From positions 653,012-717,011 of the forward strand of contig NZ_FOTC01000002.1 in NCBI RefSeq assembly GCF_900114455.1: a stretch of 64,000 bases of DNA, read 5' to 3'. The stretch's first letter is position 1, and each line of letters opens with the position of its first letter. Under the pieces are notes generated by a model that saw only the letters and a list, made by a program, of their open reading frames with translations, searched no databases and had not been told where the DNA came from. Of the stretch, positions 1 to 64,000 are shown piece by piece. The translations under genes were made by a program, and so were the position numbers. The stretch comes from Halogranum rubrum. GTDB taxonomy: Archaea > Halobacteriota > Halobacteria > Halobacteriales > Haloferacaceae.

Positions 1-669
1 GTCATCATCGTCGCCATCTTCGCGGGACTCGTCCAGACGCAACCGACCGGCGGCGGCATCTTCGCCGAACCACCAGCGTACTACATCCCGGGCTACCTCG
101 CCGTCGTCGTGCTCTTCACACCGCTCTCGCGAGTCGGCAGCGAGATAGCCCGCCACCGCGACGGCAACCAGTTCGAGAAGTTGGCGACCACGCCGCTGAA
201 ACGCTGGGAGTGGCTGCTCGCACAGACGCTCGTCAACGTCGTCGTCATCGGCCTCGCAGGGTTGCTCCTGCTCGGCCTGACGGTGGTCGTCACTGGCGTG
301 TCCGTCCCGCTCGAACCGGCGACGTTGCTCTTGATTCCGTTCGTCGCCGTCGGCGTCGCGCTCTTCTGCGGTATCGGCGCGCTACTCGGCAACTTCGCGG
401 ACTCCCAAGACGGCGTCGTCGCCGCGAGTAACGCCATCGCACTTCCGCTGCTCTTCCTGTCGGAGACGTTCGTCACGCCGGACCTGCTGCCCTCGTGGTT
501 CCGTCCTCTCGTCGGCCTCTCGCCACTGACCTACTTCGCCCGCGGCGTCCGCGGCCTGACCTACAGCGGCGACGCCATCGGGGCCGTGGTGACGAATCTC
601 GCGATTCTCTCCGTGCTCGCGCTCGTCTTCTTCGCGGCGGGCGCGGTGACGATTCCGCGGACGGACTGA
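1..669 (+). CDS. ABC-2 type transporter permease (5' partial)
   Basis: The reading frame is open from base 1, so the start lies before the window; 222 codons plus the stop are present. The visible part has an N-terminal hydrophobic stretch, a polar cytoplasmic loop with the typical EKLATTPLKRWEWLLAQ motif of ABC-2 permeases (the loop that contacts the ATPase), and then four to five membrane helices. Such permeases form the membrane part of drug, lipid or polysaccharide exporters. The ATPase partner is expected just upstream, outside the window. The substrate cannot be read from the sequence. The family call is firm; the role beyond 'exporter permease' is inference. Confidence 0.85.
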   Translation, partial: VIIVAIFAGLVQTQPTGGGIFAEPPAYYIPGYLAVVVLFTPLSRVGSEIARHRDGNQFEKLATTPLKRWEWLLAQTLVNVVVIGLAGLLLLGLTVVVTGVSVPLEPATLLLIPFVAVGVALFCGIGALLGNFADSQDGVVAASNAIALPLLFLSETFVTPDLLPSWFRPLVGLSPLTYFARGVRGLTYSGDAIGAVVTNLAILSVLALVFFAAGAVTIPRTD

Positions 670-681
670 GTCGCCCTACTC

Positions 682-1005
682 TCATCCGCAAACGAGGCCG
701 CGCACGCCTCGTTCGACCAAGACGAGGACGTACAGCGCCGTCGGCGGCGCGAACAGTTCGAGGACCCAGACGACGTCGAGCACTCGCCACGAAACGGCGA
801 CACAGAACGCGACGACTCCGGCCACGAAGAGACCGATACCACCGAGAAGCGTCCCTGCCCGTCGCGCGAGCACCCACCCAACTCGTTCGAGACGGGGGTT
901 CTCGGTTCGCCACGCGGTGGCCGCAGCACCGACGGTGACGACGGCGAGACCGGAGACGAGAAATGAGAACAGGACGAGTGAGAGCGAACCGCTGTCGACA
1001 GGCAT
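682..1005 (-). CDS. small hydrophobic membrane protein
   Basis: A 107-residue protein starting at MPVDSGSLSL. An upstream in-frame ATG would add 58 residues of non-membrane sequence running into the end of the HtrA gene, so I chose the internal ATG. There are about three hydrophobic segments (near residues 5-27, 42-64 and 70-95) with arginines between them, consistent with an integral membrane protein. It lies 73 bases downstream of the HtrA-type protease on the same strand, so co-transcription is possible. I do not recognise the family. It converges on the permease gene with a 12-base gap. Confidence 0.6.
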   Translation of the reverse strand: MPVDSGSLSLVLFSFLVSGLAVVTVGAAATAWRTENPRLERVGWVLARRAGTLLGGIGLFVAGVVAFCVAVSWRVLDVVWVLELFAPPTALYVLVLVERGVRGLVCG

Positions 1006-1078
1006 GGACCGAGGTGGCGCCGTCTTCGTACAAAAACTGTCGTCGGTGGAGGGCCGTGGGGGACCGAGTGGTTTCCGT

Positions 1079-2146
1079 TCAGTCGATGGGGATGCGTCCG
1101 CCCCCGTCGTCGCGGTTTCGTCCGTTGCGGCGGTTCCGCCCTCGTCGACTCCGGCGGCGTTTTGGCTGTGGGCGCTCACCGAGGACGAGACTGAGCGTCG
1201 CTGGCGCTCCGTCGCGGAGCACGTCGATTTCGACCGGTTCGCCGGGGCTCGTCTCGGTGATGAGGATACGCATCAGTTCCTCGTGGGTGTGAACCTCCTG
1301 ACCGCCGATACCGACGATGACGTCCCCTCCGACCGGAATCTCGCGGCCGCGGACCGTCCGGGTGTAGCGCGACCCGCGGAGGTCGTCACCCTCGACTCCC
1401 TCGCCCACGTCGACGACGAGGACGCCACGGGGGTGGTCTAACTCGTTTGCCTCCGCGACGGTCGGTGTCACGTCGAGCGTTCTGGTCCGCAAGTACGAGT
1501 GGCGGTACTCGCCGTCTTCGACGAGCGCCGGGACGACTCGGTTGACGATTGCTGGTGAGACGGCGAAGCCGATGCCGTCACCCTGTCGGGCGCGGTTGAC
1601 GCCGACGACTTCGTACGCGGGGTCTGGGTCTGTTTCGTCGTCGCTGTCGACGACACCCACGAGTGGGCCACCGCTGTTGCCGGGGTTGATGGCGGCGTCG
1701 GTCTGGACCACGTCCGGAATCGCAAAGCCGTTCGACGTCGGCATCGACCGACTCGCTCCGGAGACGATACCGGTCGTAATCGACCCGTCGAGGCCGAGGG
1801 GGTTACCGAGTGCCGCGACCTGTCGCCCCGGTCGAGGGTTCTCGCTGGCGATTCGAAGGGGGTCCACCGTCTCCGGAAGCGTCGGGACGGAGACGACGGC
1901 GAGGTCGGTGTAGACGTCGGTGCCGACGACGCGGCCGGTTCGCCAACTGCCGTCGCTGAATCGAATCTCCACGTCGTCGGCGTTCTCGCCGCTGCCGACG
2001 ACGTGCTGGTTCGTCACGACGTGGTTCCCATCCGTGACGAATCCGGAACCGGAGCCCATCCCCGGCCCGTCGCGACTCACGTAGATGGAGACGACGGAGG
2101 GAATCACTTCGCGATACAGCCGTTCGAGGTCGATGTGTGCTGTCAT
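1079..2146 (-). CDS. HtrA/DegP-type trypsin-like serine protease with PDZ domain
   Basis: A 355-residue S1C protease. The catalytic triad is visible: His48 in VTNQHVV, Asp81 in YTDLAVV and Ser158 in NPGNSGGPL. A PDZ-like domain follows at about residues 225-325 (PVGGDVIVGIGGQEV), and the last 30 residues are rich in Arg, Asn and Asp. HtrA proteins degrade or refold damaged proteins, usually outside the membrane. This one has no signal peptide, lipobox or N-terminal membrane helix: it begins with a soluble acidic helix, so a cytoplasmic or otherwise non-classical location is implied. A strong GC-rich dyad lies just before the start codon. Confidence 0.92.
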   Translation of the reverse strand: MTAHIDLERLYREVIPSVVSIYVSRDGPGMGSGSGFVTDGNHVVTNQHVVGSGENADDVEIRFSDGSWRTGRVVGTDVYTDLAVVSVPTLPETVDPLRIASENPRPGRQVAALGNPLGLDGSITTGIVSGASRSMPTSNGFAIPDVVQTDAAINPGNSGGPLVGVVDSDDETDPDPAYEVVGVNRARQGDGIGFAVSPAIVNRVVPALVEDGEYRHSYLRTRTLDVTPTVAEANELDHPRGVLVVDVGEGVEGDDLRGSRYTRTVRGREIPVGGDVIVGIGGQEVHTHEELMRILITETSPGEPVEIDVLRDGAPATLSLVLGERPQPKRRRSRRGRNRRNGRNRDDGGGRIPID

Positions 2147-2156
2147 AACGTGGGCG

Positions 2157-2176
2157 GGCCGGGGGACCCCCCGGCC
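2157..2176. promoter_or_regulatory. GC-rich perfect inverted repeat before the HtrA-type gene
   Basis: Two 9-base arms (GGCCGGGGG and CCCCCGGCC) are separated by AC. The repeat sits 11-30 bases before the protease start codon. It could form a hairpin in a short leader or be a protein-binding dyad. No clear TATA box is visible at the usual distance, so which of these applies is open. Confidence 0.45.
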
Positions 2177-2288
2177 ACGCTCACCTGAGGTAAGTGCCGT
2201 TCAGTATTTGAGCGTGTCGCGTCCTGTCACGGGAACAGATAGCACGATATAGAGCGACGGTCGCGGCGAACCTGCGTGGCGTCGCCGG

Positions 2289-2296
2289 TTTTTATG
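2289..2296 (+). promoter_or_regulatory. TATA box of the KDPG-aldolase-like gene
   Basis: The sequence TTTTTATG is centred about 30 bases before the ATG at 2323, the usual spacing for a leaderless haloarchaeal transcript. It supports 2323 rather than the upstream ATG at 2296, which lies inside or next to the TATA box. Confidence 0.6.
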
Positions 2297-2322
2297 TGTA
2301 CTCCCCGACGACGTTCGCTCGA

Positions 2323-2982
2323 ATGACGACTCTCGACAAACACGCGGATATGCAGCGACTCGTAGACAGCGGCGTCGTCGCCGTCATGCGCGGCGCGGAC
2401 GCGGACACGGTCATCGACGTCGCCGACGCCCTCCAGAAAGGCGGCGTCACGGCTATCGAACTCACCGCCGACACGCCCGGCGTGATGGACATGATTTCGG
2501 ACGTCTCCGCGTCCTTCGGCGAGTCGGAAACCATCATCGGCGCGGGAACCGTCCTCGACGGCGAGACGGCCCGTTCGGCCCTTCTCGCGGGTGCGGAGTT
2601 CGTCGTCTCGCCTACGTTGGAGGAGGACGTCATCGACGTCGCCAACCGCTACGGCAAACTCGTCGCACCGGGCGTCATGACGCCCACCGAAGCGCTCCGC
2701 GGCTACGAGCGCGGCGCGGACTTCGTGAAGGTGTTCCCGGCGTCCTCGCTCGGCCCGGGTCACATCAGCAGCATCAAAGGTCCGCTCGGGCAGATTCCCA
2801 TCATGCCGACCGGCGGCGTCGACGTGGACAACGCCGCCGACTTCATCGAGGCTGGGTCCATCGTCGTCGGTGCGGGCAGTGCGCTCGTCGACAACGACGC
2901 CGTCGAAGCGGGCGACTTCGAGGCCATCACCGAACAGGCACAGCGGTTCTCCGACGTCATCGACGACGCTCGCGGCGAGTAG
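2323..2982 (+). CDS. 2-dehydro-3-deoxyphosphogluconate / 4-hydroxy-2-oxoglutarate aldolase family protein
   Basis: A 219-residue class I aldolase of the Eda family. The Schiff-base lysine is Lys136 in DFVKVFPASS, the general base is Glu46 in TAIELT, and the phosphate-binding MPTGGV segment is present. The family splits KDPG into pyruvate and glyceraldehyde 3-phosphate at the end of Entner-Doudoroff-type sugar breakdown, or splits hydroxyoxoglutarate. The substrate in this organism is not settled by sequence; haloarchaea often also carry an unrelated KDPG aldolase, so this may be a second enzyme. The start was chosen by TATA spacing. It stands alone with its own promoter. Confidence 0.85.
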   Translation: MTTLDKHADMQRLVDSGVVAVMRGADADTVIDVADALQKGGVTAIELTADTPGVMDMISDVSASFGESETIIGAGTVLDGETARSALLAGAEFVVSPTLEEDVIDVANRYGKLVAPGVMTPTEALRGYERGADFVKVFPASSLGPGHISSIKGPLGQIPIMPTGGVDVDNAADFIEAGSIVVGAGSALVDNDAVEAGDFEAITEQAQRFSDVIDDARGE

Positions 2983-3153
2983 CGGAGAGCAACGAGCGAG
3001 GAGAGCGTCGCCGCGTACTCCGTCTCGCCCGTCTGGCGGCGACGGTCGTTTCCTCGGACTACTCGCACGTGGTGTGTTTTATTACGACTGGTCGGATAGG
3101 GTGATTCATACTCTGTTGGACGCAACTCGTATCCAACCCTCGAATCAGAAACC

Positions 3154-3996
3154 ATGACTGTAATCACGATTTGGTCAGAGAGCGGTGGCGTCGGGAAGAC
3201 GACGACGACGCTGAATCTGGCCGCTGCACTCGGCGAACAGGGGAAAGACGTACTGATAATCGACTTGGACCCGCAACCGGCGAGCATCACGGACCACGCC
3301 GGCTATCAAGACGCGAAGAACGGGGACGTCGAGGTCACGCTGTCGGACGTCTTGCTCGACGACGACGTCGGCCTCTCGGAGGTCATCATCGAAGACGAAC
3401 TGTTCGACTTGGCCCCGGCACACGAGTCGCTCGCGTCGCTCGAAACGACGGTTCGAGCCCAACAGATCTCCACAGCCGAGTTCCTACTTCGGTCGAAACT
3501 CGCAGAGATCGAAGACGAGTACGACTACATCCTCATCGACCCGCCCGCCACGCTGAACCTCTTGGTGGACAACGCCCTCATCGCGAGTGGCAACGTGTTA
3601 GTTCCGATGGAGATGACGCGGAAGGGCGAGCGCTCCATCGGCGGTGTCGTCGAGACGGTCACTGCCATCGAGTCGCAACTCCAGCGCGCGCAACCGGACT
3701 TCTCGCTGAACGTCATCGGCGTCCTCCCGAACAAAGTCGACGGGTCGATTCTGAACCAGGAGATTCAGGGGTCGTTGGAGGACGTCGACGGCGTCGAGGT
3801 GCTCCCCATCACCATTCCGAGTTACAACGTGATGGAACAGGCGTGGGACGCCCACCTCGACATCTTCCGGTACGCCGAACACGACGACTACGGTCTGCGC
3901 AAATATCAGGAGTCGCTCTTGGACGCGTACCGTGACCTCGCGACGCTCATCATCGAGTTGGACGCCGACGACGAGACGGAGGCGGTGGTCTCGTAA
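3154..3996 (+). CDS. ParA/MinD-superfamily P-loop ATPase lacking the signature lysine
   Basis: A 280-residue ParA-like ATPase. The deviant Walker A motif is SGGVGKTTTT with the catalytic Lys15 present, but the 'signature' lysine that precedes the two glycines is replaced by Ser10. The A' motif (LIIDLDPQPA), Walker B (YILIDPPATL) and a C-terminal helical region are present. ParA-like ATPases position plasmids, chromosomes or protein cargo by forming ATP-dependent dimers on DNA or membrane. The stop codon shares one base with the start of the next gene, an acidic protein, so the two should be translated together. No parB or centromere-like repeats lie nearby, which argues for a cargo-positioning or membrane role. 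Confidence 0.85.
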   Translation: MTVITIWSESGGVGKTTTTLNLAAALGEQGKDVLIIDLDPQPASITDHAGYQDAKNGDVEVTLSDVLLDDDVGLSEVIIEDELFDLAPAHESLASLETTVRAQQISTAEFLLRSKLAEIEDEYDYILIDPPATLNLLVDNALIASGNVLVPMEMTRKGERSIGGVVETVTAIESQLQRAQPDFSLNVIGVLPNKVDGSILNQEIQGSLEDVDGVEVLPITIPSYNVMEQAWDAHLDIFRYAEHDDYGLRKYQESLLDAYRDLATLIIELDADDETEAVVS

Positions 3997-4532
3997 TGTC
4001 GAAGAAAGACCGGTACTCGCATCTCGGCGGCGACGCGGACGAGGAAGAGACGTCGGACGAACCGGAAGCGGAGACGACAGTCGACGAGGAGGAAGCGGAC
4101 GAACCGACCCAAGAAGCCGAAGCCAGTGAAGAGGTGGAAGCCGAAGCCAGTGAGGAAGTCGAAACCGAAGCCGAATCCACCGAAGAGGTGCAGAACGACT
4201 CTCCCGACGAGACAGCGAGCGACTCCGTCGACGAACCCGAGAGAGAACCCGCCGACGAACTCGACGACGGGGCGATTCGGGTGACGATTTCAGACGGCGA
4301 CGAGGAACACGAAGTCGTCATCGACGCGGACGAAGGCGTGACGACGGACGACGTGGTACACGCCGTCCAGCACGCCGGGCAGGAAGCGGAGACGCCCACG
4401 ACGATGTGGGGGAGTTGGGTCCGGATGGCGTCCTCGCTGGGGAAGGCACGCCTCGCCGCGGTGACCGTCGCGAGTCTGCTGACGGTGAAGGGGTTGACGA
4501 TGGTGGTCCGACGGTTCAGACGGCGAGACTGA
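3996..4532 (+). CDS. acidic low-complexity protein coupled to the ParA-like ATPase
   Basis: A 178-residue protein whose first ~95 residues are almost entirely Asp, Glu, Ser, Thr and Ala, with a repeated ASEEVE unit near residues 42-65. A short folded segment follows (about residues 97-130, beginning AIRVTISDGD), and then a C-terminal hydrophobic helix (about 148-170) ending in a basic FRRRD tail. The layout suggests a disordered arm tethered to the membrane by its C-terminus. It starts on the last base of the ParA-like gene (TAATG), so it is probably its functional partner. No known family was recognised; the partner role is inferred from coupling only. Confidence 0.75.
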   Translation: MSKKDRYSHLGGDADEEETSDEPEAETTVDEEEADEPTQEAEASEEVEAEASEEVETEAESTEEVQNDSPDETASDSVDEPEREPADELDDGAIRVTISDGDEEHEVVIDADEGVTTDDVVHAVQHAGQEAETPTTMWGSWVRMASSLGKARLAAVTVASLLTVKGLTMVVRRFRRRD

Positions 4533-4589
4533 GAGAACACCCTATCGCCCCACTGAGCAGTTAAGTCGACGGCGAGCGACCACCTCGGT

Positions 4590-4937
4590 ATGCCCGGCAT
4601 CGTCTTCTTCGCGACAGAGAACCACGACGCAGTCGTCGACTTCTACACCACCGTCGTCGGCGCGGAGACGTGGCTCGAACAGCCCGACTGCACGATTCTC
4701 AAGCACGACAACCTGCTTTTCGGCTTCTGCGCCCGCGACCACACCGACGACGGTGGAACCGTGACCTTCGTCTACGACGCTCGTGATGCAGTCGACGCGA
4801 TGCACGAGCGCGTCGGCGACGCCGCTCGTGAGGAACCGCATCTGAACGAGAAGTACGACATCTACCAGTTCTTCGCGGACGACCCGGACGGCCGCGCGGT
4901 GGAGTTTCAGGTCTTCGAAGACGGTACAGATCTGTAG
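4590..4937 (+). CDS. VOC (glyoxalase/bleomycin-resistance fold) family protein
   Basis: A 115-residue single-domain protein with two beta-alpha-beta-beta-beta modules. The first is around FATENHDAVVDFYTTVVG; the second carries the typical ending DPDGRAVEFQVFED, whose Glu is a usual metal ligand of the fold. Family members include glyoxalase I, dioxygenases and resistance proteins, and the substrate here is unknown. A weak TATA-like GTTAAG lies about 30 bases upstream of the ATG. Confidence 0.8.
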   Translation: MPGIVFFATENHDAVVDFYTTVVGAETWLEQPDCTILKHDNLLFGFCARDHTDDGGTVTFVYDARDAVDAMHERVGDAAREEPHLNEKYDIYQFFADDPDGRAVEFQVFEDGTDL

Positions 4938-4968
4938 CTTTTTGCTCACCCGCTTCGGAGGTGAGACG

Positions 4969-5472
4969 ATGTCCTCCAGACGAACGTTGCTTGCGTGTCT
5001 CTCGACTATCGGTCTCGCCTCAGTCAGCGGTTGTCTCTCTATGGTCGGTCTCCGAAAGCGAGGTTACATTCAGTGGAAGTGGATCTCGGTCGAACACGAG
5101 CACGAAGACGGGCAGTTGCACTCCGAGAAAGTCCTCGACGCGTCTCTGAGTCACCCCGTCGAGCGCGGTGCTATCGACAGTTGGGTCGCAGAGGAGTACG
5201 CCGAGTTCGTCGACGACACCGACTATCCGGTGGTCTCGGAGTCGTTTCACCGTGCGCTCGCTCGGCAGAACAAGCGGGTCAACTACGGAATCGGCGTCTG
5301 CGGTTCCGACTTTGCATCCCGTGACGAGAGGTCCGGCTGTCTCAACACGTGGACATCACGCGAAGACTTCAACCGCGTGCAGGTGTACGACCGTGTCGAA
5401 GTATCCGAAGACGACGGCCGGTTCGATGTTCACCGGGTTACAGGCGGCGAGACGCTGACTCCGCGTCCTTAG
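4969..5472 (+). CDS. predicted lipoprotein, haloarchaeal hypothetical
   Basis: A 167-residue protein starting MSSRRTLLACLSTIGLAS. It has an N-terminal twin arginine (Arg4-Arg5), a hydrophobic core and a lipobox SVSGC with Cys22, the usual pattern of a Tat-exported lipid-anchored haloarchaeal protein. The mature part is acidic with three further cysteines and no recognised domain. The in-frame ATG at 4942 overlaps the likely TATA box (CTTTTTGC, about 28 bases before 4969), and a Shine-Dalgarno-like GGAGGTGA lies just before 4969, so I chose 4969. It is probably cell-surface; its function is unknown. Confidence 0.7.
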   Translation: MSSRRTLLACLSTIGLASVSGCLSMVGLRKRGYIQWKWISVEHEHEDGQLHSEKVLDASLSHPVERGAIDSWVAEEYAEFVDDTDYPVVSESFHRALARQNKRVNYGIGVCGSDFASRDERSGCLNTWTSREDFNRVQVYDRVEVSEDDGRFDVHRVTGGETLTPRP

Positions 5473-7073
5473 ACACTACTCGGGTCAGAATCTCTGGAGG
5501 TTGTGTCTGTCTGTTCACTGCTCTCGGAGTCGACCGCGTCTCCGTCCGCCGACTCGCCGCCGTTTTCTTCTGCCGGCACGTCCGGTTCAACCGGCCCGAT
5601 GAACGGCTGTGCCGCCTGCCGCCGGTGCGAACGACGCTCCGCAACCGCCGTCACGAGTCGGTCCTCTAACGCTCCACGAATTCGCTCGGCGTCCGTCGCC
5701 TCCACGTCGACGGCGGCGGCGTCCTGATTCGAGAGCGAGAGCGACCCTGCAGTGTCGATGGTGACGGTGGCGACGTGCCAGCGACGCTGGAAGATAGTCC
5801 GGGAGTCGATGACCGTCTGGATGCGGTAGTAGGGGACGACCTTCGTCTGTCGCTTCCAGAAGCCGTTTCGCGTGACGACGTGGTTCTCGCCCAGCCAGTA
5901 GCCGCGATGTTTCCACTTGTAGTGGGCGGCAATCGGGATGAGTGGGAGGACGGCGAGCGGCCCGTACCACGGAAGTGACGCGCCGAGGAGCGTGTTCACG
6001 CCGAAGAGGAGGGCAGTGACGACGCCGAGGACGATGAGGTAGCGCGCGGCGTACCGCCGCCGGATGCGCTTGGGCGGGCGAGTGAACTCGGGCGTGCCGA
6101 ACGCCTCGATGTCGTTGGCGAGCGAGAGCACGCGGTCACGTTCGGCGAGCGGCACCGCCGCCTCCGACCCGCGTTGGGTGCCCTGACCCGGGGCGTATCC
6201 GGCCGTCTCGATAGCCAGCGTGGCGTAGCCGAACCGTCGTTTGAGCGGGTTGTCCTCGACGGTGAGCGTCTGAATCTTGTCGAACGGAATCGACCCGTCG
6301 TAGCGCTGGAGCAACCCGCGTTCGTACAGCAGTTCGTCGTCCGTCCGCGACAGGCGAAAGCCGTAGTAGTTGACGACGGCGAGGGCGAACCCGGCGAGCC
6401 ACGAGACGAGGACGACGGCGGCGAGGACGGCGACGGCACCGAGCGCGAGCAGCGTCGCCTCGACACCGAACTCGAAGAACGAGGAGACGACCGGAATCGA
6501 CCCCGAGAGGAGGAAAAAGAGGATGCCCGGCCCGCGCAGATCGAACGAGAGCGCGCCGACGATGCCGAGTTCGCGGTCCGAGAGCGCGAACAACTCGTCG
6601 GATTCGACCTCGGGTGCGTCCTCGGCGTCGCCGCGTTTCAGGCGAGCGATTTCGCTCTGGAGCCGTTTCGCCTCCTCGAAGGTGACGTAGCGAATCGCGG
6701 CTTCAGTGTCGCTGCCGCCGGCCGTCTCGAAGTCGAGTGCGGCGATGCCGAGCACGCGCTGGACGACGTTTCGACTGATGTCGACGTTCTGAATCCTGCG
6801 CAGCGGAATCTCGCGGTTCCGGCGCGAGACGACGCCCGACCGGATGTCGAAGGTGTCCGGCGTGAGGTCGTAGTCGTAGCGCTGGTAGTAGAGCGTCTCG
6901 TAGCCGACGAGGACGACGACGACGAGGCCGAGTAGTCCGATAGCGACGAGCGGTCCACCGATACTGCCGAGAAAGGCAGACGCACCCGAGAAGAGGACGA
7001 ACGCGAGCGTGAAGACGATGCTTCCGCCTTTCTGGGCCGCCTTGTAGGGGACCGAGAGCGGCGAGAGCTTCAT
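5469..7073 (-). CDS. triple bacterial-PH-domain (DUF304) membrane protein, YdbT-like
   Basis: A 534-residue membrane protein with three copies of the bPH2/DUF304 unit, each following a pair of membrane helices. The units are recognisable by the repeated pattern 'R-G-long turn-IP-RIQ-v': EIPLRRIQNVDISRN near residue 92, SIPFDKIQTLTVEDN near 262 and VVPYYRIQTVIDSRT near 420. The C-terminus is a Ser/Asp-rich tail. YdbT/YdbS-type pairs are widespread in bacteria and archaea and have been linked to envelope stress or compound resistance in some bacteria, but their reaction is unknown. Its start overlaps the stop of the upstream smaller bPH2 gene by four bases, so the two form an operon. Confidence 0.85.
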   Translation of the reverse strand: MKLSPLSVPYKAAQKGGSIVFTLAFVLFSGASAFLGSIGGPLVAIGLLGLVVVVLVGYETLYYQRYDYDLTPDTFDIRSGVVSRRNREIPLRRIQNVDISRNVVQRVLGIAALDFETAGGSDTEAAIRYVTFEEAKRLQSEIARLKRGDAEDAPEVESDELFALSDRELGIVGALSFDLRGPGILFFLLSGSIPVVSSFFEFGVEATLLALGAVAVLAAVVLVSWLAGFALAVVNYYGFRLSRTDDELLYERGLLQRYDGSIPFDKIQTLTVEDNPLKRRFGYATLAIETAGYAPGQGTQRGSEAAVPLAERDRVLSLANDIEAFGTPEFTRPPKRIRRRYAARYLIVLGVVTALLFGVNTLLGASLPWYGPLAVLPLIPIAAHYKWKHRGYWLGENHVVTRNGFWKRQTKVVPYYRIQTVIDSRTIFQRRWHVATVTIDTAGSLSLSNQDAAAVDVEATDAERIRGALEDRLVTAVAERRSHRRQAAQPFIGPVEPDVPAEENGGESADGDAVDSESSEQTDTTSRDSDPSSV

Positions 7074-7531
7074 ACCGCGTCGTCACCCTCGGCCCGGATA
7101 GCGAGACCTTTCAGGCGGTCCTGTAACTCGTCGGACCCGTCGGCGGTGAGTCCCGGGACGCGAACGTCTGCACCGCGAGAGCCAGCCGTGTAGACGACGG
7201 TACTGGCGAGGCCGAGCACTCGCTCGACCGGGCCGCGCGCGGAGTCGACGTGCTGGATGCGGACGAACGGGACGACCGTTCGCACGCGGGTGAGGACGCC
7301 GCGTTCGAGGTAGAGTGAGTCTCCACGCACCTCGTAGCCCCAGAGTCGATAGCGAAGCGCGGCGAACCCGATGCCGACGACCAAGAGGACGGCGAAGAGG
7401 CCGACGGGGACGAAGACGGGCAGTTCGAGCGTCGCTCGGTTGAGGAAGAAGGCGGCGACGCCGACGACAGTCGCGCCGATAGCCGAACGAAGCATCCACA
7501 CTAGCTGAACACGAGGATGCAGACGGTTCAT
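7070..7531 (-). CDS. single bacterial-PH-domain (DUF304) membrane protein, YdbS-like
   Basis: A 153-residue protein with two N-terminal membrane helices (about residues 12-32 and 36-58) and one bPH2 domain (TVVPFVRIQHVDSARGP, VYTAGSRGADVRVPG). It is the first gene of a two-gene operon; its stop overlaps the start of the triple-domain partner (ATGA). The size and domain plan match the YdbS half of YdbS/YdbT pairs, which probably form one membrane complex. Confidence 0.85.
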   Translation of the reverse strand: MNRLHPRVQLVWMLRSAIGATVVGVAAFFLNRATLELPVFVPVGLFAVLLVVGIGFAALRYRLWGYEVRGDSLYLERGVLTRVRTVVPFVRIQHVDSARGPVERVLGLASTVVYTAGSRGADVRVPGLTADGSDELQDRLKGLAIRAEGDDAV

Positions 7532-7628
7532 GTTCGCCCGTTTTGTCGGCGTCGATATAAGTACCCTGCACCGACTCGTGGCAGAATCGGATGCTGGCTG
7601 TCGATTCTGGAACGTCCAGCGTCGACGC

Positions 7629-8426
7629 TCAGGCAGTCACCGTCAACTGACGCTGGACGCGACGGCGGGCCTGTGTCAGCACCTCACCGAGGTCGGCGAG
7701 ACACGTCAACACCGGGTATCTAGTCGATTCGTGCTGATAGAGGTACGCCTGAAGCGAGGGGTCGGTCGAGGCGGGGGCGGCCGACCGAATCGACGCCTGC
7801 CGGTCGGTGACGAGTCGGTCGCACTGGCGTTCCAGACTGGCGACTTCCCGGTCGAGGGCGCGTAACTCGTCGAACGACCGGTCGGGGAGCGGCGTGTCGT
7901 CGAGCGTTCCGAGGTCGACGACCAGTCGCCGAACGCCGTCGACGACTGCGGCGAGTGACGCGTCCTCGGCGTCGATACGCTCGACAAACTGGTCGCGTTC
8001 GGTGCGAGCGAGTGCTGCAGCCGTCAGGAGTGCGTCCTGTAGCTCCGTCGAGAGCGTGTCGCCGGCGACGACCGCTTCGGCGACTTCGCGGCCGAACTCT
8101 ACGGTGAGACTCTCTTCGAGCGTGTCGTCGTACTCCTCGCGGTAGTGTGGAACCGCCATCACCGTCTCGGTGTAGCTGGTACGCACCGCTGCCAACGTCG
8201 GACCACTCCGGACGCCGCTGACACCGGGTAAAAGCCTCCCACTGAGTGGCTCTAGCGACGGGTCCGAAGCGTCCGGTGTGAGTCGGCGTACTCGTCGGCC
8301 GAAGGTCTCGAACGACTCCCGCTCGTCGACAGAGCGGCGACGCTCACGGCGAACGACGGTTGTAGCGTCGAGGACGGGTCGGGTCAGCCGCTGGGCCAGT
8401 CGAAGGAGCTCGGGCGTCTCCGTCAT
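7629..8426 (-). CDS. all-helical hypothetical protein, DUF7260-like
   Basis: A 265-residue mostly helical, charged protein with the RRERRRSVDERESFETFGRR region typical of a haloarchaea-specific uncharacterised family (DUF7260, from memory). It has no signal peptide or membrane helix. The ATG at 8426 gives a four-base ATGA overlap with the metallophosphoesterase upstream, which is why I preferred it over the ORF start nine bases earlier. It is the last gene of a three-gene overlapping cluster, so its role is probably tied to the phosphoesterase. The coiled-coil-like middle suggests assembly or protein contacts; no catalytic motif is visible. Confidence 0.75.
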   Translation of the reverse strand: MTETPELLRLAQRLTRPVLDATTVVRRERRRSVDERESFETFGRRVRRLTPDASDPSLEPLSGRLLPGVSGVRSGPTLAAVRTSYTETVMAVPHYREEYDDTLEESLTVEFGREVAEAVVAGDTLSTELQDALLTAAALARTERDQFVERIDAEDASLAAVVDGVRRLVVDLGTLDDTPLPDRSFDELRALDREVASLERQCDRLVTDRQASIRSAAPASTDPSLQAYLYQHESTRYPVLTCLADLGEVLTQARRRVQRQLTVTA

Positions 8427-9475
8427 CGGGACCACCGGACGGCCGAACCCGGCACGTCGGTCTCCTGCGACTCGCTCGCCGCCCCCTCGACGAACGCGGG
8501 AAGGTCACCGAAGTAGCCACGTTCGGCGTGTTCGGCGACTCCTTGCCCGTGGGCGCTCCCGGTCCGTGCGTGCGTGTACGCCTCGGCGACGCCCTCACGG
8601 TCGGCGATGGGGACGAGACGGACGGTCGTTCCACCGTCGGTCACGTCGAGGACGAGCACCGCTTGCGGGAACGAGCACGTGGCCGGAGCCAGTAGCTCTC
8701 GAACGTCATCGCGCGTCGCTGCGGCGGGCCAGTGGAGATGTCCGGAGAGGACGAGTGGAACGCCGTGCCGAGAGAGGACCGCGCGGAGGGCGTCGGCGTT
8801 CTGGAGACGGTAGAACGCTGCGTCCGGGAACTCACCGGTGTGTCGCCGCGCGTGCAGGAGGTTGTGATGGAGGGCGACGACGGGTGTCCGTGTCGTCCGT
8901 GCGTCAGTCGGGGTGTCCAGTGTGTCGTCGAGCCAGTCGAGTTGTGCCTCGGAGACACGCCCGACGTGCGTGTCTCGTAGGTCGCCGTCGCCAGTCGCAC
9001 TGTCGAGACAGACGAGGTCGAGTCCGCCGACGGCGACGCGGAACGGATACCGACCTCGGCCGTAGCGGTCGCCGAAACTGTCGACGGTGGGCGTCTCGTA
9101 CTCGTCCCACTGCTTCGGTACGTCGTGGTTCCCCGGGACGGCGACGGCGGGCGAGGTGAGTCCCGAGAGAATCTCGTCGACGAGGGCGAACTCCGCGGGT
9201 GCGCCGTCTTTGGTCAGATCGCCGAGAAAGAGCGTCGCGTCCGGTCCGAGGTCGTTCACGACGTCGATAGCCGCTCTGAACCGCGCTTCCGTCCGGTGAT
9301 ACACCTTCCACGTCCCTTCTGCTGTCGGCGTGACGTGCGGGTCGGCGACGACGGCGATGCGTGTCGTCTCCTCTGTGGTCGGTTGCGCCAATCGAGCGAG
9401 CACGGGGCCGACGGTCTCTCGCCCGGCGGATTCGGCTCCGTGAACCGAGTCGGGTCCCGGTGCCGCCGTCGTCAT
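8423..9475 (-). CDS. calcineurin-like metallophosphoesterase
   Basis: A 350-residue protein with the full metal-binding motif set of the family: DPH near residue 45, GDLTKDG near 85, GNHD near 115, HHN near 203 and SGHLH near 243. Such enzymes hydrolyse phosphodiesters or phosphomonoesters (nucleotides, cyclic nucleotides, phospholipids, nucleic acids); the substrate cannot be told from this sequence. There is no signal peptide, so it should act in the cytoplasm. It overlaps both neighbours by four bases (ATGA at each junction), with a 46-aa gene upstream and the helical protein downstream. Confidence 0.9.
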   Translation of the reverse strand: MTTAAPGPDSVHGAESAGRETVGPVLARLAQPTTEETTRIAVVADPHVTPTAEGTWKVYHRTEARFRAAIDVVNDLGPDATLFLGDLTKDGAPAEFALVDEILSGLTSPAVAVPGNHDVPKQWDEYETPTVDSFGDRYGRGRYPFRVAVGGLDLVCLDSATGDGDLRDTHVGRVSEAQLDWLDDTLDTPTDARTTRTPVVALHHNLLHARRHTGEFPDAAFYRLQNADALRAVLSRHGVPLVLSGHLHWPAAATRDDVRELLAPATCSFPQAVLVLDVTDGGTTVRLVPIADREGVAEAYTHARTGSAHGQGVAEHAERGYFGDLPAFVEGAASESQETDVPGSAVRWSR

Positions 9476-9612
9476 CGGTCGACGTACTCGGTGACGGTCC
9501 CGAGTGCCGTCTCTCGGCGGATGCGAATCCCGCCGGTCTCCGGGTCGAGTTCGATAGTCACCGACGTGGCCGGTCCCTGCAGGGAGTCGAATCCGAGCGT
9601 GTCCTCTGCCAT
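9472..9612 (-). CDS. 46-aa protein at the head of the phosphoesterase operon
   Basis: The ORF starts MAEDTLGFDSLQGPATSV and ends TVTEYVDR, with G/C-rich third codon positions. Its TGA overlaps the phosphoesterase start by four bases, and an AT-rich TATA region is centred about 31 bases before its ATG. The middle reads as a beta-hairpin-like segment (TIELDPETGGIRIRRE). It is too short for most gene callers, but the coupling and promoter position support it as a real gene. Its function is unknown. Confidence 0.65.
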   Translation of the reverse strand: MAEDTLGFDSLQGPATSVTIELDPETGGIRIRRETALGTVTEYVDR

Positions 9613-9635
9613 CGGTGGACAGAACGAGCGACGCC

Positions 9636-9667
9636 CCGATAATTATATCGGATATATTATATATTCT
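9636..9667 (-). promoter_or_regulatory. very AT-rich promoter region of the 46-aa/phosphoesterase operon
   Basis: A run of about 32 bases that is nearly all A and T (including TATATTATATAT) in a very GC-rich region. On the minus strand, CGATATAATT is centred about 31 bases before the ATG at 9612, the right spacing for a leaderless transcript. The extra AT tract upstream may hold a second TATA element or a regulator site. Confidence 0.55.
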
Positions 9668-9724
9668 GGTCGTGAGTGCTCTATCGTCTCCTGAGTGCTA
9701 TTGTCTCTCCACTTCATGTCTCGC

Positions 9725-10411
9725 TCAGACGCGGTGGAGTCGGTCGGCCGTCACGTGGAGTTCTCCTGCGTAGTGGACCAACGGTTCCCCAGCCGGTCTC
9801 TCGAACCCGTTGGCCTCGAACAGCGTGTTCGCCCGCACCTCGACGGTGGCGTCCTGCAACGGCCACGGGTCGTGGCGAATCGGGCAGTACCAGAGCCCGC
9901 TTCGTTCCGTGTAGAACCGGTAGTTCTCGACGAGGAACTCGTCTAACGACCCGGGTTCGGCACTGGCCACCGACCCTGTCGGCCGGTAGACGGCGTCGAA
10001 CTCTGCCGGCCTCGCGTGCGGGTTGGTTCGTCGGTGAGTGAAGTGAACCTCGTCGCCGTCCCGCGAGACGTGCATGTCGGCGTGGTAGTACGGGAGCGCG
10101 AAGAAGAGGCGCGCCATCGCGACGCCGAGAACGTCGCCCGCGTCGAGGTTGAAGAAGTAGACGCCGCGTTCGCCGCCGCCGCTCGGTTCGACGTAGGTTC
10201 GAAGGTTGACCTCGGGAAAACCCAGTCCGATTGGCGAGCCTCGGGGCCGAATCTCCGGCATCTCGAAGGCGACGACGCCGAGCCACGGGTCGCCGTCGTA
10301 GGTCGCCACGTCGAGCCCCGCCGGAATCCGCTCCTCGACGAGGGCCGGGTCGACGGGCCAGTGGAGGAACAACCCGTCGAGCCACGTCATCGACATCAGG
10401 TCACGGTGCAT
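9725..10411 (-). CDS. DUF2071 (YqjF-like) family protein
   Basis: A 228-residue soluble protein with the typical DUF2071 opening MTWLDGLFLHWPVDPALVEE and the central GVYFFNLDAGDVLGVAMAR segment. The family resembles the acetoacetate decarboxylase fold; its biochemical role is not established. The ATG at 10411 (MHRDLMSM) was chosen because the longer ORF adds a basic stretch not typical of the family; the ATG at 10396 is an alternative. It is divergent from the lipoprotein gene that follows, with 113 bases between them. Confidence 0.8.
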   Translation of the reverse strand: MHRDLMSMTWLDGLFLHWPVDPALVEERIPAGLDVATYDGDPWLGVVAFEMPEIRPRGSPIGLGFPEVNLRTYVEPSGGGERGVYFFNLDAGDVLGVAMARLFFALPYYHADMHVSRDGDEVHFTHRRTNPHARPAEFDAVYRPTGSVASAEPGSLDEFLVENYRFYTERSGLWYCPIRHDPWPLQDATVEVRANTLFEANGFERPAGEPLVHYAGELHVTADRLHRV

Positions 10412-10524
10412 ACGACCAGTTGGAGTGGCGGACACTTCGCCTTGACGCCGCCGGCAGGTCGATGGGTAAAAGGCCTCTTTGACTCTTGACAACTGTTAAC
10501 GCATCATCGAGCGTCTGTCTACGC

Positions 10525-11454
10525 ATGCGACGACAACATCTCGTGACCCTCCTTCTCGCCCTCCTCGTCGTCACGGCGGGCTGTTCCGGTGCAGGGGACA
10601 GTATGGCGGGTGGGAGCGACGAGAGTGGTGGCCAAGTAACCGACTTCGACGCCTCGACTGGCGGGTCCGAGAACGGCGGTAGTGGTAGCGGCGGAGACGG
10701 CGGCGAGGCCGCTCAGTCCGCCGGAACCGACAGCGCGAGTACGACGAACTTCGTCGCCCAGCGCGAACTCATCCGGACTGGCGAGATACGACTCCAGGTC
10801 GACGACTTCGAGTCGGCGGAGGCGAATCTGACGGCGGCCGTCGAATCACAAGGGGGCTACGTCAGCGACACGACTCAACAGGTCCACGGCTGGGAGAACG
10901 AGACGTGGACGACGGGGACGCTCGTGCTTCGCGTGCCGAAAGAGAACTTCAGCGCTCTCTTCGAGACGGTCAAAGCCGAAGGCGAGGTCCAAGAGTCGAG
11001 TACGGCGACGCAGGACGTGACCGACCAGGTGGTCGACCTCGAAGCGCGACTCGGGAACCTCCGCGCCGAGCGTGACCGTCTCCGAACGCTCTACGACCGG
11101 GCCAACGAGACCGAAGACGTACTCAGAGTCGGCCAAGAACTCTCGAAGACCCAAGAGGAGATAGAGCGACTCGAAGCGCGACTCCGTGCGCTCGAAGGCC
11201 GCGTCGCCTACTCGACTGTCACGGTCAACCTCTCGGAACCAGAACCGGAGTACCAGTACGTCCGCGGCGCAGCGTGGTACGATACGGGCGTGGTGACGGC
11301 GTTTCTCGAATCCGTCGACGGCGTGGTGGTCGTCCTCCGCGCGACGTTCGTCGGCGCGGCCTACGCCGCACCGTACGTCATCGTGTTCGGGCTTCCGATT
11401 GTGGGCATCGCAGTGCTCGCCCGCCGCCAGCATTGGCTCCGGCGGCTTCGATAG
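10525..11454 (+). CDS. DUF4349 lipoprotein with coiled coil and C-terminal membrane anchor
   Basis: A 309-residue protein with a signal peptide and lipobox VTAGC (Cys20), then a Gly/Ser/Asp-rich linker (about residues 22-70). The DUF4349 domain follows, with RTGEIRLQVDDFESAEANL at its start and a long heptad-rich helix around residues 165-225 (RLGNLRAERDRLRTLYDR). A C-terminal membrane helix (about 280-300) ends in basic residues. The double anchoring places the DUF4349 domain outside the cell at the membrane. The family's role is unknown. I chose the ATG at 10525 because the 13 residues before it do not belong to a signal peptide. Confidence 0.85.
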   Translation: MRRQHLVTLLLALLVVTAGCSGAGDSMAGGSDESGGQVTDFDASTGGSENGGSGSGGDGGEAAQSAGTDSASTTNFVAQRELIRTGEIRLQVDDFESAEANLTAAVESQGGYVSDTTQQVHGWENETWTTGTLVLRVPKENFSALFETVKAEGEVQESSTATQDVTDQVVDLEARLGNLRAERDRLRTLYDRANETEDVLRVGQELSKTQEEIERLEARLRALEGRVAYSTVTVNLSEPEPEYQYVRGAAWYDTGVVTAFLESVDGVVVVLRATFVGAAYAAPYVIVFGLPIVGIAVLARRQHWLRRLR

Positions 11455-11460
11455 CTCGGC

Positions 11461-12264
11461 TCAGACGCCGTCGACGCCGCCAACGGCGTCGAGCAAGTCG
11501 TCGTGCGTCTTCTCGTCGCTGGCACCGACGTACACTCCCTCTCGCGACGTCGAGACGACGCCCGCCTCTCGTGCCAAGAGTTCGCCCGCGTGCTGTTCGT
11601 ACACGTCGGGGTAGAAACAGACGATACCCTCCAGTGCGCCGCGGGCGACGAGTCCCCAGTCGACGCACGGCGACCACGTCTCGACGACGCGTTTACAGTG
11701 GTCACCGAGCGCCGACTCGATAGCCTCAGCTCGCTTCGCGAGTTCCTCGTCACGAATCGCGGGGAGGCCGACGACGAACGAGACGGTTCCGTTGTCGAGT
11801 GCGACGTCACTACCTGTCTCTAGCTGCTGGCCGTTGACTGTCGCCCCCACACCGTCGTGGGCGACGTAGAGCGTGTCGGGGAGCGGTTCGTAGATGGCCG
11901 AGACGACCGGGTCGCCGTCGTCGAGGACAGCGACGGCGGTGGCGAACGCCGGGAGGCCGCTCGCGAAGTTGTTGGTGCCGTCGAGCGGGTCGACGACCCA
12001 CTCGTAGCGACTCTCGCCGACCCGCCCCGACTCCTCGCCGTGGAGCGCGTGGTCGGGGAACGCCCCGCGAACCACGTCGAGCACTCGCGACTCGGCTTCC
12101 CGGTCGGCGACGGCTTTCACGTCGTCGGCTCCGTACTCGGCGTCGACGTGACCGGTCCGGAACTCGTCGGCGAGGTAGTCGCCGCCGGCCCGCGCCGCCT
12201 GCGTCGCGACGTCCGCGAGCGCCTCTCGACTCACGTCACGAGTGCGCTCGTGGGGTTCGTCCAT
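11461..12264 (-). CDS. inositol monophosphatase family protein (IMPase/FBPase-like)
   Basis: A 267-residue enzyme of the Li-sensitive Mg-dependent phosphatase family. The metal ligands are visible in HGEES (about residues 72-76) and in VVDPLDGTNNF (about residues 91-101). In archaea these enzymes often act on both inositol-1-phosphate and fructose-1,6-bisphosphate, so the substrate could be either; 3'-phosphoadenosine phosphate is a third option. The ATG at 12264 (MDEPHERTRD) was chosen; the longer ORF adds 67 residues of low-quality sequence. It converges on the DUF4349 gene with a six-base gap. Confidence 0.88.
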   Translation of the reverse strand: MDEPHERTRDVSREALADVATQAARAGGDYLADEFRTGHVDAEYGADDVKAVADREAESRVLDVVRGAFPDHALHGEESGRVGESRYEWVVDPLDGTNNFASGLPAFATAVAVLDDGDPVVSAIYEPLPDTLYVAHDGVGATVNGQQLETGSDVALDNGTVSFVVGLPAIRDEELAKRAEAIESALGDHCKRVVETWSPCVDWGLVARGALEGIVCFYPDVYEQHAGELLAREAGVVSTSREGVYVGASDEKTHDDLLDAVGGVDGV

Positions 12265-12348
12265 ACGCTCGTCAGTCGGTCTGTCGACAAGAGGCGTTCG
12301 GTCGACGGGTTCGCCGTGACAACTGGCAACGTGAGTCGGGAGAACGCA

Positions 12349-12357
12349 CCTTTTTGT
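12349..12357 (+). promoter_or_regulatory. TATA box of the S9 peptidase gene
   Basis: CCTTTTTGT is centred 28 bases before the ATG at 12381, so the mRNA is expected to be leaderless. This also argues against the ATG at 12354, which lies within the box. Confidence 0.6.
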
Positions 12358-12380
12358 GTTCACCACCGGTCGCCTCGGGT

Positions 12381-14531
12381 ATGACGGCAGACGCTCCAGA
12401 CGCCCGGGAGATTCCGCTCGACGCCCTCTACGACTTGACGCGGCCGACGGCTCTGGCGCTCTCACCGGACGGTGAGCGCGTCGCGTTCACAACGACGGAG
12501 TACGCTCCCGACGAGGACGAGCAGGTCGCCTCGCTGTTCGTCGCACCGACAGACGGCAGTCGCGACCCACATCGACTGACTCGCCTGCCCGGTGCGTCGA
12601 GTCCGACGTGGAGTCCGGACGGCGACCGACTGGCGTTTCTGGCCGCCCGCGAGGAGGACCCGGCACGTCGCGTCGGGCGACAGGAAGACGCTGAGGACGA
12701 CGAAAGCGACGAAAACGACGAGGACGGCGCGAGCGACGGCGACGAGGAGGGGGAAGATACCGACGCCGCGAACGGCGGGGGCGACGACCCGAAGTCGCAG
12801 GTGTGGCTGTTCGACCTCTCGCTCGGCGGCGACGCCCGACAGGTGACCGACCGCGAGCACGGCGTCTCGGAGTTCGACTGGGCACCGGACGGCGAGCGAC
12901 TCGTTATCGCCGCTCGCGACCCAACTGAGGAAGAACAGGAGTACCTCGACGAGCGCGAGGACGGCGGGCCAATCGTCACCGAACGACTCCAGCACAAAGT
13001 GAACGGGAAGGGGTGGCTCGACAGCGTCCGGACCTACCTGTTTGTCGTCGACGTCGAGACGGGCGAGGAGACACGTCTCGACGAGGCGTACAGCAGCGGG
13101 ACGACGAACGAGTTCGCCGGACTCCAGCCTCGGTGGGGGCCCGACGACCGTATCGCGTTCGTGACGACGCGGGCCGAACGGCCGGACGACACGTTCGTCG
13201 CCGACCTCTACACGGTCGACCCCGCGGGCGTCGAGACAGAGAAACTCACCGACTCGGACCTCACGGTCTCCTCGCCGCGATGGAGTCCCGACGGACACCG
13301 TCTGGGGTTCGTCGGACAGCACCCGACGCACTCGCCGGTTCCGTCGCAGGTGTACGCGCTCGACAGCAACACGGGTGAGTACGAGTCGCTGACGGCAGAG
13401 TTGGACCGCCGACTCGCGTGGAGCGGGACGCCGCAGTGGGCCGACGACGAGACGCTCTACACCGTCGTCGCCGACGAGGCTCGTTCTCGGCTGATTCGGG
13501 TCGATGCTGACGCCGACGAGGGTGAGGGCGCTGAGCGAACCTTCGAGGCGCAGGGGACCGACCGCGCGGTTCAGGGGTTCGACGTCGCGGGCGACACGGC
13601 CGCGCTCGTCTTCTCGCACCCCGAGGAGGGTCTCGACGTCTTCTCGGTTGACGTGTCAGACCTCGACTCGGACGGCGACCCCGACTCTCTTCGAAAGCTC
13701 TCGACGCTGAACGACGAGTTGCTCGACGAGTTCGAGTTTCCCGCCTGTCGCCGCTTCAGCTACGAGAGCGACGGCTGGGACATCGACGGTCTGCTCTATC
13801 ATCCGCCCGACTTCGACCCCGACGACCCGGATGGCGAGTCACGACCGCTCGTCGTCGGCATCCACGGCGGGCCGGTCTACTACGACGAACCGCAGTTCTA
13901 CTTCCCGCACGCTGTCCTTGCTTCGCGCGGCTATCTCGTCTTCCGGCCGAACTACCGCGGTGGCTCCTCCTACGGACAGGCGTTCGTCGAAGAACTCTAC
14001 GGACAGTGGGGAACGGTCGAAGTCGACGACATCGTCGCCGGGGTGGAGAACGTGGTGGGTCGCGGGTGGGCCGACTCCGAGCGTGTCTTCGGCTACGGCT
14101 TCTCCTACGGCGGCATCGCGCAGGGCTACCTCGTCACCCAAACGGACCTGCTGACCGCCGCCGTGCCGGAACACGGCATCTACGACATGCGGTCGCTGTT
14201 CGGAACCGACGACTGTCAGGTCTGGACCGAAAACGAGTTCGGCCTGCCGTGGGAGGATTCGGAGACCTTCGAGGCGGCGTCGAGCATCACCGACGTCGGC
14301 AATCTGGACACGCCGCTGCTCGTCATGGCCGGTGGACAGGACTGGCGCTGTCCGCCGAGCCAGTCCGAACAACTCTACGTGAGCGCGAAGAAGCAGGACG
14401 TCGACGCGAAACTGGTGATGTATCCCGAAGAGCACCACAACGTCGGTGACCCGGACCGGGCGATTCACCGACTAGAGGAGATTCTAGAGTGGTACGAGAA
14501 GTACGACCCGGCAGTGGAGCCGGACGACTGA
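12381..14531 (+). CDS. prolyl oligopeptidase (S9) family serine peptidase
   Basis: A 716-residue cytoplasmic peptidase of the acylaminoacyl-peptidase/DPP type. A WD-like beta-propeller fills roughly residues 20-440 (several 'SPDG-R' blades) and is followed by an alpha/beta hydrolase domain. The catalytic triad can be read as Ser575 in GYGFSYGG, Asp654 in GGQDWRC and His685 or His686 in EEHHN. A strongly acidic insert of Asp/Glu/Gly/Ser lies near residues 105-140, within a propeller loop; such inserts are common in haloarchaeal proteins. The enzyme should cleave short peptides. Confidence 0.92.
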   Translation: MTADAPDAREIPLDALYDLTRPTALALSPDGERVAFTTTEYAPDEDEQVASLFVAPTDGSRDPHRLTRLPGASSPTWSPDGDRLAFLAAREEDPARRVGRQEDAEDDESDENDEDGASDGDEEGEDTDAANGGGDDPKSQVWLFDLSLGGDARQVTDREHGVSEFDWAPDGERLVIAARDPTEEEQEYLDEREDGGPIVTERLQHKVNGKGWLDSVRTYLFVVDVETGEETRLDEAYSSGTTNEFAGLQPRWGPDDRIAFVTTRAERPDDTFVADLYTVDPAGVETEKLTDSDLTVSSPRWSPDGHRLGFVGQHPTHSPVPSQVYALDSNTGEYESLTAELDRRLAWSGTPQWADDETLYTVVADEARSRLIRVDADADEGEGAERTFEAQGTDRAVQGFDVAGDTAALVFSHPEEGLDVFSVDVSDLDSDGDPDSLRKLSTLNDELLDEFEFPACRRFSYESDGWDIDGLLYHPPDFDPDDPDGESRPLVVGIHGGPVYYDEPQFYFPHAVLASRGYLVFRPNYRGGSSYGQAFVEELYGQWGTVEVDDIVAGVENVVGRGWADSERVFGYGFSYGGIAQGYLVTQTDLLTAAVPEHGIYDMRSLFGTDDCQVWTENEFGLPWEDSETFEAASSITDVGNLDTPLLVMAGGQDWRCPPSQSEQLYVSAKKQDVDAKLVMYPEEHHNVGDPDRAIHRLEEILEWYEKYDPAVEPDD

Positions 14532-14743
14532 GGCGCGTGAATCGTTGACGAACTCACTGTTTCTGGTGCAGTTTGGGATACTCGGCAAAGCCCTCGCGCT
14601 CTCGACCCTCCGGGTCTCGTTGCGCTCCTCGTCGTTCGCTACACTCACTTCTGTGGTGCTTACGTCGCCGGGAGGGGTCGAGGAGCACTCGCCCTTGCAG
14701 TCCACCAGGCCCGCACCGCACCGTGCCTACCCTTCCCCATTTC

Positions 14744-14764
14744 TGGCGCGCATAGAGCGCGCCA
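14744..14764. repeat. perfect inverted repeat, 8-base arms
   Basis: Arms TGGCGCGC and GCGCGCCA flank ATAGA. The stem is perfect and GC-rich, so it could be a stable RNA hairpin. It lies inside the structured gene-free block. Confidence 0.6.
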
Positions 14765-14796
14765 AGCGCCCGTGGATTGACCAACTGTCGTGGCGC

Positions 14797-14829
14797 GTGG
14801 CTTTCCGGCGTCTTGTCGCCGGAAGCCAC
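14797..14829. repeat. long inverted repeat, 13-bp stem with one bulge
   Basis: The left arm GTGGCTTTCCGGCG and right arm CGCCGGAAGCCAC pair over 13 bp with one extra T in the left arm, around a six-base loop TCTTGT. There is no U-tract after it on either strand, so it is not an obvious terminator. Confidence 0.65.
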
Positions 14830-15053
14830 TCGTGTGAGGGATGAGCACCGCAGCGAGCGAAGCGAGTGAGGAGCGCAGTCGGTTGGGGAGGGTGTGGCTG
14901 TGCTAGCGCGTGGGCTTTCGAGGTGTTGTCTAGCTCATCGCCGAACCAGACAGAAACGTACTGAGCTACTCTCAGCAGACGAATGGACCGAGTACGTACG
15001 ACCACACACTCTCTCTCAGTCCCATGTACACTCATTCGCCGTCAACGAATACC

Positions 15054-15061
15054 TCTTTTAC
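15054..15061 (+). promoter_or_regulatory. TATA box of ribH
   Basis: TCTTTTAC is centred about 26 bases before the ATG at 15083. It matches a leaderless promoter and supports that start over upstream in-frame codons. Confidence 0.6.
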
Positions 15062-15082
15062 CGACCACGCAAACCCGCCAGC

Positions 15083-15487
15083 ATGGTCACACTCGGACTC
15101 GTGGTGGCGCAGTTCAACGAGAGCGTCACCCACCCCATGGAGGAGGCTGGCCGCGAGGCCGCCGCCGACGCGGGTGCCGACATCGTCGAAACGTACGAAG
15201 TACCCGGCGTCTACGACGCGCCGCTCGCCGCCGACCGACTCGCCCGACGCGACGACGTCGACGCCGTCGCCGTCCTCGGTGCAATCGTCACCGGCGACAC
15301 GAAACACGACGAAGTCATCGCCGACGCGGCGGCACAGGGCCTCACAGAAGTCAGTCTCGACCGGGACAAGCCAGTCTCGTTCGGCGTCGCCGGCCCAGGC
15401 ATGAGCGGGGCCGAAGCACGTGAACGCGTTAGCAAAGGAGCGGAAGCGGTTAGTGCCGCCATCGAGATGGTGGAGGTGTTAGCATGA
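15083..15487 (+). CDS. ribH: 6,7-dimethyl-8-ribityllumazine synthase
   Basis: A 134-residue archaeal lumazine synthase. It joins 5-amino-6-ribitylaminouracil and dihydroxybutanone phosphate in riboflavin synthesis. The family landmarks are VVAQFNESVT at the N-terminus, the VPGVYDAPLA segment (usual VPGAFE-type loop), the GAIVTGDTKHDEV core with the phosphate/catalytic His, and SFGVAGPG. The length matches short archaeal forms. It overlaps the following aminotransferase gene by four bases (ATGA), so the two are co-translated although the pathways look unrelated. Confidence 0.92.
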   Translation: MVTLGLVVAQFNESVTHPMEEAGREAAADAGADIVETYEVPGVYDAPLAADRLARRDDVDAVAVLGAIVTGDTKHDEVIADAAAQGLTEVSLDRDKPVSFGVAGPGMSGAEARERVSKGAEAVSAAIEMVEVLA

Positions 15488-16632
15488 GCATGGAGTTTGC
15501 CGACCGTGTTGGTCGTGTAGAACCGAGCGCGACGCTGGCTATCAGCGACCTCGCGAGCAAGTTAGAGGCAGAGGGTAAGGACGTCGTCGACCTCTCGGTC
15601 GGCGAACCCGACTTCCCGACGCCCGAGAACGTCATTCAGGCCGGAAAAGACGCGATGGACGCCGGCCACACGGGCTACGCGCCCTCGAACGGCGTGCCCG
15701 AACTGAAGGAGGCCATCGTCGAGAAACTGGAAGCCGACGGCATCGACTGCGGCCCGGAGAACCTCATCGTCACGCCCGGCGCGAAGCAGGCGCTCTACGA
15801 GACGGTCGAGACACTCGTCGACGACGGCGACGAAGTCGTCCTCCTCGACCCCGCGTGGGTCTCCTACGAGGCGATGGTCAAACTCGCCGGCGGGAGTCTG
15901 AACCGCGTCGACCTTTCGGACTATGACTTCCAACTCGAACCCGCCCTCGACGACCTCGGGGACGCCGTCTCCGACGACACGGAACTCCTCGTCGTCAACT
16001 CCCCGTCGAACCCGACGGGTGCAGTCTACACCGAGGAGGCTCTCGAAGGCGTCCGTGACCTCGCCGTCGAACACGACATCACGGTCATCTCGGACGAGAT
16101 CTACGACGAAATCACCTACGGCGTCGACCAGACCAGTCTCGGTTCGCTGGAAGGCATGGAAGACCGCACCGTCACCGTCAACGGCTTCTCGAAAGCCTAC
16201 TCGATGACCGGATGGCGTCTCGGCTACCTCTGTGCGCCCGAGGACCTCGTCTCGCAGGCAGGCAAACTCCACTCGCACTCGGTCTCCTCGGCCGTCAACT
16301 TCGTCCAGCACGCCGGTATCGAAGCCCTGAACAACACCGACGAGTCGGTCGAAGAGATGCGCGCGGCCTTCGAGGAACGCCGTGACATGCTCGTCGACCT
16401 GCTCGCCGAACACGACGTCGACGTCGCCGTCCCCGACGGCGCGTTCTACATGATGCTCCCCGTCGACGACGACGACCAGTCGTGGGCCGAGGGCGCACTC
16501 GAAGACGCTCACGTCGCCACCGTGCCGGGTAGTGCCTTCGGCGCACCGGGCTACGTCCGTATCTCCTACGCCGCCAGCGAAGAGCGACTCCGCGAGGCAG
16601 TCGACCGTCTCGCCGAGAACGACTACTTCTAA
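15484..16632 (+). CDS. class I/II pyridoxal-phosphate aminotransferase (aspartate aminotransferase-like)
   Basis: A 382-residue fold-type I aminotransferase. The PLP lysine is Lys237 in NGFSKAYSMTGWRLGY; Asn176 in SPSNPTG, Asp204 and Tyr207 in SDEIYDE and the C-terminal substrate arginine in GYVRISYA are conserved. The SVGEPDFPTP start is typical of the aspartate aminotransferase Ib group, which may also use aromatic or branched acceptors. The start is fixed by the ATGA overlap with ribH. Substrate choice needs activity data. Confidence 0.9.
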   Translation: MSMEFADRVGRVEPSATLAISDLASKLEAEGKDVVDLSVGEPDFPTPENVIQAGKDAMDAGHTGYAPSNGVPELKEAIVEKLEADGIDCGPENLIVTPGAKQALYETVETLVDDGDEVVLLDPAWVSYEAMVKLAGGSLNRVDLSDYDFQLEPALDDLGDAVSDDTELLVVNSPSNPTGAVYTEEALEGVRDLAVEHDITVISDEIYDEITYGVDQTSLGSLEGMEDRTVTVNGFSKAYSMTGWRLGYLCAPEDLVSQAGKLHSHSVSSAVNFVQHAGIEALNNTDESVEEMRAAFEERRDMLVDLLAEHDVDVAVPDGAFYMMLPVDDDDQSWAEGALEDAHVATVPGSAFGAPGYVRISYAASEERLREAVDRLAENDYF

Positions 16633-16719
16633 CTCGTCTCCCCCGGCAGCGCGGTTTCGGCGGTTTTCTTCCCCCTGAGAGACGCAAGAATTAGTAACCG
16701 ACTCGTCCACTCGTCGGCT

Positions 16720-17130
16720 ATGGTCTCCGAACCACTCCCCCTCCTCGCACTGCTGTTCGCGTTCTGTCTCCAACTCGGTGGTGTCGTCGGACTCTACCGT
16801 TACGTCTCGAAAGACGCCGCCGAACGCGGGATTCCGAACGCTCAGATACTCGGTGCCGCGTGCGCCGTCTTACTGGCACCGCTCGTCTACTACGGGGCCG
16901 CTCGTCGTCGTCACGGCGAACGTGAGTCGCCACCGACCGCCGACGAACGACGTGCACTCTTCGTCGGTATCGCGGGAATGGGTGCGTGGCTTCCCGCCGC
17001 GTTTCTCCCCCCGCCCGACCCTGTGTCGACAGCGGTCTACGCTCTTGGTTGTCTGCTCGTCACCGCTCCGCTCGCGTATCTGGTCTCGTTCCGGAGTGGA
17101 TGGTCACGGGCGAAACGACTCGTCGGCTGA
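16720..17130 (+). CDS. four-helix membrane protein, paralogue of the next gene
   Basis: A 136-residue protein with about four hydrophobic segments. It shares a recognisable pattern with the neighbouring 135-aa protein: an early 'Y-S-DA-RG' loop (YVSKDAAERG), a central PPPDP after the third helix, and a C-terminal PLAYLVSFRSGWSRAKR. It has its own TATA-like AATTAG about 30 bases upstream. Its function is unknown; the shared layout suggests tandem gene duplication. Confidence 0.7.
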   Translation: MVSEPLPLLALLFAFCLQLGGVVGLYRYVSKDAAERGIPNAQILGAACAVLLAPLVYYGAARRRHGERESPPTADERRALFVGIAGMGAWLPAAFLPPPDPVSTAVYALGCLLVTAPLAYLVSFRSGWSRAKRLVG

Positions 17131-17177
17131 GTTTCGACACCTCAAAATCTATACGACTGCCGACAGTCTCGCCGATA

Positions 17178-17585
17178 ATGGTCCAACTTCCGTTCCCTCT
17201 CGCCACCCTCCCGCTGTTCGCGCTGTATCTGTTGGGTCTTCTCGCACTCTCCTACGCCATCTCGGCAGATGCTCGCGCCCGAGGCGTCAGGTTTCCGACT
17301 GTGTTGGGCGTCGCCGCTGCAGTGTTCGGTCTCGTCGCACTAATCTACCTCATCTTCCGCGACAACTTCGGGCCACGAGCGTACCGAGCGTCGAAGTGGG
17401 AGCGCATCGCGTGGACGTACTTCGGCGCGATGATGGTCGCCATGATGCTCGGTGCGATCCTCTCGCCGCCGGACCCGTTCACGCAGGCGCGACAGTTCCC
17501 CATCTTTCTCGTCGCCACTCTCCCATTCGCCTATCTCGTCGTCTTCAAAAACCCCTGGAGTCGACTGAAAGCGGCCGTCCGCTGA
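17178..17585 (+). CDS. four-helix membrane protein, paralogue of the preceding gene
   Basis: A 135-residue protein with four hydrophobic segments and the same landmarks as its neighbour: YAISADARARG, SPPDPF and LPFAYLVVFKNPWSRLK. A TATA-like AAATCTATA is centred about 29 bases before the ATG at 17178, so I use that start and not the ATG far upstream in the neighbouring gene. It is transcribed separately from its paralogue. Function unknown. Confidence 0.72.
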   Translation: MVQLPFPLATLPLFALYLLGLLALSYAISADARARGVRFPTVLGVAAAVFGLVALIYLIFRDNFGPRAYRASKWERIAWTYFGAMMVAMMLGAILSPPDPFTQARQFPIFLVATLPFAYLVVFKNPWSRLKAAVR

Positions 17586-17594
17586 CTCTCAACC

Positions 17595-18740
17595 CTACTT
17601 CCGAAGCGCGTCCACCGGCCGCTCGCCCGCCGCCTTCCACGCCGGATACAGTCCGCTCAAGACGCTCGTAATCAGACCGAACCCGACGGCGAGGACGAGA
17701 TAGAGCAGGTTGACGGGCTGAAACGTCGCCAGCGCGTCGTCGATGACGAACTGGTTCAGCGCGATGCCCGCACCGAGTGCCAGCACCGCGCCGACGACGC
17801 CGCCGGCGAAGCCCAACAACGCCGCTTCGAGCAGAATCATCCGAATCACGTCGCGCTTCTGGACGCCGACGGCCCGGAGTACGCCAATCTCCTCGCGTCG
17901 CTCCACGGTACTCATCAGCATCACGTTCAGGATACTCACGCCCGCGACGAGCAGCGAGATAGAGCCGATACCGATGAGGAAGGCGTTGAGGATGCCGAAG
18001 AAGGCGTTGATGCCTTCGGTGATGGAACTGAGTTCGAACACCGTCACGCGCTCTTCGCGGCCGTTGAGGGTGTCGCGAATCTCGTCGGCCGCCGCCGTCG
18101 CCGCCTCGCCCGTCTCGGCCGTGACGACGACCTGTGAGTAGCCGTCCGCCTCGAAGTCCGTCGGCGAGACGATGACCGCGTTGTTGGGGTCGACGAGCGA
18201 GATGCCGTCCTGTTGGGTGAGGACGGCGACGATGCGGTAGGTCTGCTCGTCGACGGTGATGCTGTTGCCCGCTTGGAGACCGAACCGCTCTGCGACGCCC
18301 GACCCGACGACGGCCCCCTGTCGGAGTCTGTCGGGGACGCGCCCGTCCGTCGCCGTGTAGAGCGCGCCGGGTCGCTCCATCCCGTAGAGTGTCGCCACTG
18401 TCCGCTCGTCACCTCGTGTCACGAGCGCCTGTCGTTGCTTGACCGGGACGACCGTCGTCCCCGACGCTGCTCGTTCGATCTGTGTCACGTCCCGTTCGGT
18501 CAACTCCGTGACGCCCTCGCTGAACGCGGGCGAGACGACGACTTCGTTGCCGATGTCGCCGAGTTGGTCCGTCGCGCCTGCTCGGAGCGTCGTCCCGAAC
18601 ATCCCGAGCGAGGCGATGGCGAACACGCCGATGATGATGCCGAGTACGGCGAGTCCCGACCGTAACTGGTTGCGCGAGAGGTTCCGTCGCGCCATCAACA
18701 GTGCTGGGAACCGCCGAGAGAGGTCGTCGAGCAGGCTCAC
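17595..18740 (-). CDS. MacB/FtsX-type ABC transporter permease
   Basis: A 381-residue permease with one N-terminal membrane helix (about residues 25-48), a large extracytoplasmic MacB periplasmic-core-like domain (about 50-245) and three C-terminal helices (about 255-375) of the FtsX fold. It starts four bases inside the ATPase gene. Such proteins move lipoproteins, peptides or drugs, or transmit mechanical signals. Neighbours point to a three-part system with a secreted adhesion-like protein. Confidence 0.9.
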   Translation of the reverse strand: MSLLDDLSRRFPALLMARRNLSRNQLRSGLAVLGIIIGVFAIASLGMFGTTLRAGATDQLGDIGNEVVVSPAFSEGVTELTERDVTQIERAASGTTVVPVKQRQALVTRGDERTVATLYGMERPGALYTATDGRVPDRLRQGAVVGSGVAERFGLQAGNSITVDEQTYRIVAVLTQQDGISLVDPNNAVIVSPTDFEADGYSQVVVTAETGEAATAAADEIRDTLNGREERVTVFELSSITEGINAFFGILNAFLIGIGSISLLVAGVSILNVMLMSTVERREEIGVLRAVGVQKRDVIRMILLEAALLGFAGGVVGAVLALGAGIALNQFVIDDALATFQPVNLLYLVLAVGFGLITSVLSGLYPAWKAAGERPVDALRK

Positions 18741-19459
18741 TGGTCGGTCACTCCCGCCATCTCCCAGTCCTGCATCCGCCCGTCGACGAGCGTGATGGTG
18801 CGGTCGGCGTACTTGCTGACCTGCGGGTCGTGCGTGACGGCGATGATGGCGACGTCGCGCTCCTCGGTGAGTTCGAGGAACAGTTCGAGCACGCTCCGAC
18901 CCGTCTTCTGGTCTAAGTTGCCGGTCGGTTCGTCGGCGAGGAGGATGCGCGGCGAGTTGATGAGCGCCCGCGCGATGGCGACGCGCTGTTTCTGCCCGCC
19001 GGAGAGTTCGTTCGGCCGGTGGTCGAGACGGTCACCGAGGCCGACGCGCCGAAGCAGGTCCTCCGCTCGCTCGCGGGCGTCCGGGTCGTCGCCGAACAGC
19101 GTCGGCATCTCGACGTTCTCCGTCGCCGTCAGCGTCGGGATGAGATAGAAGTTCTGGAAGACGAAGCCGATAGAGCGCTTTCGCTCTTTCGTCTGCTCCT
19201 CGTCCGAGAGGTCCGTCACGTCACGGCCGTCGAGGAGGACGGTCCCCTCGGTGGGCGCGTCCAAGAGACCGAGGACGTTGAGCATCGTCGACTTCCCGCT
19301 CCCACTGGGTCCCATGACGGCGACGAACTCGCCGGGTTTCGCGGCGAAGTCGATGCCCTTCAGCGCGTCGACGACTTCGCCGCCCGTGTCGTACCGCTTG
19401 ACGACGTCACGGAGTTCGATGATTGGCTCGGTGGTTTTGGTGGATTCTCGCAAACTCAT
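18737..19459 (-). CDS. MacB/LolD-type ABC transporter ATP-binding protein
   Basis: A 240-residue ATPase with Walker A GPSGSGKST, ABC signature LSGGQKQRVAIAR, Walker B LLADEPTGNLD and the switch His in AVTHDPQVSKYADR. It overlaps the membrane-anchored CARDB-like protein upstream and the FtsX-type permease downstream by four bases each. This is the energy-coupling part of the exporter. Confidence 0.93.
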   Translation of the reverse strand: MSLRESTKTTEPIIELRDVVKRYDTGGEVVDALKGIDFAAKPGEFVAVMGPSGSGKSTMLNVLGLLDAPTEGTVLLDGRDVTDLSDEEQTKERKRSIGFVFQNFYLIPTLTATENVEMPTLFGDDPDARERAEDLLRRVGLGDRLDHRPNELSGGQKQRVAIARALINSPRILLADEPTGNLDQKTGRSVLELFLELTEERDVAIIAVTHDPQVSKYADRTITLVDGRMQDWEMAGVTDQ

Positions 19460-20889
19460 CGGCGGAGGTAGAGGTAGCCGCCAGTGGCGAGAACTGCGAT
19501 GACGACCAACCCACCGCCGAAGAACACCAGCGGCGAGGGACCACCTGTCGCCGGAGAGGGCGCTGCTGGCTGGAGGTCGTCTATCGGCACCTCGTACACG
19601 GAACTCTCACGAATGCCGTCCGAGAGGTACTCGATGCGGATAGGGACGGCCGTCGCGTTCTCGTCGACGGTGGCGTAGAGGTCGAACGAGACGAAGTCGC
19701 TGGCGGGGACGGTGCCGACGAAGTACTCGCGGTACGGTCGGGCCGGTTGGACGCCGTCGCCCGGAACGACACTCACGATGACGCTGTCGACGTCGCTGAG
19801 ACCGACGTTGCTCGCGCTGCCGGTGATGTAGAGTTTCCCGTCTTCACGCTCGTAGTCGACGCCCGTGAGTTCGATGCGTCCGGGGTTCGTTCGGTACGGG
19901 ACCGTCGTCGACACCTGTCCCTCTCGGCTTCCAGTCTCGTAGTTCACACTGAGCGTGAGGTCGCCTTCGGGGACGTTCGAGACGTTGAACTGGACGGTTC
20001 GCGTCGACTCCGGGGGAATCGGGTCGAGCGCCCGTCTGGCGACTGTCGTCTCGTTGACCGTCGCACCGAGGACGACCCGCGAGAGCGGCGCGTTCCCGAA
20101 GTTCGTCACCTGGACGTTCACCGGCGGTGCCACGCCACCCTCGACGACTGTCGCCTCGATACCGACGTCTTCGCGGAGGTTCTCGGGGTTCATCTGTACG
20201 CGTTCCTCGGTCGTCACCGATTCACCGCCGGCGGTCGTGTATCGCAGTGTCGCCGTCAGTGCTGCCGACGTCGCGCCCGGCCGAACGTCGAAGGTGAACG
20301 CCCGCGTCTCGCCGCTTCCGAGTTGCGGGGCCACGCGCGTCGCGTCGTCGATGGCGACGCTCTCACCGGACAGCGTCAGGCGGAGGTTCCGCGCCGTCGT
20401 CTCCTCGCCGTTCGCGACGAGCACCGTCGCCGTCGTCTCGGTGCCGACGACGGAGTCGTTGAGTTGGATGCTCACCTGCGGACCGCCCTCACGGACGGTG
20501 ATGGTCAGCGGATAGCGAATCTCCACGTCCTCCTCGCCGCTCGTCCCGGTGACGACGACGCGGAGATTCTGTACGCCCACCTCGTCGAAACGGTGCGTCA
20601 GCGGGACGTTGAGTTCGCTCCCCGGCGCGAGCGTGCCGAGATTTCGCACGTCGGCGTACTCTTGGCCGTTGTTGCGTTCGAGCGAGACTTCGTCTATCTC
20701 CAGCGCCGACGGGTTGGCCGCGGCGTTGCGGACGGTGGTCGTGACGGTGAATCGTTCGCCGGGGGTCGGTTGGTTCGGCGAGACTGTCACGTTCGTAATC
20801 GACACCTGCGCCGTCTGGGCGGCACCGGTGAACGCGACTGTTGGGAGGACGAGACAGAGCACGACGAGGAGGGGAACGATACGATTCAT
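19456..20889 (-). CDS. secreted membrane-anchored CARDB-like domain protein
   Basis: A 477-residue surface protein. It has a signal peptide (about residues 1-25, MNRIVPLLVVLCLVLP) and then repeated beta-sandwich units of the CARDB/NEW3 type. Each begins with a pattern like 'VSITNVTVSPNQPTPGE' or 'NVQVTNFGNAPLSRVV'. A Pro/Ser linker and a C-terminal membrane helix with a basic YLYLRR end follow. There are several N-x-S/T sites on the outside. It is the first gene of a three-gene operon with an ATPase and a MacB-like permease, so it probably is the extracellular partner of that exporter, like a membrane fusion or substrate-holding protein. Confidence 0.85.
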   Translation of the reverse strand: MNRIVPLLVVLCLVLPTVAFTGAAQTAQVSITNVTVSPNQPTPGERFTVTTTVRNAAANPSALEIDEVSLERNNGQEYADVRNLGTLAPGSELNVPLTHRFDEVGVQNLRVVVTGTSGEEDVEIRYPLTITVREGGPQVSIQLNDSVVGTETTATVLVANGEETTARNLRLTLSGESVAIDDATRVAPQLGSGETRAFTFDVRPGATSAALTATLRYTTAGGESVTTEERVQMNPENLREDVGIEATVVEGGVAPPVNVQVTNFGNAPLSRVVLGATVNETTVARRALDPIPPESTRTVQFNVSNVPEGDLTLSVNYETGSREGQVSTTVPYRTNPGRIELTGVDYEREDGKLYITGSASNVGLSDVDSVIVSVVPGDGVQPARPYREYFVGTVPASDFVSFDLYATVDENATAVPIRIEYLSDGIRESSVYEVPIDDLQPAAPSPATGGPSPLVFFGGGLVVIAVLATGGYLYLRR

Positions 20890-20890
20890 C

Positions 20891-20902
20891 TAAATTGATT
20901 TA
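20891..20902. promoter_or_regulatory. AT-rich dyad at the promoter of the CARDB/ABC operon
   Basis: TAAAT-TG-ATTTA is a perfect five-base dyad directly next to the operon's start codon, followed outward by ATTTAAATATG-like TATA sequence. Its position would let a bound protein block transcription or translation start. No other operator is visible. Confidence 0.35.
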
Positions 20903-21094
20903 AATATGTAGTCGGGGCCCAAATAGTTGCCGAGCGGAATGTCAGCGGGTATCGAGACGGCGAACTCCACAGCTATCGGTCATGTCTGCGAGACGTTCCG
21001 TTCATCAGAGGAGTCTCACCTCTCGTCACGCTCGCCCCGGAACGAGACGGGTTCCCCGTTCTCTCGATGCGGGTACCCACCCTACCCGACGAGG

Positions 21095-21103
21095 GTTTTT
21101 ATG
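21095..21103 (+). promoter_or_regulatory. TATA box of the Hel308-like helicase gene
   Basis: GTTTTTATG is centred about 29 bases before the ATG at 21128. It favours that start over the in-frame ATG at 21101, which is part of the box. Confidence 0.6.
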
Positions 21104-21127
21104 CAGTCGGGGCACCACACAGGAGTA

Positions 21128-23059
21128 ATGTACGTTCGGGACCTCCCGCTCTCCGACTCGGTCATCGACCACTACGAGTCGTTGGGTATCGAGGAGTTGT
21201 ACCCTCCACAGGCCGAGGCCGTCGACGCCGGAGTCGCCAACGGCGGCCGCGTCGTCGCCGCGATACCCACCGCGTCGGGGAAGACGTTCATCGCCGAACT
21301 CGCCATGCTGACTGCCGACGGTCCCGGTCTCTACATCTGCCCGCTCCGCGCGCTCGCCCGCGAGAAGTACGAGACGTTCTCGGCGCTCCCAGGTGTGAGC
21401 GTCGGCATCTCGACGGGTGACTACGACTCGCCCGCCGACGAACTCGCCGACCACGACATCGTCGTCGCGACGTCCGAGAAAGTCGACTCTGCCATCCGCA
21501 ACGGGGCTAACTGGGTGGCCGACCTCGCCTGCGTCGTCGTCGACGAGGTCCACCTCCTCGGCGCTGAGGGTCGCGGCCCGACGCTCGAAGTGACGCTCGC
21601 GAACCTCCAACGCCGCGCCCCCGGCGTCCAAATCGTCGCGCTCTCGGCCACCGTCGACAACCCCGAAGACATCGCCGACTGGTTGGACGCGACACTCGTC
21701 GAGTCGACGTGGCGACCGGTCGACCTCCGCACCGGCGTCTACGCGGACGGCCTCGTCGAGTTCAACGACGGGACCGAACTCACCGTCGACGTCGACGACG
21801 GTTCGACTCCGAACGGGGCAGACGAGGACACGGAAGCCACCGTCGCACTCGTCGAGGACGCCGTTCACAACGCCGGTGGGCAGTGTCTCGCGTTCGTCCG
21901 CTCGCGCCGCGAGGCCGAAGCGCTCGCGGAGCGTCTCGCACGCGAAGGGCTTGCGACGGGAGCGTCAGCGACCGTCGCGGACGACCTCACGGCCGTCGAC
22001 GGCACCTCGACCGGCCACCGACTCGCCGACTGCGTCCGCGACGGCGTCGCCTTCCACCACGCCGGACTCCGGAGTACGCATCGCGCTGTCGTCGAGACGG
22101 CGTTCAGAAACCGATATTTGGCCGTCATCTGCGCGACGCCGACGCTCGCGGCGGGGGTGAACGTCCCCGCGCGCCGAGTCGTCGTCCGCGACCAGCAACG
22201 CTACACGGGGTCGAGTATGGAGTTTCTCCCCGTCCTCGAAGTCCACCAGATGTGTGGCCGAGCGGGTCGTCCACACCTCGACCCGTACGGCGAAGCGGTG
22301 CTCGTCGGCGACGAGTCTTCGAGGGCCGAACTCGACGAGCGGTACGTAGACGCCGACCCGGAAGCCGTCGAGTCGAAACTCCGTGACCGAACGGCGCTCA
22401 CGACGCACGTGCTCTCTATCGTCGCGACCGGGTTCGCCGACTCTCACGCGACCATCCTCGAGGTACTCGAAGCGACCTTCTACGCCCATCAGACGCCCGT
22501 CGCGGACCTCTCGGGAATCGTCGACGACGTCACCGCAGAACTGGTCGAGATGGGGATGCTGACCGAGGGTACGTCGGAGACGTTCACCGCGACGGACCTC
22601 GGTGCGCAGGTGTCGAGACAGTACGTCGCCCCGGAGACGGGCGCACGCATCGTCTCGGGTCTCCGGCGGGCCGCCGAGATGCCCGCGGAGAACGTGACCG
22701 GACTGACGGTCCTCCAACTCGTCGCCGACACGCCCGACATGCAGGACACCTACCTCGGCAACCGCGAACGGGCGGCGATGTACCAGTACGCCCGCAACCA
22801 CGACGCGGAGTTCACCGTCGGCATGAACGACGCCGAGGAGTTCGAACGCTGGTTGGAGACGGTCAAGACCGCTCGCATCCTCTACGAGTGGACCGAAGGA
22901 GAGACCATGGAGACCATCGTCGAGAACTACCGTATCGGCCCGGGCGACTTGGAGTCCAGAGTCGAGCGTACCGAGTGGTTGCTCGGCGCGGCCGACGCGC
23001 TGGCGACGCTCTTGGACCTGGACGTTCCCGAAATCGCTCGCGTTCGGAGTCGACTCTAA
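21128..23059 (+). CDS. Ski2-type superfamily 2 DNA helicase, Hel308-like
   Basis: A 643-residue helicase. The motifs in order are: Q-type LYPPQAEAV, Walker A IPTASGKT (motif I), motif II VVDEVHLLG, motif III LSATV, motif V ATPTLAAGVNVPARR and motif VI QMCGRAGRP. The VDEVH box and C-terminal winged-helix and ratchet-like region place it with Hel308/Ski2 enzymes, which unwind lagging strands at stalled forks. It is shorter than the ~800-residue archaeal Hel308, so it may be the shorter paralogue found in haloarchaea. It has its own promoter. Confidence 0.87.
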   Translation: MYVRDLPLSDSVIDHYESLGIEELYPPQAEAVDAGVANGGRVVAAIPTASGKTFIAELAMLTADGPGLYICPLRALAREKYETFSALPGVSVGISTGDYDSPADELADHDIVVATSEKVDSAIRNGANWVADLACVVVDEVHLLGAEGRGPTLEVTLANLQRRAPGVQIVALSATVDNPEDIADWLDATLVESTWRPVDLRTGVYADGLVEFNDGTELTVDVDDGSTPNGADEDTEATVALVEDAVHNAGGQCLAFVRSRREAEALAERLAREGLATGASATVADDLTAVDGTSTGHRLADCVRDGVAFHHAGLRSTHRAVVETAFRNRYLAVICATPTLAAGVNVPARRVVVRDQQRYTGSSMEFLPVLEVHQMCGRAGRPHLDPYGEAVLVGDESSRAELDERYVDADPEAVESKLRDRTALTTHVLSIVATGFADSHATILEVLEATFYAHQTPVADLSGIVDDVTAELVEMGMLTEGTSETFTATDLGAQVSRQYVAPETGARIVSGLRRAAEMPAENVTGLTVLQLVADTPDMQDTYLGNRERAAMYQYARNHDAEFTVGMNDAEEFERWLETVKTARILYEWTEGETMETIVENYRIGPGDLESRVERTEWLLGAADALATLLDLDVPEIARVRSRL

Positions 23060-23062
23060 GCG

Positions 23063-23194
23063 ATGGGTCTCGACGCGGCCGAACTCGGCCCGTTGCTCGC
23101 CGCCGTCGGACGTCCGTACCGGCGTCACCGCACCTCGCGGCGGACAGCAGTCGTCTGTCTCTTGCTCTACCTCCCGAACATCGTCGAGACGTGA
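23063..23194 (+). CDS. possible 43-aa protein downstream of the helicase
   Basis: A short ORF starting four bases after the helicase stop (MGLDAAELGPLLAAVGRPYR). It has a basic middle and a hydrophobic end (TAVVCLLLYLPN). The closeness suggests translational coupling, but length and composition give little support. It could be chance. Confidence 0.35.
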   Translation: MGLDAAELGPLLAAVGRPYRRHRTSRRTAVVCLLLYLPNIVET

Positions 23195-23226
23195 CTGTCG
23201 CCACGAAGTGACAGTTCTAGCCACCG

Positions 23227-23234
23227 ATTTATCA
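23227..23234 (+). promoter_or_regulatory. TATA box of the RuBisCO gene
   Basis: ATTTATCA is centred about 28 bases before the ATG at 23258, a leaderless arrangement. Confidence 0.6.
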
Positions 23235-23257
23235 CGTTCGGGACCGTATGCCACGGC

Positions 23258-24505
23258 ATGTCCGGAATCACCTACGAGGACTTCTTGGACCTGTCCTACA
23301 CACCGACCGAGACAGACCTCGTCTGCACGTTCCGCATCGCCCCTGCCGAGGGAATGAGTATGGAGGCCGCCGCCAGTCGCGTCGCCTCCGAGAGTTCCAA
23401 CGGCACGTGGGCCGCTCTCCACATCGACGACACGTTCACCGACATGGGTGCGACGACGTTCTCTATCGACGGCGACACGATTCGGGTCGCCTACCCCGCT
23501 GGCTTGTTCGAGGCGGGTAACATGCCGCAGGTGCTCTCCTGTATCGCGGGCAACATCATGGGGATGAAAGCCGTCGACACCATCCGTCTCGAAGACTGCG
23601 AGTGGCCCGAAGCCATCGTCGAAGGCTACCCTGGCCCGCAGTTTGGGTCCGGCGTCCGACAGGAGATTTTCGGCGTCGACGACCGACCGATTCTCGCCAC
23701 CGTCCCCAAACCGAAGGTCGGCCTCTCCACCGAACGCCACGCCGAAATCGGCTACGAGGCCTGGGTCGGCGGTCTCGACCTGCTGAAAGACGACGAGAAC
23801 CTCACCGACCAGTCGTTCAACCCCTACTCGGACCGCCTGACCGAGAGTCTCGCCATGCGCGACGAGGCCCAAGACGAGACGGGCGAGAAGAAGAGCTACC
23901 TCATCAACATCACCGCCGAGACGAACGAGATGCTCGAACGCGCCGACGAAGCAGCGTCGCAAGGAAACGAGTACGTCATGGTCGACGTCGTCACCGCCGG
24001 ATGGGGGGCCGTCCAGACCGTCCGCGAGCGATGCGAAGACCTCGGACTCGCTATCCACGCCCACCGCGCGATGCACGCCGCCTTCGACCGGGTCCCCGAT
24101 CATGGCGTCTCGATGCGCTTCATCGCCCAAATCTCACGCCTCTGCGGCGTCGACCAACTCCACACGGGGACGGTCGGACTCGGCAAACTCGCCAACGAGG
24201 ACACCGTGGGAATCAACGAGTGGATGCGCTCGGACCTCTACGGCCTGAAAGACGTCCTGCCGACCGCTTCCGGTGGACTTCACCCTGGTCTCGTCCCGCA
24301 ACTCATGGACGCCGCGGGCGGCAATCTCTGTATCCAAGCCGGCGGCGGTATCCACGGCCACCCCGACGGCACGCGCGCCGGTGCAATGGCGCTCCGGCAA
24401 TCCGTCGATTCCGTAACCGAAGGCGTCCCAATCGAGGAGTACGCCGCGGACCACCCCGAACTGGCGACGGCGCTGGAGAAGTGGGGGACGGAGACGCCGC
24501 GCTAA
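23258..24505 (+). CDS. rbcL: form III ribulose-1,5-bisphosphate carboxylase/oxygenase
   Basis: A 415-residue RuBisCO large subunit of the archaeal type. It turns ribulose-1,5-bisphosphate and CO2 into two 3-phosphoglycerates. Active-site residues align with the family: Glu45, Asn99, the KPK pair (Lys151/Lys153), the carbamylated Lys177 with Asp179-Glu180 in DLLKDDEN, HAHRAMH, loop-6 lysine in TVGLGKLANED, and the phosphate-binding SGGLHPG and GGGIHGHPDG loops. No small subunit or phosphoribulokinase is nearby; instead AMP phosphorylase and ribose-1,5-bisphosphate isomerase lie within 5 kb, the setting of AMP/nucleoside breakdown. It has its own promoter. Confidence 0.95.
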   Translation: MSGITYEDFLDLSYTPTETDLVCTFRIAPAEGMSMEAAASRVASESSNGTWAALHIDDTFTDMGATTFSIDGDTIRVAYPAGLFEAGNMPQVLSCIAGNIMGMKAVDTIRLEDCEWPEAIVEGYPGPQFGSGVRQEIFGVDDRPILATVPKPKVGLSTERHAEIGYEAWVGGLDLLKDDENLTDQSFNPYSDRLTESLAMRDEAQDETGEKKSYLINITAETNEMLERADEAASQGNEYVMVDVVTAGWGAVQTVRERCEDLGLAIHAHRAMHAAFDRVPDHGVSMRFIAQISRLCGVDQLHTGTVGLGKLANEDTVGINEWMRSDLYGLKDVLPTASGGLHPGLVPQLMDAAGGNLCIQAGGGIHGHPDGTRAGAMALRQSVDSVTEGVPIEEYAADHPELATALEKWGTETPR

Positions 24506-24553
24506 GGCAGCGCCAATCCAACCGTTTTTGACGACTCATCCTCTCGTGACCGC

Positions 24554-25240
24554 ATGGTCTCGGTTCCTCCGACGTACCGACGCTACGCCGTCGTCGCCGC
24601 CGCTCTCCTCCTCGTGTTCAATCCGCTCTATCTCGATTCGCTCCTCCACTTCGACGACCCGAACCGCTACGAGTACCACGCCGAGCAAGTGACGTTCGGC
24701 CCTGACGGCGACCCCGAGGAGTTGCCTGCCGACCTCTCCGACCGGAACATCGACGACGACGTCGCCTGTTTCCTCGCTTGGGACCGGGCCTGCGCGCTCG
24801 AAAAGCACGTCCTCGACCACGGCGGGGCGGTTCCAGTCGAAGAGTTCTGACCCTACGCGGCCTACGACTACGCCTACATCGATGGACAGTTCTACGAAGT
24901 AACGTACACGAGAAGCGACAGCGAGACGCTGCTGCGCTTGAACGAGACGACCCACGAAACCGCCCTCGGTTCGGCGGCGACCCCACTCCCGTTCGCCTCG
25001 GCCGGTGCCCGCAAGGTCGTCGAAGACGGGCCAGTTACTCGGCGAACACAGATTCCGGATGAGTACCAACTGCTCGTCGACGACGGCGACTACTACGTCG
25101 TCTACCCGAAGTACGGCCGATACTACAGGCGTCTGTTCGAGGAACGTCGAGCGGCCGGTACACGAATCGAGACTGGTCTCTCGGCGCTCGGCGTGGCCCT
25201 CGGTCTCGGTCTGTGGACCGCCCTCGTTCGTCGTCGCTAA
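24554..25240 (+). pseudogene. membrane protein gene interrupted by one in-frame TGA
   Basis: One reading frame runs from the ATG at 24554 to the stop at 25238-25240, broken only by TGA at 24848-24850. The two halves read as one protein: a membrane helix at about residues 12-28, an acidic outer region (EEF, stop, PYAAYDYAYIDGQFYEV), then a C-terminal helix ending WTALVRRR. The codon bias is equally good before and after the stop, so decay is recent, or it is a sequencing error, or the stop is read through. The likely original codon was CGA or TGG, one base away. It has a TATA-like CCGTTTTTG at about -30. The family is not recognised; its end overlaps the peroxiredoxin gene by four bases. Confidence 0.7.
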
Positions 25241-25731
25241 ACCGCGTCTTCGACCGCTTCCCGCACCGTCTCGGTGAGTTCGTCGAAGTCGGGGTTCTCG
25301 TCGCCTTCCCGAACCCACGCGTAGGTGACGACGCCGTCGGTGTCGACGACGAACGTCGCTCGTTCGGCGACTTCGACCATCCCGTACATGTCGTCGAGGA
25401 CCGCGTCGTACTCGTGAATCACTTCGTGGTCCCAATCCGAGAGCATCGGGAAGTTCAGATTCTCCTGCTGTATCCAGATGTTCTGCGCGAAGGGGAGGTC
25501 GACGCTGAGGCCGTACACCTGCGCGTCGAGGTCGTCGAACAGATGCATCGTGTCTCGGAGCGCGCACATCTGGTCTGTACAGCCACTGGTGAACGCCGCC
25601 GGATAGAACGAGAGCACGGTCGGGCCGTCACTCACGACGTCGCTCAGGGTGAACGGTTCGAGGTCGTTGTACGCCTCACCGCCCGCTTTCGGGACGGTGA
25701 AGTCTGGTGCGGTGTCGCCAACGTTGACCAT
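25237..25731 (-). CDS. peroxiredoxin, BCP/AhpC-TSA family
   Basis: A 164-residue thiol peroxidase. The peroxidatic cysteine is Cys51 in FTSGCTDQMC; a second cysteine, Cys56, five residues later is the resolving cysteine typical of atypical two-cysteine BCP enzymes. The YPAAFTSGC motif is a slight variant of the usual PxxFTxxC. It should reduce hydrogen peroxide or organic peroxides with thioredoxin in the cytoplasm. A TATA-like GAAATATC lies about 26 bases upstream. It faces the interrupted membrane gene tail-to-tail. Confidence 0.92.
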   Translation of the reverse strand: MVNVGDTAPDFTVPKAGGEAYNDLEPFTLSDVVSDGPTVLSFYPAAFTSGCTDQMCALRDTMHLFDDLDAQVYGLSVDLPFAQNIWIQQENLNFPMLSDWDHEVIHEYDAVLDDMYGMVEVAERATFVVDTDGVVTYAWVREGDENPDFDELTETVREAVEDAV

Positions 25732-25792
25732 ACGCTCTTCTCGGGCGGTCGATATTTCACCGTTTCTCCGTCTCAGTGGGCCGCTTCGGAAA

Positions 25793-26752
25793 TCAGACGA
25801 CTGGCTCTACCCACGGTTCGGTCGTCTGCTCGCCGAACAGTTCGCGCATCAGCATGACGATACTCTCCGGCGGGAACTGCCCGCGTTCGGTGACGATGGC
25901 GTCGACGTAGCGCGGCGGTGTCACGTCGAACGCGGGGTTTGCGACGGTCGGGTTGCCGAGTGCCGCCTTCTCCTCTGCGGAGAGCACCTCCGACTCGTCG
26001 CGCATCTCGATGTCGACGCTGTGGCCCGTCAAGGTGCCCGGATGCAGTTTGAACGTCTGGGCGGCGACGACGACGGGAGTTCCTCTGTCTCTCGCGTTGA
26101 CCGCGAGGCCGCTCGTGCCGATTTTGTTGATGACGCTGCCGTCGGCGGCGATGCTGTCGGCACCGACCATGACGTGGTCCACTTCGTTCAGGTAGCGGCG
26201 GGCCGCGCTATCGACGATGAGCGTCACCGGGACGCCGAGTTCGTGCAGACGCTCCGCGGTGATGTGGCCTTGATTCCGCGGACGTGTCTCTTTGACGACG
26301 GCGGTGAGTTCCTTCCCTTGGTCGACGGCAGCCTCGACGCAGGCGAGGACGGCCGTCGAGTGACAGTGCGTCATGATGCAGTCGCCGTCCTTGAGGCGGT
26401 TCGCCCCCACGAGGCCGAGGTCTGCTTGTGCGTGGTCGAGGCGTTCGCGGAAGCGCTCGGCGGCGACGACGCTACTCTCGCGCAACTGCTCGACGGTGAC
26501 GCCGTCCATCCCGTGGAGGACGTATCGGAGTGCGTTCGGGAGACTCACCGCCGTCGGTCGGGTGTCGTGGAGGGTTCGGGCCGCCGCTCGCATCTCCGCG
26601 CGGAAGGCGTCGGGTGTCTCGGCGTCGCTCTCGCGTGCCTGTATCTGGAGGGCTGTCGCGGCCGAGTCCGCAATCTTCGCCGCCCCACGAATCTCCATCG
26701 TGCCGATGTCGTCGGCGATGTGATGGACGTCGGGGTGGACGTGTGGGTCCAT
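25793..26752 (-). CDS. e2b2: ribose-1,5-bisphosphate isomerase
   Basis: A 319-residue protein of the eIF2B alpha/MtnA fold. The catalytic pair of the archaeal isomerase is visible: Cys130 in MTHCHSTAV and Asp199 in MVGADSI. It converts ribose-1,5-bisphosphate to ribulose-1,5-bisphosphate, the RuBisCO substrate. Proteins of this group are often misannotated as translation initiation factor 2B; placement between AMP phosphorylase and RuBisCO supports the isomerase call. The ATG at 26752 was chosen by the TATA box about 27 bases upstream; the longer ORF adds 27 poor residues. Confidence 0.9.
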   Translation of the reverse strand: MDPHVHPDVHHIADDIGTMEIRGAAKIADSAATALQIQARESDAETPDAFRAEMRAAARTLHDTRPTAVSLPNALRYVLHGMDGVTVEQLRESSVVAAERFRERLDHAQADLGLVGANRLKDGDCIMTHCHSTAVLACVEAAVDQGKELTAVVKETRPRNQGHITAERLHELGVPVTLIVDSAARRYLNEVDHVMVGADSIAADGSVINKIGTSGLAVNARDRGTPVVVAAQTFKLHPGTLTGHSVDIEMRDESEVLSAEEKAALGNPTVANPAFDVTPPRYVDAIVTERGQFPPESIVMLMRELFGEQTTEPWVEPVV

Positions 26753-26774
26753 ACCACATATAAGGAATCCGAAC

Positions 26775-26783
26775 GATAAAAGC
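26775..26783 (-). promoter_or_regulatory. TATA box of the ribose-1,5-bisphosphate isomerase gene
   Basis: Reading the minus strand, GCTTTTATC is centred about 27 bases before the ATG at 26752. The isomerase thus has its own promoter and does not depend on read-through from the AMP phosphorylase gene that ends 78 bases upstream. Confidence 0.6.
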
Positions 26784-26829
26784 GGTTGCCCGATTGGAGT
26801 CTCTCGGCTATTCGACGGGACGAGACACC

Positions 26830-28308
26830 TCACACCCGTTCGACCAACGCTTCGTCCCGACTTCGCACGCGAACCGTCTCGCTCTGGCCGACGAGTCGCT
26901 CGGCGTCCGCAAGCTTGTCCTTGCTCTCGGCGTGGACCGTGAACAGCGGGTCGTCGGTGTGAATCTCGTCGCCGACGCGACAGTGGAGCGTGATGCCTGC
27001 ACCCTTGTCTTTCGGCGCACCGGCACGCCGAGCGACGTCGCTCACGAGTCGGTTGTCGACGTGCGTGACGACGCCGTCTCGGTCGGCGGCGACGAGCAGT
27101 TCGTGTCGACCGGGGACGAGGTCGTCGGCCGTCACGTCCGGATTTCCACCCTGTGCGGCGACGATTTCGCGGAACTTCGCCAGCGCACGCCCGGAGTCCA
27201 GAATCTCGGCGGCCTCGCTCTCACAGCCACAGCTTTCGAGCAGGATGTCTGCGAGACGGAGGCTCTTCAGGCGGAGTTCTTCGGGGCCGTCTCCGGCGAG
27301 GGTGTCGAGGACGTCTCGGGCTTCGAGTATCGGGCCGACGCCGCGACCGATTGGCTGGGACCCGCGAGTGATGGTGCACTCGATGGTCATCCCGAGGTGG
27401 TCGCCGACGCGTTTGAAGTCCTGTGCCAGTTCTCTCGCCGCCGCGAGACTCTCGACTTTCGCCCCCTCGCCGTAGGGGATGTCGACGACGATGTGCGTCG
27501 ACCCGGCGCTCTTCTTCTTCGAGAGAACGGAGGCGATAATCTGCCCCGGTGGGTCGATAGAGAGCGGCGTCTCCGCGCGGATAATCTTGTCGTCGACGGG
27601 CGAGAGGTTGACCGACCCGCCCCAGACGAGACAGCCGTTCGTCTCCGTGACGATTTGCTTTATTTCCTCAAGCGAGAACGCCACGTCACAGAGCACCTCC
27701 ATCGTGTCCGCCGTGCCCGCAGGCGACGTGACCGCCCGTGAGGACGTCTTCGGTATCTTGAGGCCTGCAGCGGCGACGATAGAGACGACGATGGGCGTCA
27801 CCCGATTACCGGCGACGCCGCCGATAGAGTGTTTGTCCGCGACGACGGCGTCGTCCCACTGGATGGCGTCGCCGACGTCGGCCATGCACTCGGCGAGGTG
27901 CATCGTCTCCGCCAGCGATAGGCCGTTCGTGTACGTCGCCGTGACGTACGCACCGAGTTCGACGTCCGAGAGACGGTCCTGTTTGATGTCGAGGACGATT
28001 CTCTGCAACTCGTGTTTCTCCAGTTCGACGTCGTCGAGTTTCTTCTTGATATAGTGGACGGCGGTCGGTTGCGGTGCCGGAATCACGTCGACGGAGCCGA
28101 CGAGGTGACCGAGTCGGCGGGTGACGCCGAGCGTTCCCGGGTCGACCAGTTCCTCTGTGAACTCGACGATACCGATGCTGAGTCGGCCGTCGTGCTCGAT
28201 TTGGACACGGTCGAGTTGGTGGACGCCGAGTTCGGTGGCGTCGGCGGTGTTGAGGAGAACGGTTGGTGAGCGAGACCCGAGGTCTATCTCGCGGGCGACC
28301 AGTTTCAT
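26830..28308 (-). CDS. deoA: AMP phosphorylase
   Basis: A 492-residue member of the thymidine/AMP phosphorylase family. It has an N-terminal archaeal beta domain (residues ~1-90, MKLVAREIDLGSRSPTVL), then the nucleoside phosphorylase core with KHSIGGVAGNRVTPIV (phosphate-binding region) and TSSRAVTSPAGTADTMEV, and a C-terminal domain. It phosphorolyses AMP to adenine and ribose-1,5-bisphosphate, feeding the isomerase and RuBisCO. It lies 77 bases upstream of the isomerase on the same strand, each with a separate TATA box. Confidence 0.93.
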   Translation of the reverse strand: MKLVAREIDLGSRSPTVLLNTADATELGVHQLDRVQIEHDGRLSIGIVEFTEELVDPGTLGVTRRLGHLVGSVDVIPAPQPTAVHYIKKKLDDVELEKHELQRIVLDIKQDRLSDVELGAYVTATYTNGLSLAETMHLAECMADVGDAIQWDDAVVADKHSIGGVAGNRVTPIVVSIVAAAGLKIPKTSSRAVTSPAGTADTMEVLCDVAFSLEEIKQIVTETNGCLVWGGSVNLSPVDDKIIRAETPLSIDPPGQIIASVLSKKKSAGSTHIVVDIPYGEGAKVESLAAARELAQDFKRVGDHLGMTIECTITRGSQPIGRGVGPILEARDVLDTLAGDGPEELRLKSLRLADILLESCGCESEAAEILDSGRALAKFREIVAAQGGNPDVTADDLVPGRHELLVAADRDGVVTHVDNRLVSDVARRAGAPKDKGAGITLHCRVGDEIHTDDPLFTVHAESKDKLADAERLVGQSETVRVRSRDEALVERV

Positions 28309-28330
28309 GGCTGTCGTAGTCTGTCACGGT

Positions 28331-28340
28331 AGATAAACTT
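28331..28340 (-). promoter_or_regulatory. TATA box of the AMP phosphorylase gene
   Basis: AAGTTTATCT on the minus strand is centred about 28 bases before the ATG at 28308, a leaderless layout. Confidence 0.6.
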
Positions 28341-28407
28341 CGTCCGGGAGAGGCGACGGTGAGTGTGACGCAGTCGCACGTTCCCAGTCGGTGAGAACGA
28401 GCCTCCA

Positions 28408-28415
28408 TTTATATC
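28408..28415 (+). promoter_or_regulatory. TATA box and leader of the DoxX gene
   Basis: TTTATATC is centred 45 bases before the ATG at 28457. This predicts a ~19-base leader, which holds a Shine-Dalgarno-like AAGGTGA at 28444-28450, six bases before the start. This is one of the few leadered, SD-bearing genes in the window. Confidence 0.55.
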
Positions 28416-28456
28416 CTCTTCTCAGGAGTCTCTGTAACTGTACAAGGTGAACTAAG

Positions 28457-29008
28457 ATGAGCAACAACACATTCCAGAGCAAGATTGGCGGCGTGACTAT
28501 CGGCGGAGAGGCCCACAGCCTCAGCGCGTGGTTCGTTCTCGCGCTCCGCTTGATGTTGGGCTACGCGTTCGCCTACGCCGGTGTGGCGAAGATTCTCGGG
28601 CCAGAACCGTTCGACGCACAAGGGTACCTGATGAACGCAGTTCCCGCGAACGGCGGTCCGGCCGTCGGGTTCCTGCAACTGTTCGCGACCAACGACCTGC
28701 TCCTACAGTTCGTCAACGTCGCCGTCCCGTGGGGTGAACTGGCCATCGGTCTCGGCCTCATCTTCGGCGTCATGACCCGCTTCGCGGCGTTCTGGGGCGC
28801 CGTCATGATGCTCATGTTCTACCTCGGCAACTGGGACATCGCACACGGTGTCATCAACGGTGATTTCACCTACATGCTGCTGTTCCTCGCGCTCGCCGCG
28901 TTCGGCGCCGGCCGTATCCTCGGCCTGGACGCCTACATCGAGCAGTACGAAGTCGGTGGCGTCCCCCTCATCGAGAAGTACCCGGTGCTCGACTACATCC
29001 TCGGCTGA
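28457..29008 (+). CDS. DoxX family membrane protein
   Basis: A 183-residue protein with four membrane helices (about 24-44, 76-98, 104-122 and 133-155) and the DoxX signature RLMLGYAFAYAGVAKILGP in the first helix. DoxX proteins include a quinol oxidase subunit and proteins of redox or sulfur handling; here the partner is unknown. The start is fixed by the SD-like AAGGTGA six bases upstream. It is divergent from AMP phosphorylase. Confidence 0.87.
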   Translation: MSNNTFQSKIGGVTIGGEAHSLSAWFVLALRLMLGYAFAYAGVAKILGPEPFDAQGYLMNAVPANGGPAVGFLQLFATNDLLLQFVNVAVPWGELAIGLGLIFGVMTRFAAFWGAVMMLMFYLGNWDIAHGVINGDFTYMLLFLALAAFGAGRILGLDAYIEQYEVGGVPLIEKYPVLDYILG

Positions 29009-29120
29009 GCATCGTCTCACCGACTCTTCTCTCTCGTTCTCTCGAACTCTCTCGTTCTCGGATTCTCGCATCCTCACACCGTGGTCGTCCTCTCAGCCTC
29101 GATTCGACCTACCCCGCACG

Positions 29121-29411
29121 TCACTCGGCGTACAGCGAGTAGAAGATGACCGCGAATCCCACGAGCGTCAAGGCGGACTCGATGAGGACGCTCGTGGCGA
29201 GTTCGATGTGGAGCAACTGGTCTAAGACGCCCCCGAGAAGCGACCCGAAGGTGACGACGCCGAACCCGATAGCTAAGAACTGGAGTGCGGATGCACCAGT
29301 TCGTCGATACGCTCTGTAGCTAATGAGCGTGATGAGTCCGCCGAGGATGAGGATACCCGTCTTGGCGACGACGATAGCCGTCGCCACCGACGTAGGAGAG
29401 AACGAGACCAT
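29121..29411 (-). CDS. small membrane protein paired with an HTH regulator
   Basis: A 96-residue protein with three hydrophobic segments (about 8-29, 46-68 and 75-93), starting MVSFSPTSVATAIVVAK. Its ATG shares one base with the stop of the upstream HTH gene (TGATG), so the two are translated together. Haloarchaea have many such regulator plus three-helix membrane pairs (annotated DUF7521, from memory). A membrane-held sensor that controls the HTH protein is plausible but unproven. Confidence 0.75.
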   Translation of the reverse strand: MVSFSPTSVATAIVVAKTGILILGGLITLISYRAYRRTGASALQFLAIGFGVVTFGSLLGGVLDQLLHIELATSVLIESALTLVGFAVIFYSLYAE

Positions 29412-29788
29412 CAGGCTTCCCTCCTGACGGCAGACCACATGGCCGCGAGTCTCTCTTCGGGTTCGCTCGCCCGCAGTTCGAGTGCGACCTCGAACGAGCG
29501 GTCTTCGGCGAGGGCGATGGTGACCGAGTCGAACGCGACGTCGTATCGCGTCGTGTGGTGGCCGTCCGAACGTACCTCCGTCGACTCGACGAGTAACCCC
29601 GTCTCGGTGAGCGATTCTAGTTTTCGGTACGTCGTCGAGAGCGGGACGTCACAAGCGTCGGAGAGTTCGCGTGCGGTCATCGGTGTAGAGAGTGTCTTGA
29701 TGATGGTACGGGAGGCAGGGTCGTCGAGCACGTCGAGGACGGACTGAAGGTCGACATCGTCCGAGGAGGGTGACTGCTCACGGAGCAT
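29411..29788 (-). CDS. winged-helix (ArsR-like) transcriptional regulator
   Basis: A 125-residue protein with a winged-helix domain at about residues 14-80: LDVLDDPASRTIIKTLST opens the first helix and ELSDACDVPLSTTYRKLESL is the helix-turn-helix. There are no metal-binding cysteines. It is translationally coupled to the small three-helix membrane protein. Its targets are unknown; the pair itself is the first candidate. Confidence 0.85.
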   Translation of the reverse strand: MLREQSPSSDDVDLQSVLDVLDDPASRTIIKTLSTPMTARELSDACDVPLSTTYRKLESLTETGLLVESTEVRSDGHHTTRYDVAFDSVTIALAEDRSFEVALELRASEPEERLAAMWSAVRREA

Positions 29789-29846
29789 CGCTAGGCAGTG
29801 ATACGTCGCGACGCGAACCTAACCGTTGTGGTCGAGACGCCTCGAC

Positions 29847-31172
29847 TCACGTCTCGTTGCCTCGTCCGTCGCGTTCGTAGGCGTGCTGTCTCCGTAACTC
29901 TCCTGCTCGCTTCAGGACAGCAGGCGTCCGACAGACGCCGGGCGCACCCGTCGCCTGCGGCACCGTACAGTTGTTACAGTTCTCGCAGACGACGCTCGTG
30001 TCCGAGGACACCTGCTTCTCGTCGTCGAGGAGTCGGGCCGGGAGTTCCGGTTCGGCGTAGAACGGTCGGGCCATCCCGACCATGTCGCAGTCACGACCCA
30101 ACAACTCGTCTATCTGCCCGCGTTCGCGGATACCGCCTTCGGCGAGGACGGGGACGTCCACGGCGTCGCGCACGTCGCGACAGAGTCCGGCGTTCCACGC
30201 CGGGTCGAAGTCGTACCACCGAGATTCGACCCAGTTGCCGAGGGCGACGAGCAGGGCGCGGGTTCGCCCACCGAACGCATCCACGTAGGCGTCTCGGAAC
30301 CGTTCGTCGCGCCACGCCCGAGCGGGGAACGCACCTCGAACGATGCTCATGTCCCAGACGACAGAGCCGTTGACGGGAACGACGGCGTCGTAGCCGACGT
30401 CGGCCAGCCGTCGACAGATACCGACCGTCTCGCCGTGTGTGAGTCGCGGGCCGACGAACGGCGGCGCTTCCGTCTCAGTCGGCACTTTCGCCATGAGTGG
30501 AACGTCGCCCGCGCGCGTTCGAATCTCGTCGTGGACGACTTCGAGGAACCGAACGCCGTCGCCGAACTCGTCGTTTCGACTGTTGTAGAACGGCGAGAGG
30601 AACTGATGGACGATGCCCATGTTGGCCCCCGCGATGTGGACGAGGTCGTACCCCGCGTCGACGGCGTACCCCGCCGACCGACCGAAGTCGGCGGCGAGTT
30701 CGTAGACTTCCTCGGTCGACATGACGTGCGGGTCGTAGGCGAGAAAGCCCGCTCGGTCGAGGAGTCGGAGCGGGAGCGGCGGACGCGAGACGGCGAGTTG
30801 CTGGAGGTCGGGGTGCTCTCGTCGATACGCCGCGTGCCACGTCTCCATACTCCGAAGACCACCGTGTTCGAGTTGGATAGCGATTTTCCCGCCGTGGTCG
30901 TGAATCGCGTCGGTCAGGCGTTCGAGGCCGGCGACGAACGCCGGGTCGGCGACGCTCGTCATGTTCGGTGCGGCACAGCCACCCTCCGCGCGGACGATAG
31001 TCGCCCCCTGACAGACGAGTCCGGCCCCGGCCCGTGCGGCGGGTTCGAGGTCTCCGATGAGCGTGTCGACGGCGTCGGGACCGTTCCCGGCGCACTCGAG
31101 CAGCGGTGCCCGATAGAGCCGGTTCGGTATCCGGACATCGCCGATATGCAGGGGGTCTTCGAGCCGCGTCAT
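29847..31172 (-). CDS. NADH:flavin oxidoreductase, Old Yellow Enzyme family
   Basis: A 441-residue protein with the FMN-binding TIM barrel of OYE-like enzymes. It starts LHIGDVRIPNRLYRAPL, has IAIQLEHGGLRS with the flavin-contacting Gln and His region, and VPVLAEGGIRERGQIDELL near the end of the barrel. A cysteine cluster CENCNNC with a later Cys in GVC near residues 400-420 suits a 4Fe-4S cluster as in 2,4-dienoyl-CoA reductase/TMADH relatives. The NAD-binding C-terminal domains of those longer enzymes are missing. The ATG at 31172 was chosen over an upstream TTG. Substrate unknown. Confidence 0.87.
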   Translation of the reverse strand: MTRLEDPLHIGDVRIPNRLYRAPLLECAGNGPDAVDTLIGDLEPAARAGAGLVCQGATIVRAEGGCAAPNMTSVADPAFVAGLERLTDAIHDHGGKIAIQLEHGGLRSMETWHAAYRREHPDLQQLAVSRPPLPLRLLDRAGFLAYDPHVMSTEEVYELAADFGRSAGYAVDAGYDLVHIAGANMGIVHQFLSPFYNSRNDEFGDGVRFLEVVHDEIRTRAGDVPLMAKVPTETEAPPFVGPRLTHGETVGICRRLADVGYDAVVPVNGSVVWDMSIVRGAFPARAWRDERFRDAYVDAFGGRTRALLVALGNWVESRWYDFDPAWNAGLCRDVRDAVDVPVLAEGGIRERGQIDELLGRDCDMVGMARPFYAEPELPARLLDDEKQVSSDTSVVCENCNNCTVPQATGAPGVCRTPAVLKRAGELRRQHAYERDGRGNET

Positions 31173-31279
31173 GGTGGCCAAACGGTGGGGGGTGGGAAAA
31201 TGCTCCCGCCGACCGGTCGACTCAGTCTCTCCGACACCGCGGGCTAACGTTCAAGTCGTACGTTCCCGAACACAAGACA

Positions 31280-32311
31280 ATGTCACAGGCCGAACCGTTC
31301 CGATACGGTGACGAAGTGGACCCTGGCGAGACGCGACATCTCCGGTACGAGATAAGCGAGACGTACCTCGGCGACCCCGTCGAGATTCCGGTCACTATCG
31401 TCAACGGCGCGCACGACGGGCCGACGGTGATCATGACGGCGGCGCTGCACGGCGACGAACTCAACGGCGTGAAGGTGCTGCAAGAAGTCGCCACTGGCTA
31501 CGACCCCGCCGAGATTCACGGCACGCTCGTCTGTCTCCACGTCTGCAACGTCCCCGGTTATCTCGCCCAACAGCGCTACATCCCTATCTACGACCTCGAC
31601 CTCAACCGCTCGTTCCCCGGGAAGGAGCGCGCGAACACGGCAGAACGCATGGCGAACGTCATCTACAACCGCTTCGTCAAGCAGTGCGATATCGGACTCG
31701 ACTTCCACACGTCGACGCGGAACCGAACGACGATGTACCACGTCCGCGCCGACATGGCGAACGGACAGGTCGCTCGTCTCGCCCGTTCCTTCGGGGCGAA
31801 CGTCATCCTCTCGGGCGAGGCCGACGCCGGGTCGCTCCGGACGGTGGCGACGAACGCGGGCGTCCCGACTATCACCATCGAGATGGGCCGTGCCCACCGT
31901 TTCCAACCGGCGCTCATCGAGCGTGCGTTGGACGGCGTCGAGAGCGTTCTCGCCGAGTACGGCGTGCTTCCGGGGAACCCGGTCATCTGGCCGGGATGGA
32001 CGCGCGTCATCGACAGCGAGGGCGACAAGACCTGGCTCCGCGCCGACACCGGCGGTCTCGTCGAGATGCAGTACGGGCAGATTCCGCTGGTCCACGAAGG
32101 CGAGACGGTCTGCACCGTCTCCGATCACTTCAAAGAGAACGAACAGCGGGTGACGGCACCGTTCACCGGGTTGGTTGTGGGTGTCCTCCAGAACCCCGTC
32201 GCCGCGCCCGGCCATCCGCTGTGTCACCTCGTCGGCGTCGACGACGCTACCCTGTCGGAGATAGAACGAGAGATCGAGAACGGCGAGTTCACCGAACGAC
32301 CGTGGGCCTAG
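31280..32311 (+). CDS. succinylglutamate desuccinylase/aspartoacylase family protein (M14-like)
   Basis: A 343-residue zinc-dependent amidohydrolase-like protein. The zinc site is visible in ALHGDELNG (His and Glu) with the third ligand in GLDFHTST; LDLNRSFPG is the substrate carboxylate-binding motif. Family members remove acyl groups from N-acyl amino acids or trim glutamate tails; the substrate is not predictable here. The C-terminal ~80 residues form a small beta domain. The ATG at 31280 (MSQAEPFRYG) was chosen as the family-typical start. Confidence 0.87.
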   Translation: MSQAEPFRYGDEVDPGETRHLRYEISETYLGDPVEIPVTIVNGAHDGPTVIMTAALHGDELNGVKVLQEVATGYDPAEIHGTLVCLHVCNVPGYLAQQRYIPIYDLDLNRSFPGKERANTAERMANVIYNRFVKQCDIGLDFHTSTRNRTTMYHVRADMANGQVARLARSFGANVILSGEADAGSLRTVATNAGVPTITIEMGRAHRFQPALIERALDGVESVLAEYGVLPGNPVIWPGWTRVIDSEGDKTWLRADTGGLVEMQYGQIPLVHEGETVCTVSDHFKENEQRVTAPFTGLVVGVLQNPVAAPGHPLCHLVGVDDATLSEIEREIENGEFTERPWA

Positions 32312-32547
32312 CGTCGGTCTGACGAGGCGTCGTCTTCTGTGTCACCCGCACCGACCTGCTCGTGCGTGTGGTGGTAGAACCGCATTCGTGGTTTACTGTC
32401 ACTCTCCGTCGGTTCGAAGCAGACACGGCGATACCGGGCGTTGTCGAGGAGGTTCACCATGACGCCCCCACCGTGTTCCGAGACCGAGTCGTAGGCGACG
32501 TCGCAGACCGGACAGTGAGAGGGAGCGTCGGCAGGAACCTCCATCAC
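32308..32547 (-). CDS. 79-aa protein with a CxxC knuckle, coupled to a 34-aa gene
   Basis: A small acidic protein with SHCPVCDVAYDSVSEH near its start, a zinc-knuckle-like CxxC with a nearby His, and a third Cys in YRRVCFEP. It might bind zinc. Its start overlaps the stop of a 34-aa ORF by four bases; it ends four bases inside the aspartoacylase-like gene, tail-to-tail. Function unknown. Confidence 0.65.
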   Translation of the reverse strand: MMEVPADAPSHCPVCDVAYDSVSEHGGGVMVNLLDNARYRRVCFEPTESDSKPRMRFYHHTHEQVGAGDTEDDASSDRR

Positions 32548-32648
32548 CAGCCCTCAGCAGGAGCGTGGGCGACGTCGGAGGCGTCGAATGCGTCGAACAC
32601 GTCGGTCGTCTGTGTGCCACTGTGGTCCTGTGCGGCGGCGAATTCCAT
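32544..32648 (-). CDS. 34-aa acidic protein upstream of the zinc-knuckle gene
   Basis: The ORF MEFAAAQDHSGTQTTDVF ends PAEGW. Its TGA overlaps the next gene's ATG by four bases, and a TATA-like CCTTTTGC lies about 27 bases before its ATG. Both facts support a real, translated leader gene rather than spacer. No family was recognised; it could be a regulatory upstream peptide. Confidence 0.5.
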   Translation of the reverse strand: MEFAAAQDHSGTQTTDVFDAFDASDVAHAPAEGW

Positions 32649-32773
32649 GTGAGACGTGTCTGTACGGCGGCGCAAAAGGGTTTGCGCGGCGAACACTCGA
32701 AAATCGGTGTGGGGTCTCTCGGTCGGCACATCGGAACACAAGAGTTGTAACGACTCGTGGAGCAAGAGTGCGT

Positions 32774-34570
32774 ATGAGCACGGACGACAGGGTTGGTCCC
32801 CAGTCTGCCAATCGAACCCTCCTCGCGGTGTTCGCCATCACCGCGCTCGCCCTCGTCGCTCGCCTCGTCGGACTCGGTACGCGCGTCATGCACTGGGACG
32901 AGGGGCGAGTCGGCTACTGGATTCTCCGCTACCACGAGACGGGCGAGTTTGCCTACCGGCCGATCATCCACGGTCCCTTCCTCCCCATCGTCAACGACTA
33001 CCTCTTCACCGTCCTCCCGCCGTCAGACTTCAGCGCCCGCCTCGTCGTCGCCGTCGTCGGCGGTCTCCTTCCCCTCACCGCGCTGTTGTTCTGGACGCGC
33101 CTGCGCAACTCTGAGACTGTCGCACTCGCACTGTTTCTCGCGGTCAACCCGCTTTTCGTCTACTACTCGCGGTTCATGCGAAACGACGTCCTCGTCGCGG
33201 CGTTCTCGTTCGCCGCACTGGGCTTCGTCGTCGCCGCCTACGACCGCAGAGATCTGAAGTATCTCTACCCGGCCGGTGTGGCGCTCGCTCTCGGGTTGAC
33301 CGCGAAAGAGAACGGACTCATCTACATCGTCTGCTATCTCGGCGGGGCGTTCGTCCTCTTCGACCACCGCCTCCTGCGTGCAGCGCAGGCAGACCGGCCC
33401 CTCAAACAGACCGCCCGCGGCTATCTCGTCTCGACGAAGACCGGACTCAGTTCGTGGGCCGGCGACGTGAAGTCGGGCGTGTTCTGGGTCGTCGCCCACA
33501 GCGCCGGTGCCGTCGCCGCGTTCTTCCTCGTCATCGTCTTCTTCTATGCGCCGCGTCCCGACCTCTGGCAGATGTTCGGTGACGTCAGCATGGCACCCGA
33601 CGTTCTCGAACAGGCGACGGTCGGCGCGTGGGAGAAGTTCTACGGCCAGTGGGCCTCCGGGTCCCACCAGTCACACGACTATCTCCCTTTCCTCTTCGAC
33701 ATCTTGGAGACTATCGTCTACGGATCCGGCGTCCTCGTCGTCTTCTCACTACTCGGCTTCGTCGTCGACGGCTACTCCAGCGGTCGCTCGCGTGACCTCG
33801 TCGCCTTCGCGGCCTACTGGGCTATCGCGAGTGTCATCGGCTACCCTGTCGCGACGGACATCCAAGCCCCGTGGGCCGCCATCCACGTCGTGCTCCCGCT
33901 GACCATCCCGGCGGCCATCGGCGGAGGATACATCTACCGCACCGCTCGCCAGTCCGTCGCTATCGAAGACGCCATCGGGACGGGCATCGCCGCGTTGGTC
34001 ATCCTCTCGGCCGTCGTCGGCGTCGCCGGGGCGAACGTCGCCTACGTCGACAGCACGAGCGAGAACGACAAACAGGTGCTCCAGTGGGCACAACCGAACA
34101 ACGACCTGAAAGACACGCTCCAGCAGATGGGCCGCATCGCAGAGACGAACGAAGGCCACGACGTGCTGTTCTACGGGACGAAACACCCCAGTTCGGGCGA
34201 GACGCTGTTCTACGTCCAAGACGAGTCTGACGTCCTCGCCCACTGGCAAGTCTCGAACTGGCACAGTCGTCTGCCGCTTCCGTGGTACACCGAGATGTAC
34301 GGTGCGAACGTGACGAGTACACCACCGAACGTGACGGCGACGGAGATGGCCCAAGACGCACCGCCCGTCGTCATCGCCTACGACTGGAACCGTTCGGAAC
34401 TCGAAGACGCACTGCCGGGCTACACCGTCCACGAACACAAGTTCAAACTCTGGAACGAGAACATCGTCGTCTTCATCGACGAGTCGGAACTGCCGGAGTC
34501 ACAGCAGGCTGACCTCCGACGTGCCGAACCCGCACCGACCAAGCGCGTTCGCGCCGCTCCGGTCGCCTGA
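32774..34570 (+). CDS. Agl23-like flippase-associated membrane glycosyltransferase-family protein
   Basis: A 598-residue protein with about 11-13 membrane helices and a soluble C-terminal domain. Its N-terminal MHWDEGRVGYWILRY loop after the first helix is the acidic D-E motif of GT-C glycosyltransferases, and NPLFVYYSRFMRNDVL and AKENGLIYIVCY match the haloarchaeal family TIGR03663, linked to protein N-glycosylation and lipid-linked sugar flipping. It likely acts at the membrane on dolichol-phosphate-linked sugars, but no other agl gene is in the window. The ATG at 32774 was chosen; the longer ORF reads through low-quality sequence. Confidence 0.85.
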   Translation: MSTDDRVGPQSANRTLLAVFAITALALVARLVGLGTRVMHWDEGRVGYWILRYHETGEFAYRPIIHGPFLPIVNDYLFTVLPPSDFSARLVVAVVGGLLPLTALLFWTRLRNSETVALALFLAVNPLFVYYSRFMRNDVLVAAFSFAALGFVVAAYDRRDLKYLYPAGVALALGLTAKENGLIYIVCYLGGAFVLFDHRLLRAAQADRPLKQTARGYLVSTKTGLSSWAGDVKSGVFWVVAHSAGAVAAFFLVIVFFYAPRPDLWQMFGDVSMAPDVLEQATVGAWEKFYGQWASGSHQSHDYLPFLFDILETIVYGSGVLVVFSLLGFVVDGYSSGRSRDLVAFAAYWAIASVIGYPVATDIQAPWAAIHVVLPLTIPAAIGGGYIYRTARQSVAIEDAIGTGIAALVILSAVVGVAGANVAYVDSTSENDKQVLQWAQPNNDLKDTLQQMGRIAETNEGHDVLFYGTKHPSSGETLFYVQDESDVLAHWQVSNWHSRLPLPWYTEMYGANVTSTPPNVTATEMAQDAPPVVIAYDWNRSELEDALPGYTVHEHKFKLWNENIVVFIDESELPESQQADLRRAEPAPTKRVRAAPVA

Positions 34571-34633
34571 AGTAGGTTCGGCTTGTCTCTGAGATACGCA
34601 CGTTCTCGCACACCTCGACTCCGTAGGTGGTAA

Positions 34634-34641
34634 CTCTTATG
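34634..34641 (+). promoter_or_regulatory. TATA box of purK
   Basis: CTCTTATG is centred about 28 bases before the GTG at 34666. It includes the ATG at 34639, so that ATG would lie upstream of transcription start. Confidence 0.5.
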
Positions 34642-34665
34642 CAGATTCGTCCGAAACGGCCGACC

Positions 34666-35823
34666 GTGACAGTGACCTTACCCGGCCCGACGCTCGGTGT
34701 CGTCGGCGGCGGGCAACTCGGCCGGATGCTGGCCGAGGCCGCCGCCCCACTCGGCGTCGAGGTAGTGGTGCTCGACCCGACACCCGACTGCCCGGCGTCG
34801 CCCGTCGCTCGCGCGCAGGTCGAGGGCGACTTCGACGACGCCGACGCCGTCCACGAACTCGCGTCTCGCGTCGATGTGCTGACGTTCGAAATCGAACTGG
34901 CTGACCCGGACCTGTTAGAGGAAGTCCAAGACGAGTACGACGTACCCGTCCATCCGTCGCCCGACACGTTGCGGATGATTCAGGACAAACTCGTCCAGAA
35001 GGACACGCTCGGCGAGGCGGGCATTCCGATTCCCGAGTTCCGCCGCGTCGACGACGCAGCGGACCTGCGAGACGCCGTCGAGGAGTTCGGTAGCGTGATG
35101 TTGAAAGCCCGGACCGGCGGCTACGACGGCCGCGGCAACGTCCCCGTCACCTCGCTCGACGAGATAGAGGACGCACTGGAGTACATCGGCCACGCCCCCG
35201 CGATGGCCGAGACGTTCGTCGACTTCGTGCGCGAGGTGTCGGTCATCGGTGTGAAAGGGAACGAAGAAGTTCGCGCCTTCCCGCTCGGCGAGAACGTCCA
35301 CGAGGAGGAGATTCTCCGCGAGACGGTCGTTCCCGCCCGGACGAGCGACGAGGTGACGGAGCGCGCGCGAGATGTCGCCTACGACGTGCTCGACCAGTTG
35401 GACGGTCGCGGCGTGTACGGTATCGAGTTGTTCGAAACCGAGTCCGGTGAGATTCTCGTCAACGAAATCGCGCCGCGCCCGCACAACTCGGGCCACTGGA
35501 CCATCGAGGGCGCGCTGACCTCGCAGTTCGAACAGCACGCTCGCGCAGTGCTCGGGTGGCCCCTCGGGTCGACAGACCTGCGCGCGCCGACGGTGAGCGC
35601 AAACGTTCTGGGAGATGTAGACGAATCCCGAGAAGCCGAACTCCGCGGTGTCGAGGAAGTGCTCGCCGCCGACGGCGTGAGCATGCACTGGTACGGCAAG
35701 CGCGAGGTTCGCCCCCTCCGAAAGATGGGCCACATCACCGCCGTCGGTGATTCGTTCACATCGACCGACGACCTACTCGCATCGGCGCGCGACCACGTCG
35801 ACTCGCTGACGTTCGACCAATGA
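34666..35823 (+). CDS. purK: 5-(carboxyamino)imidazole ribonucleotide synthase
   Basis: A 385-residue ATP-grasp enzyme that carboxylates AIR with ATP and bicarbonate in purine synthesis. Landmarks are the N-terminal nucleotide-binding LGVVGGGQLGRMLAEAA, the ATP-grasp core MLKARTGGYDGRGN, and the metal-binding VNEIAPRPHNSGHWTIE. The GTG start at 34666 fits the TATA box and the usual family N-terminus; the ATG at 34639 would add nine residues. The gene overlaps purE by four bases. Confidence 0.93.
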   Translation: MTVTLPGPTLGVVGGGQLGRMLAEAAAPLGVEVVVLDPTPDCPASPVARAQVEGDFDDADAVHELASRVDVLTFEIELADPDLLEEVQDEYDVPVHPSPDTLRMIQDKLVQKDTLGEAGIPIPEFRRVDDAADLRDAVEEFGSVMLKARTGGYDGRGNVPVTSLDEIEDALEYIGHAPAMAETFVDFVREVSVIGVKGNEEVRAFPLGENVHEEEILRETVVPARTSDEVTERARDVAYDVLDQLDGRGVYGIELFETESGEILVNEIAPRPHNSGHWTIEGALTSQFEQHARAVLGWPLGSTDLRAPTVSANVLGDVDESREAELRGVEEVLAADGVSMHWYGKREVRPLRKMGHITAVGDSFTSTDDLLASARDHVDSLTFDQ

Positions 35824-36431
35824 CTGTACAAGACCTCATCGACCGACTCGAAGCGGAAGCCGAGATGGACCGAGACCCCGAGACGACGCCCGACGTGGGT
35901 ATCATCATGGGGTCGGACTCCGACCTCGACGTGATGTCCGGTGCGTACGACGCGCTGGAGGAACTCGGCTTCGAAGAGCAGACGGACTACGAGAACCCGC
36001 CCAAATCGCGGTTCACCTACGAGAGCTACGTCGTCTCGGCACACCGAACGCCCGAACTGATGTACGCCTACGGGGAGACGGCGGAGGCGCGCGGCCTCGA
36101 CGTCGTCATCGCCGGCGCGGGCGGGAAGTCCGCGGATTTACCGAACATGACTGCCTCCATCGCGTACCCACTCCCGGTCATCGGGGTGCCGGTACAGGAG
36201 AAGTCCGTCGACTCGGTCATCGGGATGCCGACCGGCGCGCCCATCGTCGCCGTCGACGCGGGCAAGTCGTTCAACGCGGCGCTGTCGGCGGCACAAGTGT
36301 TGGCTCGGCAGCACGACGAGGTGCGTGCGGAGCTACTCTCGTACCACGAGGAACTGGTCGGTGGCGTCGCCGAGGTGTCGCGTGACCTTCACGACCTCGG
36401 TCACGTCTCGTTTCGTGACCGTTCGGCGTAG
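35820..36431 (+). CDS. purE: N5-carboxyaminoimidazole ribonucleotide mutase
   Basis: A 203-residue class I PurE that converts N5-CAIR to CAIR. The signature IIMGSDSDLDVM and SAHRTPE (catalytic His) are present, as is GAGGKSADLPNM. It has a ~25-residue acidic N-terminal extension and a longer than usual C-terminal helical part; bacterial PurE is ~165 residues. The start overlaps the stop of purK (ATGA), so the two consecutive pathway steps are co-translated. Confidence 0.94.
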   Translation: MTVQDLIDRLEAEAEMDRDPETTPDVGIIMGSDSDLDVMSGAYDALEELGFEEQTDYENPPKSRFTYESYVVSAHRTPELMYAYGETAEARGLDVVIAGAGGKSADLPNMTASIAYPLPVIGVPVQEKSVDSVIGMPTGAPIVAVDAGKSFNAALSAAQVLARQHDEVRAELLSYHEELVGGVAEVSRDLHDLGHVSFRDRSA

Positions 36432-36514
36432 TCGACTGTTCTTCTCGCTTCCGTGTCTCCGCCCAAAGCTTCACGGTTGAAACCGCCGTAATCGCCCGAA
36501 CGCGTAAGAATCAA

Positions 36515-36523
36515 CGCTTATAG
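36515..36523 (+). promoter_or_regulatory. TATA box of the nuo operon
   Basis: CGCTTATAG is centred 45 bases before the nuoA start, giving a leader of about 19 bases that holds GGAG (36552-36555) as a Shine-Dalgarno-like site. An inverted repeat AGGGG-AGCA-CCCCT at 36522-36535 starts inside the box. Confidence 0.55.
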
Positions 36524-36563
36524 GGGAGCACCCCTAACCCGCGGACGTTACGGAGAACTCGGT

Positions 36564-36977
36564 ATGAATCCATGGATAGCTATCGGCGCATTAGGCGTAG
36601 TCAGTATCGGCATCCCGCTCGGTATGATGGCGGTGTCGGCACTGCTGCGTCCAAGTGTGCCAGAACAAGGTAAAAGCGCCATCTACGAGAGCGGGGAGAT
36701 TCCGACGGGGACAGCGCGTCTGCAGTTCAACATCCAGTACTACATGGTTGCGCTGCTGTTCGTCATCTTCGACATCGAAACCGTCCTCATCTTCCCGTGG
36801 ACGGTCATCTACCGCTCCGCACTGGAGCAGGGAGCAAGCCTCACGGAGGTGCTGCTTCCGATGCTCGTCTTCATCGGCATTCTCGTCGTCGGTCTCGTTT
36901 GGGCATGGCGTAACGGCGCGGTCGAGTGGGTCAAGAGCCCGCTTGCCGAGAGCCGAAAGACGGAGAGACAAACATGA
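36564..36977 (+). CDS. nuoA: NADH dehydrogenase-like complex subunit NuoA
   Basis: A 137-residue complex I subunit with three membrane helices and the diagnostic loop QFNIQYYMVALLFVIFDIET (conserved Phe-Asp-Ile-Glu) between helices 1 and 2. It is the first gene of an eleven-gene operon. It overlaps nuoB by four bases. Confidence 0.95.
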   Translation: MNPWIAIGALGVVSIGIPLGMMAVSALLRPSVPEQGKSAIYESGEIPTGTARLQFNIQYYMVALLFVIFDIETVLIFPWTVIYRSALEQGASLTEVLLPMLVFIGILVVGLVWAWRNGAVEWVKSPLAESRKTERQT

Positions 36978-37678
36978 GTAGTCAAGACAAGAAGCCATTC
37001 GTCACGGAAGACTCGAACGTACTGACCGACACCCGGGACGCCCGAATGTCGGGACAGGACAACCGGTTCAACTCGAAACTCCGTGAGGCGTTCGGTTCGT
37101 CGCCGTTCATCCTCACGAAGTTCGACAAATTCATGAACTGGGTCCGCGGGTCGTCGATGTTCATGCTGCAGTTCGGTATCGCGTGCTGCAGTATCGAGAT
37201 GATGCACACCTACGCGGTGAAACACGACCTCGACCGATTCGGGGCGGGTGTGCCGCGCGCGTCGCCGCGACAGGCCGACGTCATCATCGTTCCGGGAACC
37301 ATCGTCTCGAAGTTCGCCCCGCGCATGAAGCGGGTGTACGACCAGATGCCGGAACCGAAGTTCGTCATCGGGATGGGTTCGTGTACCATCTCGGGCGGCC
37401 CGTTCCAAGAGGGATACAACGTCGTCAAGGGCGCAGAAGAGGTCATTCCGGTGGACATCCACGTCCCCGGTTGCCCGCCACGCCCGGAGGCCCTCGTCTA
37501 CGGCGTCGCGAAACTGCAAGAACGCATCGCCAACGGCGAGTCGAGTCCGGTGACGGTCAAGCCGTACGAACTCGAACAGTTCGGCGACCTCTCGCGGGAC
37601 GAAATCGTCGACGAGTTGGCGAAGGAGATCGACGAGGACGACCTCGTCATGCGGTACAACTGGGCTGATTCACCATGA
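36974..37678 (+). CDS. nuoB: NADH dehydrogenase-like complex subunit NuoB
   Basis: A 234-residue subunit that holds iron-sulfur cluster N2. The ligands are Cys71-Cys72 in FGIACCSIEMM, the Cys in GMGSCTISGG and the Cys in VPGCPPRPEAL. The N-terminal ~35 residues are a polar extension, the C-terminal ~40 residues an acidic one, both common in haloarchaea. The start is set by the overlap with nuoA; an upstream in-frame codon in nuoA was rejected. Confidence 0.95.
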   Translation: MSSQDKKPFVTEDSNVLTDTRDARMSGQDNRFNSKLREAFGSSPFILTKFDKFMNWVRGSSMFMLQFGIACCSIEMMHTYAVKHDLDRFGAGVPRASPRQADVIIVPGTIVSKFAPRMKRVYDQMPEPKFVIGMGSCTISGGPFQEGYNVVKGAEEVIPVDIHVPGCPPRPEALVYGVAKLQERIANGESSPVTVKPYELEQFGDLSRDEIVDELAKEIDEDDLVMRYNWADSP

Positions 37679-39351
37679 GCCTCGAAGAACCACAGGACTC
37701 AGACCAAGACCAGCCTGCCGTCGAGGGGCGCTCGCTGGGCGACGAACTCGCCGACCTGCTCGGCGACCACGTCCTCTCCCGCGAGGAGCACCTCAACGCG
37801 CCGGGCTTCGTCATCCGACCCGACGAAGTACAGGACGTTCTGTTCAAGCTGCGTGACGAGGCGGGGTTCGACCACCTCTCCTGCGTCACGGCCGAGGAAC
37901 GTTCGAACCGCTACGAGTCCATCTACCACCTGAAGAAGTACGACGACCCCACGCAGGAAGCGAGCGTCGTCGTCCCGACGGACAAGGACAACCCCGTCAG
38001 CCAGAGCGCCGAACCGGTCTACCGGACGGCCGACTGGCACGAACGGGAGGCCTACGACCTCGTCGGTATCAACTACGAGGGACATCCGGACATGCGCCGG
38101 ATCCTCCTCCCGGAGACGTGGAAAGGACACCCCCTCTCGCGGGACTACGAGCAGGACCGACCCCAAGTCGTCCCACTCCGTGAACACGCCAATCCGCTGG
38201 AAGACGACCACTCAGGCGACGGGGGAGACACGATGTTCCTCAACATCGGGCCGCACCACCCGGCGACCCACGGTGTGCTCCACCTGAAGACGACGCTCGA
38301 CGGCGAGCAGGTGGCCGACGTCGAGAGCGACATCGGCTACCTCCACCGCTGTGAGGAGCAGATGTGCCAGCAGAGCACCTACCGCCACCAGATAATGCCG
38401 TACCCGGACCGCTGGGACTACATCTCGGCGGGGCTGCTCAACGAGTGGGCCTACGCGCGTGCGGCCGAAGACCTCGCGGACATCGAGGTGCCGGAGTACG
38501 CACAGATCATTCGGACGATGGGTGCAGAGCTGTGCCGTATCGCCGCACACATGCTGGCGGTCGGCACGTTCGCACTCGACGTCTACGGGGACTTCACGGC
38601 AATCTTCATGTACGCCATCCGCGACCGTGAGAAGACCCAGAACATCCTCGAAGACCTCACCGGTCAGCGACTGATGTTCAACTACTTCCGCCTCGGCGGC
38701 GTCGTCTGGGACCTGCCGGAACCCCGCGCAGAGTTCTTCGAGAAGATTCGAGACTTCCTCGACGACCTGCCGGAGGCACTGGAGGAGTACCACGACCTCA
38801 TCTCGGCGAACGAGATTCTCCAGATTCGAACCGTCGGCACCGGCGTCCTCCCCGAGGACGTCGCCAAGAGCTACGGCGCGACCGGACCGGTCGCCCGTGG
38901 TTCCGGCATCGACTACGACCTCCGCCGCGACGACCCCTACGGCTACTACGACAAACTCGACTGGGACGTCGCCGTCGAAGACGGCTGCGACAACTACAGT
39001 CGCCTGCTCGTCCGTCTCCGCGAAGTCGAGGAGTCCGCGAAGATCATCGAGCAGTGTGTCGACCTGCTCGAAGACTGGCCCGAGGAGGACCGGACGATTC
39101 AGTCCAACGTTCCCCGGACGCTCAAGCCCGAGGACGACACCGAAGTCTACCGCGCCGTCGAAGGTGCGAAGGGCGAACTCGGTATCTACATCCGCTCGGA
39201 CGGGACCGACAAACCCGGCCGGTTCAAGATTCGCAGTCCGTGTTTCTCGAACCTCCAGACGCTGCCGGAGATGTCGCAGGGCGAGTACGTTCCTGACCTC
39301 ATCGCATCGCTCGGCAGCCTCGACATCGTGCTCGGCGAGGTGGACCGGTGA
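37675..39351 (+). CDS. nuoCD: NADH dehydrogenase-like complex fused subunits NuoC-NuoD
   Basis: A 558-residue fusion. NuoC (30-kDa) fills about residues 1-180, with ADWHEREAYDLVGINYEGHP and RRILLPETWKGHPL. NuoD (49-kDa) follows from about residue 185, starting MFLNIGPHHPATHG, with the quinone-site region IGYLHRCEEQM and the C-terminal SLGSLDIVLGEVDR. NuoC and NuoD stand next to NuoB at the quinone-binding end of the peripheral arm. It overlaps nuoB by four bases. Confidence 0.95.
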   Translation: MSLEEPQDSDQDQPAVEGRSLGDELADLLGDHVLSREEHLNAPGFVIRPDEVQDVLFKLRDEAGFDHLSCVTAEERSNRYESIYHLKKYDDPTQEASVVVPTDKDNPVSQSAEPVYRTADWHEREAYDLVGINYEGHPDMRRILLPETWKGHPLSRDYEQDRPQVVPLREHANPLEDDHSGDGGDTMFLNIGPHHPATHGVLHLKTTLDGEQVADVESDIGYLHRCEEQMCQQSTYRHQIMPYPDRWDYISAGLLNEWAYARAAEDLADIEVPEYAQIIRTMGAELCRIAAHMLAVGTFALDVYGDFTAIFMYAIRDREKTQNILEDLTGQRLMFNYFRLGGVVWDLPEPRAEFFEKIRDFLDDLPEALEEYHDLISANEILQIRTVGTGVLPEDVAKSYGATGPVARGSGIDYDLRRDDPYGYYDKLDWDVAVEDGCDNYSRLLVRLREVEESAKIIEQCVDLLEDWPEEDRTIQSNVPRTLKPEDDTEVYRAVEGAKGELGIYIRSDGTDKPGRFKIRSPCFSNLQTLPEMSQGEYVPDLIASLGSLDIVLGEVDR

Positions 39352-40427
39352 TGGGCACACTGCTGTTACAGTCGCAGACACAGACCCCGCTCGTCGACAC
39401 TATCGCCGGGCTACTCGGTCTCGACGGACTGCTCGGTGCCGTCGTCGGTGGGCTTCTCGGGGCGTTTCTCATCGCCAACGTGATGCTCGTCACGACGGCC
39501 GTCGCCGGCCCGTGGGCGAAACGGAAGATCACCGCATCGTTCACGGACCGTATCGCCGTCAACCGCATCGGTCCGTTCGGCCTGCTCATCATCGTCGCTG
39601 ACGCCGTGCGGCTGATGTCGAAAGAGCTCATCGTCCCGGACGGCGTCGACCGCCCGGCGTGGGACCTCGCACCCATCATCCTGCCGTTCTCGGCGCTGAT
39701 GGGCTTCGCAGTCATCCCGATGGGAAGCGGTGTCCATCTGGCTGACCCCGAAGCAGGTCTCGTGTACGCGTTCGCGGTCGCCTCCATCGCGTCGCTCGGT
39801 CTCGTGATGGCGGGCTACTCGTCGAACAACAAGTACTCGCTGCTCGGCGGATTGCGTTCTGTCGCGCAGAACATCGCGTACGAAATCCCGCTCATCGTCA
39901 CGGCGGCGTCCGTGGTCATCTTCACGGGGTCGCTTCAGATGAGCGAAATCGTCGCCGTGCAGGCCGAACCGCTCGTCACCGTCGCCGGTATCACGATTCC
40001 GCAGTGGTTCGCGTTCGTGAACCCGTTCGCGTTCGTGCTCTTCCTCGCGGCGAACCTAGCCGAAGTCGGCCGGAACCCGTTCGACACGCCAGAAGCGCCG
40101 ACCGAAATCGTCGGCGGGTACCAGACGGAGTACTCGAGTATCTACTTCGTCCTGTTCTACCTCGGGGAGTTCATCCACATCTTCCTCGGCGGCGCGCTCA
40201 TTGCGACGCTGTTCCTCGGCGGTCCGGCCGGTCCGGGCCCGGAGGCGCTCGGCTTCGTCTGGTTCACTATCAAAATCTGGGCGGTCTTCCTGTTCACGCA
40301 GTGGTGCCGCTCGGCGGTGCCGCGTGTCCGTATCGACCAACTCATCGACATCGGCTGGAAGGGCATGCTCGTACTGTCCTTCGCCAACCTGGTGCTCACG
40401 GCCATCATCGTGGGAGTGATTGTATGA
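39351..40427 (+). CDS. nuoH: NADH dehydrogenase-like complex subunit NuoH
   Basis: A 358-residue membrane subunit with about eight helices that contacts the quinone site. Conserved elements are NRIGPFGLLIIVADAVRLMSKE near the N-terminus, and AEVGRNPFDTPEAPTEIVGG, the NuoH signature with acidic residues linked to proton transfer. The ATG at 39351 shares one base with the nuoCD stop; a GTG one codon earlier is possible. The nuoI start overlaps its end by four bases. Confidence 0.95.
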   Translation: MGTLLLQSQTQTPLVDTIAGLLGLDGLLGAVVGGLLGAFLIANVMLVTTAVAGPWAKRKITASFTDRIAVNRIGPFGLLIIVADAVRLMSKELIVPDGVDRPAWDLAPIILPFSALMGFAVIPMGSGVHLADPEAGLVYAFAVASIASLGLVMAGYSSNNKYSLLGGLRSVAQNIAYEIPLIVTAASVVIFTGSLQMSEIVAVQAEPLVTVAGITIPQWFAFVNPFAFVLFLAANLAEVGRNPFDTPEAPTEIVGGYQTEYSSIYFVLFYLGEFIHIFLGGALIATLFLGGPAGPGPEALGFVWFTIKIWAVFLFTQWCRSAVPRVRIDQLIDIGWKGMLVLSFANLVLTAIIVGVIV

Positions 40428-40885
40428 TTGGAATCCTCAAAGGGATGGCAACGACGCTGAAGCACGCAATGGACGGCCAGACGTTTACGGTCGAATACCC
40501 CGACGTCGCGCCGGAGGTGAGCCCCCGATTCCGCGGGGTTCACAAGTTCAGCCAAGAGCGCTGTATCTGGTGTCGCCAGTGCGAGAACGTCTGCCCGAAC
40601 GACACGATCCAGATCGTTCAGGACGACCAGCGAAACGGCGAGCAGTACAACCTCCACATCGGCCAGTGTATCTACTGCCGACTCTGCGAGGAGGTCTGTC
40701 CCGTCGACGCCATCCTGCTGACCCAGAACTTCGAGTTCACAGCAGACACGAAAAACGAGTTCGTGTACAACAAAGAACAGCTCAAAAACGTCCCGTGGTA
40801 CAAGGACATCGACCCACTAAACTCGCGTAACCCCGACCGTGGGGCCTGGATCGGCGAGGGAGAAGGCGAGGTCGATTACCAGTAG
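40424..40885 (+). CDS. nuoI: NADH dehydrogenase-like complex subunit NuoI (ferredoxin-like)
   Basis: A 153-residue subunit with two 4Fe-4S motifs: ERCIWCRQCENVCP and GQCIYCRLCEEVCP, each with CxxCxxCxxxCP spacing, holding clusters N6a and N6b. It passes electrons to NuoB. With no NuoE/F/G in the operon it is the likely entry point for an outside donor such as ferredoxin. Confidence 0.95.
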   Translation: MIGILKGMATTLKHAMDGQTFTVEYPDVAPEVSPRFRGVHKFSQERCIWCRQCENVCPNDTIQIVQDDQRNGEQYNLHIGQCIYCRLCEEVCPVDAILLTQNFEFTADTKNEFVYNKEQLKNVPWYKDIDPLNSRNPDRGAWIGEGEGEVDYQ

Positions 40886-40976
40886 CGAGATTCCCGACGT
40901 TTCGGCCGTGAGAGACCTCGAATCGGTCTCGCACGTCTCGAAATCTTCAAAGGGATATCTCATGGAGATTCAAACA

Positions 40977-41237
40977 ATGGTCTATGAAACTATCGCGTTC
41001 GCGCTGTTCGCCCTCATCACCGTGGGCTGCAGCCTCGGCGTCGTCCTCGCTCGGGACGTGTGGCACTCCGCACTCCTGCTCGGAGGGGCGCTCTTGAGCG
41101 TCGCGGTGCATTACGTGATGATGCAGGCGGAGTTCCTCGCCGCTATGCAGATCCTCGTCTACGTGGGCGGGGTTCTCATCCTCATCACGTTCGCCGTGAT
41201 GCTGACGCGTATCGACTCGGAGGTGAGTAGCACATGA
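40977..41237 (+). CDS. nuoJ1: NADH dehydrogenase-like complex subunit NuoJ, N-terminal half
   Basis: An 86-residue membrane protein with three helices that matches the first half of bacterial NuoJ (TIAFALFALITVGCSLGVVL, AEFLAAMQILVYVGGVLIL). The ATG at 40977 has a GGAG eight bases upstream; the ATG at 40962 is an alternative that adds five residues. A gap of about 90 bases separates it from nuoI, the largest inside the operon. Confidence 0.92.
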   Translation: MVYETIAFALFALITVGCSLGVVLARDVWHSALLLGGALLSVAVHYVMMQAEFLAAMQILVYVGGVLILITFAVMLTRIDSEVSST

Positions 41238-41629
41238 CAACGAAACCACGATTCAAACTCGGCTCACATCTCGTGCCCGGTTTAGCTGCCGTCGCGCTGT
41301 TCGGTGTGATGGCGGCCGTCTTCCTGCAGACGTCGTTCGGCGACGCCGCAGGCTTCCCCGAGGGCGCGAACATCACCGCCAGTATCGGCTATGCGATGTT
41401 CAACCTCGACTTCGGTGCGGTGTCGGGTGAGGGCTTCCTCGTCGCGTTCCTCATCATGGCCGTCGCACTCGACGTCGCTCTCGACGGCGCGGTCCATCTC
41501 GCGAAACGCGACGACGAGACCTCGTTCGTCGATGCGGCTGCGAGCAGCGCACGCGACGCGGTAACGGGCGACCGTGCCGCTCGAACTGACGGCGGTCGCA
41601 ACCGAGACGACACGGAGGGTGAGCAGTAA
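41234..41629 (+). CDS. nuoJ2: NADH dehydrogenase-like complex subunit NuoJ, C-terminal half
   Basis: A 131-residue protein with two membrane helices (about 12-32 and 65-87) that corresponds to the second half of NuoJ, split off as usual in haloarchaea. It ends with a polar tail rich in Arg and Asp. It overlaps nuoJ1 by four bases and nuoK by one. Confidence 0.85.
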   Translation: MTTKPRFKLGSHLVPGLAAVALFGVMAAVFLQTSFGDAAGFPEGANITASIGYAMFNLDFGAVSGEGFLVAFLIMAVALDVALDGAVHLAKRDDETSFVDAAASSARDAVTGDRAARTDGGRNRDDTEGEQ

Positions 41630-41931
41630 TGGTGCCCGCAGAGTGGTACCTACTTCTCGCAGCGGCGGTGTTCTGTATCGGTCTCATCGGCATCTTGACG
41701 CGGCGCAACGCGCTGCTGTTTTTGATGTCGGTGGAGTTGATGCTCAACGCAGCCAACATCAACTTCGTCGCGTTCTCCTACCAGTGGGGGAACGTCACTG
41801 GCCAGACGTTCGGCCTGTTCACGATGGCACTCGCCGCAGCAGAGGTCGCCATCGGAATCGGCATCATCCTGGTCCTGTATCGCAACTTCGACGACATCGA
41901 CGTGACGAAAGCAACAACGATGAGGTGGTAA
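41629..41931 (+). CDS. nuoK: NADH dehydrogenase-like complex subunit NuoK
   Basis: A 100-residue subunit with three helices. The second helix carries the conserved Glu in LMSVELMLNAANI and the third one carries AAAEVAIGIGI, both part of the hydrophilic axis of complex I. Its start shares one base with the nuoJ2 stop. Confidence 0.95.
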   Translation: MVPAEWYLLLAAAVFCIGLIGILTRRNALLFLMSVELMLNAANINFVAFSYQWGNVTGQTFGLFTMALAAAEVAIGIGIILVLYRNFDDIDVTKATTMRW

Positions 41932-41934
41932 CCT

Positions 41935-43992
41935 ATGGCAGCATTTGACTACGCTCCGGCAATCGTTCTCCTGCCCTTCCTGTCGTTCCTCGTCTCGGTG
42001 GGCGTCGCGGTCAGCGGTCGGGACTTGCTCCCGAAAGGCGGCGCGCTCCCGGGCATCGCAGCGACTGCAGGCTCGTTCCTGCTCTCGGTGTGGATGTTCC
42101 TCACCGTCTCGGGTGGCCAGTACTACGACGAAACTATCTACACGTGGGCAGCGGTCGAGGGAAGCTTCGAACTGACGTTCGGGCTCCTCATCGACCCGCT
42201 CTCTGCGATGATGCTCGTCATCGTGACGCTCATCGCGACTCTCGTGCACGTGTTCTCACTCGGCTACATGAACGACGACGGCCAGACCGGGCTTCCCCGG
42301 TACTACGCCGGCCTCGGTCTGTTCACCGCATCCATGCTCGGGTTCGTCGTCGCCGACAACCTGCTCATGGCGTTCATGTTCTTCGAACTGGTCGGGCTCT
42401 GCTCGTACCTGCTCATCGGCTTCTGGTTCCGCGAAGCCGGCCCGCCGAGTGCGGCGAAGAAAGCGTTCCTCGTCACCCGCTTCGGTGACTACTTCTTCCT
42501 CATCGGCGTCGTCGCCGTGTTCGCCACCTTCGGCACCTCCCAGTTCGCCGGTGCCGAGGCGTTCCCGGTGCTCGCCGAGGAAGTACTACTCGGTGAAGCC
42601 AGCGCCAACACGTTCGGCTTCGCACCGCAGACGTGGTTCACCATCGTCGGTCTCCTCGTCCTCGGCGGCGTCGTCGGGAAGTCCGCGCAGTTCCCACTGC
42701 ACACGTGGCTTCCGGACGCCATGGAGGGTCCGACGCCCGTCTCCGCACTCATCCACGCAGCGACGATGGTCGCAGCCGGTGTGTACCTCGTCGCTCGGAT
42801 GTACGGGTTCTACGCGCTCACGCCGACGACGCTCGCTATCATCGCGTTCATCGGCGGGTTCACCGCCCTGTTCGCGGCGACGATGGGTGTCGTCAAGCGC
42901 GAGATCAAACAGGTGCTCGCGTACTCCACCATCTCCCAGTACGGCTACATGATGCTCGCGCTGGGGTCGGGTGGCTACATCGCGGCGACCTTCCACCTGA
43001 TGACGCACGCCTTCTTCAAGGCGCTGCTCTTCCTCGGTGCGGGTTCGGTCATCATCGCGATGCACCACAACGAGGACATGTGGGACATGGGCAACCTCAA
43101 AGAGAAGATGCCCGTGACCTACGCGACGTTCCTCGCCGGGTCGCTCGCGCTCGCAGGTATCTTCCCGTTCTCGGGCTTCTGGTCCAAAGACGAGGTGCTC
43201 TACGAGGCGCTCGTCCACGGACTGGGTGGTCTCGGTGGCGGCGAAGCCGAGGGCGCACTGCTGCTCGGCGCGTGGGCGATGGGCCTGCTCGCCGTCTTCT
43301 TCACCGGCTTCTACACCTTCCGGATGGTCTTCTTGACCTTCCACGGAGAGTCCCGTAGTGACACCGCGCGCAACCCACACGGTGTCGGCTGGAACGTGAA
43401 GGGGCCGCTCGCGGTCCTCGGCGTACTGGCCGTCGTCGCCGGGTTCGTCAACATGGTTCCGGTCGCGAAGCTGACGGGTGCCGAAATCGAGTTCCTGCAC
43501 AAGTGGCTCGAACACGGCCCGGCCGGTCTCACGAGCGAACACTACACCGAACTCACGCACGAGTTCGCCCACTACACTGCTGGCACGCTCGCCGGCGGTG
43601 AACTCGGGACGGCGCTCATCTCGGGTGGTGTCTCCTTGGCTCTCGCCCTCGCGGGCGTCGGCCTCGCACACGTGCTGTACAACGTCCCCGAGCCGACGGA
43701 ACACACCGACAAGCTCGGCGGCATCAAGACGCTGCTGTACAACAACTACTACCAAGACGAGTATCAGGTCTGGTTGGCGACGGGGCTGACCCTTCCGGTC
43801 TCGCGTGCGGCCGACAAGTTCGACCAGGGCGTCGTCGACGGCGTCGTCAACGGCGTCTCCAGCGTGAGTCTGTTCTCTGGTAGCCGCGTGAAGCAGCTCC
43901 AGACGGGTGTCGTGAGTAACTACGCGATGCTCCTCACGCTCGGATTGACCGTGTTGCTCGTCGTCTTCGGGCTGCTCGGAGGGTGGTTCTAA
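41935..43992 (+). CDS. nuoL: NADH dehydrogenase-like complex subunit NuoL
   Basis: A 685-residue antiporter-like subunit with about 16 helices. It shows LLMAFMFFELVGLCSYLLIG with the conserved Glu, the broken-helix region LHTWLPDAMEGPTPVSALIHA, and the C-terminal amphipathic extension that braces the membrane arm. It moves protons (or possibly Na+) as one of three pump units. Its stop shares one base with the nuoM start. Confidence 0.95.
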   Translation: MAAFDYAPAIVLLPFLSFLVSVGVAVSGRDLLPKGGALPGIAATAGSFLLSVWMFLTVSGGQYYDETIYTWAAVEGSFELTFGLLIDPLSAMMLVIVTLIATLVHVFSLGYMNDDGQTGLPRYYAGLGLFTASMLGFVVADNLLMAFMFFELVGLCSYLLIGFWFREAGPPSAAKKAFLVTRFGDYFFLIGVVAVFATFGTSQFAGAEAFPVLAEEVLLGEASANTFGFAPQTWFTIVGLLVLGGVVGKSAQFPLHTWLPDAMEGPTPVSALIHAATMVAAGVYLVARMYGFYALTPTTLAIIAFIGGFTALFAATMGVVKREIKQVLAYSTISQYGYMMLALGSGGYIAATFHLMTHAFFKALLFLGAGSVIIAMHHNEDMWDMGNLKEKMPVTYATFLAGSLALAGIFPFSGFWSKDEVLYEALVHGLGGLGGGEAEGALLLGAWAMGLLAVFFTGFYTFRMVFLTFHGESRSDTARNPHGVGWNVKGPLAVLGVLAVVAGFVNMVPVAKLTGAEIEFLHKWLEHGPAGLTSEHYTELTHEFAHYTAGTLAGGELGTALISGGVSLALALAGVGLAHVLYNVPEPTEHTDKLGGIKTLLYNNYYQDEYQVWLATGLTLPVSRAADKFDQGVVDGVVNGVSSVSLFSGSRVKQLQTGVVSNYAMLLTLGLTVLLVVFGLLGGWF

Positions 43993-45521
43993 TGATCGTC
44001 GAAGCACTAATCGCGTTCACGTTCGCCGCCGCACTGGTGACCTTCGTCGCGCCGAACAAGGTCGCTGGCAAGTTGGCGTTCGGACTCAGTCTGGTTCCCA
44101 TTCTCGGGAGCCTCTTCATGTGGAGTCAGTTCGACGCGACCGGCAACGCCCTCTTGGGCGGGTCGCTCGCGTTCGAAGAATCGTTCGCGTGGCTCACGCT
44201 CGCGGGCTACGAACTCTCGTGGCACACCGGTGTCGACGGGATTAGCATGCCGCTCGTCGTGCTCACGACGGTGCTCACGTCGCTGGCAATCGTCAGCGCG
44301 TGGACGCCCATCGACAGCCGACAGTCGCAGTTCTACGGCCTCTTCCTGTTCATGGAGGCGAACCTGCTCGGCGTCTTCACGGCGCTGGACTTCTTCATGT
44401 GGTTCGTCTTCTGGGAAGCCGTCCTCATCCCGATGTACTTACTCGTCGGTGTCTGGGGCGGCCCCCGCCGGAAGTACGCCGCAATCAAGTTCTTCGTCTA
44501 CACGAACATCGCGTCGCTCGTGATGTTCATCGGCTTCATGGCGCTGGTCTTCGGTCTCGGCGACTCGATTACGTCGCTCGGTCTCCCGGAGATTGCACAG
44601 GCGCTCCGCGCCGGTGAACTCGGCGGCTTCGGAGCCCTCGATGCCGACACGCTGAGACTCGTCGCCTTCGTGGCGATGTTCGTCGGGTTCGGTGTCAAGG
44701 TGCCAATCGTCCCGCTGCACACGTGGCTGCCGGACGCTCACGTCGAAGCCCCGACGCCGGCCTCGGTGATGCTGGCCGGTGTCCTCCTGAAGATGGGGAC
44801 CTACGCCCTGCTGCGGTTCAACTTCACGATGCTGCCGGAGACGGCGACGGCACTGGCGATTCCCATCGCTGCCATCGCCGCACTCAGCGTCATCTACGGC
44901 GCGATGCTCGCGCTGGCCCAGCAGGACCTCAAACGCATCGTCGCGTACTCCTCCGTGTCGTCGATGGGGTACGTCATCCTCGGTCTCATCGCCTACACCG
45001 TCTACGGTGTCGGCGGTGCGACCTTCCAGATGATCGCCCACGGCCTCATCTCCGGTCTGATGTTCATGGCCGTCGGCGTCATCTACAACACGACGCACAC
45101 GCGGATGGTCGGCGACATGTCCGGCATGGCCGACCGCATGCCCATCACGACGGGCATCTTCATCGCTGGCGCGTTCGGTTACATGGGACTACCCCTGATG
45201 GCCGGCTTCGCCGGTGAGTTCTTCATCTTCGTGGGCTCGTTCGGTTCGCAGGCACTCCCCTACGCACCAGTGTTCACGTCGATTGCGATGTTCGGTATCG
45301 TCATCGTCGCAGGCTACCTGCTGCTCGCGATGCAGCGGACCCTGTTCGGGTCGTTCCGCCTCGAAACCGACTACGAGGTCGGACGCGCACCCCGACACGA
45401 CACGCTCGCACTCGCGACGCTACTCGTGCTCGTCATCGCACTCGGTGTCGCACCAGACACCTTCTTCAGCATGATTACTGACGCGGTTACGCCGATTCTC
45501 GAGACGGGAGGTGGGCTCTGA
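43992..45521 (+). CDS. nuoM: NADH dehydrogenase-like complex subunit NuoM
   Basis: A 509-residue antiporter-like subunit with 13-14 helices. It has the conserved FWEAVLIPMYLLVGVWGG (acidic Glu), LHTWLPDAHVEAPTPASVMLAG and LKRIVAYSSVSSMGYV motifs. The ATG at 43992 shares one base with the nuoL stop; an in-frame GTG nine bases earlier was rejected. Its stop shares one base with the start of nuoN. Confidence 0.95.
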   Translation: MIVEALIAFTFAAALVTFVAPNKVAGKLAFGLSLVPILGSLFMWSQFDATGNALLGGSLAFEESFAWLTLAGYELSWHTGVDGISMPLVVLTTVLTSLAIVSAWTPIDSRQSQFYGLFLFMEANLLGVFTALDFFMWFVFWEAVLIPMYLLVGVWGGPRRKYAAIKFFVYTNIASLVMFIGFMALVFGLGDSITSLGLPEIAQALRAGELGGFGALDADTLRLVAFVAMFVGFGVKVPIVPLHTWLPDAHVEAPTPASVMLAGVLLKMGTYALLRFNFTMLPETATALAIPIAAIAALSVIYGAMLALAQQDLKRIVAYSSVSSMGYVILGLIAYTVYGVGGATFQMIAHGLISGLMFMAVGVIYNTTHTRMVGDMSGMADRMPITTGIFIAGAFGYMGLPLMAGFAGEFFIFVGSFGSQALPYAPVFTSIAMFGIVIVAGYLLLAMQRTLFGSFRLETDYEVGRAPRHDTLALATLLVLVIALGVAPDTFFSMITDAVTPILETGGGL

Positions 45522-47026
45522 TGTTGCTGCAGTCGCAACTGCCCAACTCGCTCGCGCTCGCACCAGTGCTCGTACTGGCGCTGACGGCGCTCCTCCTGCT
45601 CGTCGTCGACAGTATCGACCCGGATTCGACTAACAGCGCCGCACTCGCCGGCATCTCCGTCGTCGGGGCGCTGACGTCGCTCGGCTTCGCAGGCTGGTTC
45701 CTCTCTGCAGGCACCGGCCAGGTGTCGACCGGCGGCGGTATCTCACTCTACGGTGAGGCTCTCGTCGTCGACGGGATGGCCCTGTTCTTCATGGCCATCT
45801 TCGCCAGTGTCACGGCGATGGTCGCCATCGGGAGCTACGACTACCTCCGCGGGAAGCCTCACCAGGCGGAGTTCTACACGCTCGTCATGTTCGCCGCGAC
45901 CGGTATGGGCCTCATGGCCGCTGCCAACTCGCTGGCGACGGCGTTCGTCGCACTCGAACTCGCTTCGCTGCCCTCGTACGCGCTCGTCGCGTTCCTCAAG
46001 AAGAACCGAGGCAGCGTCGAGGCGGGGCTGAAGTACTTCCTCATCGGTGCCGTCTCGTCGGCCGTCTTCGTGTTCGGTATCAGCCTCGTCTACGCCGCGA
46101 CGGGGTCGATGGTGTTCAGCGACGTCGCCGAGGCACTCAATGGAACGGAGTTCGTCGGCGTCGCCGGTCTCGGCGTGCTGATGATCGCCGGTGGGTTCGC
46201 GTTCAAGACCGCCTCCGTCCCGTTCCACTTCTGGGCACCGGAGGCCTACGAGGGTGCACCTGCACCCATCAGCGCGTTCCTCTCGTCGGCGTCGAAGGCC
46301 GCCGGGTTCGCCGTCGCCTTCCGCGTCTTCACCGAGGCGTTCGCGCTGTCGGCCATCCCGGCCGGTATCGACTGGGTGCTCCTCTTCCAGATTCTGGCCG
46401 TCGTCACGATGACGCTCGGTAACTTCGCGGCCGCGACCCAAGAGAACGTCAAGCGGATGCTCGCGTACTCCAGCATCGGTCACGCTGGCTACGCGCTCAT
46501 CGGCCTCGCGGCGCTCTCTGCGGGTAGCGCACAGAACGGCAACGTCATGGGTGCCAGTATGGCACACCTGCTCGTCTACGGCTTCATGAACACGGGTGCG
46601 TTCCTGTTCATCGCGCTGACCGAGCACTGGGACATCGGCCGTCGCTTCGAGGACTTCAACGGACTGGGCTCGCAAGCACCCGTCGCCTGTGCGGCGATGA
46701 CGGTGTTCATGTTCAGTCTCGCTGGCCTGCCGCCGTTCGGCGGGTTCTTCTCGAAGTACTTCCTGTTTGCCGGCGCAATCGGCGCTGGCTTCTGGTGGCT
46801 CGCCGCCGTCGGCGCGGTCAACAGCGCACTGTCGCTGTTCTACTACTCCCGCGTCGTCAAGGCGATTTGGATCGAAGACCCCAGCGGGGAGTTCCAAATC
46901 ACTTCGAAACCAATCGGTCTCTACGCAGCAGTGATGATTGCGGCACTCGGCACGCTCGTGCTCCTGCCCGGCTTCGGGCCGGTCATCGAGATGGCCCAGA
47001 CCGCCGCAACCGCACTGTTCGCGTAA
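45521..47026 (+). CDS. nuoN: NADH dehydrogenase-like complex subunit NuoN
   Basis: A 501-residue antiporter-like subunit with about 14 helices and the conserved elements VALELASLPSYALVAF, VKRMLAYSSIGHAGYALIG and PPFGGFFSKYFLF. It ends the operon, with 150 bases of spacer before the next gene. No nuoE, nuoF or nuoG is found here. Confidence 0.95.
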   Translation: MLLQSQLPNSLALAPVLVLALTALLLLVVDSIDPDSTNSAALAGISVVGALTSLGFAGWFLSAGTGQVSTGGGISLYGEALVVDGMALFFMAIFASVTAMVAIGSYDYLRGKPHQAEFYTLVMFAATGMGLMAAANSLATAFVALELASLPSYALVAFLKKNRGSVEAGLKYFLIGAVSSAVFVFGISLVYAATGSMVFSDVAEALNGTEFVGVAGLGVLMIAGGFAFKTASVPFHFWAPEAYEGAPAPISAFLSSASKAAGFAVAFRVFTEAFALSAIPAGIDWVLLFQILAVVTMTLGNFAAATQENVKRMLAYSSIGHAGYALIGLAALSAGSAQNGNVMGASMAHLLVYGFMNTGAFLFIALTEHWDIGRRFEDFNGLGSQAPVACAAMTVFMFSLAGLPPFGGFFSKYFLFAGAIGAGFWWLAAVGAVNSALSLFYYSRVVKAIWIEDPSGEFQITSKPIGLYAAVMIAALGTLVLLPGFGPVIEMAQTAATALFA

Positions 47027-47176
47027 GACCACTCCGAGTTCTCACCCGTTCGACGGTCGGTCTTCTGCCGTCGCTTCTCAGACACCCGCTCCGACAGTGG
47101 CGACCCTTGTGAATCTTCCTCGGGGTGAGACAGACGTGACGGTAGGACTTTGACTCGTCAGTCCCTCGCGTTGGGT

Positions 47177-48724
47177 ATGGTCAGTCGGTTGGTGCTCGGG
47201 TGCGGGTCACTCGGCCACGACATCGTCGAGGAGGCGATCACCTGGCCCGGACGACTCCACGTCATCACGGACGAACAGAGTCGGGTCACGGCACTCCGCG
47301 ACGAGAGCGTCCGAGCGACCGTCGCAGATCCGACGGACCCCGACAGCTATCCCGAACGGACGGACATCGTCATCGTCGCCGACGACGACCCGAAACGAAA
47401 CCGTGCGGCGGCGACTGCCGCACGAGCGCAGTTTCCGGACGCGCTCCTCGTCGCCTCGACCGGGTTTGGGGCCGACGACGAGACGAAAGCGGCCATCGAA
47501 GCCGTCGCAGACCGCCTTATCGACCCCGAACAGCGAGTGGTCGACCGCATTCTCGACGTCTCGGCCGGTGACGACGCACGGCGGATGTGGAAACTCTTAG
47601 CGATTCTCCGGAACCTCGACGGCCCACTCGCCGTCGTGACCCACGACAACCCCGACCCGGACGCCATCGCCAGCGCTCTCGCACTCGCCCGCGTCGCCGA
47701 GTCCGTCGGCGTCGAGGCCGACGCCTGCTACTTCGGCGAAATTTCACACCAAGAGAACCGCGCGTTGGTCAACCTCCTCGACATCCGAATGAAGAACCTT
47801 CAGTCGGCGGCGGACCTCGAATCGTACGGTGGTGTCGCCCTCGTCGACCACTCCCGGCCCGGCGTAAACGACGGTCTCCCGGAGGATACCGACATCGACA
47901 TCGTCGTCGACCACCACCCGCCACGAGCGCCGGTCGAGGCTCGGTTCGTCGACCTCAGAAGCGACGTCGGCGCGACGAGTACGCTCCTCGCGAAGTATCT
48001 GGAGTTCTTCGGCATCACGCCGGAACGGACCATCGCGACGGCGCTGCTCTACGGGATTCGCGTCGACACGAAGGACTTCACGCGAGAGGTATCGGGGACG
48101 GACTTCGAGGCGGCAGCGTTCCTCTTGAACTTCGTCGACGCTGCGGTGCTCGAACGGGTCGAGACACCCAGCATGAACGCCGAGGTGTTCGAGACTATCG
48201 CTCGGGCGATCCGAAATCGTGAGCTACAGGGCGACGCACTCGCCACGTCCGTCGGCGAGATTCGTGACCGCGACGCGCTGGCACAGGCCGCAGACCGCCT
48301 GCTCAACATGGAGGGTGTCACGACGACGCTCGTCTACGGGTTCATGAACGGGACCGTCTACGCGTCGGGTCGAGCACGCGGGGCGGACCTCGACCTCGGC
48401 GAGACGCTTCGAGACGCCTTCGACCAAATCGGGAGCGCGGGCGGCCACGCCGACATGGCGGGCGCACAGATTCCGCTCGGAATCCTCAGCGACGTCGGGG
48501 CCGACTCCAAGGAGTCGCTGGCCGACGTGGTTCACGAAATCATCTCTGGACGGTTCTTCGAGACACTCAGAGACGCACCGAGTGCGCCGGACCGAGACAT
48601 CGGTCCCGGCCTCACGTTCGAGTATCCCACACCGGCCCACGACCACGCCGAGGAATCGGTCGACCTCGGAGACAGGGGACAGAAGGACGAAGAGAGCGAT
48701 ACGTCGGACGTCACCGAGGAGTGA
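47177..48724 (+). CDS. TrkA-N/DHH/DHHA1 domain phosphoesterase
   Basis: A 515-residue fusion. An NAD(P)-binding TrkA-N/RCK-like domain comes first (VLGCGSLGHDIVEEA, residues 6-20, with IVIVADDDPKRN). A DHH domain follows, with THDNPDPDAIASALAL and VVDHHPP as its metal motifs, and then a DHHA1 domain with GSAGGHADMAGAQIP. The acidic C-terminal tail is ~40 residues. DHH-DHHA1 enzymes cut cyclic dinucleotides, pAp or short RNA. The RCK-like part may sense a nucleotide. The ATG at 47177 was chosen over an upstream TTG. Confidence 0.88.
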   Translation: MVSRLVLGCGSLGHDIVEEAITWPGRLHVITDEQSRVTALRDESVRATVADPTDPDSYPERTDIVIVADDDPKRNRAAATAARAQFPDALLVASTGFGADDETKAAIEAVADRLIDPEQRVVDRILDVSAGDDARRMWKLLAILRNLDGPLAVVTHDNPDPDAIASALALARVAESVGVEADACYFGEISHQENRALVNLLDIRMKNLQSAADLESYGGVALVDHSRPGVNDGLPEDTDIDIVVDHHPPRAPVEARFVDLRSDVGATSTLLAKYLEFFGITPERTIATALLYGIRVDTKDFTREVSGTDFEAAAFLLNFVDAAVLERVETPSMNAEVFETIARAIRNRELQGDALATSVGEIRDRDALAQAADRLLNMEGVTTTLVYGFMNGTVYASGRARGADLDLGETLRDAFDQIGSAGGHADMAGAQIPLGILSDVGADSKESLADVVHEIISGRFFETLRDAPSAPDRDIGPGLTFEYPTPAHDHAEESVDLGDRGQKDEESDTSDVTEE

Positions 48725-48775
48725 CCGACCCCAGCGGCACCAGTCTTTTGCCACCGAGTCGCGTACTCCTGGCCA

Positions 48776-49558
48776 ATGAGTGGGAAAGCACCCGTGAAAG
48801 ACTACATGACTAGAGACGTCCAGACCGTCTCACCGGACGACACGGTGGAGGAAGTTGCCCGCCGTATCACCGAGAGCGACGGCCACAACGGGTTTCCGGT
48901 CTGTCACGGGCGACGTGTCGAAGGGTTCGTCACGGCCCGTGACCTGTTGCTCGCCGACGACGAGGCACCTATCTTCACCGTGATGACCGACGAGTTAGTC
49001 GTCGCTCACCCCGAGATGGACGTCAACGACGCCGCACGGGTCATCCTCCGCTCGGGGATTCAGAAACTCCCCGTCGTCGACGACGCGAGCAACCTCGTCG
49101 GCATCATCTCGAATACGGATGTAGTACGTAGTCAGATAGAGCGTGCGACGCCCGAGAAAGTCGGGAAGCTGATGCGGACGCTCGAACAGATTCACGGCAT
49201 CTCCGTCACCCAAAAGAGAGGAACGGTCGAACTGGCTGACCTCATCCCCACGCAGGCCCGCGTCTACGCCGACGAGTTAGAGGGCCGGCAGTACGAACTC
49301 GAACGCGGACTCGCCGAACCGCTCGTCGTCATCGACAGCAACGGGACGTTGCTCCTCGCAGACGGCCACCACCGCGTGATGGCAGCCCACGGTATCGGTA
49401 TCGAGGAGATGGACGCCTACATCATCGTCGTCGACGAGGACGTCGAACTCGGGATGCAGCGAACCGCCGAGAAAGAAGGATTGGCCTCTATCGAGGACAT
49501 CAGCGTCGTCGACTACGCACGACATCCGCTGGTGGAAACGACGAAGCGGTTCCAATAG
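48776..49558 (+). CDS. twin-CBS domain protein with ParB/Srx-fold domain
   Basis: A 260-residue protein with two CBS domains (about 8-60 and 65-120, DYMTRDVQTVSPDDTVEEVA and GIQKLPVVDDASNLVGIIS) and then a ParB-fold domain with LLLADGHHRVMAAHGIGIEE. Similar domains include ParB-like proteins and the archaeal free serine kinase, whose active site has the same DGHHR motif. There is no DNA-binding HTH after the ParB part, so a small-molecule kinase is at least as likely as a partition role. A TATA-like TCTTTTGCC is about 30 bases upstream. Confidence 0.8.
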   Translation: MSGKAPVKDYMTRDVQTVSPDDTVEEVARRITESDGHNGFPVCHGRRVEGFVTARDLLLADDEAPIFTVMTDELVVAHPEMDVNDAARVILRSGIQKLPVVDDASNLVGIISNTDVVRSQIERATPEKVGKLMRTLEQIHGISVTQKRGTVELADLIPTQARVYADELEGRQYELERGLAEPLVVIDSNGTLLLADGHHRVMAAHGIGIEEMDAYIIVVDEDVELGMQRTAEKEGLASIEDISVVDYARHPLVETTKRFQ

Positions 49559-49605
49559 TTCGAATTCGTCGACATCTTTAGCAAACAGCCACGAGAACGC
49601 CGCCT

Positions 49606-50007
49606 ATGTCCCTCGCTGTCGAAGTCGCTCGTACCCTCCTCATCGGCCTCGTCATCGGACCCACCATGTACGTCGTCCACAACGGCGTCGACAGTCTCTC
49701 TCGGCGGGCCGTCGCCGTCGTGGCCGGTCTCTTCGTCTCCCTCTGTGCGTTTCTCTTCGTCGTGTCGCCACACGAACTCCGTGGCGTGGGTCTTCAACTC
49801 GTCGCCGTCGTCGTCTTGGGCGTCTCCTTCTGGGTCTACTACGACGCACTCGACCGACTCTCGAACCTCGAAGCGGCCGTTTGGGCACTCGGCGTTCTCT
49901 GTCTCGGTCTCGTCTCGTTTCTCGGCGTCGGCTACGCTCTCCTCGCGGTACTCACCGTCGTGGGCTACGTCGCCCGAACGCGGGTCGTCGCTTCGACGGC
50001 TCAGTGA
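49606..50007 (+). CDS. four- to five-helix membrane protein, hypothetical
   Basis: A 133-residue protein with hydrophobic segments at about 5-23, 31-50, 57-78, 88-105 and 108-124, and few charged residues. A TATA-like CTTTAGC lies about 30 bases before its ATG. No family was recognised and no neighbour hints at a role. Confidence 0.68.
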   Translation: MSLAVEVARTLLIGLVIGPTMYVVHNGVDSLSRRAVAVVAGLFVSLCAFLFVVSPHELRGVGLQLVAVVVLGVSFWVYYDALDRLSNLEAAVWALGVLCLGLVSFLGVGYALLAVLTVVGYVARTRVVASTAQ

Positions 50008-50091
50008 GAGTCTCTCCTCGCCTGCTCCGCCGTGTCACTCTGTCTCGTGGTTGCCAAACCGTTATCTTCGGGCCACGCCCACGTTCACCGA

Positions 50092-51114
50092 ATGTCTCAG
50101 CCCTCCGTGATGGTCGACGGAGACCACTCGACTGAATTCGACAGCACTCCCGCCGTCTCGGTCCGTCACCTCTCGAAGTCCTACGGTGACCTCATCGCCG
50201 TCGACGACGTCTCCTTCGACGTCGACTCCGGCACCGTCGTCGGCCTCCTCGGCCCGAACGGTGCCGGGAAGACGACGCTCATCAAGTCGATGCTCGGTCT
50301 CGTCGTTCCCACGTCTGGAACTGTTGAGATAGAGGGTATCAGCGTCCACGACGACCCGACGGCCGCCTACGGCCACGTCGGCGCGATGCTCGAAGGCGCA
50401 CGTAACGTCTACTGGCGACTCAGCGTCCGCGAGAACCTCGAGTTCTTCGCCGGACTCGCCGGTCATCGACCGAGCGAGGTTCGCGAGCGTCACGACCGAT
50501 TGCTCGACCAGTTCGGCCTCGCAGAGAAGGCCGACGTGGCGGTCAACGACCTCTCGCGGGGGATGAAACAGAAGGTTGCACTGGCGTGTACGCTCTCTCG
50601 CGACGTCTCCGTGGCCTTCCTCGACGAACCGACGCTCGGCCTCGACGTCGAGAGTTCGATGGACCTGCGCCGCGAACTTCGTCGACTCGCCGACCACGAC
50701 TCGATGACTGTCGTCCTCTCCAGTCACGACATGGACGTCATCGAAGACGTCTGTGACCGTGTGCTCATCGTCAACGACGGCCACCTCGTCGCCGACGATA
50801 CGGTGAGAAACCTCGTCGACCTCTTTCGAACCCAACGCTACCGACTCACGCTGGATGCACTCCCGCCGGACGCGACGCGGACACGACTCGCCGAGAGCTA
50901 CGGTGTCGACGACGACGAGTGGACGACGACGGGCGAGGGAGTCGAGTTCGAGGCGACACTCGCAGACGGCGCAGAACTCCACGCGCTGCTCGGCGTCTTG
51001 CTCGACGCTGGCTGTGCGGTCCACGGCGTGACGAGTCTCGACTCGGACCTCGGGGACGCGTTCCTGGAGTTGACGGACCGAGCGTCGCCGGCAGAACGAG
51101 GACGTGAGCGCTGA
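50092..51114 (+). CDS. ABC transporter ATP-binding protein, drug/lipid exporter type
   Basis: A 340-residue ATPase with Walker A GPNGAGKTTLIKS, a signature region NDLSRGMKQKVALA (the second Ser-Arg-Gly-Met variant of LSGGQ), Walker B VAFLDEPTLGLD and a switch His in SSHDMDV. A C-terminal regulatory stretch of ~100 residues follows. A TATA-like GTTATCTT is centred 28 bases before the ATG at 50092, which rules out the ATG 60 bases upstream. Its stop shares one base with the permease start (TGATG). Confidence 0.92.
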   Translation: MSQPSVMVDGDHSTEFDSTPAVSVRHLSKSYGDLIAVDDVSFDVDSGTVVGLLGPNGAGKTTLIKSMLGLVVPTSGTVEIEGISVHDDPTAAYGHVGAMLEGARNVYWRLSVRENLEFFAGLAGHRPSEVRERHDRLLDQFGLAEKADVAVNDLSRGMKQKVALACTLSRDVSVAFLDEPTLGLDVESSMDLRRELRRLADHDSMTVVLSSHDMDVIEDVCDRVLIVNDGHLVADDTVRNLVDLFRTQRYRLTLDALPPDATRTRLAESYGVDDDEWTTTGEGVEFEATLADGAELHALLGVLLDAGCAVHGVTSLDSDLGDAFLELTDRASPAERGRER

Positions 51115-51884
51115 TGCGGACGACGGTACTCGTCTCCGCGATTGCGCGCAAGCAACTCATCTTGCTCACCCGGTATCCGCTGAACACGGCGTCGCAACTC
51201 GTGGGGTTGTACATCTTCTTCGCGCTGTTGTTCTTCGGCGGACAGGCCATCGGTGGCCCGGCGATAGGCGAGTCGCTGAGCGGCCTCATCGTCGGCTTCT
51301 TCCTGTTCACGATGTCGGTGACGGCCTACGCGGGGCTCTCGTGGGCGCTCACTCGTGAGGCACAGTGGGGAACGCTCGAACAACTCTACATGTCGCCGTA
51401 CGGGTTCGGGCGCGTGATGGCCGTCACTGTCGGCGTGAACCTCCTGGTCAGCCTCGCCTACGGCGGGTTTATCCTCGCGTCGATGCTCCTGACGACCGGT
51501 CGGACGCTCACCGTCGACCCACTCACCATCGTGCCGCTCGTGGTGCTCACGCTCGGGTCGGCAATCGGCGTGGGCTTCGTCTTCGGTGGCCTCGCACTCG
51601 TCTACAAGCGTATCGAGAACATCTTCCAACTCGTCCAGTTCGGGTTCATCCTGCTCATCGCCGCGCCCGTCGACGCCTACCCGTTCCTCCGGGTGTTCCC
51701 GCTCGCACAGGGTGGGAACCTCCTCCAGCGTGCGATGCGCGACGGCGTCCATCTCTGGGAGTTCGCGCCGACGGAACTGTTCGTCCTCGTCGCGACGGCA
51801 GTCGGCTACACCGTTCTCGGCTATCTCTTCTTTCAGCGGTCGAGTGACAAGGCTCGTCGAGACGGCGTCCTCGGTCACTACTGA
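51114..51884 (+). CDS. ABC-2 family transporter permease
   Basis: A 256-residue permease with six membrane helices and the cytoplasmic loop EAQWGTLEQLYMSPYGFGRVM typical of ABC-2 exporters. It is coupled to the ATPase by a one-base overlap. The substrate is unknown. Confidence 0.9.
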   Translation: MRTTVLVSAIARKQLILLTRYPLNTASQLVGLYIFFALLFFGGQAIGGPAIGESLSGLIVGFFLFTMSVTAYAGLSWALTREAQWGTLEQLYMSPYGFGRVMAVTVGVNLLVSLAYGGFILASMLLTTGRTLTVDPLTIVPLVVLTLGSAIGVGFVFGGLALVYKRIENIFQLVQFGFILLIAAPVDAYPFLRVFPLAQGGNLLQRAMRDGVHLWEFAPTELFVLVATAVGYTVLGYLFFQRSSDKARRDGVLGHY

Positions 51885-51897
51885 CGTTCGACTTTGA

Positions 51898-52140
51898 CTA
51901 CCGACCGCTCGGCTGTTCGACGTCGAACTCGGTCTGCCACGCTTCGATGATGGCTTTCGCGGCCGGTTCGCTCTCTGCGGTCTCTCGTTTGTAGAACTGT
52001 CCTTCGGGTGCCTGAAAGAGGCGGTCGAAGCGGACGGCGAAGCTTCCGTCGTGGCGACGTCGCATGCGGATGTTCGCGTGTCCGTCGGAACGTTCCCACT
52101 CGGTCGTCGTGTCGTCCGGTGTCGACTCGGTCCAACTCAT
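51898..52140 (-). CDS. small haloarchaeal hypothetical protein
   Basis: An 80-residue soluble protein starting MSWTESTPDDTTTEWERSDG with a basic centre (IRMRRRHDGSFAVRFDRLFQ) and a helical acidic end. It converges on the permease gene with a 13-base gap and is divergent from the MFS gene. The long ORF running further upstream overlaps the MFS gene and is a shadow. The family looks conserved only in haloarchaea; function unknown. Confidence 0.65.
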   Translation of the reverse strand: MSWTESTPDDTTTEWERSDGHANIRMRRRHDGSFAVRFDRLFQAPEGQFYKRETAESEPAAKAIIEAWQTEFDVEQPSGR

Positions 52141-52255
52141 ACACGCTCTTTCGGAACCCACCGGTAACAAACTACTCGCTCTGTGGCGGGGTGTCCCGTC
52201 GCATCGTCTCGTCGCTGCGCTGCTACAACGCCCCCGCGTCTCACAGACCGATGTC

Positions 52256-52263
52256 GTTAATCT
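52256..52263 (+). promoter_or_regulatory. TATA-like box of the MFS transporter gene
   Basis: GTTAATCT is centred about 26 bases before the GTG at 52285, which supports the GTG as a leaderless start. Confidence 0.5.
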
Positions 52264-52284
52264 CACCGCCTCGAACGTTCTGCT

Positions 52285-53589
52285 GTGACAGTCGAGAACC
52301 CTCGTCGGGCACTCGCCGTCGTCTTCGGCATCGTCTTCATCGACTTGCTGGGATTCGGTATCCTCATCCCTGTCATCCCGCTCTACGCGCTCAGTTTCGG
52401 CGCGAGCGAGTTCGTCGGGAGTCTCCTTATCGCCTCCTACTCGGCGATGCAGTTTCTCGCCGCACCGTTCCTGGGTCGACTCTCGGATACGCGTGGTCGG
52501 CGACCCGTCCTCCTCGTCTCGCTGACGGGGAGCGTCGTCGCGTGGACGCTGTTCGGTCTCGCCGGGTCGTTGGTGGTGCTCTTTCTCGCCCGGATGCTCG
52601 CCGGGGCGATGGGCGGAAACATCGCTACCGCACAGGCGTACATCGCCGACATCACGCCACCGGAAGACCGCGCGAAGGGACTCGGTCTGCTCGGTGCGGC
52701 GTTCGGTCTCGGCTTCGTTTTCGGCCCGGCGCTCGGCGGCTTCTTCGCCAGCGAGACGGTACTCAGCGTCGCCCGAGACGTGCTTCCGGCCGTCGTTCCG
52801 GTGAGCGAGTTTACCCTCCCGAGTTTCGCCGCGGCGGTCATCACGGCGGCGAATCTCCTCCTCGCGTTCGTCGTCCTCCCCGAGTCTCGACCACCGGAGG
52901 AACGTGACGACGTCCCCGTCCAAGAACGTGAGTCTCGACTGCAACAACTCCGAGACGCGCTCACGACCGAAGGACTCGGCGCACTCGTCGTCTCGTTCTT
53001 CCTCGTCTCCTTCGCGTTCTCGGCACTGGAGAGTCAGTTCATCTTCCTCACCAACGACCAGTACGGCTACGGCGCGACGGAGAACGCGCTGCTCTTGACG
53101 TACTTCGGCGTCGTCATCGCCGTCGTCCAGGGTGGGCTCGTCGGCCCGTTGACCGAGCGGTTCGGCGAGTACCGACTCGCCATCGTTGGGGCGGCGATTC
53201 AAGTAGTGACGCTCGCGGCCGTCCCGTTCGCACCTCGTCTCGCTCCACTCGTTCCGAACGTCGGGCGACTCCTACCGGTCGGTCCGACGGTCCCCGCCGC
53301 AATCGTCGCGCTGTTCGTCGTCGTGACGCCACTGGCGACGGGCAACGCCCTTACGAACGTCTCGCTGAATACGTTAGTCTCGCGGGCGGCGAGCGCCGAC
53401 GACCAAGGCGGGGCATTCGGGTTGACGCAGAGTGCGGGTAGTCTCGCACGGACGTTCGGCCCGGCGCTCGCTGGCGCGCTCTACACGGGAATCGCGTTCT
53501 GGTCACCGTTCGTCGCCGGTGGACTGTTGATGATTCCTATCGTCGTCCTCCTCTCGACTGTCGACCGGAGTACACTCACTGAAGGCTAA
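52285..53589 (+). CDS. major facilitator superfamily transporter
   Basis: A 434-residue transporter with 12 membrane helices. The MFS motif A loop between helices 2 and 3 is clear (FLGRLSDTRGRRPVLLVSL), and the N-terminal half is like tetracycline/multidrug exporters (DHA1 type): VVFGIVFIDLLGFGILIPVI. The start is a GTG; no ATG in frame fits the first helix. Its substrate is unknown. Confidence 0.9.
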   Translation: MTVENPRRALAVVFGIVFIDLLGFGILIPVIPLYALSFGASEFVGSLLIASYSAMQFLAAPFLGRLSDTRGRRPVLLVSLTGSVVAWTLFGLAGSLVVLFLARMLAGAMGGNIATAQAYIADITPPEDRAKGLGLLGAAFGLGFVFGPALGGFFASETVLSVARDVLPAVVPVSEFTLPSFAAAVITAANLLLAFVVLPESRPPEERDDVPVQERESRLQQLRDALTTEGLGALVVSFFLVSFAFSALESQFIFLTNDQYGYGATENALLLTYFGVVIAVVQGGLVGPLTERFGEYRLAIVGAAIQVVTLAAVPFAPRLAPLVPNVGRLLPVGPTVPAAIVALFVVVTPLATGNALTNVSLNTLVSRAASADDQGGAFGLTQSAGSLARTFGPALAGALYTGIAFWSPFVAGGLLMIPIVVLLSTVDRSTLTEG

Positions 53590-53608
53590 CTCTAACGCCG
53601 GCGACTAC

Positions 53609-54613
53609 TCACTCACCTGTCTCGCTCCGGAACGACGGCACGACGTCGAGCGTCACGTCGAATTCGCCCAGCACGAACAGCGCGTAGTACCGGAAGTACG
53701 TGACGACCGGAACCTGCACGAGGAGGCTGACCAGGATGACGGCCAGTCCGTAGAGCGCAGCGAGGAGGCCGAGAACGACCAAGCCGACCGTTCCGGGGCC
53801 ACCCGTCGAGACGAGCGCGAAGTAGAGTATTCCGCCGACGATGGCGAAGGGAAGTGCGACGACGAGTGCGAGGAGGACGACGACGAGGCCGACGGCGATT
53901 GCTGCACCGATGGCGAGTGCGTACCGAACGAGGACGTACAGGGCGGTCTGTTCCCACTCGACGCGGAGGAGCGGGAACACCCGCCGCCAGGCGTCGAGGA
54001 CGGTTCGGTCTTCGACGAGCATCGTCGGAACGACGAAGTCCGTCGTCAGTTGGAGGACGACGCCGACAGCGAGTGCCAGCAGACCGACGAAGAAGACGAT
54101 GGGGAGTAAGAGGAGCAAGAACGCCGGAGAGAGGGTGACCCCGGCGAAGATTGCAACACCAATCGGAATCGCGACGAGGGCGAAGACGAGAACTCCGAGA
54201 ATGACTCTGAACCCGAAGAGGCGGAGTCCCGGTCGGAAGTGCTGCCGAAACGGGGCGCGAATTCGGACGTCTCGTGTTCTGACACCGTCGACGAACACGA
54301 ATTCCATCACGGAGCTAATCGCGAGGAAGACGAGTGCGAGGAGGGCGAGCACTACGACGAGTGCGGCGACAGCGGCGAGTATCGACCGAATGGGGAGCGT
54401 GTCGACCGGTGGGAACTCGCCAGTCCACGGCGGAACCTCGTCGGTCGAGTAGTTGAACGCACCCTGTCCGCCACCGCCGCCACCGCCACCGAGTCCGCCG
54501 ACGAAGAACGCGATGAGTGCGAGTCGGAGCCAGCGGCCACGGTTGACGGGGAGGAGGAGAGACGTCGTCGCTCGCCGAGCGTCGTCGAGCGTGGAGAGGG
54601 CATACCAGGGCAT
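53609..54613 (-). CDS. multi-helix membrane protein, glycerophosphoryl-diester-like membrane family
   Basis: A 334-residue membrane protein with about six helices. A Gly run (nine glycines near residues 38-48) follows the first helix, then a long outside loop. Hydrophobic segments start near 80, 125, 160, 225 and 280. The layout 'MPWYALSTLDDARRATTSLL' and paired helices resembles haloarchaeal families near the DUF7544 group (from memory). The ATG at 54613 was chosen because a TATA-like CCTTTTTATC is about 30 bases before it. Function unknown. Confidence 0.72.
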   Translation of the reverse strand: MPWYALSTLDDARRATTSLLLPVNRGRWLRLALIAFFVGGLGGGGGGGGQGAFNYSTDEVPPWTGEFPPVDTLPIRSILAAVAALVVVLALLALVFLAISSVMEFVFVDGVRTRDVRIRAPFRQHFRPGLRLFGFRVILGVLVFALVAIPIGVAIFAGVTLSPAFLLLLLPIVFFVGLLALAVGVVLQLTTDFVVPTMLVEDRTVLDAWRRVFPLLRVEWEQTALYVLVRYALAIGAAIAVGLVVVLLALVVALPFAIVGGILYFALVSTGGPGTVGLVVLGLLAALYGLAVILVSLLVQVPVVTYFRYYALFVLGEFDVTLDVVPSFRSETGE

Positions 54614-54638
54614 GACAGCCACAGAGAAGCTGTCAGCG

Positions 54639-54648
54639 GATAAAAAGG
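54639..54648 (-). promoter_or_regulatory. TATA box of the multi-helix membrane gene
   Basis: On the minus strand, CCTTTTTATC is centred about 30 bases before the ATG at 54613. Confidence 0.55.
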
Positions 54649-54715
54649 CGCGGCTGGTTTCCACTCGCTCACTCGACGTCGCTAGCTCTTTGGCAGGGGC
54701 AGTCCTACCGCACGC

Positions 54716-55819
54716 ATGACACCCTTCGAACGCCGTACCCGCGAGTGTCAGTCTCGTCTCCGCGACGGTGCCGGAGACGCTCTCGTCTTGTTCCCCAGTC
54801 AGAACCTCTTCTATCTCTCGGGGTTCCACGAGACGCCCGCAGAACGACATCTCCTCTTGTTCGTTCCGAGACACGAGGACCCGGTCTTTCTCGTCCCCGA
54901 ACTCTACGCCGACCAGATTCGAGACGACTCGTGGGTCGACGACGTCCGCACGTGGGCCGACGAGGAGAACCCCCGCGACCACCTCCGAGACGTCGCGAGC
55001 GACCTCGGACTCTCGGAACACCACCTCCTCGTCGACGACACGATGTGGGCACAGTTTACACAGGACCTTCGGACGGTCCTCCCCGACGCGACGTTTGGAC
55101 TGGCGAGCGACGTCGTCGCACCGCTTCGGCTACAGAAAGACGACGCTGAACTCGACGCACTCCGACGCGCCGCCCGCATCACAGACCGTGTCGTCGACGA
55201 CGTTCGCGCACTCGGTAGCGACGCAGTCGGCACGACCGAGGCCGAACTGGCGGCCGACATCGAACGTCGCCTCGTCGACGCCGGCGGCGACGGTACTTCC
55301 TTCGAGGTCATCGTCGGTTCCGGACCAAACGGCGCGAAGCCACACCACTACCACAGCGACCGCCGAATCGAGGCGGGCGACCCCGTCGTCCTCGACTTCG
55401 GCACGCGCGTCGACGGCTACCCCTCTGACCAGACGCGAACCATCGTCTTCGACGGAGAACCCTCGGAGACGTTCACCGAGGTTCACGACGTCGTCAGAGC
55501 CGCACAGAGTGCCGCCGTCGACGCCATCGAACCGGGCGTCACGGCAGGTGCAGTCGACGCCGCCGCCCGCGACGTCATCGAGGCTGCGGGTTACGGCGGG
55601 CAGTTCATCCACCGAACCGGCCACGGCGTCGGGCTAGACGTCCACGAAGAGCCGTACATCGTCGCCGGGAGCGACGTCGAACTCGAAGCGGGGATGGTGT
55701 TCAGCGTCGAACCCGGCGTCTATCTCCCGGACGAGTTCGGTGTGCGTATCGAAGACCTCGTCGTCGTCACCGACGACGGCTGTGAGCGACTGAACGACAC
55801 CGACCGCGGGTGGTCGTAG
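54716..55819 (+). CDS. M24 family metallopeptidase (Xaa-Pro dipeptidase-like)
   Basis: A 367-residue peptidase with an N-terminal creatinase-like domain (about 1-135) and a pita-bread domain. The five metal ligands are visible: Asp in VVLDFGTR, Asp in SDQTRT, His in HRTGHGVGLDVHEEP, Glu in FSVEPGVY and Glu in VRIEDLV. It should cleave dipeptides or aminoacyl-proline bonds in the cytoplasm. It ends exactly where the next, convergent gene ends. Confidence 0.92.
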   Translation: MTPFERRTRECQSRLRDGAGDALVLFPSQNLFYLSGFHETPAERHLLLFVPRHEDPVFLVPELYADQIRDDSWVDDVRTWADEENPRDHLRDVASDLGLSEHHLLVDDTMWAQFTQDLRTVLPDATFGLASDVVAPLRLQKDDAELDALRRAARITDRVVDDVRALGSDAVGTTEAELAADIERRLVDAGGDGTSFEVIVGSGPNGAKPHHYHSDRRIEAGDPVVLDFGTRVDGYPSDQTRTIVFDGEPSETFTEVHDVVRAAQSAAVDAIEPGVTAGAVDAAARDVIEAAGYGGQFIHRTGHGVGLDVHEEPYIVAGSDVELEAGMVFSVEPGVYLPDEFGVRIEDLVVVTDDGCERLNDTDRGWS

Positions 55820-56242
55820 TCACTCCCAGTGGTCGCGCTCGAATCGCTCGCCGAGGGTGTTGAGGACGGCGAGGAAGACGAGTCCGACGAGCGAGGCTGT
55901 CCCCGCATCGTCCGGAATTCGACTCGCTTTCTCTTCGACACGCCACGGTTCGTCGCGTGCAGCTTCCTCGGCCGCCTTCGCCGCTTTGCGGTGTTGATAC
56001 AGTTTGTAGACGGACGCACCGAGACCAGCGAGTGACCCGACTGCGAGTCCGAGCCACACGTAGGGACGGCCCGGGCTGTCGTCCGGTTCGGACTCGTCGA
56101 AGGCTTCGCCACTCTCGAACTCCTCGGCGGTGACTTCCTCGAACTGGGAGAGTTCGGTGTCAGTTGCCCCGTCGAGTGGTTCTGACTCGTCGTCGTCGCT
56201 TCCACCCCGAAGTCGGGAGAATCGACGCTTGATTGCAGCCAT
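55820..56242 (-). CDS. two-helix membrane protein with acidic N-terminus
   Basis: A 140-residue protein with a basic start (MAAIKRRFSRLRGG), an acidic stretch to residue ~58, a membrane helix (about 60-80, YVWLGLAVGSLAGLGASVYK), a charged helical region and a second hydrophobic segment (about 115-130). It converges on the M24 peptidase with no gap. No family recognised. Confidence 0.7.
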   Translation of the reverse strand: MAAIKRRFSRLRGGSDDDESEPLDGATDTELSQFEEVTAEEFESGEAFDESEPDDSPGRPYVWLGLAVGSLAGLGASVYKLYQHRKAAKAAEEAARDEPWRVEEKASRIPDDAGTASLVGLVFLAVLNTLGERFERDHWE

Positions 56243-56332
56243 ACGCTCTCCTTCGGCACGGACACTCTTGGAACTACGGGCAGCGGTGGCGTGGCGGATA
56301 CGTTTATCACGTACCAGAACGCCGGTGTTTCC

Positions 56333-57367
56333 ATGCGCGTCGCCGTCCTCTCACCAGAACTCGAACTGACACTCGAAGACCGTGACCGACCCGACCCCGG
56401 ACCCGACGACGTGCTCGTTCGGATGCGCTCTATCGGTATCTGTGGCTCCGACGTCCACTACTACGAACACGGCCGAATCGGCGACTACGTCGTCGACAGC
56501 CCACTGATTCTCGGCCACGAGAGCGCAGGTGAAGTCGTCGCCGTCGGCGAGAACGTCGACGACGGGCGCGTCGGCGAGCGAGTGACACTCGAACCGGGCG
56601 TTCCCTGCCGCCGCTGCGAACACTGCGCCCGTGGCGAGTACAACCTCTGTGCGGACGTGACGTTCATGGCGACACCACCGGACGACGGCGCGTTCGCCGA
56701 GTACGTCGCGTGGCCCGCCGACTTTGCGTACACCCTCCCAGACAACGTCTCGATGGACGAGGGTGCACTCGTCGAACCGCTCTCCGTGGGTATCCACGTC
56801 GCTCGCCGAGCAGACATTGACGTCGGTGACTCTGTGCTCGTGACGGGGAGCGGCCCCATCGGGTTGCTGGTGATGGAAGCCGTCCGTGCCGCTGGTGCGA
56901 CGGACGTCATCGTCTCGGACGTGGTTCCGGAGAAACTCGCTCTCGCCGAGGAGCGTGGCGCGGACCTGACCGTCGACGTGACTGAGCACGACCTCCAGAC
57001 TGCTGTCACGGAGGCGACGGACGGGCGCGGTGTCGACGTCGTCGTCGAAGCCTCTGGCGCACCACCGGCCGTACAAGGGGCGTTCGACGCCGTCCAACGC
57101 GGCGGGTCCGTCGTCCTGGTCGGACTCGCCCCCGACGGAGAGGTGCCACTCGATACGAACGAGATAATCGACAACGAACTCGACGTCTTCGGGTCGTTCC
57201 GCTACCGGAACACGTACCCTGCGGCGCTCGACCTCTTGGCCGACGGCGCAGTCGACGTGGAAGGAATCATCGACTTCGACGCAGCAATCGACGACGTCGA
57301 CGCAGCGTTCCAGCGTGCCCAAGAGCCAGAGACGGTGAAAGGGATGATTCGTCTCGACAGTGAGTAA
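56333..57367 (+). CDS. zinc-dependent medium-chain dehydrogenase (sorbitol/xylitol dehydrogenase-like)
   Basis: A 344-residue enzyme with the catalytic-zinc residues Cys37 in ICGSDVHYYEHG and GHESAG (His-Glu), and the structural zinc cysteines in CRRCEHCARGEYNLC. The Rossmann fold has SGPIGLLVMEA and IVSDVVPEK. The ICGSDVHYYEHGRIGDY segment is typical of polyol dehydrogenases that oxidise sorbitol, xylitol or similar sugars alcohols with NAD. A TATA-like GTTTATCA about 29 bases upstream favours the ATG at 56333 over the GTG at 56291. Confidence 0.9.
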   Translation: MRVAVLSPELELTLEDRDRPDPGPDDVLVRMRSIGICGSDVHYYEHGRIGDYVVDSPLILGHESAGEVVAVGENVDDGRVGERVTLEPGVPCRRCEHCARGEYNLCADVTFMATPPDDGAFAEYVAWPADFAYTLPDNVSMDEGALVEPLSVGIHVARRADIDVGDSVLVTGSGPIGLLVMEAVRAAGATDVIVSDVVPEKLALAEERGADLTVDVTEHDLQTAVTEATDGRGVDVVVEASGAPPAVQGAFDAVQRGGSVVLVGLAPDGEVPLDTNEIIDNELDVFGSFRYRNTYPAALDLLADGAVDVEGIIDFDAAIDDVDAAFQRAQEPETVKGMIRLDSE

Positions 57368-57539
57368 CGAGTGAACGAGTGGGGGGAGGGGCAAACAGGC
57401 GGCACGGTACTCTGGCGTGTCAGTGAAGCGGTGCGCCACACATCCGCGATACGCTCCACCGAAATCGTCAATTCATACGGGTGGTGGCCGTGCTCTCCGA
57501 TATAAACTCTGTGGCGACCGGCATCGAGTCTCAACCTCC

Positions 57540-57818
57540 CTACTTTCGTTCGTGCCGAAGAACGGCGACGTATCGTCCACGGTCACGGTGAACGTCGGAG
57601 ACAGGCCACGGTGTGTCGGCGACGACTTTCCGAAGACGGTCGACAGAGAACATGAGCGACGTTATATATGGGTCTCGCTCGCCGTCGTACACCAGCCGAA
57701 ACTGGCGAGTGGCGACGCCCGGTTCGACTCGATGCTCGGCTATGTACTCCTCGTGTTCCGGTGGTGCCATCGTCGAGTCGGTGACGTCGCCGACGAGGAC
57801 GCCGCCCGGACGAACCAC
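57540..57818 (-). pseudogene. 5'-truncated class I SAM methyltransferase remnant
   Basis: The frame encodes the back half of a small-molecule methyltransferase: VRPGGVLVGDVTDST is the motif after the SAM-binding core, and a later MFSVDRLRKVVADTPW with YVAVLRHERK is the usual ending. The front part with the glycine-rich SAM motif is missing. The frame stays open for about 40 codons upstream to a stop at 57939-57941 (GYEVSDEKCQQRSRG), but holds no ATG and no SAM motif. Third positions are G/C-rich, so it was a gene. The GTG at 57818 could still give a 92-aa product; more likely it is decayed. Confidence 0.6.
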
Positions 57819-58066
57819 CTCGCAGCCATCCTCTTCGCTGTCGACGTCGAGACAGTTGTTCCCTCGTGAACGCTGTTGGCACTTCTCGTCCGAAACTTCA
57901 TAGCCGAAATCGAGACCACCGAGGGTATGAGCTGAGCCTCACCGCGCGGCGACTAGCGGGTGTACGGTACACCGCCGCGCGTCGACGTCGTACCGTCTGT
58001 TCGCAATTCGCTCGCCAACACTGACGCTGACGGCAGTGAAAAATCGAGAAGTCGGTCCGAGTAGCG

Positions 58067-59167
58067 TTACTCGTCGTCGGCCGCGGCGGGGACGAGCGCG
58101 TCGACGTCTGCGTGCTCGAAGAGCAGGTCACGGAGCAAGCTGACGGTCTCTTCGTCGCGGGTTCGACCGCTGTGGACGAGCTCCTCGGCGCGGTCGACGA
58201 CCGACAGCGTGTCGGCGTTGACGAGGAGGACGGGGACGCCCTTCTCCTCCGCCTTGCCGAGCACTGCGGCCGGTGGACGGTGACCGCCCGTGAGGATGAG
58301 CGCCTTCACACCCGGCGCTTCGAGCGCTGCGGTGTGAATCTCCGAACGGTCGCCGCCGGTGATGACCGCTGCGTCCTTGGTCCGGCGGAAGTAGCGGAGA
58401 GCGGCGTCGCCGCCCATCGCCCCCACGAGGAACCGCTCGACGAAGGCGTCGGTTGGGACGTTCGTCGCGACGTCGGCACCGAGTTCCTGAGCGAGACCCT
58501 CGACGGTGACACCGGCGAGTTCGCGCTTTCGCGGCAGGACGCCGAGAACGTCGATACCGCGGTTCTCGAGGAACGGGACGACTTCCGTCTCCAGTTCGTC
58601 GTAGACGGAGTCCGAGACCCGGTTGAACAGAACGCCGGCGAGGTCCTCACCGATGTCGTCCGCGGCGGCGAGCACGTCGTCTATGTCGCCCGGTTTGGTG
58701 TAATCGGCGACGAGAAGCACCTGCGCGTCGAGCAGGTCGGCGACTTCGGGGTCGGTGAGATCGATGATGCCACCGGTCGTGTACCGGCCGGCACCCTCGA
58801 CGAGCATCAGGTCTTTGCCGGCCGAGAGTTGGTCGTAGTTCTCGCGGACGATGTCGGCGAGTTCGTCGCCGTCTTCCTGCCCACGGATGGCACCCTCGAC
58901 GAACGTCGGCGAGTAGACGATGGGTTCCATCTGGTGCATCTCGGCGTCGAGACCGAGCAGTTCGCGCGCGAGCATCGGGTCCTGGTCGAGCGTCTTACCG
59001 ACGTTCGACTGCAGGCGCGTCCCTTTCGGTTTCATGTAGCCCACGTCGAGGCCGCGTTCCTGAGCGAGCAGACCGAGCGCGAGTGTTACGGCCGTCTTTC
59101 CGGTGCTGTCCTGAGTCGAGGTGACGAGTAGCGTGTTCATGGCTGAATCGTTGTCGGGAAGGGTCAT
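58067..59167 (-). CDS. phosphotransacetylase-like regulatory protein (BioD-like P-loop + DRTGG)
   Basis: A 366-residue protein. An N-terminal BioD/AAA_26-type P-loop domain (LLVTSTQDSTGKTAVTLALG; residues ~10-200) is followed by a DRTGG domain (about 210-320, VGAMGGDAALRYFRRTKDAAVITGGDRSEI), as in the N-terminal part of long bacterial phosphotransacetylases. The catalytic phosphotransacetylase domain is missing, so it is probably a regulator or sensor and not an acetyltransferase. Its ATG overlaps the stop of the acetyl-CoA synthetase gene by four bases; the ATG at 59140 is an alternative start. Confidence 0.87.
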   Translation of the reverse strand: MTLPDNDSAMNTLLVTSTQDSTGKTAVTLALGLLAQERGLDVGYMKPKGTRLQSNVGKTLDQDPMLARELLGLDAEMHQMEPIVYSPTFVEGAIRGQEDGDELADIVRENYDQLSAGKDLMLVEGAGRYTTGGIIDLTDPEVADLLDAQVLLVADYTKPGDIDDVLAAADDIGEDLAGVLFNRVSDSVYDELETEVVPFLENRGIDVLGVLPRKRELAGVTVEGLAQELGADVATNVPTDAFVERFLVGAMGGDAALRYFRRTKDAAVITGGDRSEIHTAALEAPGVKALILTGGHRPPAAVLGKAEEKGVPVLLVNADTLSVVDRAEELVHSGRTRDEETVSLLRDLLFEHADVDALVPAAADDE

Positions 59168-61257
59168 AGCTCGTCGGGGTCGACGGTCAGTCGAACGTCG
59201 ACCGCTTTCGCGCCGTCCGGCAGCGCGACGAGTGGGTTGATGTCCAGTTCGAGGATGGCCGGGAAGTCCGTAACCAACTGCGAGAGTCGCTGGATGGTCT
59301 CTGTGACCTCGTCGACGTCGACGGGGTCACGGCCGCGAGCACCGCGCAGCAGCGGTGCGGAGTCTATCTCCTCGGTCATCGTGTGTGCCTCGTTCTCGGC
59401 GACGGGAGCGACACGGAACGTCGTGTCCTCCATCACTTCGACGAAGATGCCGCCGAGTCCGAACATGAGCAGCGGCCCGAACTGTGGGTCACGGTTCATG
59501 CCGACGATGGTCTCGACGCCGTTGTCGAGATCCACCATCTCTTGGACCTGCACGCCGATGATGTTGGCGTCCGGCTGGTAGTTCCGTGCCCGGGTGATGA
59601 GGTCCTCGTAAGCGTCGTATACGTCCTCGTCCTCGACGCCGACTTTCACGCCGCCGATGTCGGATTTGTGGAGGATATCGGGGCTGACGATCTTCATCAC
59701 GACGTTGCCGTCGATGTCTTCGGCGACTTCGAGCGCGTCGGCGGGCGAGTCGATGATGTCGCCCTGCGGCGTCTCGATACCGTAGGCGTCGAGCAGTCCC
59801 ATCGCCTCGACGCCGAGTCGCGTGTCGTCGCGACCCTTGACCGATTCGAGAATCTCGCGGGCGCGCTCTTCGTCGACGTCGAACTCGGTCGGTTCGTCGT
59901 ACTCGCGGCGGCTGATGTCCTTGAAGTCAGAGAGTGCGTCGAGTGCGAACACCGCCCGCGACGGGTCGAAGTAGTTCGGGATGCCCGACTCTTGGAGAAT
60001 CTCTGCGGCGGGCTTGACTCGCTCGCCACCCATGAAACAGGCGGCGACGGGCTTGTCGTGTTCCTTCCGGAGTTCGACCGTGTCCTCGGCCAGTTGCTCG
60101 TAGTCGAGCACGGCCGTCGGACAGGTCAAGACGAGCGCCATGCCGACGTTCTCGTCGGCGAGTGCAACGTCGAGTGCCTCGCTGAACCGGTCGTTGTCGG
60201 CGTCGCCGACGATGTCGACCGGGTTGTAGATGTTGCCCTCTTCGGGCAGTTTCTCGGAGAATTCCTCTAAGGTCTCGTCGGAGAAACTCGCCATCGACAG
60301 ACTCGAATCCCCGACGGCGTCCGTCGACATCACGCCGGGACCGCCGGCGTTGGTGATGATGGCGATCTCCTTGCTGTCGGGCAGTGGCTGGTTGGCGAGC
60401 ATCTGCGCCGAGTCGAACAGTTCTTGGACCGACTCGGCGCGGATGACGCCCGCTTGCTCCAGACCGGCCTCGTAGGCTTGGTCACTGCCGGCGATGGTGC
60501 CGGTGTGACTCGACGCCGCCTGTGCGCCGGCGTCCGTCCGCCCGGACTTGACGAGCACGATCGGCGTGTCCTGTGTGACCTCGCGAGCGGTGTCGATGAA
60601 CTCGCGCCCCTCCTCGATGCCTTCGAGGTAGCCGATGACGACGTCCGTCTGCTCGTCTGTCCCCCACGCGTCGATGAAGTCCGACTCGTCGAGGACCGCT
60701 TTGTTCCCCAGCGAGACGACGTCCTTGAAGCCGATGCCCTCGTCGTTCGCCCAGTCGAGGACGGCCGTGATGAAGGCACCCGACTGGCTCATGAAGGACA
60801 TGTTGCCGGAGGTGGCGTTCTCGGGACCGAAGGTGGCGTTCATCCCCTTCGGTGTACTCATAATTCCTAAACTATTGGGTCCGACGAGGTTGAGGTCGTA
60901 CTCCTCGGCGACTTCGGTGAGTTCCTGTTCACGTGCGGCGCCCTCACTACCGGTTTCTCCGAACCCGGCGGTGATGACGACGACGTTCTGGATACCCGCC
61001 TCGCCCGCCTGGCGTACCGCGTCCACGGCGATGTGGGGCGGAACGACGACGATTGCGAGGTCGGCATCGGTCTCACCGACGTCGGCGACGGCGGGGAGGC
61101 CGAACACCTCGTCGTACTTGGGGTTGACCGGCACGACCTCACCGTCGAAATCCTCGATGAGGTTCTCGACGATGGCGCGGCCGACCGACCCTTCACGCTC
61201 TGTCGCACCGACGACGGCAACCCGCCCCGGCGCAAACAACTCGGATAGGTCTCCCAT
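59164..61257 (-). CDS. acd: acetate--CoA ligase (ADP-forming), fused alpha-beta type
   Basis: A 697-residue enzyme that makes acetate and ATP from acetyl-CoA, ADP and phosphate. The CoA-binding domain starts FAPGRVAVVGATEREGSVG, the succinyl-CoA-ligase-like part has the phosphohistidine in SSHTGTIAGSD, and the C-terminal half is an ATP-grasp domain (VVMKIVSPDILHKSDIGG; MFGLGGIFVEV). The single-chain alpha-beta form is usual in haloarchaea. Its TATA box and a dyad lie just upstream. It overlaps the DRTGG protein gene by four bases. Confidence 0.94.
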   Translation of the reverse strand: MGDLSELFAPGRVAVVGATEREGSVGRAIVENLIEDFDGEVVPVNPKYDEVFGLPAVADVGETDADLAIVVVPPHIAVDAVRQAGEAGIQNVVVITAGFGETGSEGAAREQELTEVAEEYDLNLVGPNSLGIMSTPKGMNATFGPENATSGNMSFMSQSGAFITAVLDWANDEGIGFKDVVSLGNKAVLDESDFIDAWGTDEQTDVVIGYLEGIEEGREFIDTAREVTQDTPIVLVKSGRTDAGAQAASSHTGTIAGSDQAYEAGLEQAGVIRAESVQELFDSAQMLANQPLPDSKEIAIITNAGGPGVMSTDAVGDSSLSMASFSDETLEEFSEKLPEEGNIYNPVDIVGDADNDRFSEALDVALADENVGMALVLTCPTAVLDYEQLAEDTVELRKEHDKPVAACFMGGERVKPAAEILQESGIPNYFDPSRAVFALDALSDFKDISRREYDEPTEFDVDEERAREILESVKGRDDTRLGVEAMGLLDAYGIETPQGDIIDSPADALEVAEDIDGNVVMKIVSPDILHKSDIGGVKVGVEDEDVYDAYEDLITRARNYQPDANIIGVQVQEMVDLDNGVETIVGMNRDPQFGPLLMFGLGGIFVEVMEDTTFRVAPVAENEAHTMTEEIDSAPLLRGARGRDPVDVDEVTETIQRLSQLVTDFPAILELDINPLVALPDGAKAVDVRLTVDPDEL

Positions 61258-61282
61258 CGTTCTCACGTTGCCGCCGTACGCG

Positions 61283-61290
61283 CATAAATT
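61283..61290 (-). promoter_or_regulatory. TATA box of acd
   Basis: AATTTATG on the minus strand is centred about 29 bases before the ATG at 61257. Confidence 0.6.
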
Positions 61291-61295
61291 CCTGT

Positions 61296-61311
61296 GTGTG
61301 AACACTCACAC
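61296..61311. promoter_or_regulatory. perfect dyad just upstream of the acd TATA box
   Basis: GTGTGA-ACAC-TCACAC has perfect six-base arms and lies 39-54 bases before the acd start, directly upstream of its TATA/BRE. The place suits an activator or repressor site. The regulator is unknown. Confidence 0.5.
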
Positions 61312-61437
61312 GGATGCTGTCATCATGCCACAGCCGCAGGATTAATCAGGATATTTCTCCGTGAATCTCCCACTCATTCTGTCTTCGTGAGGAGAATCGT
61401 CGACCGACTCGGAGTCGAGTTCTCTCGAGACATCGTT

Positions 61438-61725
61438 CTACACTGCCTCGTCGGGTGCGTACTGCTCGCGAGTTCGCTTCGCACTGGCGGCGTACTCGGC
61501 TTGCGTCTCCGGGTCGTCGACAGTACCCAGCTTTGCTGAGTCGGTGTCGACGGCGGCAGTTGTCTCTCTGACGTCGTCGAAACTCGTCAGCGACCGCTCT
61601 TTTCGGAGATACCGCGACCCGTCGGGCGTCGCGTAGACGAGAATGACGATGTTCTGTTCGTCGTCGGAGTAGGTCCGTTCGACCAACCAGACGCGAACGC
61701 CGTCTGCTGAACGCTCGGAACTCAT
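61438..61725 (-). CDS. small haloarchaeal hypothetical protein
   Basis: A 95-residue acidic soluble protein starting MSSERSADGVRVWLVERTYS, with a beta-rich front (NIVILVYATPDGSRYLRKER) and a helical end. A TATA-like ACTTTTC is about 27 bases before the ATG. The pattern looks conserved in haloarchaea; function unknown. Confidence 0.72.
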   Translation of the reverse strand: MSSERSADGVRVWLVERTYSDDEQNIVILVYATPDGSRYLRKERSLTSFDDVRETTAAVDTDSAKLGTVDDPETQAEYAASAKRTREQYAPDEAV

Positions 61726-61770
61726 GCGTGTCGTTACGTCGTCGGGACAGAAAAGTCTCCGACCACGGTC

Positions 61771-62970
61771 TCAGAGCACCCCGAACCCGAACATCGGGCC
61801 GAACAGGAGGTGGAGACCGACGCCGACGATGAGCGCTGGAATCGTCGTGTAGATGCTGGCGACGATGGCGGCCTTCTTGTCGATGGCGATGAGCGGGAAC
61901 AGTGCGTCGCCGTCCTGGCTGATGGCGTTCGCCGTCAGCGCGGAGAACGGAATCGCTCCCTGCGAGTACGCCGTCGCGAGGACGATTTGCGGCCCACAGC
62001 CGGGAATGAGGCCGATGACGGCGCCCATGACGGGTGCGAGTACGCCCGCAGCAGCGGCAACGGCCTGTATCTCGATACCGGTGAAGACGAGACCGTACTC
62101 GTAGAGCAGGTACGCTCCGATGACCCACACCGTGACGAACGACGTCTCCATCGCCGCGTGCGTGAGTGTCTCTTGGGCGTTGGCGAACGTGTCCTTCGCT
62201 TTCCCGACGTGACCGTGGCCGACGTAGTGGCGACCGACGAAGTAGAGGTAGAACGACAGTGCCGTCCCCGTGATGCCGAAGATTGTGAACGCGCCCGCGA
62301 AACTCGGGGCAACGACCATCGGAACATCCGGCGCACCACGCAGCAGGTACAACACACCCGCGACGAGTCCGAAGGCTGCTGCGACCCACCACGCACCGAG
62401 TGCGACCTTACTCAGCGGAGTGAGAATCGGTGAGTGTCGCGTCGCGTCGTCGTGAACCTCACACCCCTGTGCCTCCTCGTAGTGGTGGACCTGACTGCCG
62501 ACCGTCGGCGCGGCGAACCCACCGTCGGTCACGGTCCGTCCGATTCGACTCACCGCGCGGTCGATACGACCGACGCCGAGACCGACTGTGTCGACGGCGT
62601 ACCCGAAGACGATGGCGGAGACGAACGAGATACCGTAGGCGTACAACCCCGCTTCGGGCGCGAGCGCGAGAATAACGAACGCTGCGTCGCCCGCCGTCGC
62701 GATGAGCGTCGCGACGACGGTGCCGAACGAGACGCTCCCGCGGACGTACAGCGGCATCATCACGATTGCACCCCCGCAACCAGGCGTGAGTCCCATGAAT
62801 GCGCCGACGAGCGGACCGGCGCGGCGGTTCTGTTCCAGTCGGCGGACGAGCGCACCGTCGGTCTTGTACTGGACGTAGCTAAACAGGAGGACGGTGACGG
62901 CGACGAACGCACTGACCTGTACGAAACCGTCGCGGACGGAGGTGACGAAGATATCGACGAGTTCTGACAT
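61771..62970 (-). CDS. putative 10-TM metal (manganese/heavy-metal) exporter, ArsP_2-like
   Basis: A 399-residue membrane protein with about ten helices in two repeated halves. Each half has the motif G-x-x-P-G-C-G: GLTPGCGGAIVMMPLY near residue 59 and GLIPGCGPQIVLATAY near residue 320, so it arose by internal duplication. The layout matches the 'putative 10TM heavy-metal exporter' family, some of which are called manganese transporters. A His/Cys-rich loop (SQVHHYEEAQGCEVHDD) near residue 160 may bind metal. A DtxR-type dyad is at its promoter. Confidence 0.78.
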   Translation of the reverse strand: MSELVDIFVTSVRDGFVQVSAFVAVTVLLFSYVQYKTDGALVRRLEQNRRAGPLVGAFMGLTPGCGGAIVMMPLYVRGSVSFGTVVATLIATAGDAAFVILALAPEAGLYAYGISFVSAIVFGYAVDTVGLGVGRIDRAVSRIGRTVTDGGFAAPTVGSQVHHYEEAQGCEVHDDATRHSPILTPLSKVALGAWWVAAAFGLVAGVLYLLRGAPDVPMVVAPSFAGAFTIFGITGTALSFYLYFVGRHYVGHGHVGKAKDTFANAQETLTHAAMETSFVTVWVIGAYLLYEYGLVFTGIEIQAVAAAAGVLAPVMGAVIGLIPGCGPQIVLATAYSQGAIPFSALTANAISQDGDALFPLIAIDKKAAIVASIYTTIPALIVGVGLHLLFGPMFGFGVL

Positions 62971-62977
62971 AAGTAAA

Positions 62978-62991
62978 TTAGACGTATCTAA
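62978..62991. promoter_or_regulatory. DtxR/SirR-like operator upstream of the metal exporter
   Basis: TTAGA-CGTA-TCTAA is a perfect five-base dyad with a four-base spacer, set 8-21 bases before the start codon at 62970. It overlaps AT-rich sequence that must hold the promoter. Its TTAG...CTAA ends resemble DtxR-family metal-regulator sites. Confidence 0.5.
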
Positions 62992-63014
62992 ATCTCAGTT
63001 TGCCCTGTGAGAAC

Positions 63015-63359
63015 TTATACATTTGCACTCTTCGACTGTTCACGGCGTTCGAACGAATCGGGCGCACGACGACGGAGAGTGGGTGATTGCTCGCCAGACC
63101 TGACGGTTCTCTCCGATTCGATTCTGCTACTTCGGTAGTGACTTCGAGAGGCATCGTCGGCGTCGTCGGCATCGATACCCAGTTCGTCGTCGACCACAAG
63201 CAGGGCGAACAGCGTATCACCGAGTTCGTCTGTGTTCACCGCAAACTCTGACGAAACCGTTCCGTACTCCCTCGACGCCGTGGTATCGGCCGCGAGTTCA
63301 CCGACCTCTGCTGTCAGGTCGATGAGTCGGTACGCTGGGATGCAAAACTCGGTCCGTCG
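63015..63359 (-). pseudogene. MazG-like nucleotide pyrophosphohydrolase remnant
   Basis: The minus-strand frame after a TAG at 63360-63362 reads YRLIDLTAEVGELAADTTAS, then EFAVNTDELGDTLFALLVVD and YRSSRIESE. These are the helix motifs of the MazG-like family (EVGEL with its metal-binding Glu residues, and ELGD). The first ~20 residues of such proteins and any ATG are missing: TAG sits just before the first recognisable part. The only in-frame start is a GTG at 63239, after the EVGEL motif, which would give a dead 74-aa product. Codon bias is good, so decay is recent or the start lies in lost sequence. Confidence 0.6.
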
Positions 63360-63406
63360 CTAACTTCTGAAAAACGCTGACACACTTTAGTGTCGACTGG
63401 TGCCTC

Positions 63407-63598
63407 TCACAGCAGCAGCGAGAGAATCGCCAGCACGAGGAAGATGGCCACGAATATCTTCGCGATGCTCATCGAGATGCCGGCGACGCCGCGGAACCCG
63501 ACGACTGCGGCGACCAGTGCCAACACGAAGAACACCAGTGCGTAGTAGAGGAACCCCCCACCGCTCTGGAGTGGAATCGTGGTTAGTGCGCTGTACAT
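63407..63598 (-). CDS. DUF1328 (YtjA-like) small membrane protein
   Basis: A 63-residue protein with two membrane helices: [20 protein letters not shown] and a second one from [20 protein letters not shown], with [15 protein letters not shown] between them, the DUF1328 signature. The family is often tied to stress or envelope functions in bacteria; role unknown. The ATG at 63598 (MYSALTT) was chosen; an upstream in-frame ATG would add 19 polar residues. Confidence 0.82.
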
Positions 63599-63900
63599 GT
63601 GTCCTCCGTGCTTCTCGCCTGTCGGTCGGTTCGAACCATACGATTCCTCGTACACCAGACACCTGCTTAGTTGCCTGCCACCTAAGAACAGTCTGTTCGA
63701 TGCAACTGTCTACAGAAATAGTCTTCTTGGGAGAGTGGTGAGACGTTAGGACGGACAAAATAATCAAATTTTTGATAGCAGTTGTCTTCACACCTACCAA
63801 ACCGCCGAGACAGGTGGCGGTACGGCGGCACGGTGCTACTGCTGTCGCTGGCGTGCCTCCGAGTTACAGCAGAAACAGCGCGCCGAATCGCGTGTGGGAA
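63599..63900. other. gene-free spacer with an AT-rich patch
   Basis: No gene is supported in these ~300 bases. The stretch around 63740-63785 is lower in GC than the rest and holds a small dyad TCAAA-TT-TTTGA (63764-63775). On the far side a partial gene ends. Confidence 0.4.
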
Positions 63901-64000
63901 CTAGTGGTCGTGGCCCGTCGCCTCGGCGAAGGAGACACCGAAGCGCTCCTCGAACAGTTCTTCGGCCTTCTCGTTGATCTCGAGCAGGTCGTCCGGCACG
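63901..64000 (-). CDS. C-terminal end of an unknown protein (partial)
   Basis: The minus-strand frame encodes 33 residues ending in a TAG: LLEINEKAEELFEERF, then GVSFAEATGHDH. It is acidic and helical with strong codon bias, so it is a real gene whose body lies beyond the window. The family cannot be told from this piece. Confidence 0.6.
   Translation of the reverse strand, partial: VPDDLLEINEKAEELFEERFGVSFAEATGHDH

Follow-up and report, generated by a model that had tools for sequence, protein, structure and literature searches.

A lysine-less ParA-like ATPase and its coupled acidic partner in Halogranum rubrum: a possible positioning pair with roots in a haloarchaeal partition family

The closest described counterparts of the gene pair considered here are ATPases of the ParA/MinD superfamily and the small proteins that accompany them. 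The beta-type-1 McdA proteins carry Ser at the position of the ParA signature lysine, in the motif SGGQGKT (table in PMC9178275). Partners of A/D ATPases present a charged, disordered N-terminus to the ATPase, leaving the remainder of the protein for the cargo (PMC10241942, PMC12204374). We compared these systems with two coupled genes found in a 64,000-nucleotide stretch of Halogranum rubrum DNA (the window).

The gene pair and its described counterparts

The first gene (3154-3996; both genes and all features within them are on the + strand) encodes an ATPase of 280 aa with the N-terminus MTVITIWSESGGVGKTTTT. Because it gave strong matches to the Pfam profiles AAA_31 (E 6.7e-37) and CbiA (E 1.4e-20), we assign it to the ParA/MinD superfamily; a ParA-type domain is present, as are the conserved acidic residues, with K15, D37, D39 and D129 invariant. 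Its Walker A motif is deviant (E9-S10-G-G-V-G-K15-T16; 3178-3201, in SESGGVGKTT): codon 10 (3181-3183, AGC) specifies Ser at the position where ParA has its signature lysine, and the P-loop Lys15 (3196-3198) is retained. A ParA-like ATPase of this description had been proposed from the sequence alone, and the ORF translation and the Pfam matches bear it out. The second gene (3996-4532) encodes a partner of 178 aa and overlaps the ATPase gene by 1 bp, the A of TAATG belonging both to its own start codon and to the ATPase stop codon. The partner is 30% Asp plus Glu and 8% Lys plus Arg, so the coupling of the ATPase to an acidic, low-complexity protein also held.

The pair is like McdAB in having Ser at the signature position and a small partner without similarity to ParB. 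It differs in that no carboxysome genes occur among the neighbours examined in four lineages of the pair, in that its partner is rich in Glu and Asp whereas McdB is rich in Gln, and in that its ATPase has no obvious large insert in its 280 aa and is placed in a haloarchaeal clade. The ParF-ParG and ParABS systems resemble the pair in that a ParA-type ATPase precedes a small partner whose N-terminus is charged, but we found no ParB domain, centromere-like repeat or ribbon-helix-helix in the window pair. MinD and FlhG belong to the same P-loop superfamily; however, the window ATPase scored only 58 bits against the NCBIfam archaeal MinD model (cut-off 201.75) and inspection of its C-terminus revealed no membrane-targeting helix.

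The pair can also be compared with haloarchaeal ParA systems that have Ser or Ala at the signature position, such as those of pNATPE01 of Natrinema pellirubrum and of Haladaptatus caseinilyticus plasmid unnamed1. These have the non-lysine Walker A, K157, E153 and a coupled acidic partner, which in one branch begins with M-x-K-x-D-R-Y as does the window partner. They differ from the window pair in that their partners possess a conserved C-terminal domain and several lie beside orc1/cdc6; the nearest branch also has AGATATCT-like iterons upstream. We found no published description or name for this clade in the open literature, most subscription journals lying outside the scope of that search.

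Loss of the signature lysine across a haloarchaeal clade

Our searches, which covered about 390 Halobacteriales genomes together with plasmid records, placed the window ATPase in a large haloarchaeal set with the motif [ST]E[SA]GGxGKT. Many members are plasmid-borne, and several are found beside orc1/cdc6 or at the start of a plasmid record. When 65 ATPases were placed in a tree, the 58 distinct non-lysine sequences formed a single clade (support 95/88; the raw count of 59 included one duplicate of the window sequence). Nested within it, the window sequence and those of six other genomes made up a clade of their own (100/100), which was sister, with moderate support only (81/70), to an 18-member SESGGVGKT group. 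The window ATPase thus has the tree position of the clade as well as its Ser10, E153 and K157, and the window pair has both the coupled acidic partner and the M-x-K-x-D-R-Y tag of the S-type branches. Almost all ATPases of the clade are followed by an acidic ORF that overlaps by 1 or 4 bp or is nearly adjacent; partners are acidic throughout this family, and the window partner is not special in that respect.

The sequence-only reading had taken Ser10 as a pointer to McdA. We reject it as an McdA hallmark: position 10 is Ser or Ala in all 58 clade sequences and Lys in 36/36 KGG-type sequences. As loss of the lysine is clade-wide, Ser10 should not be taken as a sign of a carboxysome-type cargo. 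Two residues in the segment E153-M-T-R-K157-G158 (3610-3627) go with this loss. K157 is found in 58/58 non-lysine sequences versus 0/36 of the KGG type, and E153 in 58/58 versus 2/36. Some members of the clade have as little as 31-38% identity to the window ATPase, so the invariance of K157 implies constraint, while its correlation with Ser/Ala10 is not independent evidence because both may trace to a single evolutionary event. In McdA, a different lysine stands in for the lost signature lysine, and in the haloarchaeal clade K157 is a candidate for such a replacement. That the signature lysine is missing throughout the clade, always alongside Lys157, makes the role of Lys157 testable.

Other variants were seen among these ATPases. 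The SGGPGKT group (L036, L037, L076-L080, L082) and the SGGEGKT group (L074, L075, L081) are further non-lysine branches with GPGKT and GEGKT P-loops, respectively, each with its own partner variants. In the KGG-type haloarchaeal ParAs (L126-L155), too, a small ORF is coupled downstream; its product often begins with an Arg-rich sequence (e.g. MSDESRANRLRSRRRAAKER) and is apparently a different type of partner.

Partner architecture and possible contacts with DNA

Alignment of the seven window-family partners shows a common plan. It begins with an invariant M-S-K-x-x-R-Y-x-H-L (M1, S2, K3, R6, Y7, H9 and L10), which in the window copy is part of the tag MSKKDRYSHLG (3996-4028). There follow an acidic low-complexity linker of variable length that is predicted to be disordered on the evidence of the alignment and a structure model (4029-4271), a small beta-beta-alpha segment (RVTISDGDEE...; 4272-4391) conserved in all seven proteins, and a variable hydrophobic tail (residues 153-171 in the window copy, with the basic end RRFRRRD; 4452-4529). 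The structure model of the window partner is of low confidence (pLDDT 55), with strands at residues 93-100 and 103-110 and a helix at 117-132 modelled at pLDDT ~66-77 and the tail below 50. The window partner matched no Pfam family above cut-off, its low-confidence model found no match with Foldseek, and PDB profile searches with both the window-family and the plasmid-type partners gave no significant match.

The 32 plasmid-type partners that we aligned begin with one of two short motifs, M-x-K-x-D-R-Y or MKSGASDPF, according to the set of branches, and have a common C-terminal domain (RR..VK.DR ... LDVREA..AGL ... GYG). This C-terminus was modelled as three helices at pLDDT ~90, with no PDB match. 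The window partner does not share those helices, and the window-family partners have no C-terminal domain of this type ending in GYG/GYD. The beta-alpha-alpha layout of the plasmid-type partners prompted us to consider a ribbon-helix-helix as a candidate fold for them; Foldseek returned no match (best E 1.9). In a profile-profile comparison the two partner types aligned over residues 1-9 only (HHalign probability 11, E 0.0027); since this score is weak, we base their kinship on the presence of the motif at the same terminal position beside related ATPase genes. The tag of the window partner is likely to contact the ATPase and, on the model of the A/D ATPase partners, the window family would have kept that contact and changed its cargo end.

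The hydrophobic stretch of the window partner has a Kyte-Doolittle mean of 1.91 over 19 aa, and the same measure gave 0.63-1.35 in the window-family relatives. The C-terminal hydrophobic helix and basic tail described in the sequence-only reading are therefore real in the window copy but are not a family trait: among the seven partners the strong TM-like helix with its basic tail is confined to the window copy, and the Haloglomus tails are short and weakly hydrophobic. Tail hydrophobicity in the window, G051 and G382 partners (1.22-1.91) is greater than in all 50 plasmid-type partners (maximum 1.14), so that three of the four lineages have tails above every plasmid-type partner. As one copy alone has the strong helix with its basic tail, and the tail model is of low confidence, a role for the partner as a membrane tether is a weak suggestion.

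Three ACAGATATCTGT-like palindromes lie directly upstream of a sister ParA pair in the same genome (C8:825891; L092:6757-6819, equivalent to G000:C8, ~825,756-825,818). Such sites precede 17/18 sister-clade parA genes and are a candidate haloarchaeal partition site. In the 220 bp upstream of parA they number 33 in 17 sister-clade regions versus ~1.9 expected from shuffles, the own-genome sister that was the source of the motif (L038) being left out of the count. The seven window-family upstream regions contain none, in a search with a motif from one clade, applied to regions that are GC-richer, which would miss a different centromere. We saw no other iterons or notable repeats beside the window-family genes, where an unrelated or distant site would escape the search; the absence of a centromere-like repeat at the pair, remarked on from the sequence alone, was confirmed to this extent.

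The ATPase itself differs from its relatives in residues 216-230 (VLPITIPSYNVMEQA; 3799-3843), within which Soj R218 presumably maps; the sister ParAs have a basic stretch here, VRKRDVLKEA, and Soj has IPRNVRLAEA. R218 is important for DNA binding by Soj (PMC3778016). The mean number of Lys plus Arg in this interval is 0.29 in the window family, 4.0 in the sister group, 3.7 in the KGG type, 1.7 in the Ala type and 1.0 in the SGGPGKT type. The basic stretch has been lost from the window family, which is suggestive of a loss of DNA binding by the ATPase but is no proof of it, because the SGGPGKT and Ala clades are also low. The lack of parB at the locus, offered earlier as an argument for a non-DNA role, is correct as an observation but was rejected as evidence: a search of the whole window genome returned no ParB_N domain, which makes its absence from the locus uninformative. 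This multi-replicon genome (G000) has 16 CbiA/ParA-like and 12 Orc1/Cdc6 matches over cut-off and apparently manages without ParB.

These features bear on whether the pair could be a chromosomal system for DNA partition or locus anchoring, in which the partner, as a diverged centromere-binding protein, would use its beta-beta-alpha segment to contact DNA while the ATPase moved or tethered a chromosomal site. The low-confidence model is compatible with DNA binding by that segment, which may occur; all of the close relatives examined have a plasmid-type partner, and in both Haloglomus and G051 the main chromosome carries the pair. The nearest orc1 matches are 130-750 kb from the pair, a distance that is not decisive because in several genomes the largest replicon carries sister systems as well, at ~190-230 kb from orc1. 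However, the window partner has no plasmid-type C-terminal domain, iterons are missing, the ATPase has lost its basic stretch and the pair is absent from two congeners, and we consider partition of this kind unlikely, if still deserving of attention.

Distribution, selection and the possible cargo

Window-family ATPases were found in the window genome, G051, G382 and four Haloglomus genomes, amounting to seven genomes from four genera and three families, and in 4/392 genomes of an evenly drawn set. The pair is thus rare and sporadic among haloarchaea. All seven genomes have the ATPase together with its coupled partner, and every genome matched by the partner profile carries the ATPase; the G382 partner was too diverged for the profile search but is present downstream of its ATPase. 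Finding the same kind of coupled partner in 7/7 genomes makes the coupling more than chance, and the two genes that were proposed to act together are conserved together in other haloarchaea. The genes flanking the pair differ among genomes, and none of the neighbours in four lineages is conserved beyond Haloglomus; we therefore rejected a conserved neighbour as the cargo.

Two congeners of H. rubrum (G202 and G380) lack the pair. The stretch missing from the matching site (2982-4558) is a two-gene indel between the genes for a KDPG aldolase and a glyoxalase-like protein. In G202 the sequence matching 1164-2981 is joined to that matching 4559-4918 with 21 bp between, which constitutes an empty site, and in G380 the flanking genes are separated by a 336-bp spacer of other sequence. 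A search for a target-site duplication at the indel ends revealed no shared word longer than 7 bp. The empty site may reflect either acquisition of the pair by the window genome or its loss from the congeners. An empty site and a sporadic distribution are what might be seen if a plasmid partition cassette had integrated, lost its function and begun to decay, but the ORFs are intact in seven genomes of four genera, the catalytic residues are kept and, within Haloglomus, the ATPase and partner genes have dN/dS values of 0.12-0.22 and 0.31-0.40, respectively. Both genes are under purifying selection there, and decay is a very improbable explanation.

The insertion-like distribution could also suit a module for interference or incompatibility, a chromosomal pair acting, by poisoning or titration, against incoming plasmids with ParA partners that bear the M-x-K-x-D-R-Y tag. 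That tag is common to one group of plasmid-type partners, and the orphan ParA ParI, which acts in incompatibility, provides a precedent (PMC9178275). Against this, three genomes with the pair (G051, G318 and G382) contain no further ATPase that scores E 1e-40 or better, which means that a close target is not required. The partner also has a conserved beta-beta-alpha segment of its own and is under purifying selection, which points to a separate task. We regard interference as improbable.

The reading that we prefer, with a probability of about one half, is that the two genes encode a self-contained A/D ATPase positioning pair, descended from the lysine-less haloarchaeal partition family, whose adaptor would bind a cargo other than a plasmid, perhaps a membrane or hydrophobic body. 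Dimers of the ATP-bound ATPase would occupy a surface, the nucleoid or something else, and the partner would touch them through its MSKxDRY tag, prompting ATP hydrolysis and release, while the far end of its acidic linker would carry the cargo. In the plasmid relatives that far end is the conserved C-terminal domain, presumably seated on iterated sites upstream of parA. In the window pair it would be the beta-beta-alpha segment and hydrophobic tail, and with such a cargo end the cargo is probably a membrane patch, hydrophobic inclusion or protein assembly rather than a plasmid. Given the altered C-terminus of the partner, the lack of iterons upstream and the loss of the basic stretch from the ATPase, a non-plasmid cargo is the most economical reading. 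The sequence-only reading had arrived at a non-DNA cargo by way of McdA and parB, reasons that proved weak; its conclusion is made plausible instead by the missing C-terminal domain, the lack of iterons, the lost basic stretch and the two-gene indel far from orc1.

The neighbours of the pair that we examined identified no cargo. A PHA granule was raised as a candidate by the hydrophobic tails and set aside, as we found no evidence for it. A bolder proposal, which we advance tentatively, is that an archaeal McdAB-like system evolved separately from a plasmid-partition cassette by replacement of a partner domain, the tag being kept, a membrane or hydrophobic body being gripped and Lys157 taking over from the signature lysine. 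If true, a DNA-partition ATPase would have been re-aimed by a change at the cargo end of its partner alone, providing a tractable case in archaea, where cargo positioning has been little studied.

A separate arrangement was seen on a plasmid of Halarchaeum sp. CBA1220 (L165:3492-7486), where a ParA gene and a small partner are followed by genes for the rod-determining factor RdfA and an archaea-specific SMC-related protein, an order that may connect partition with cell shape.
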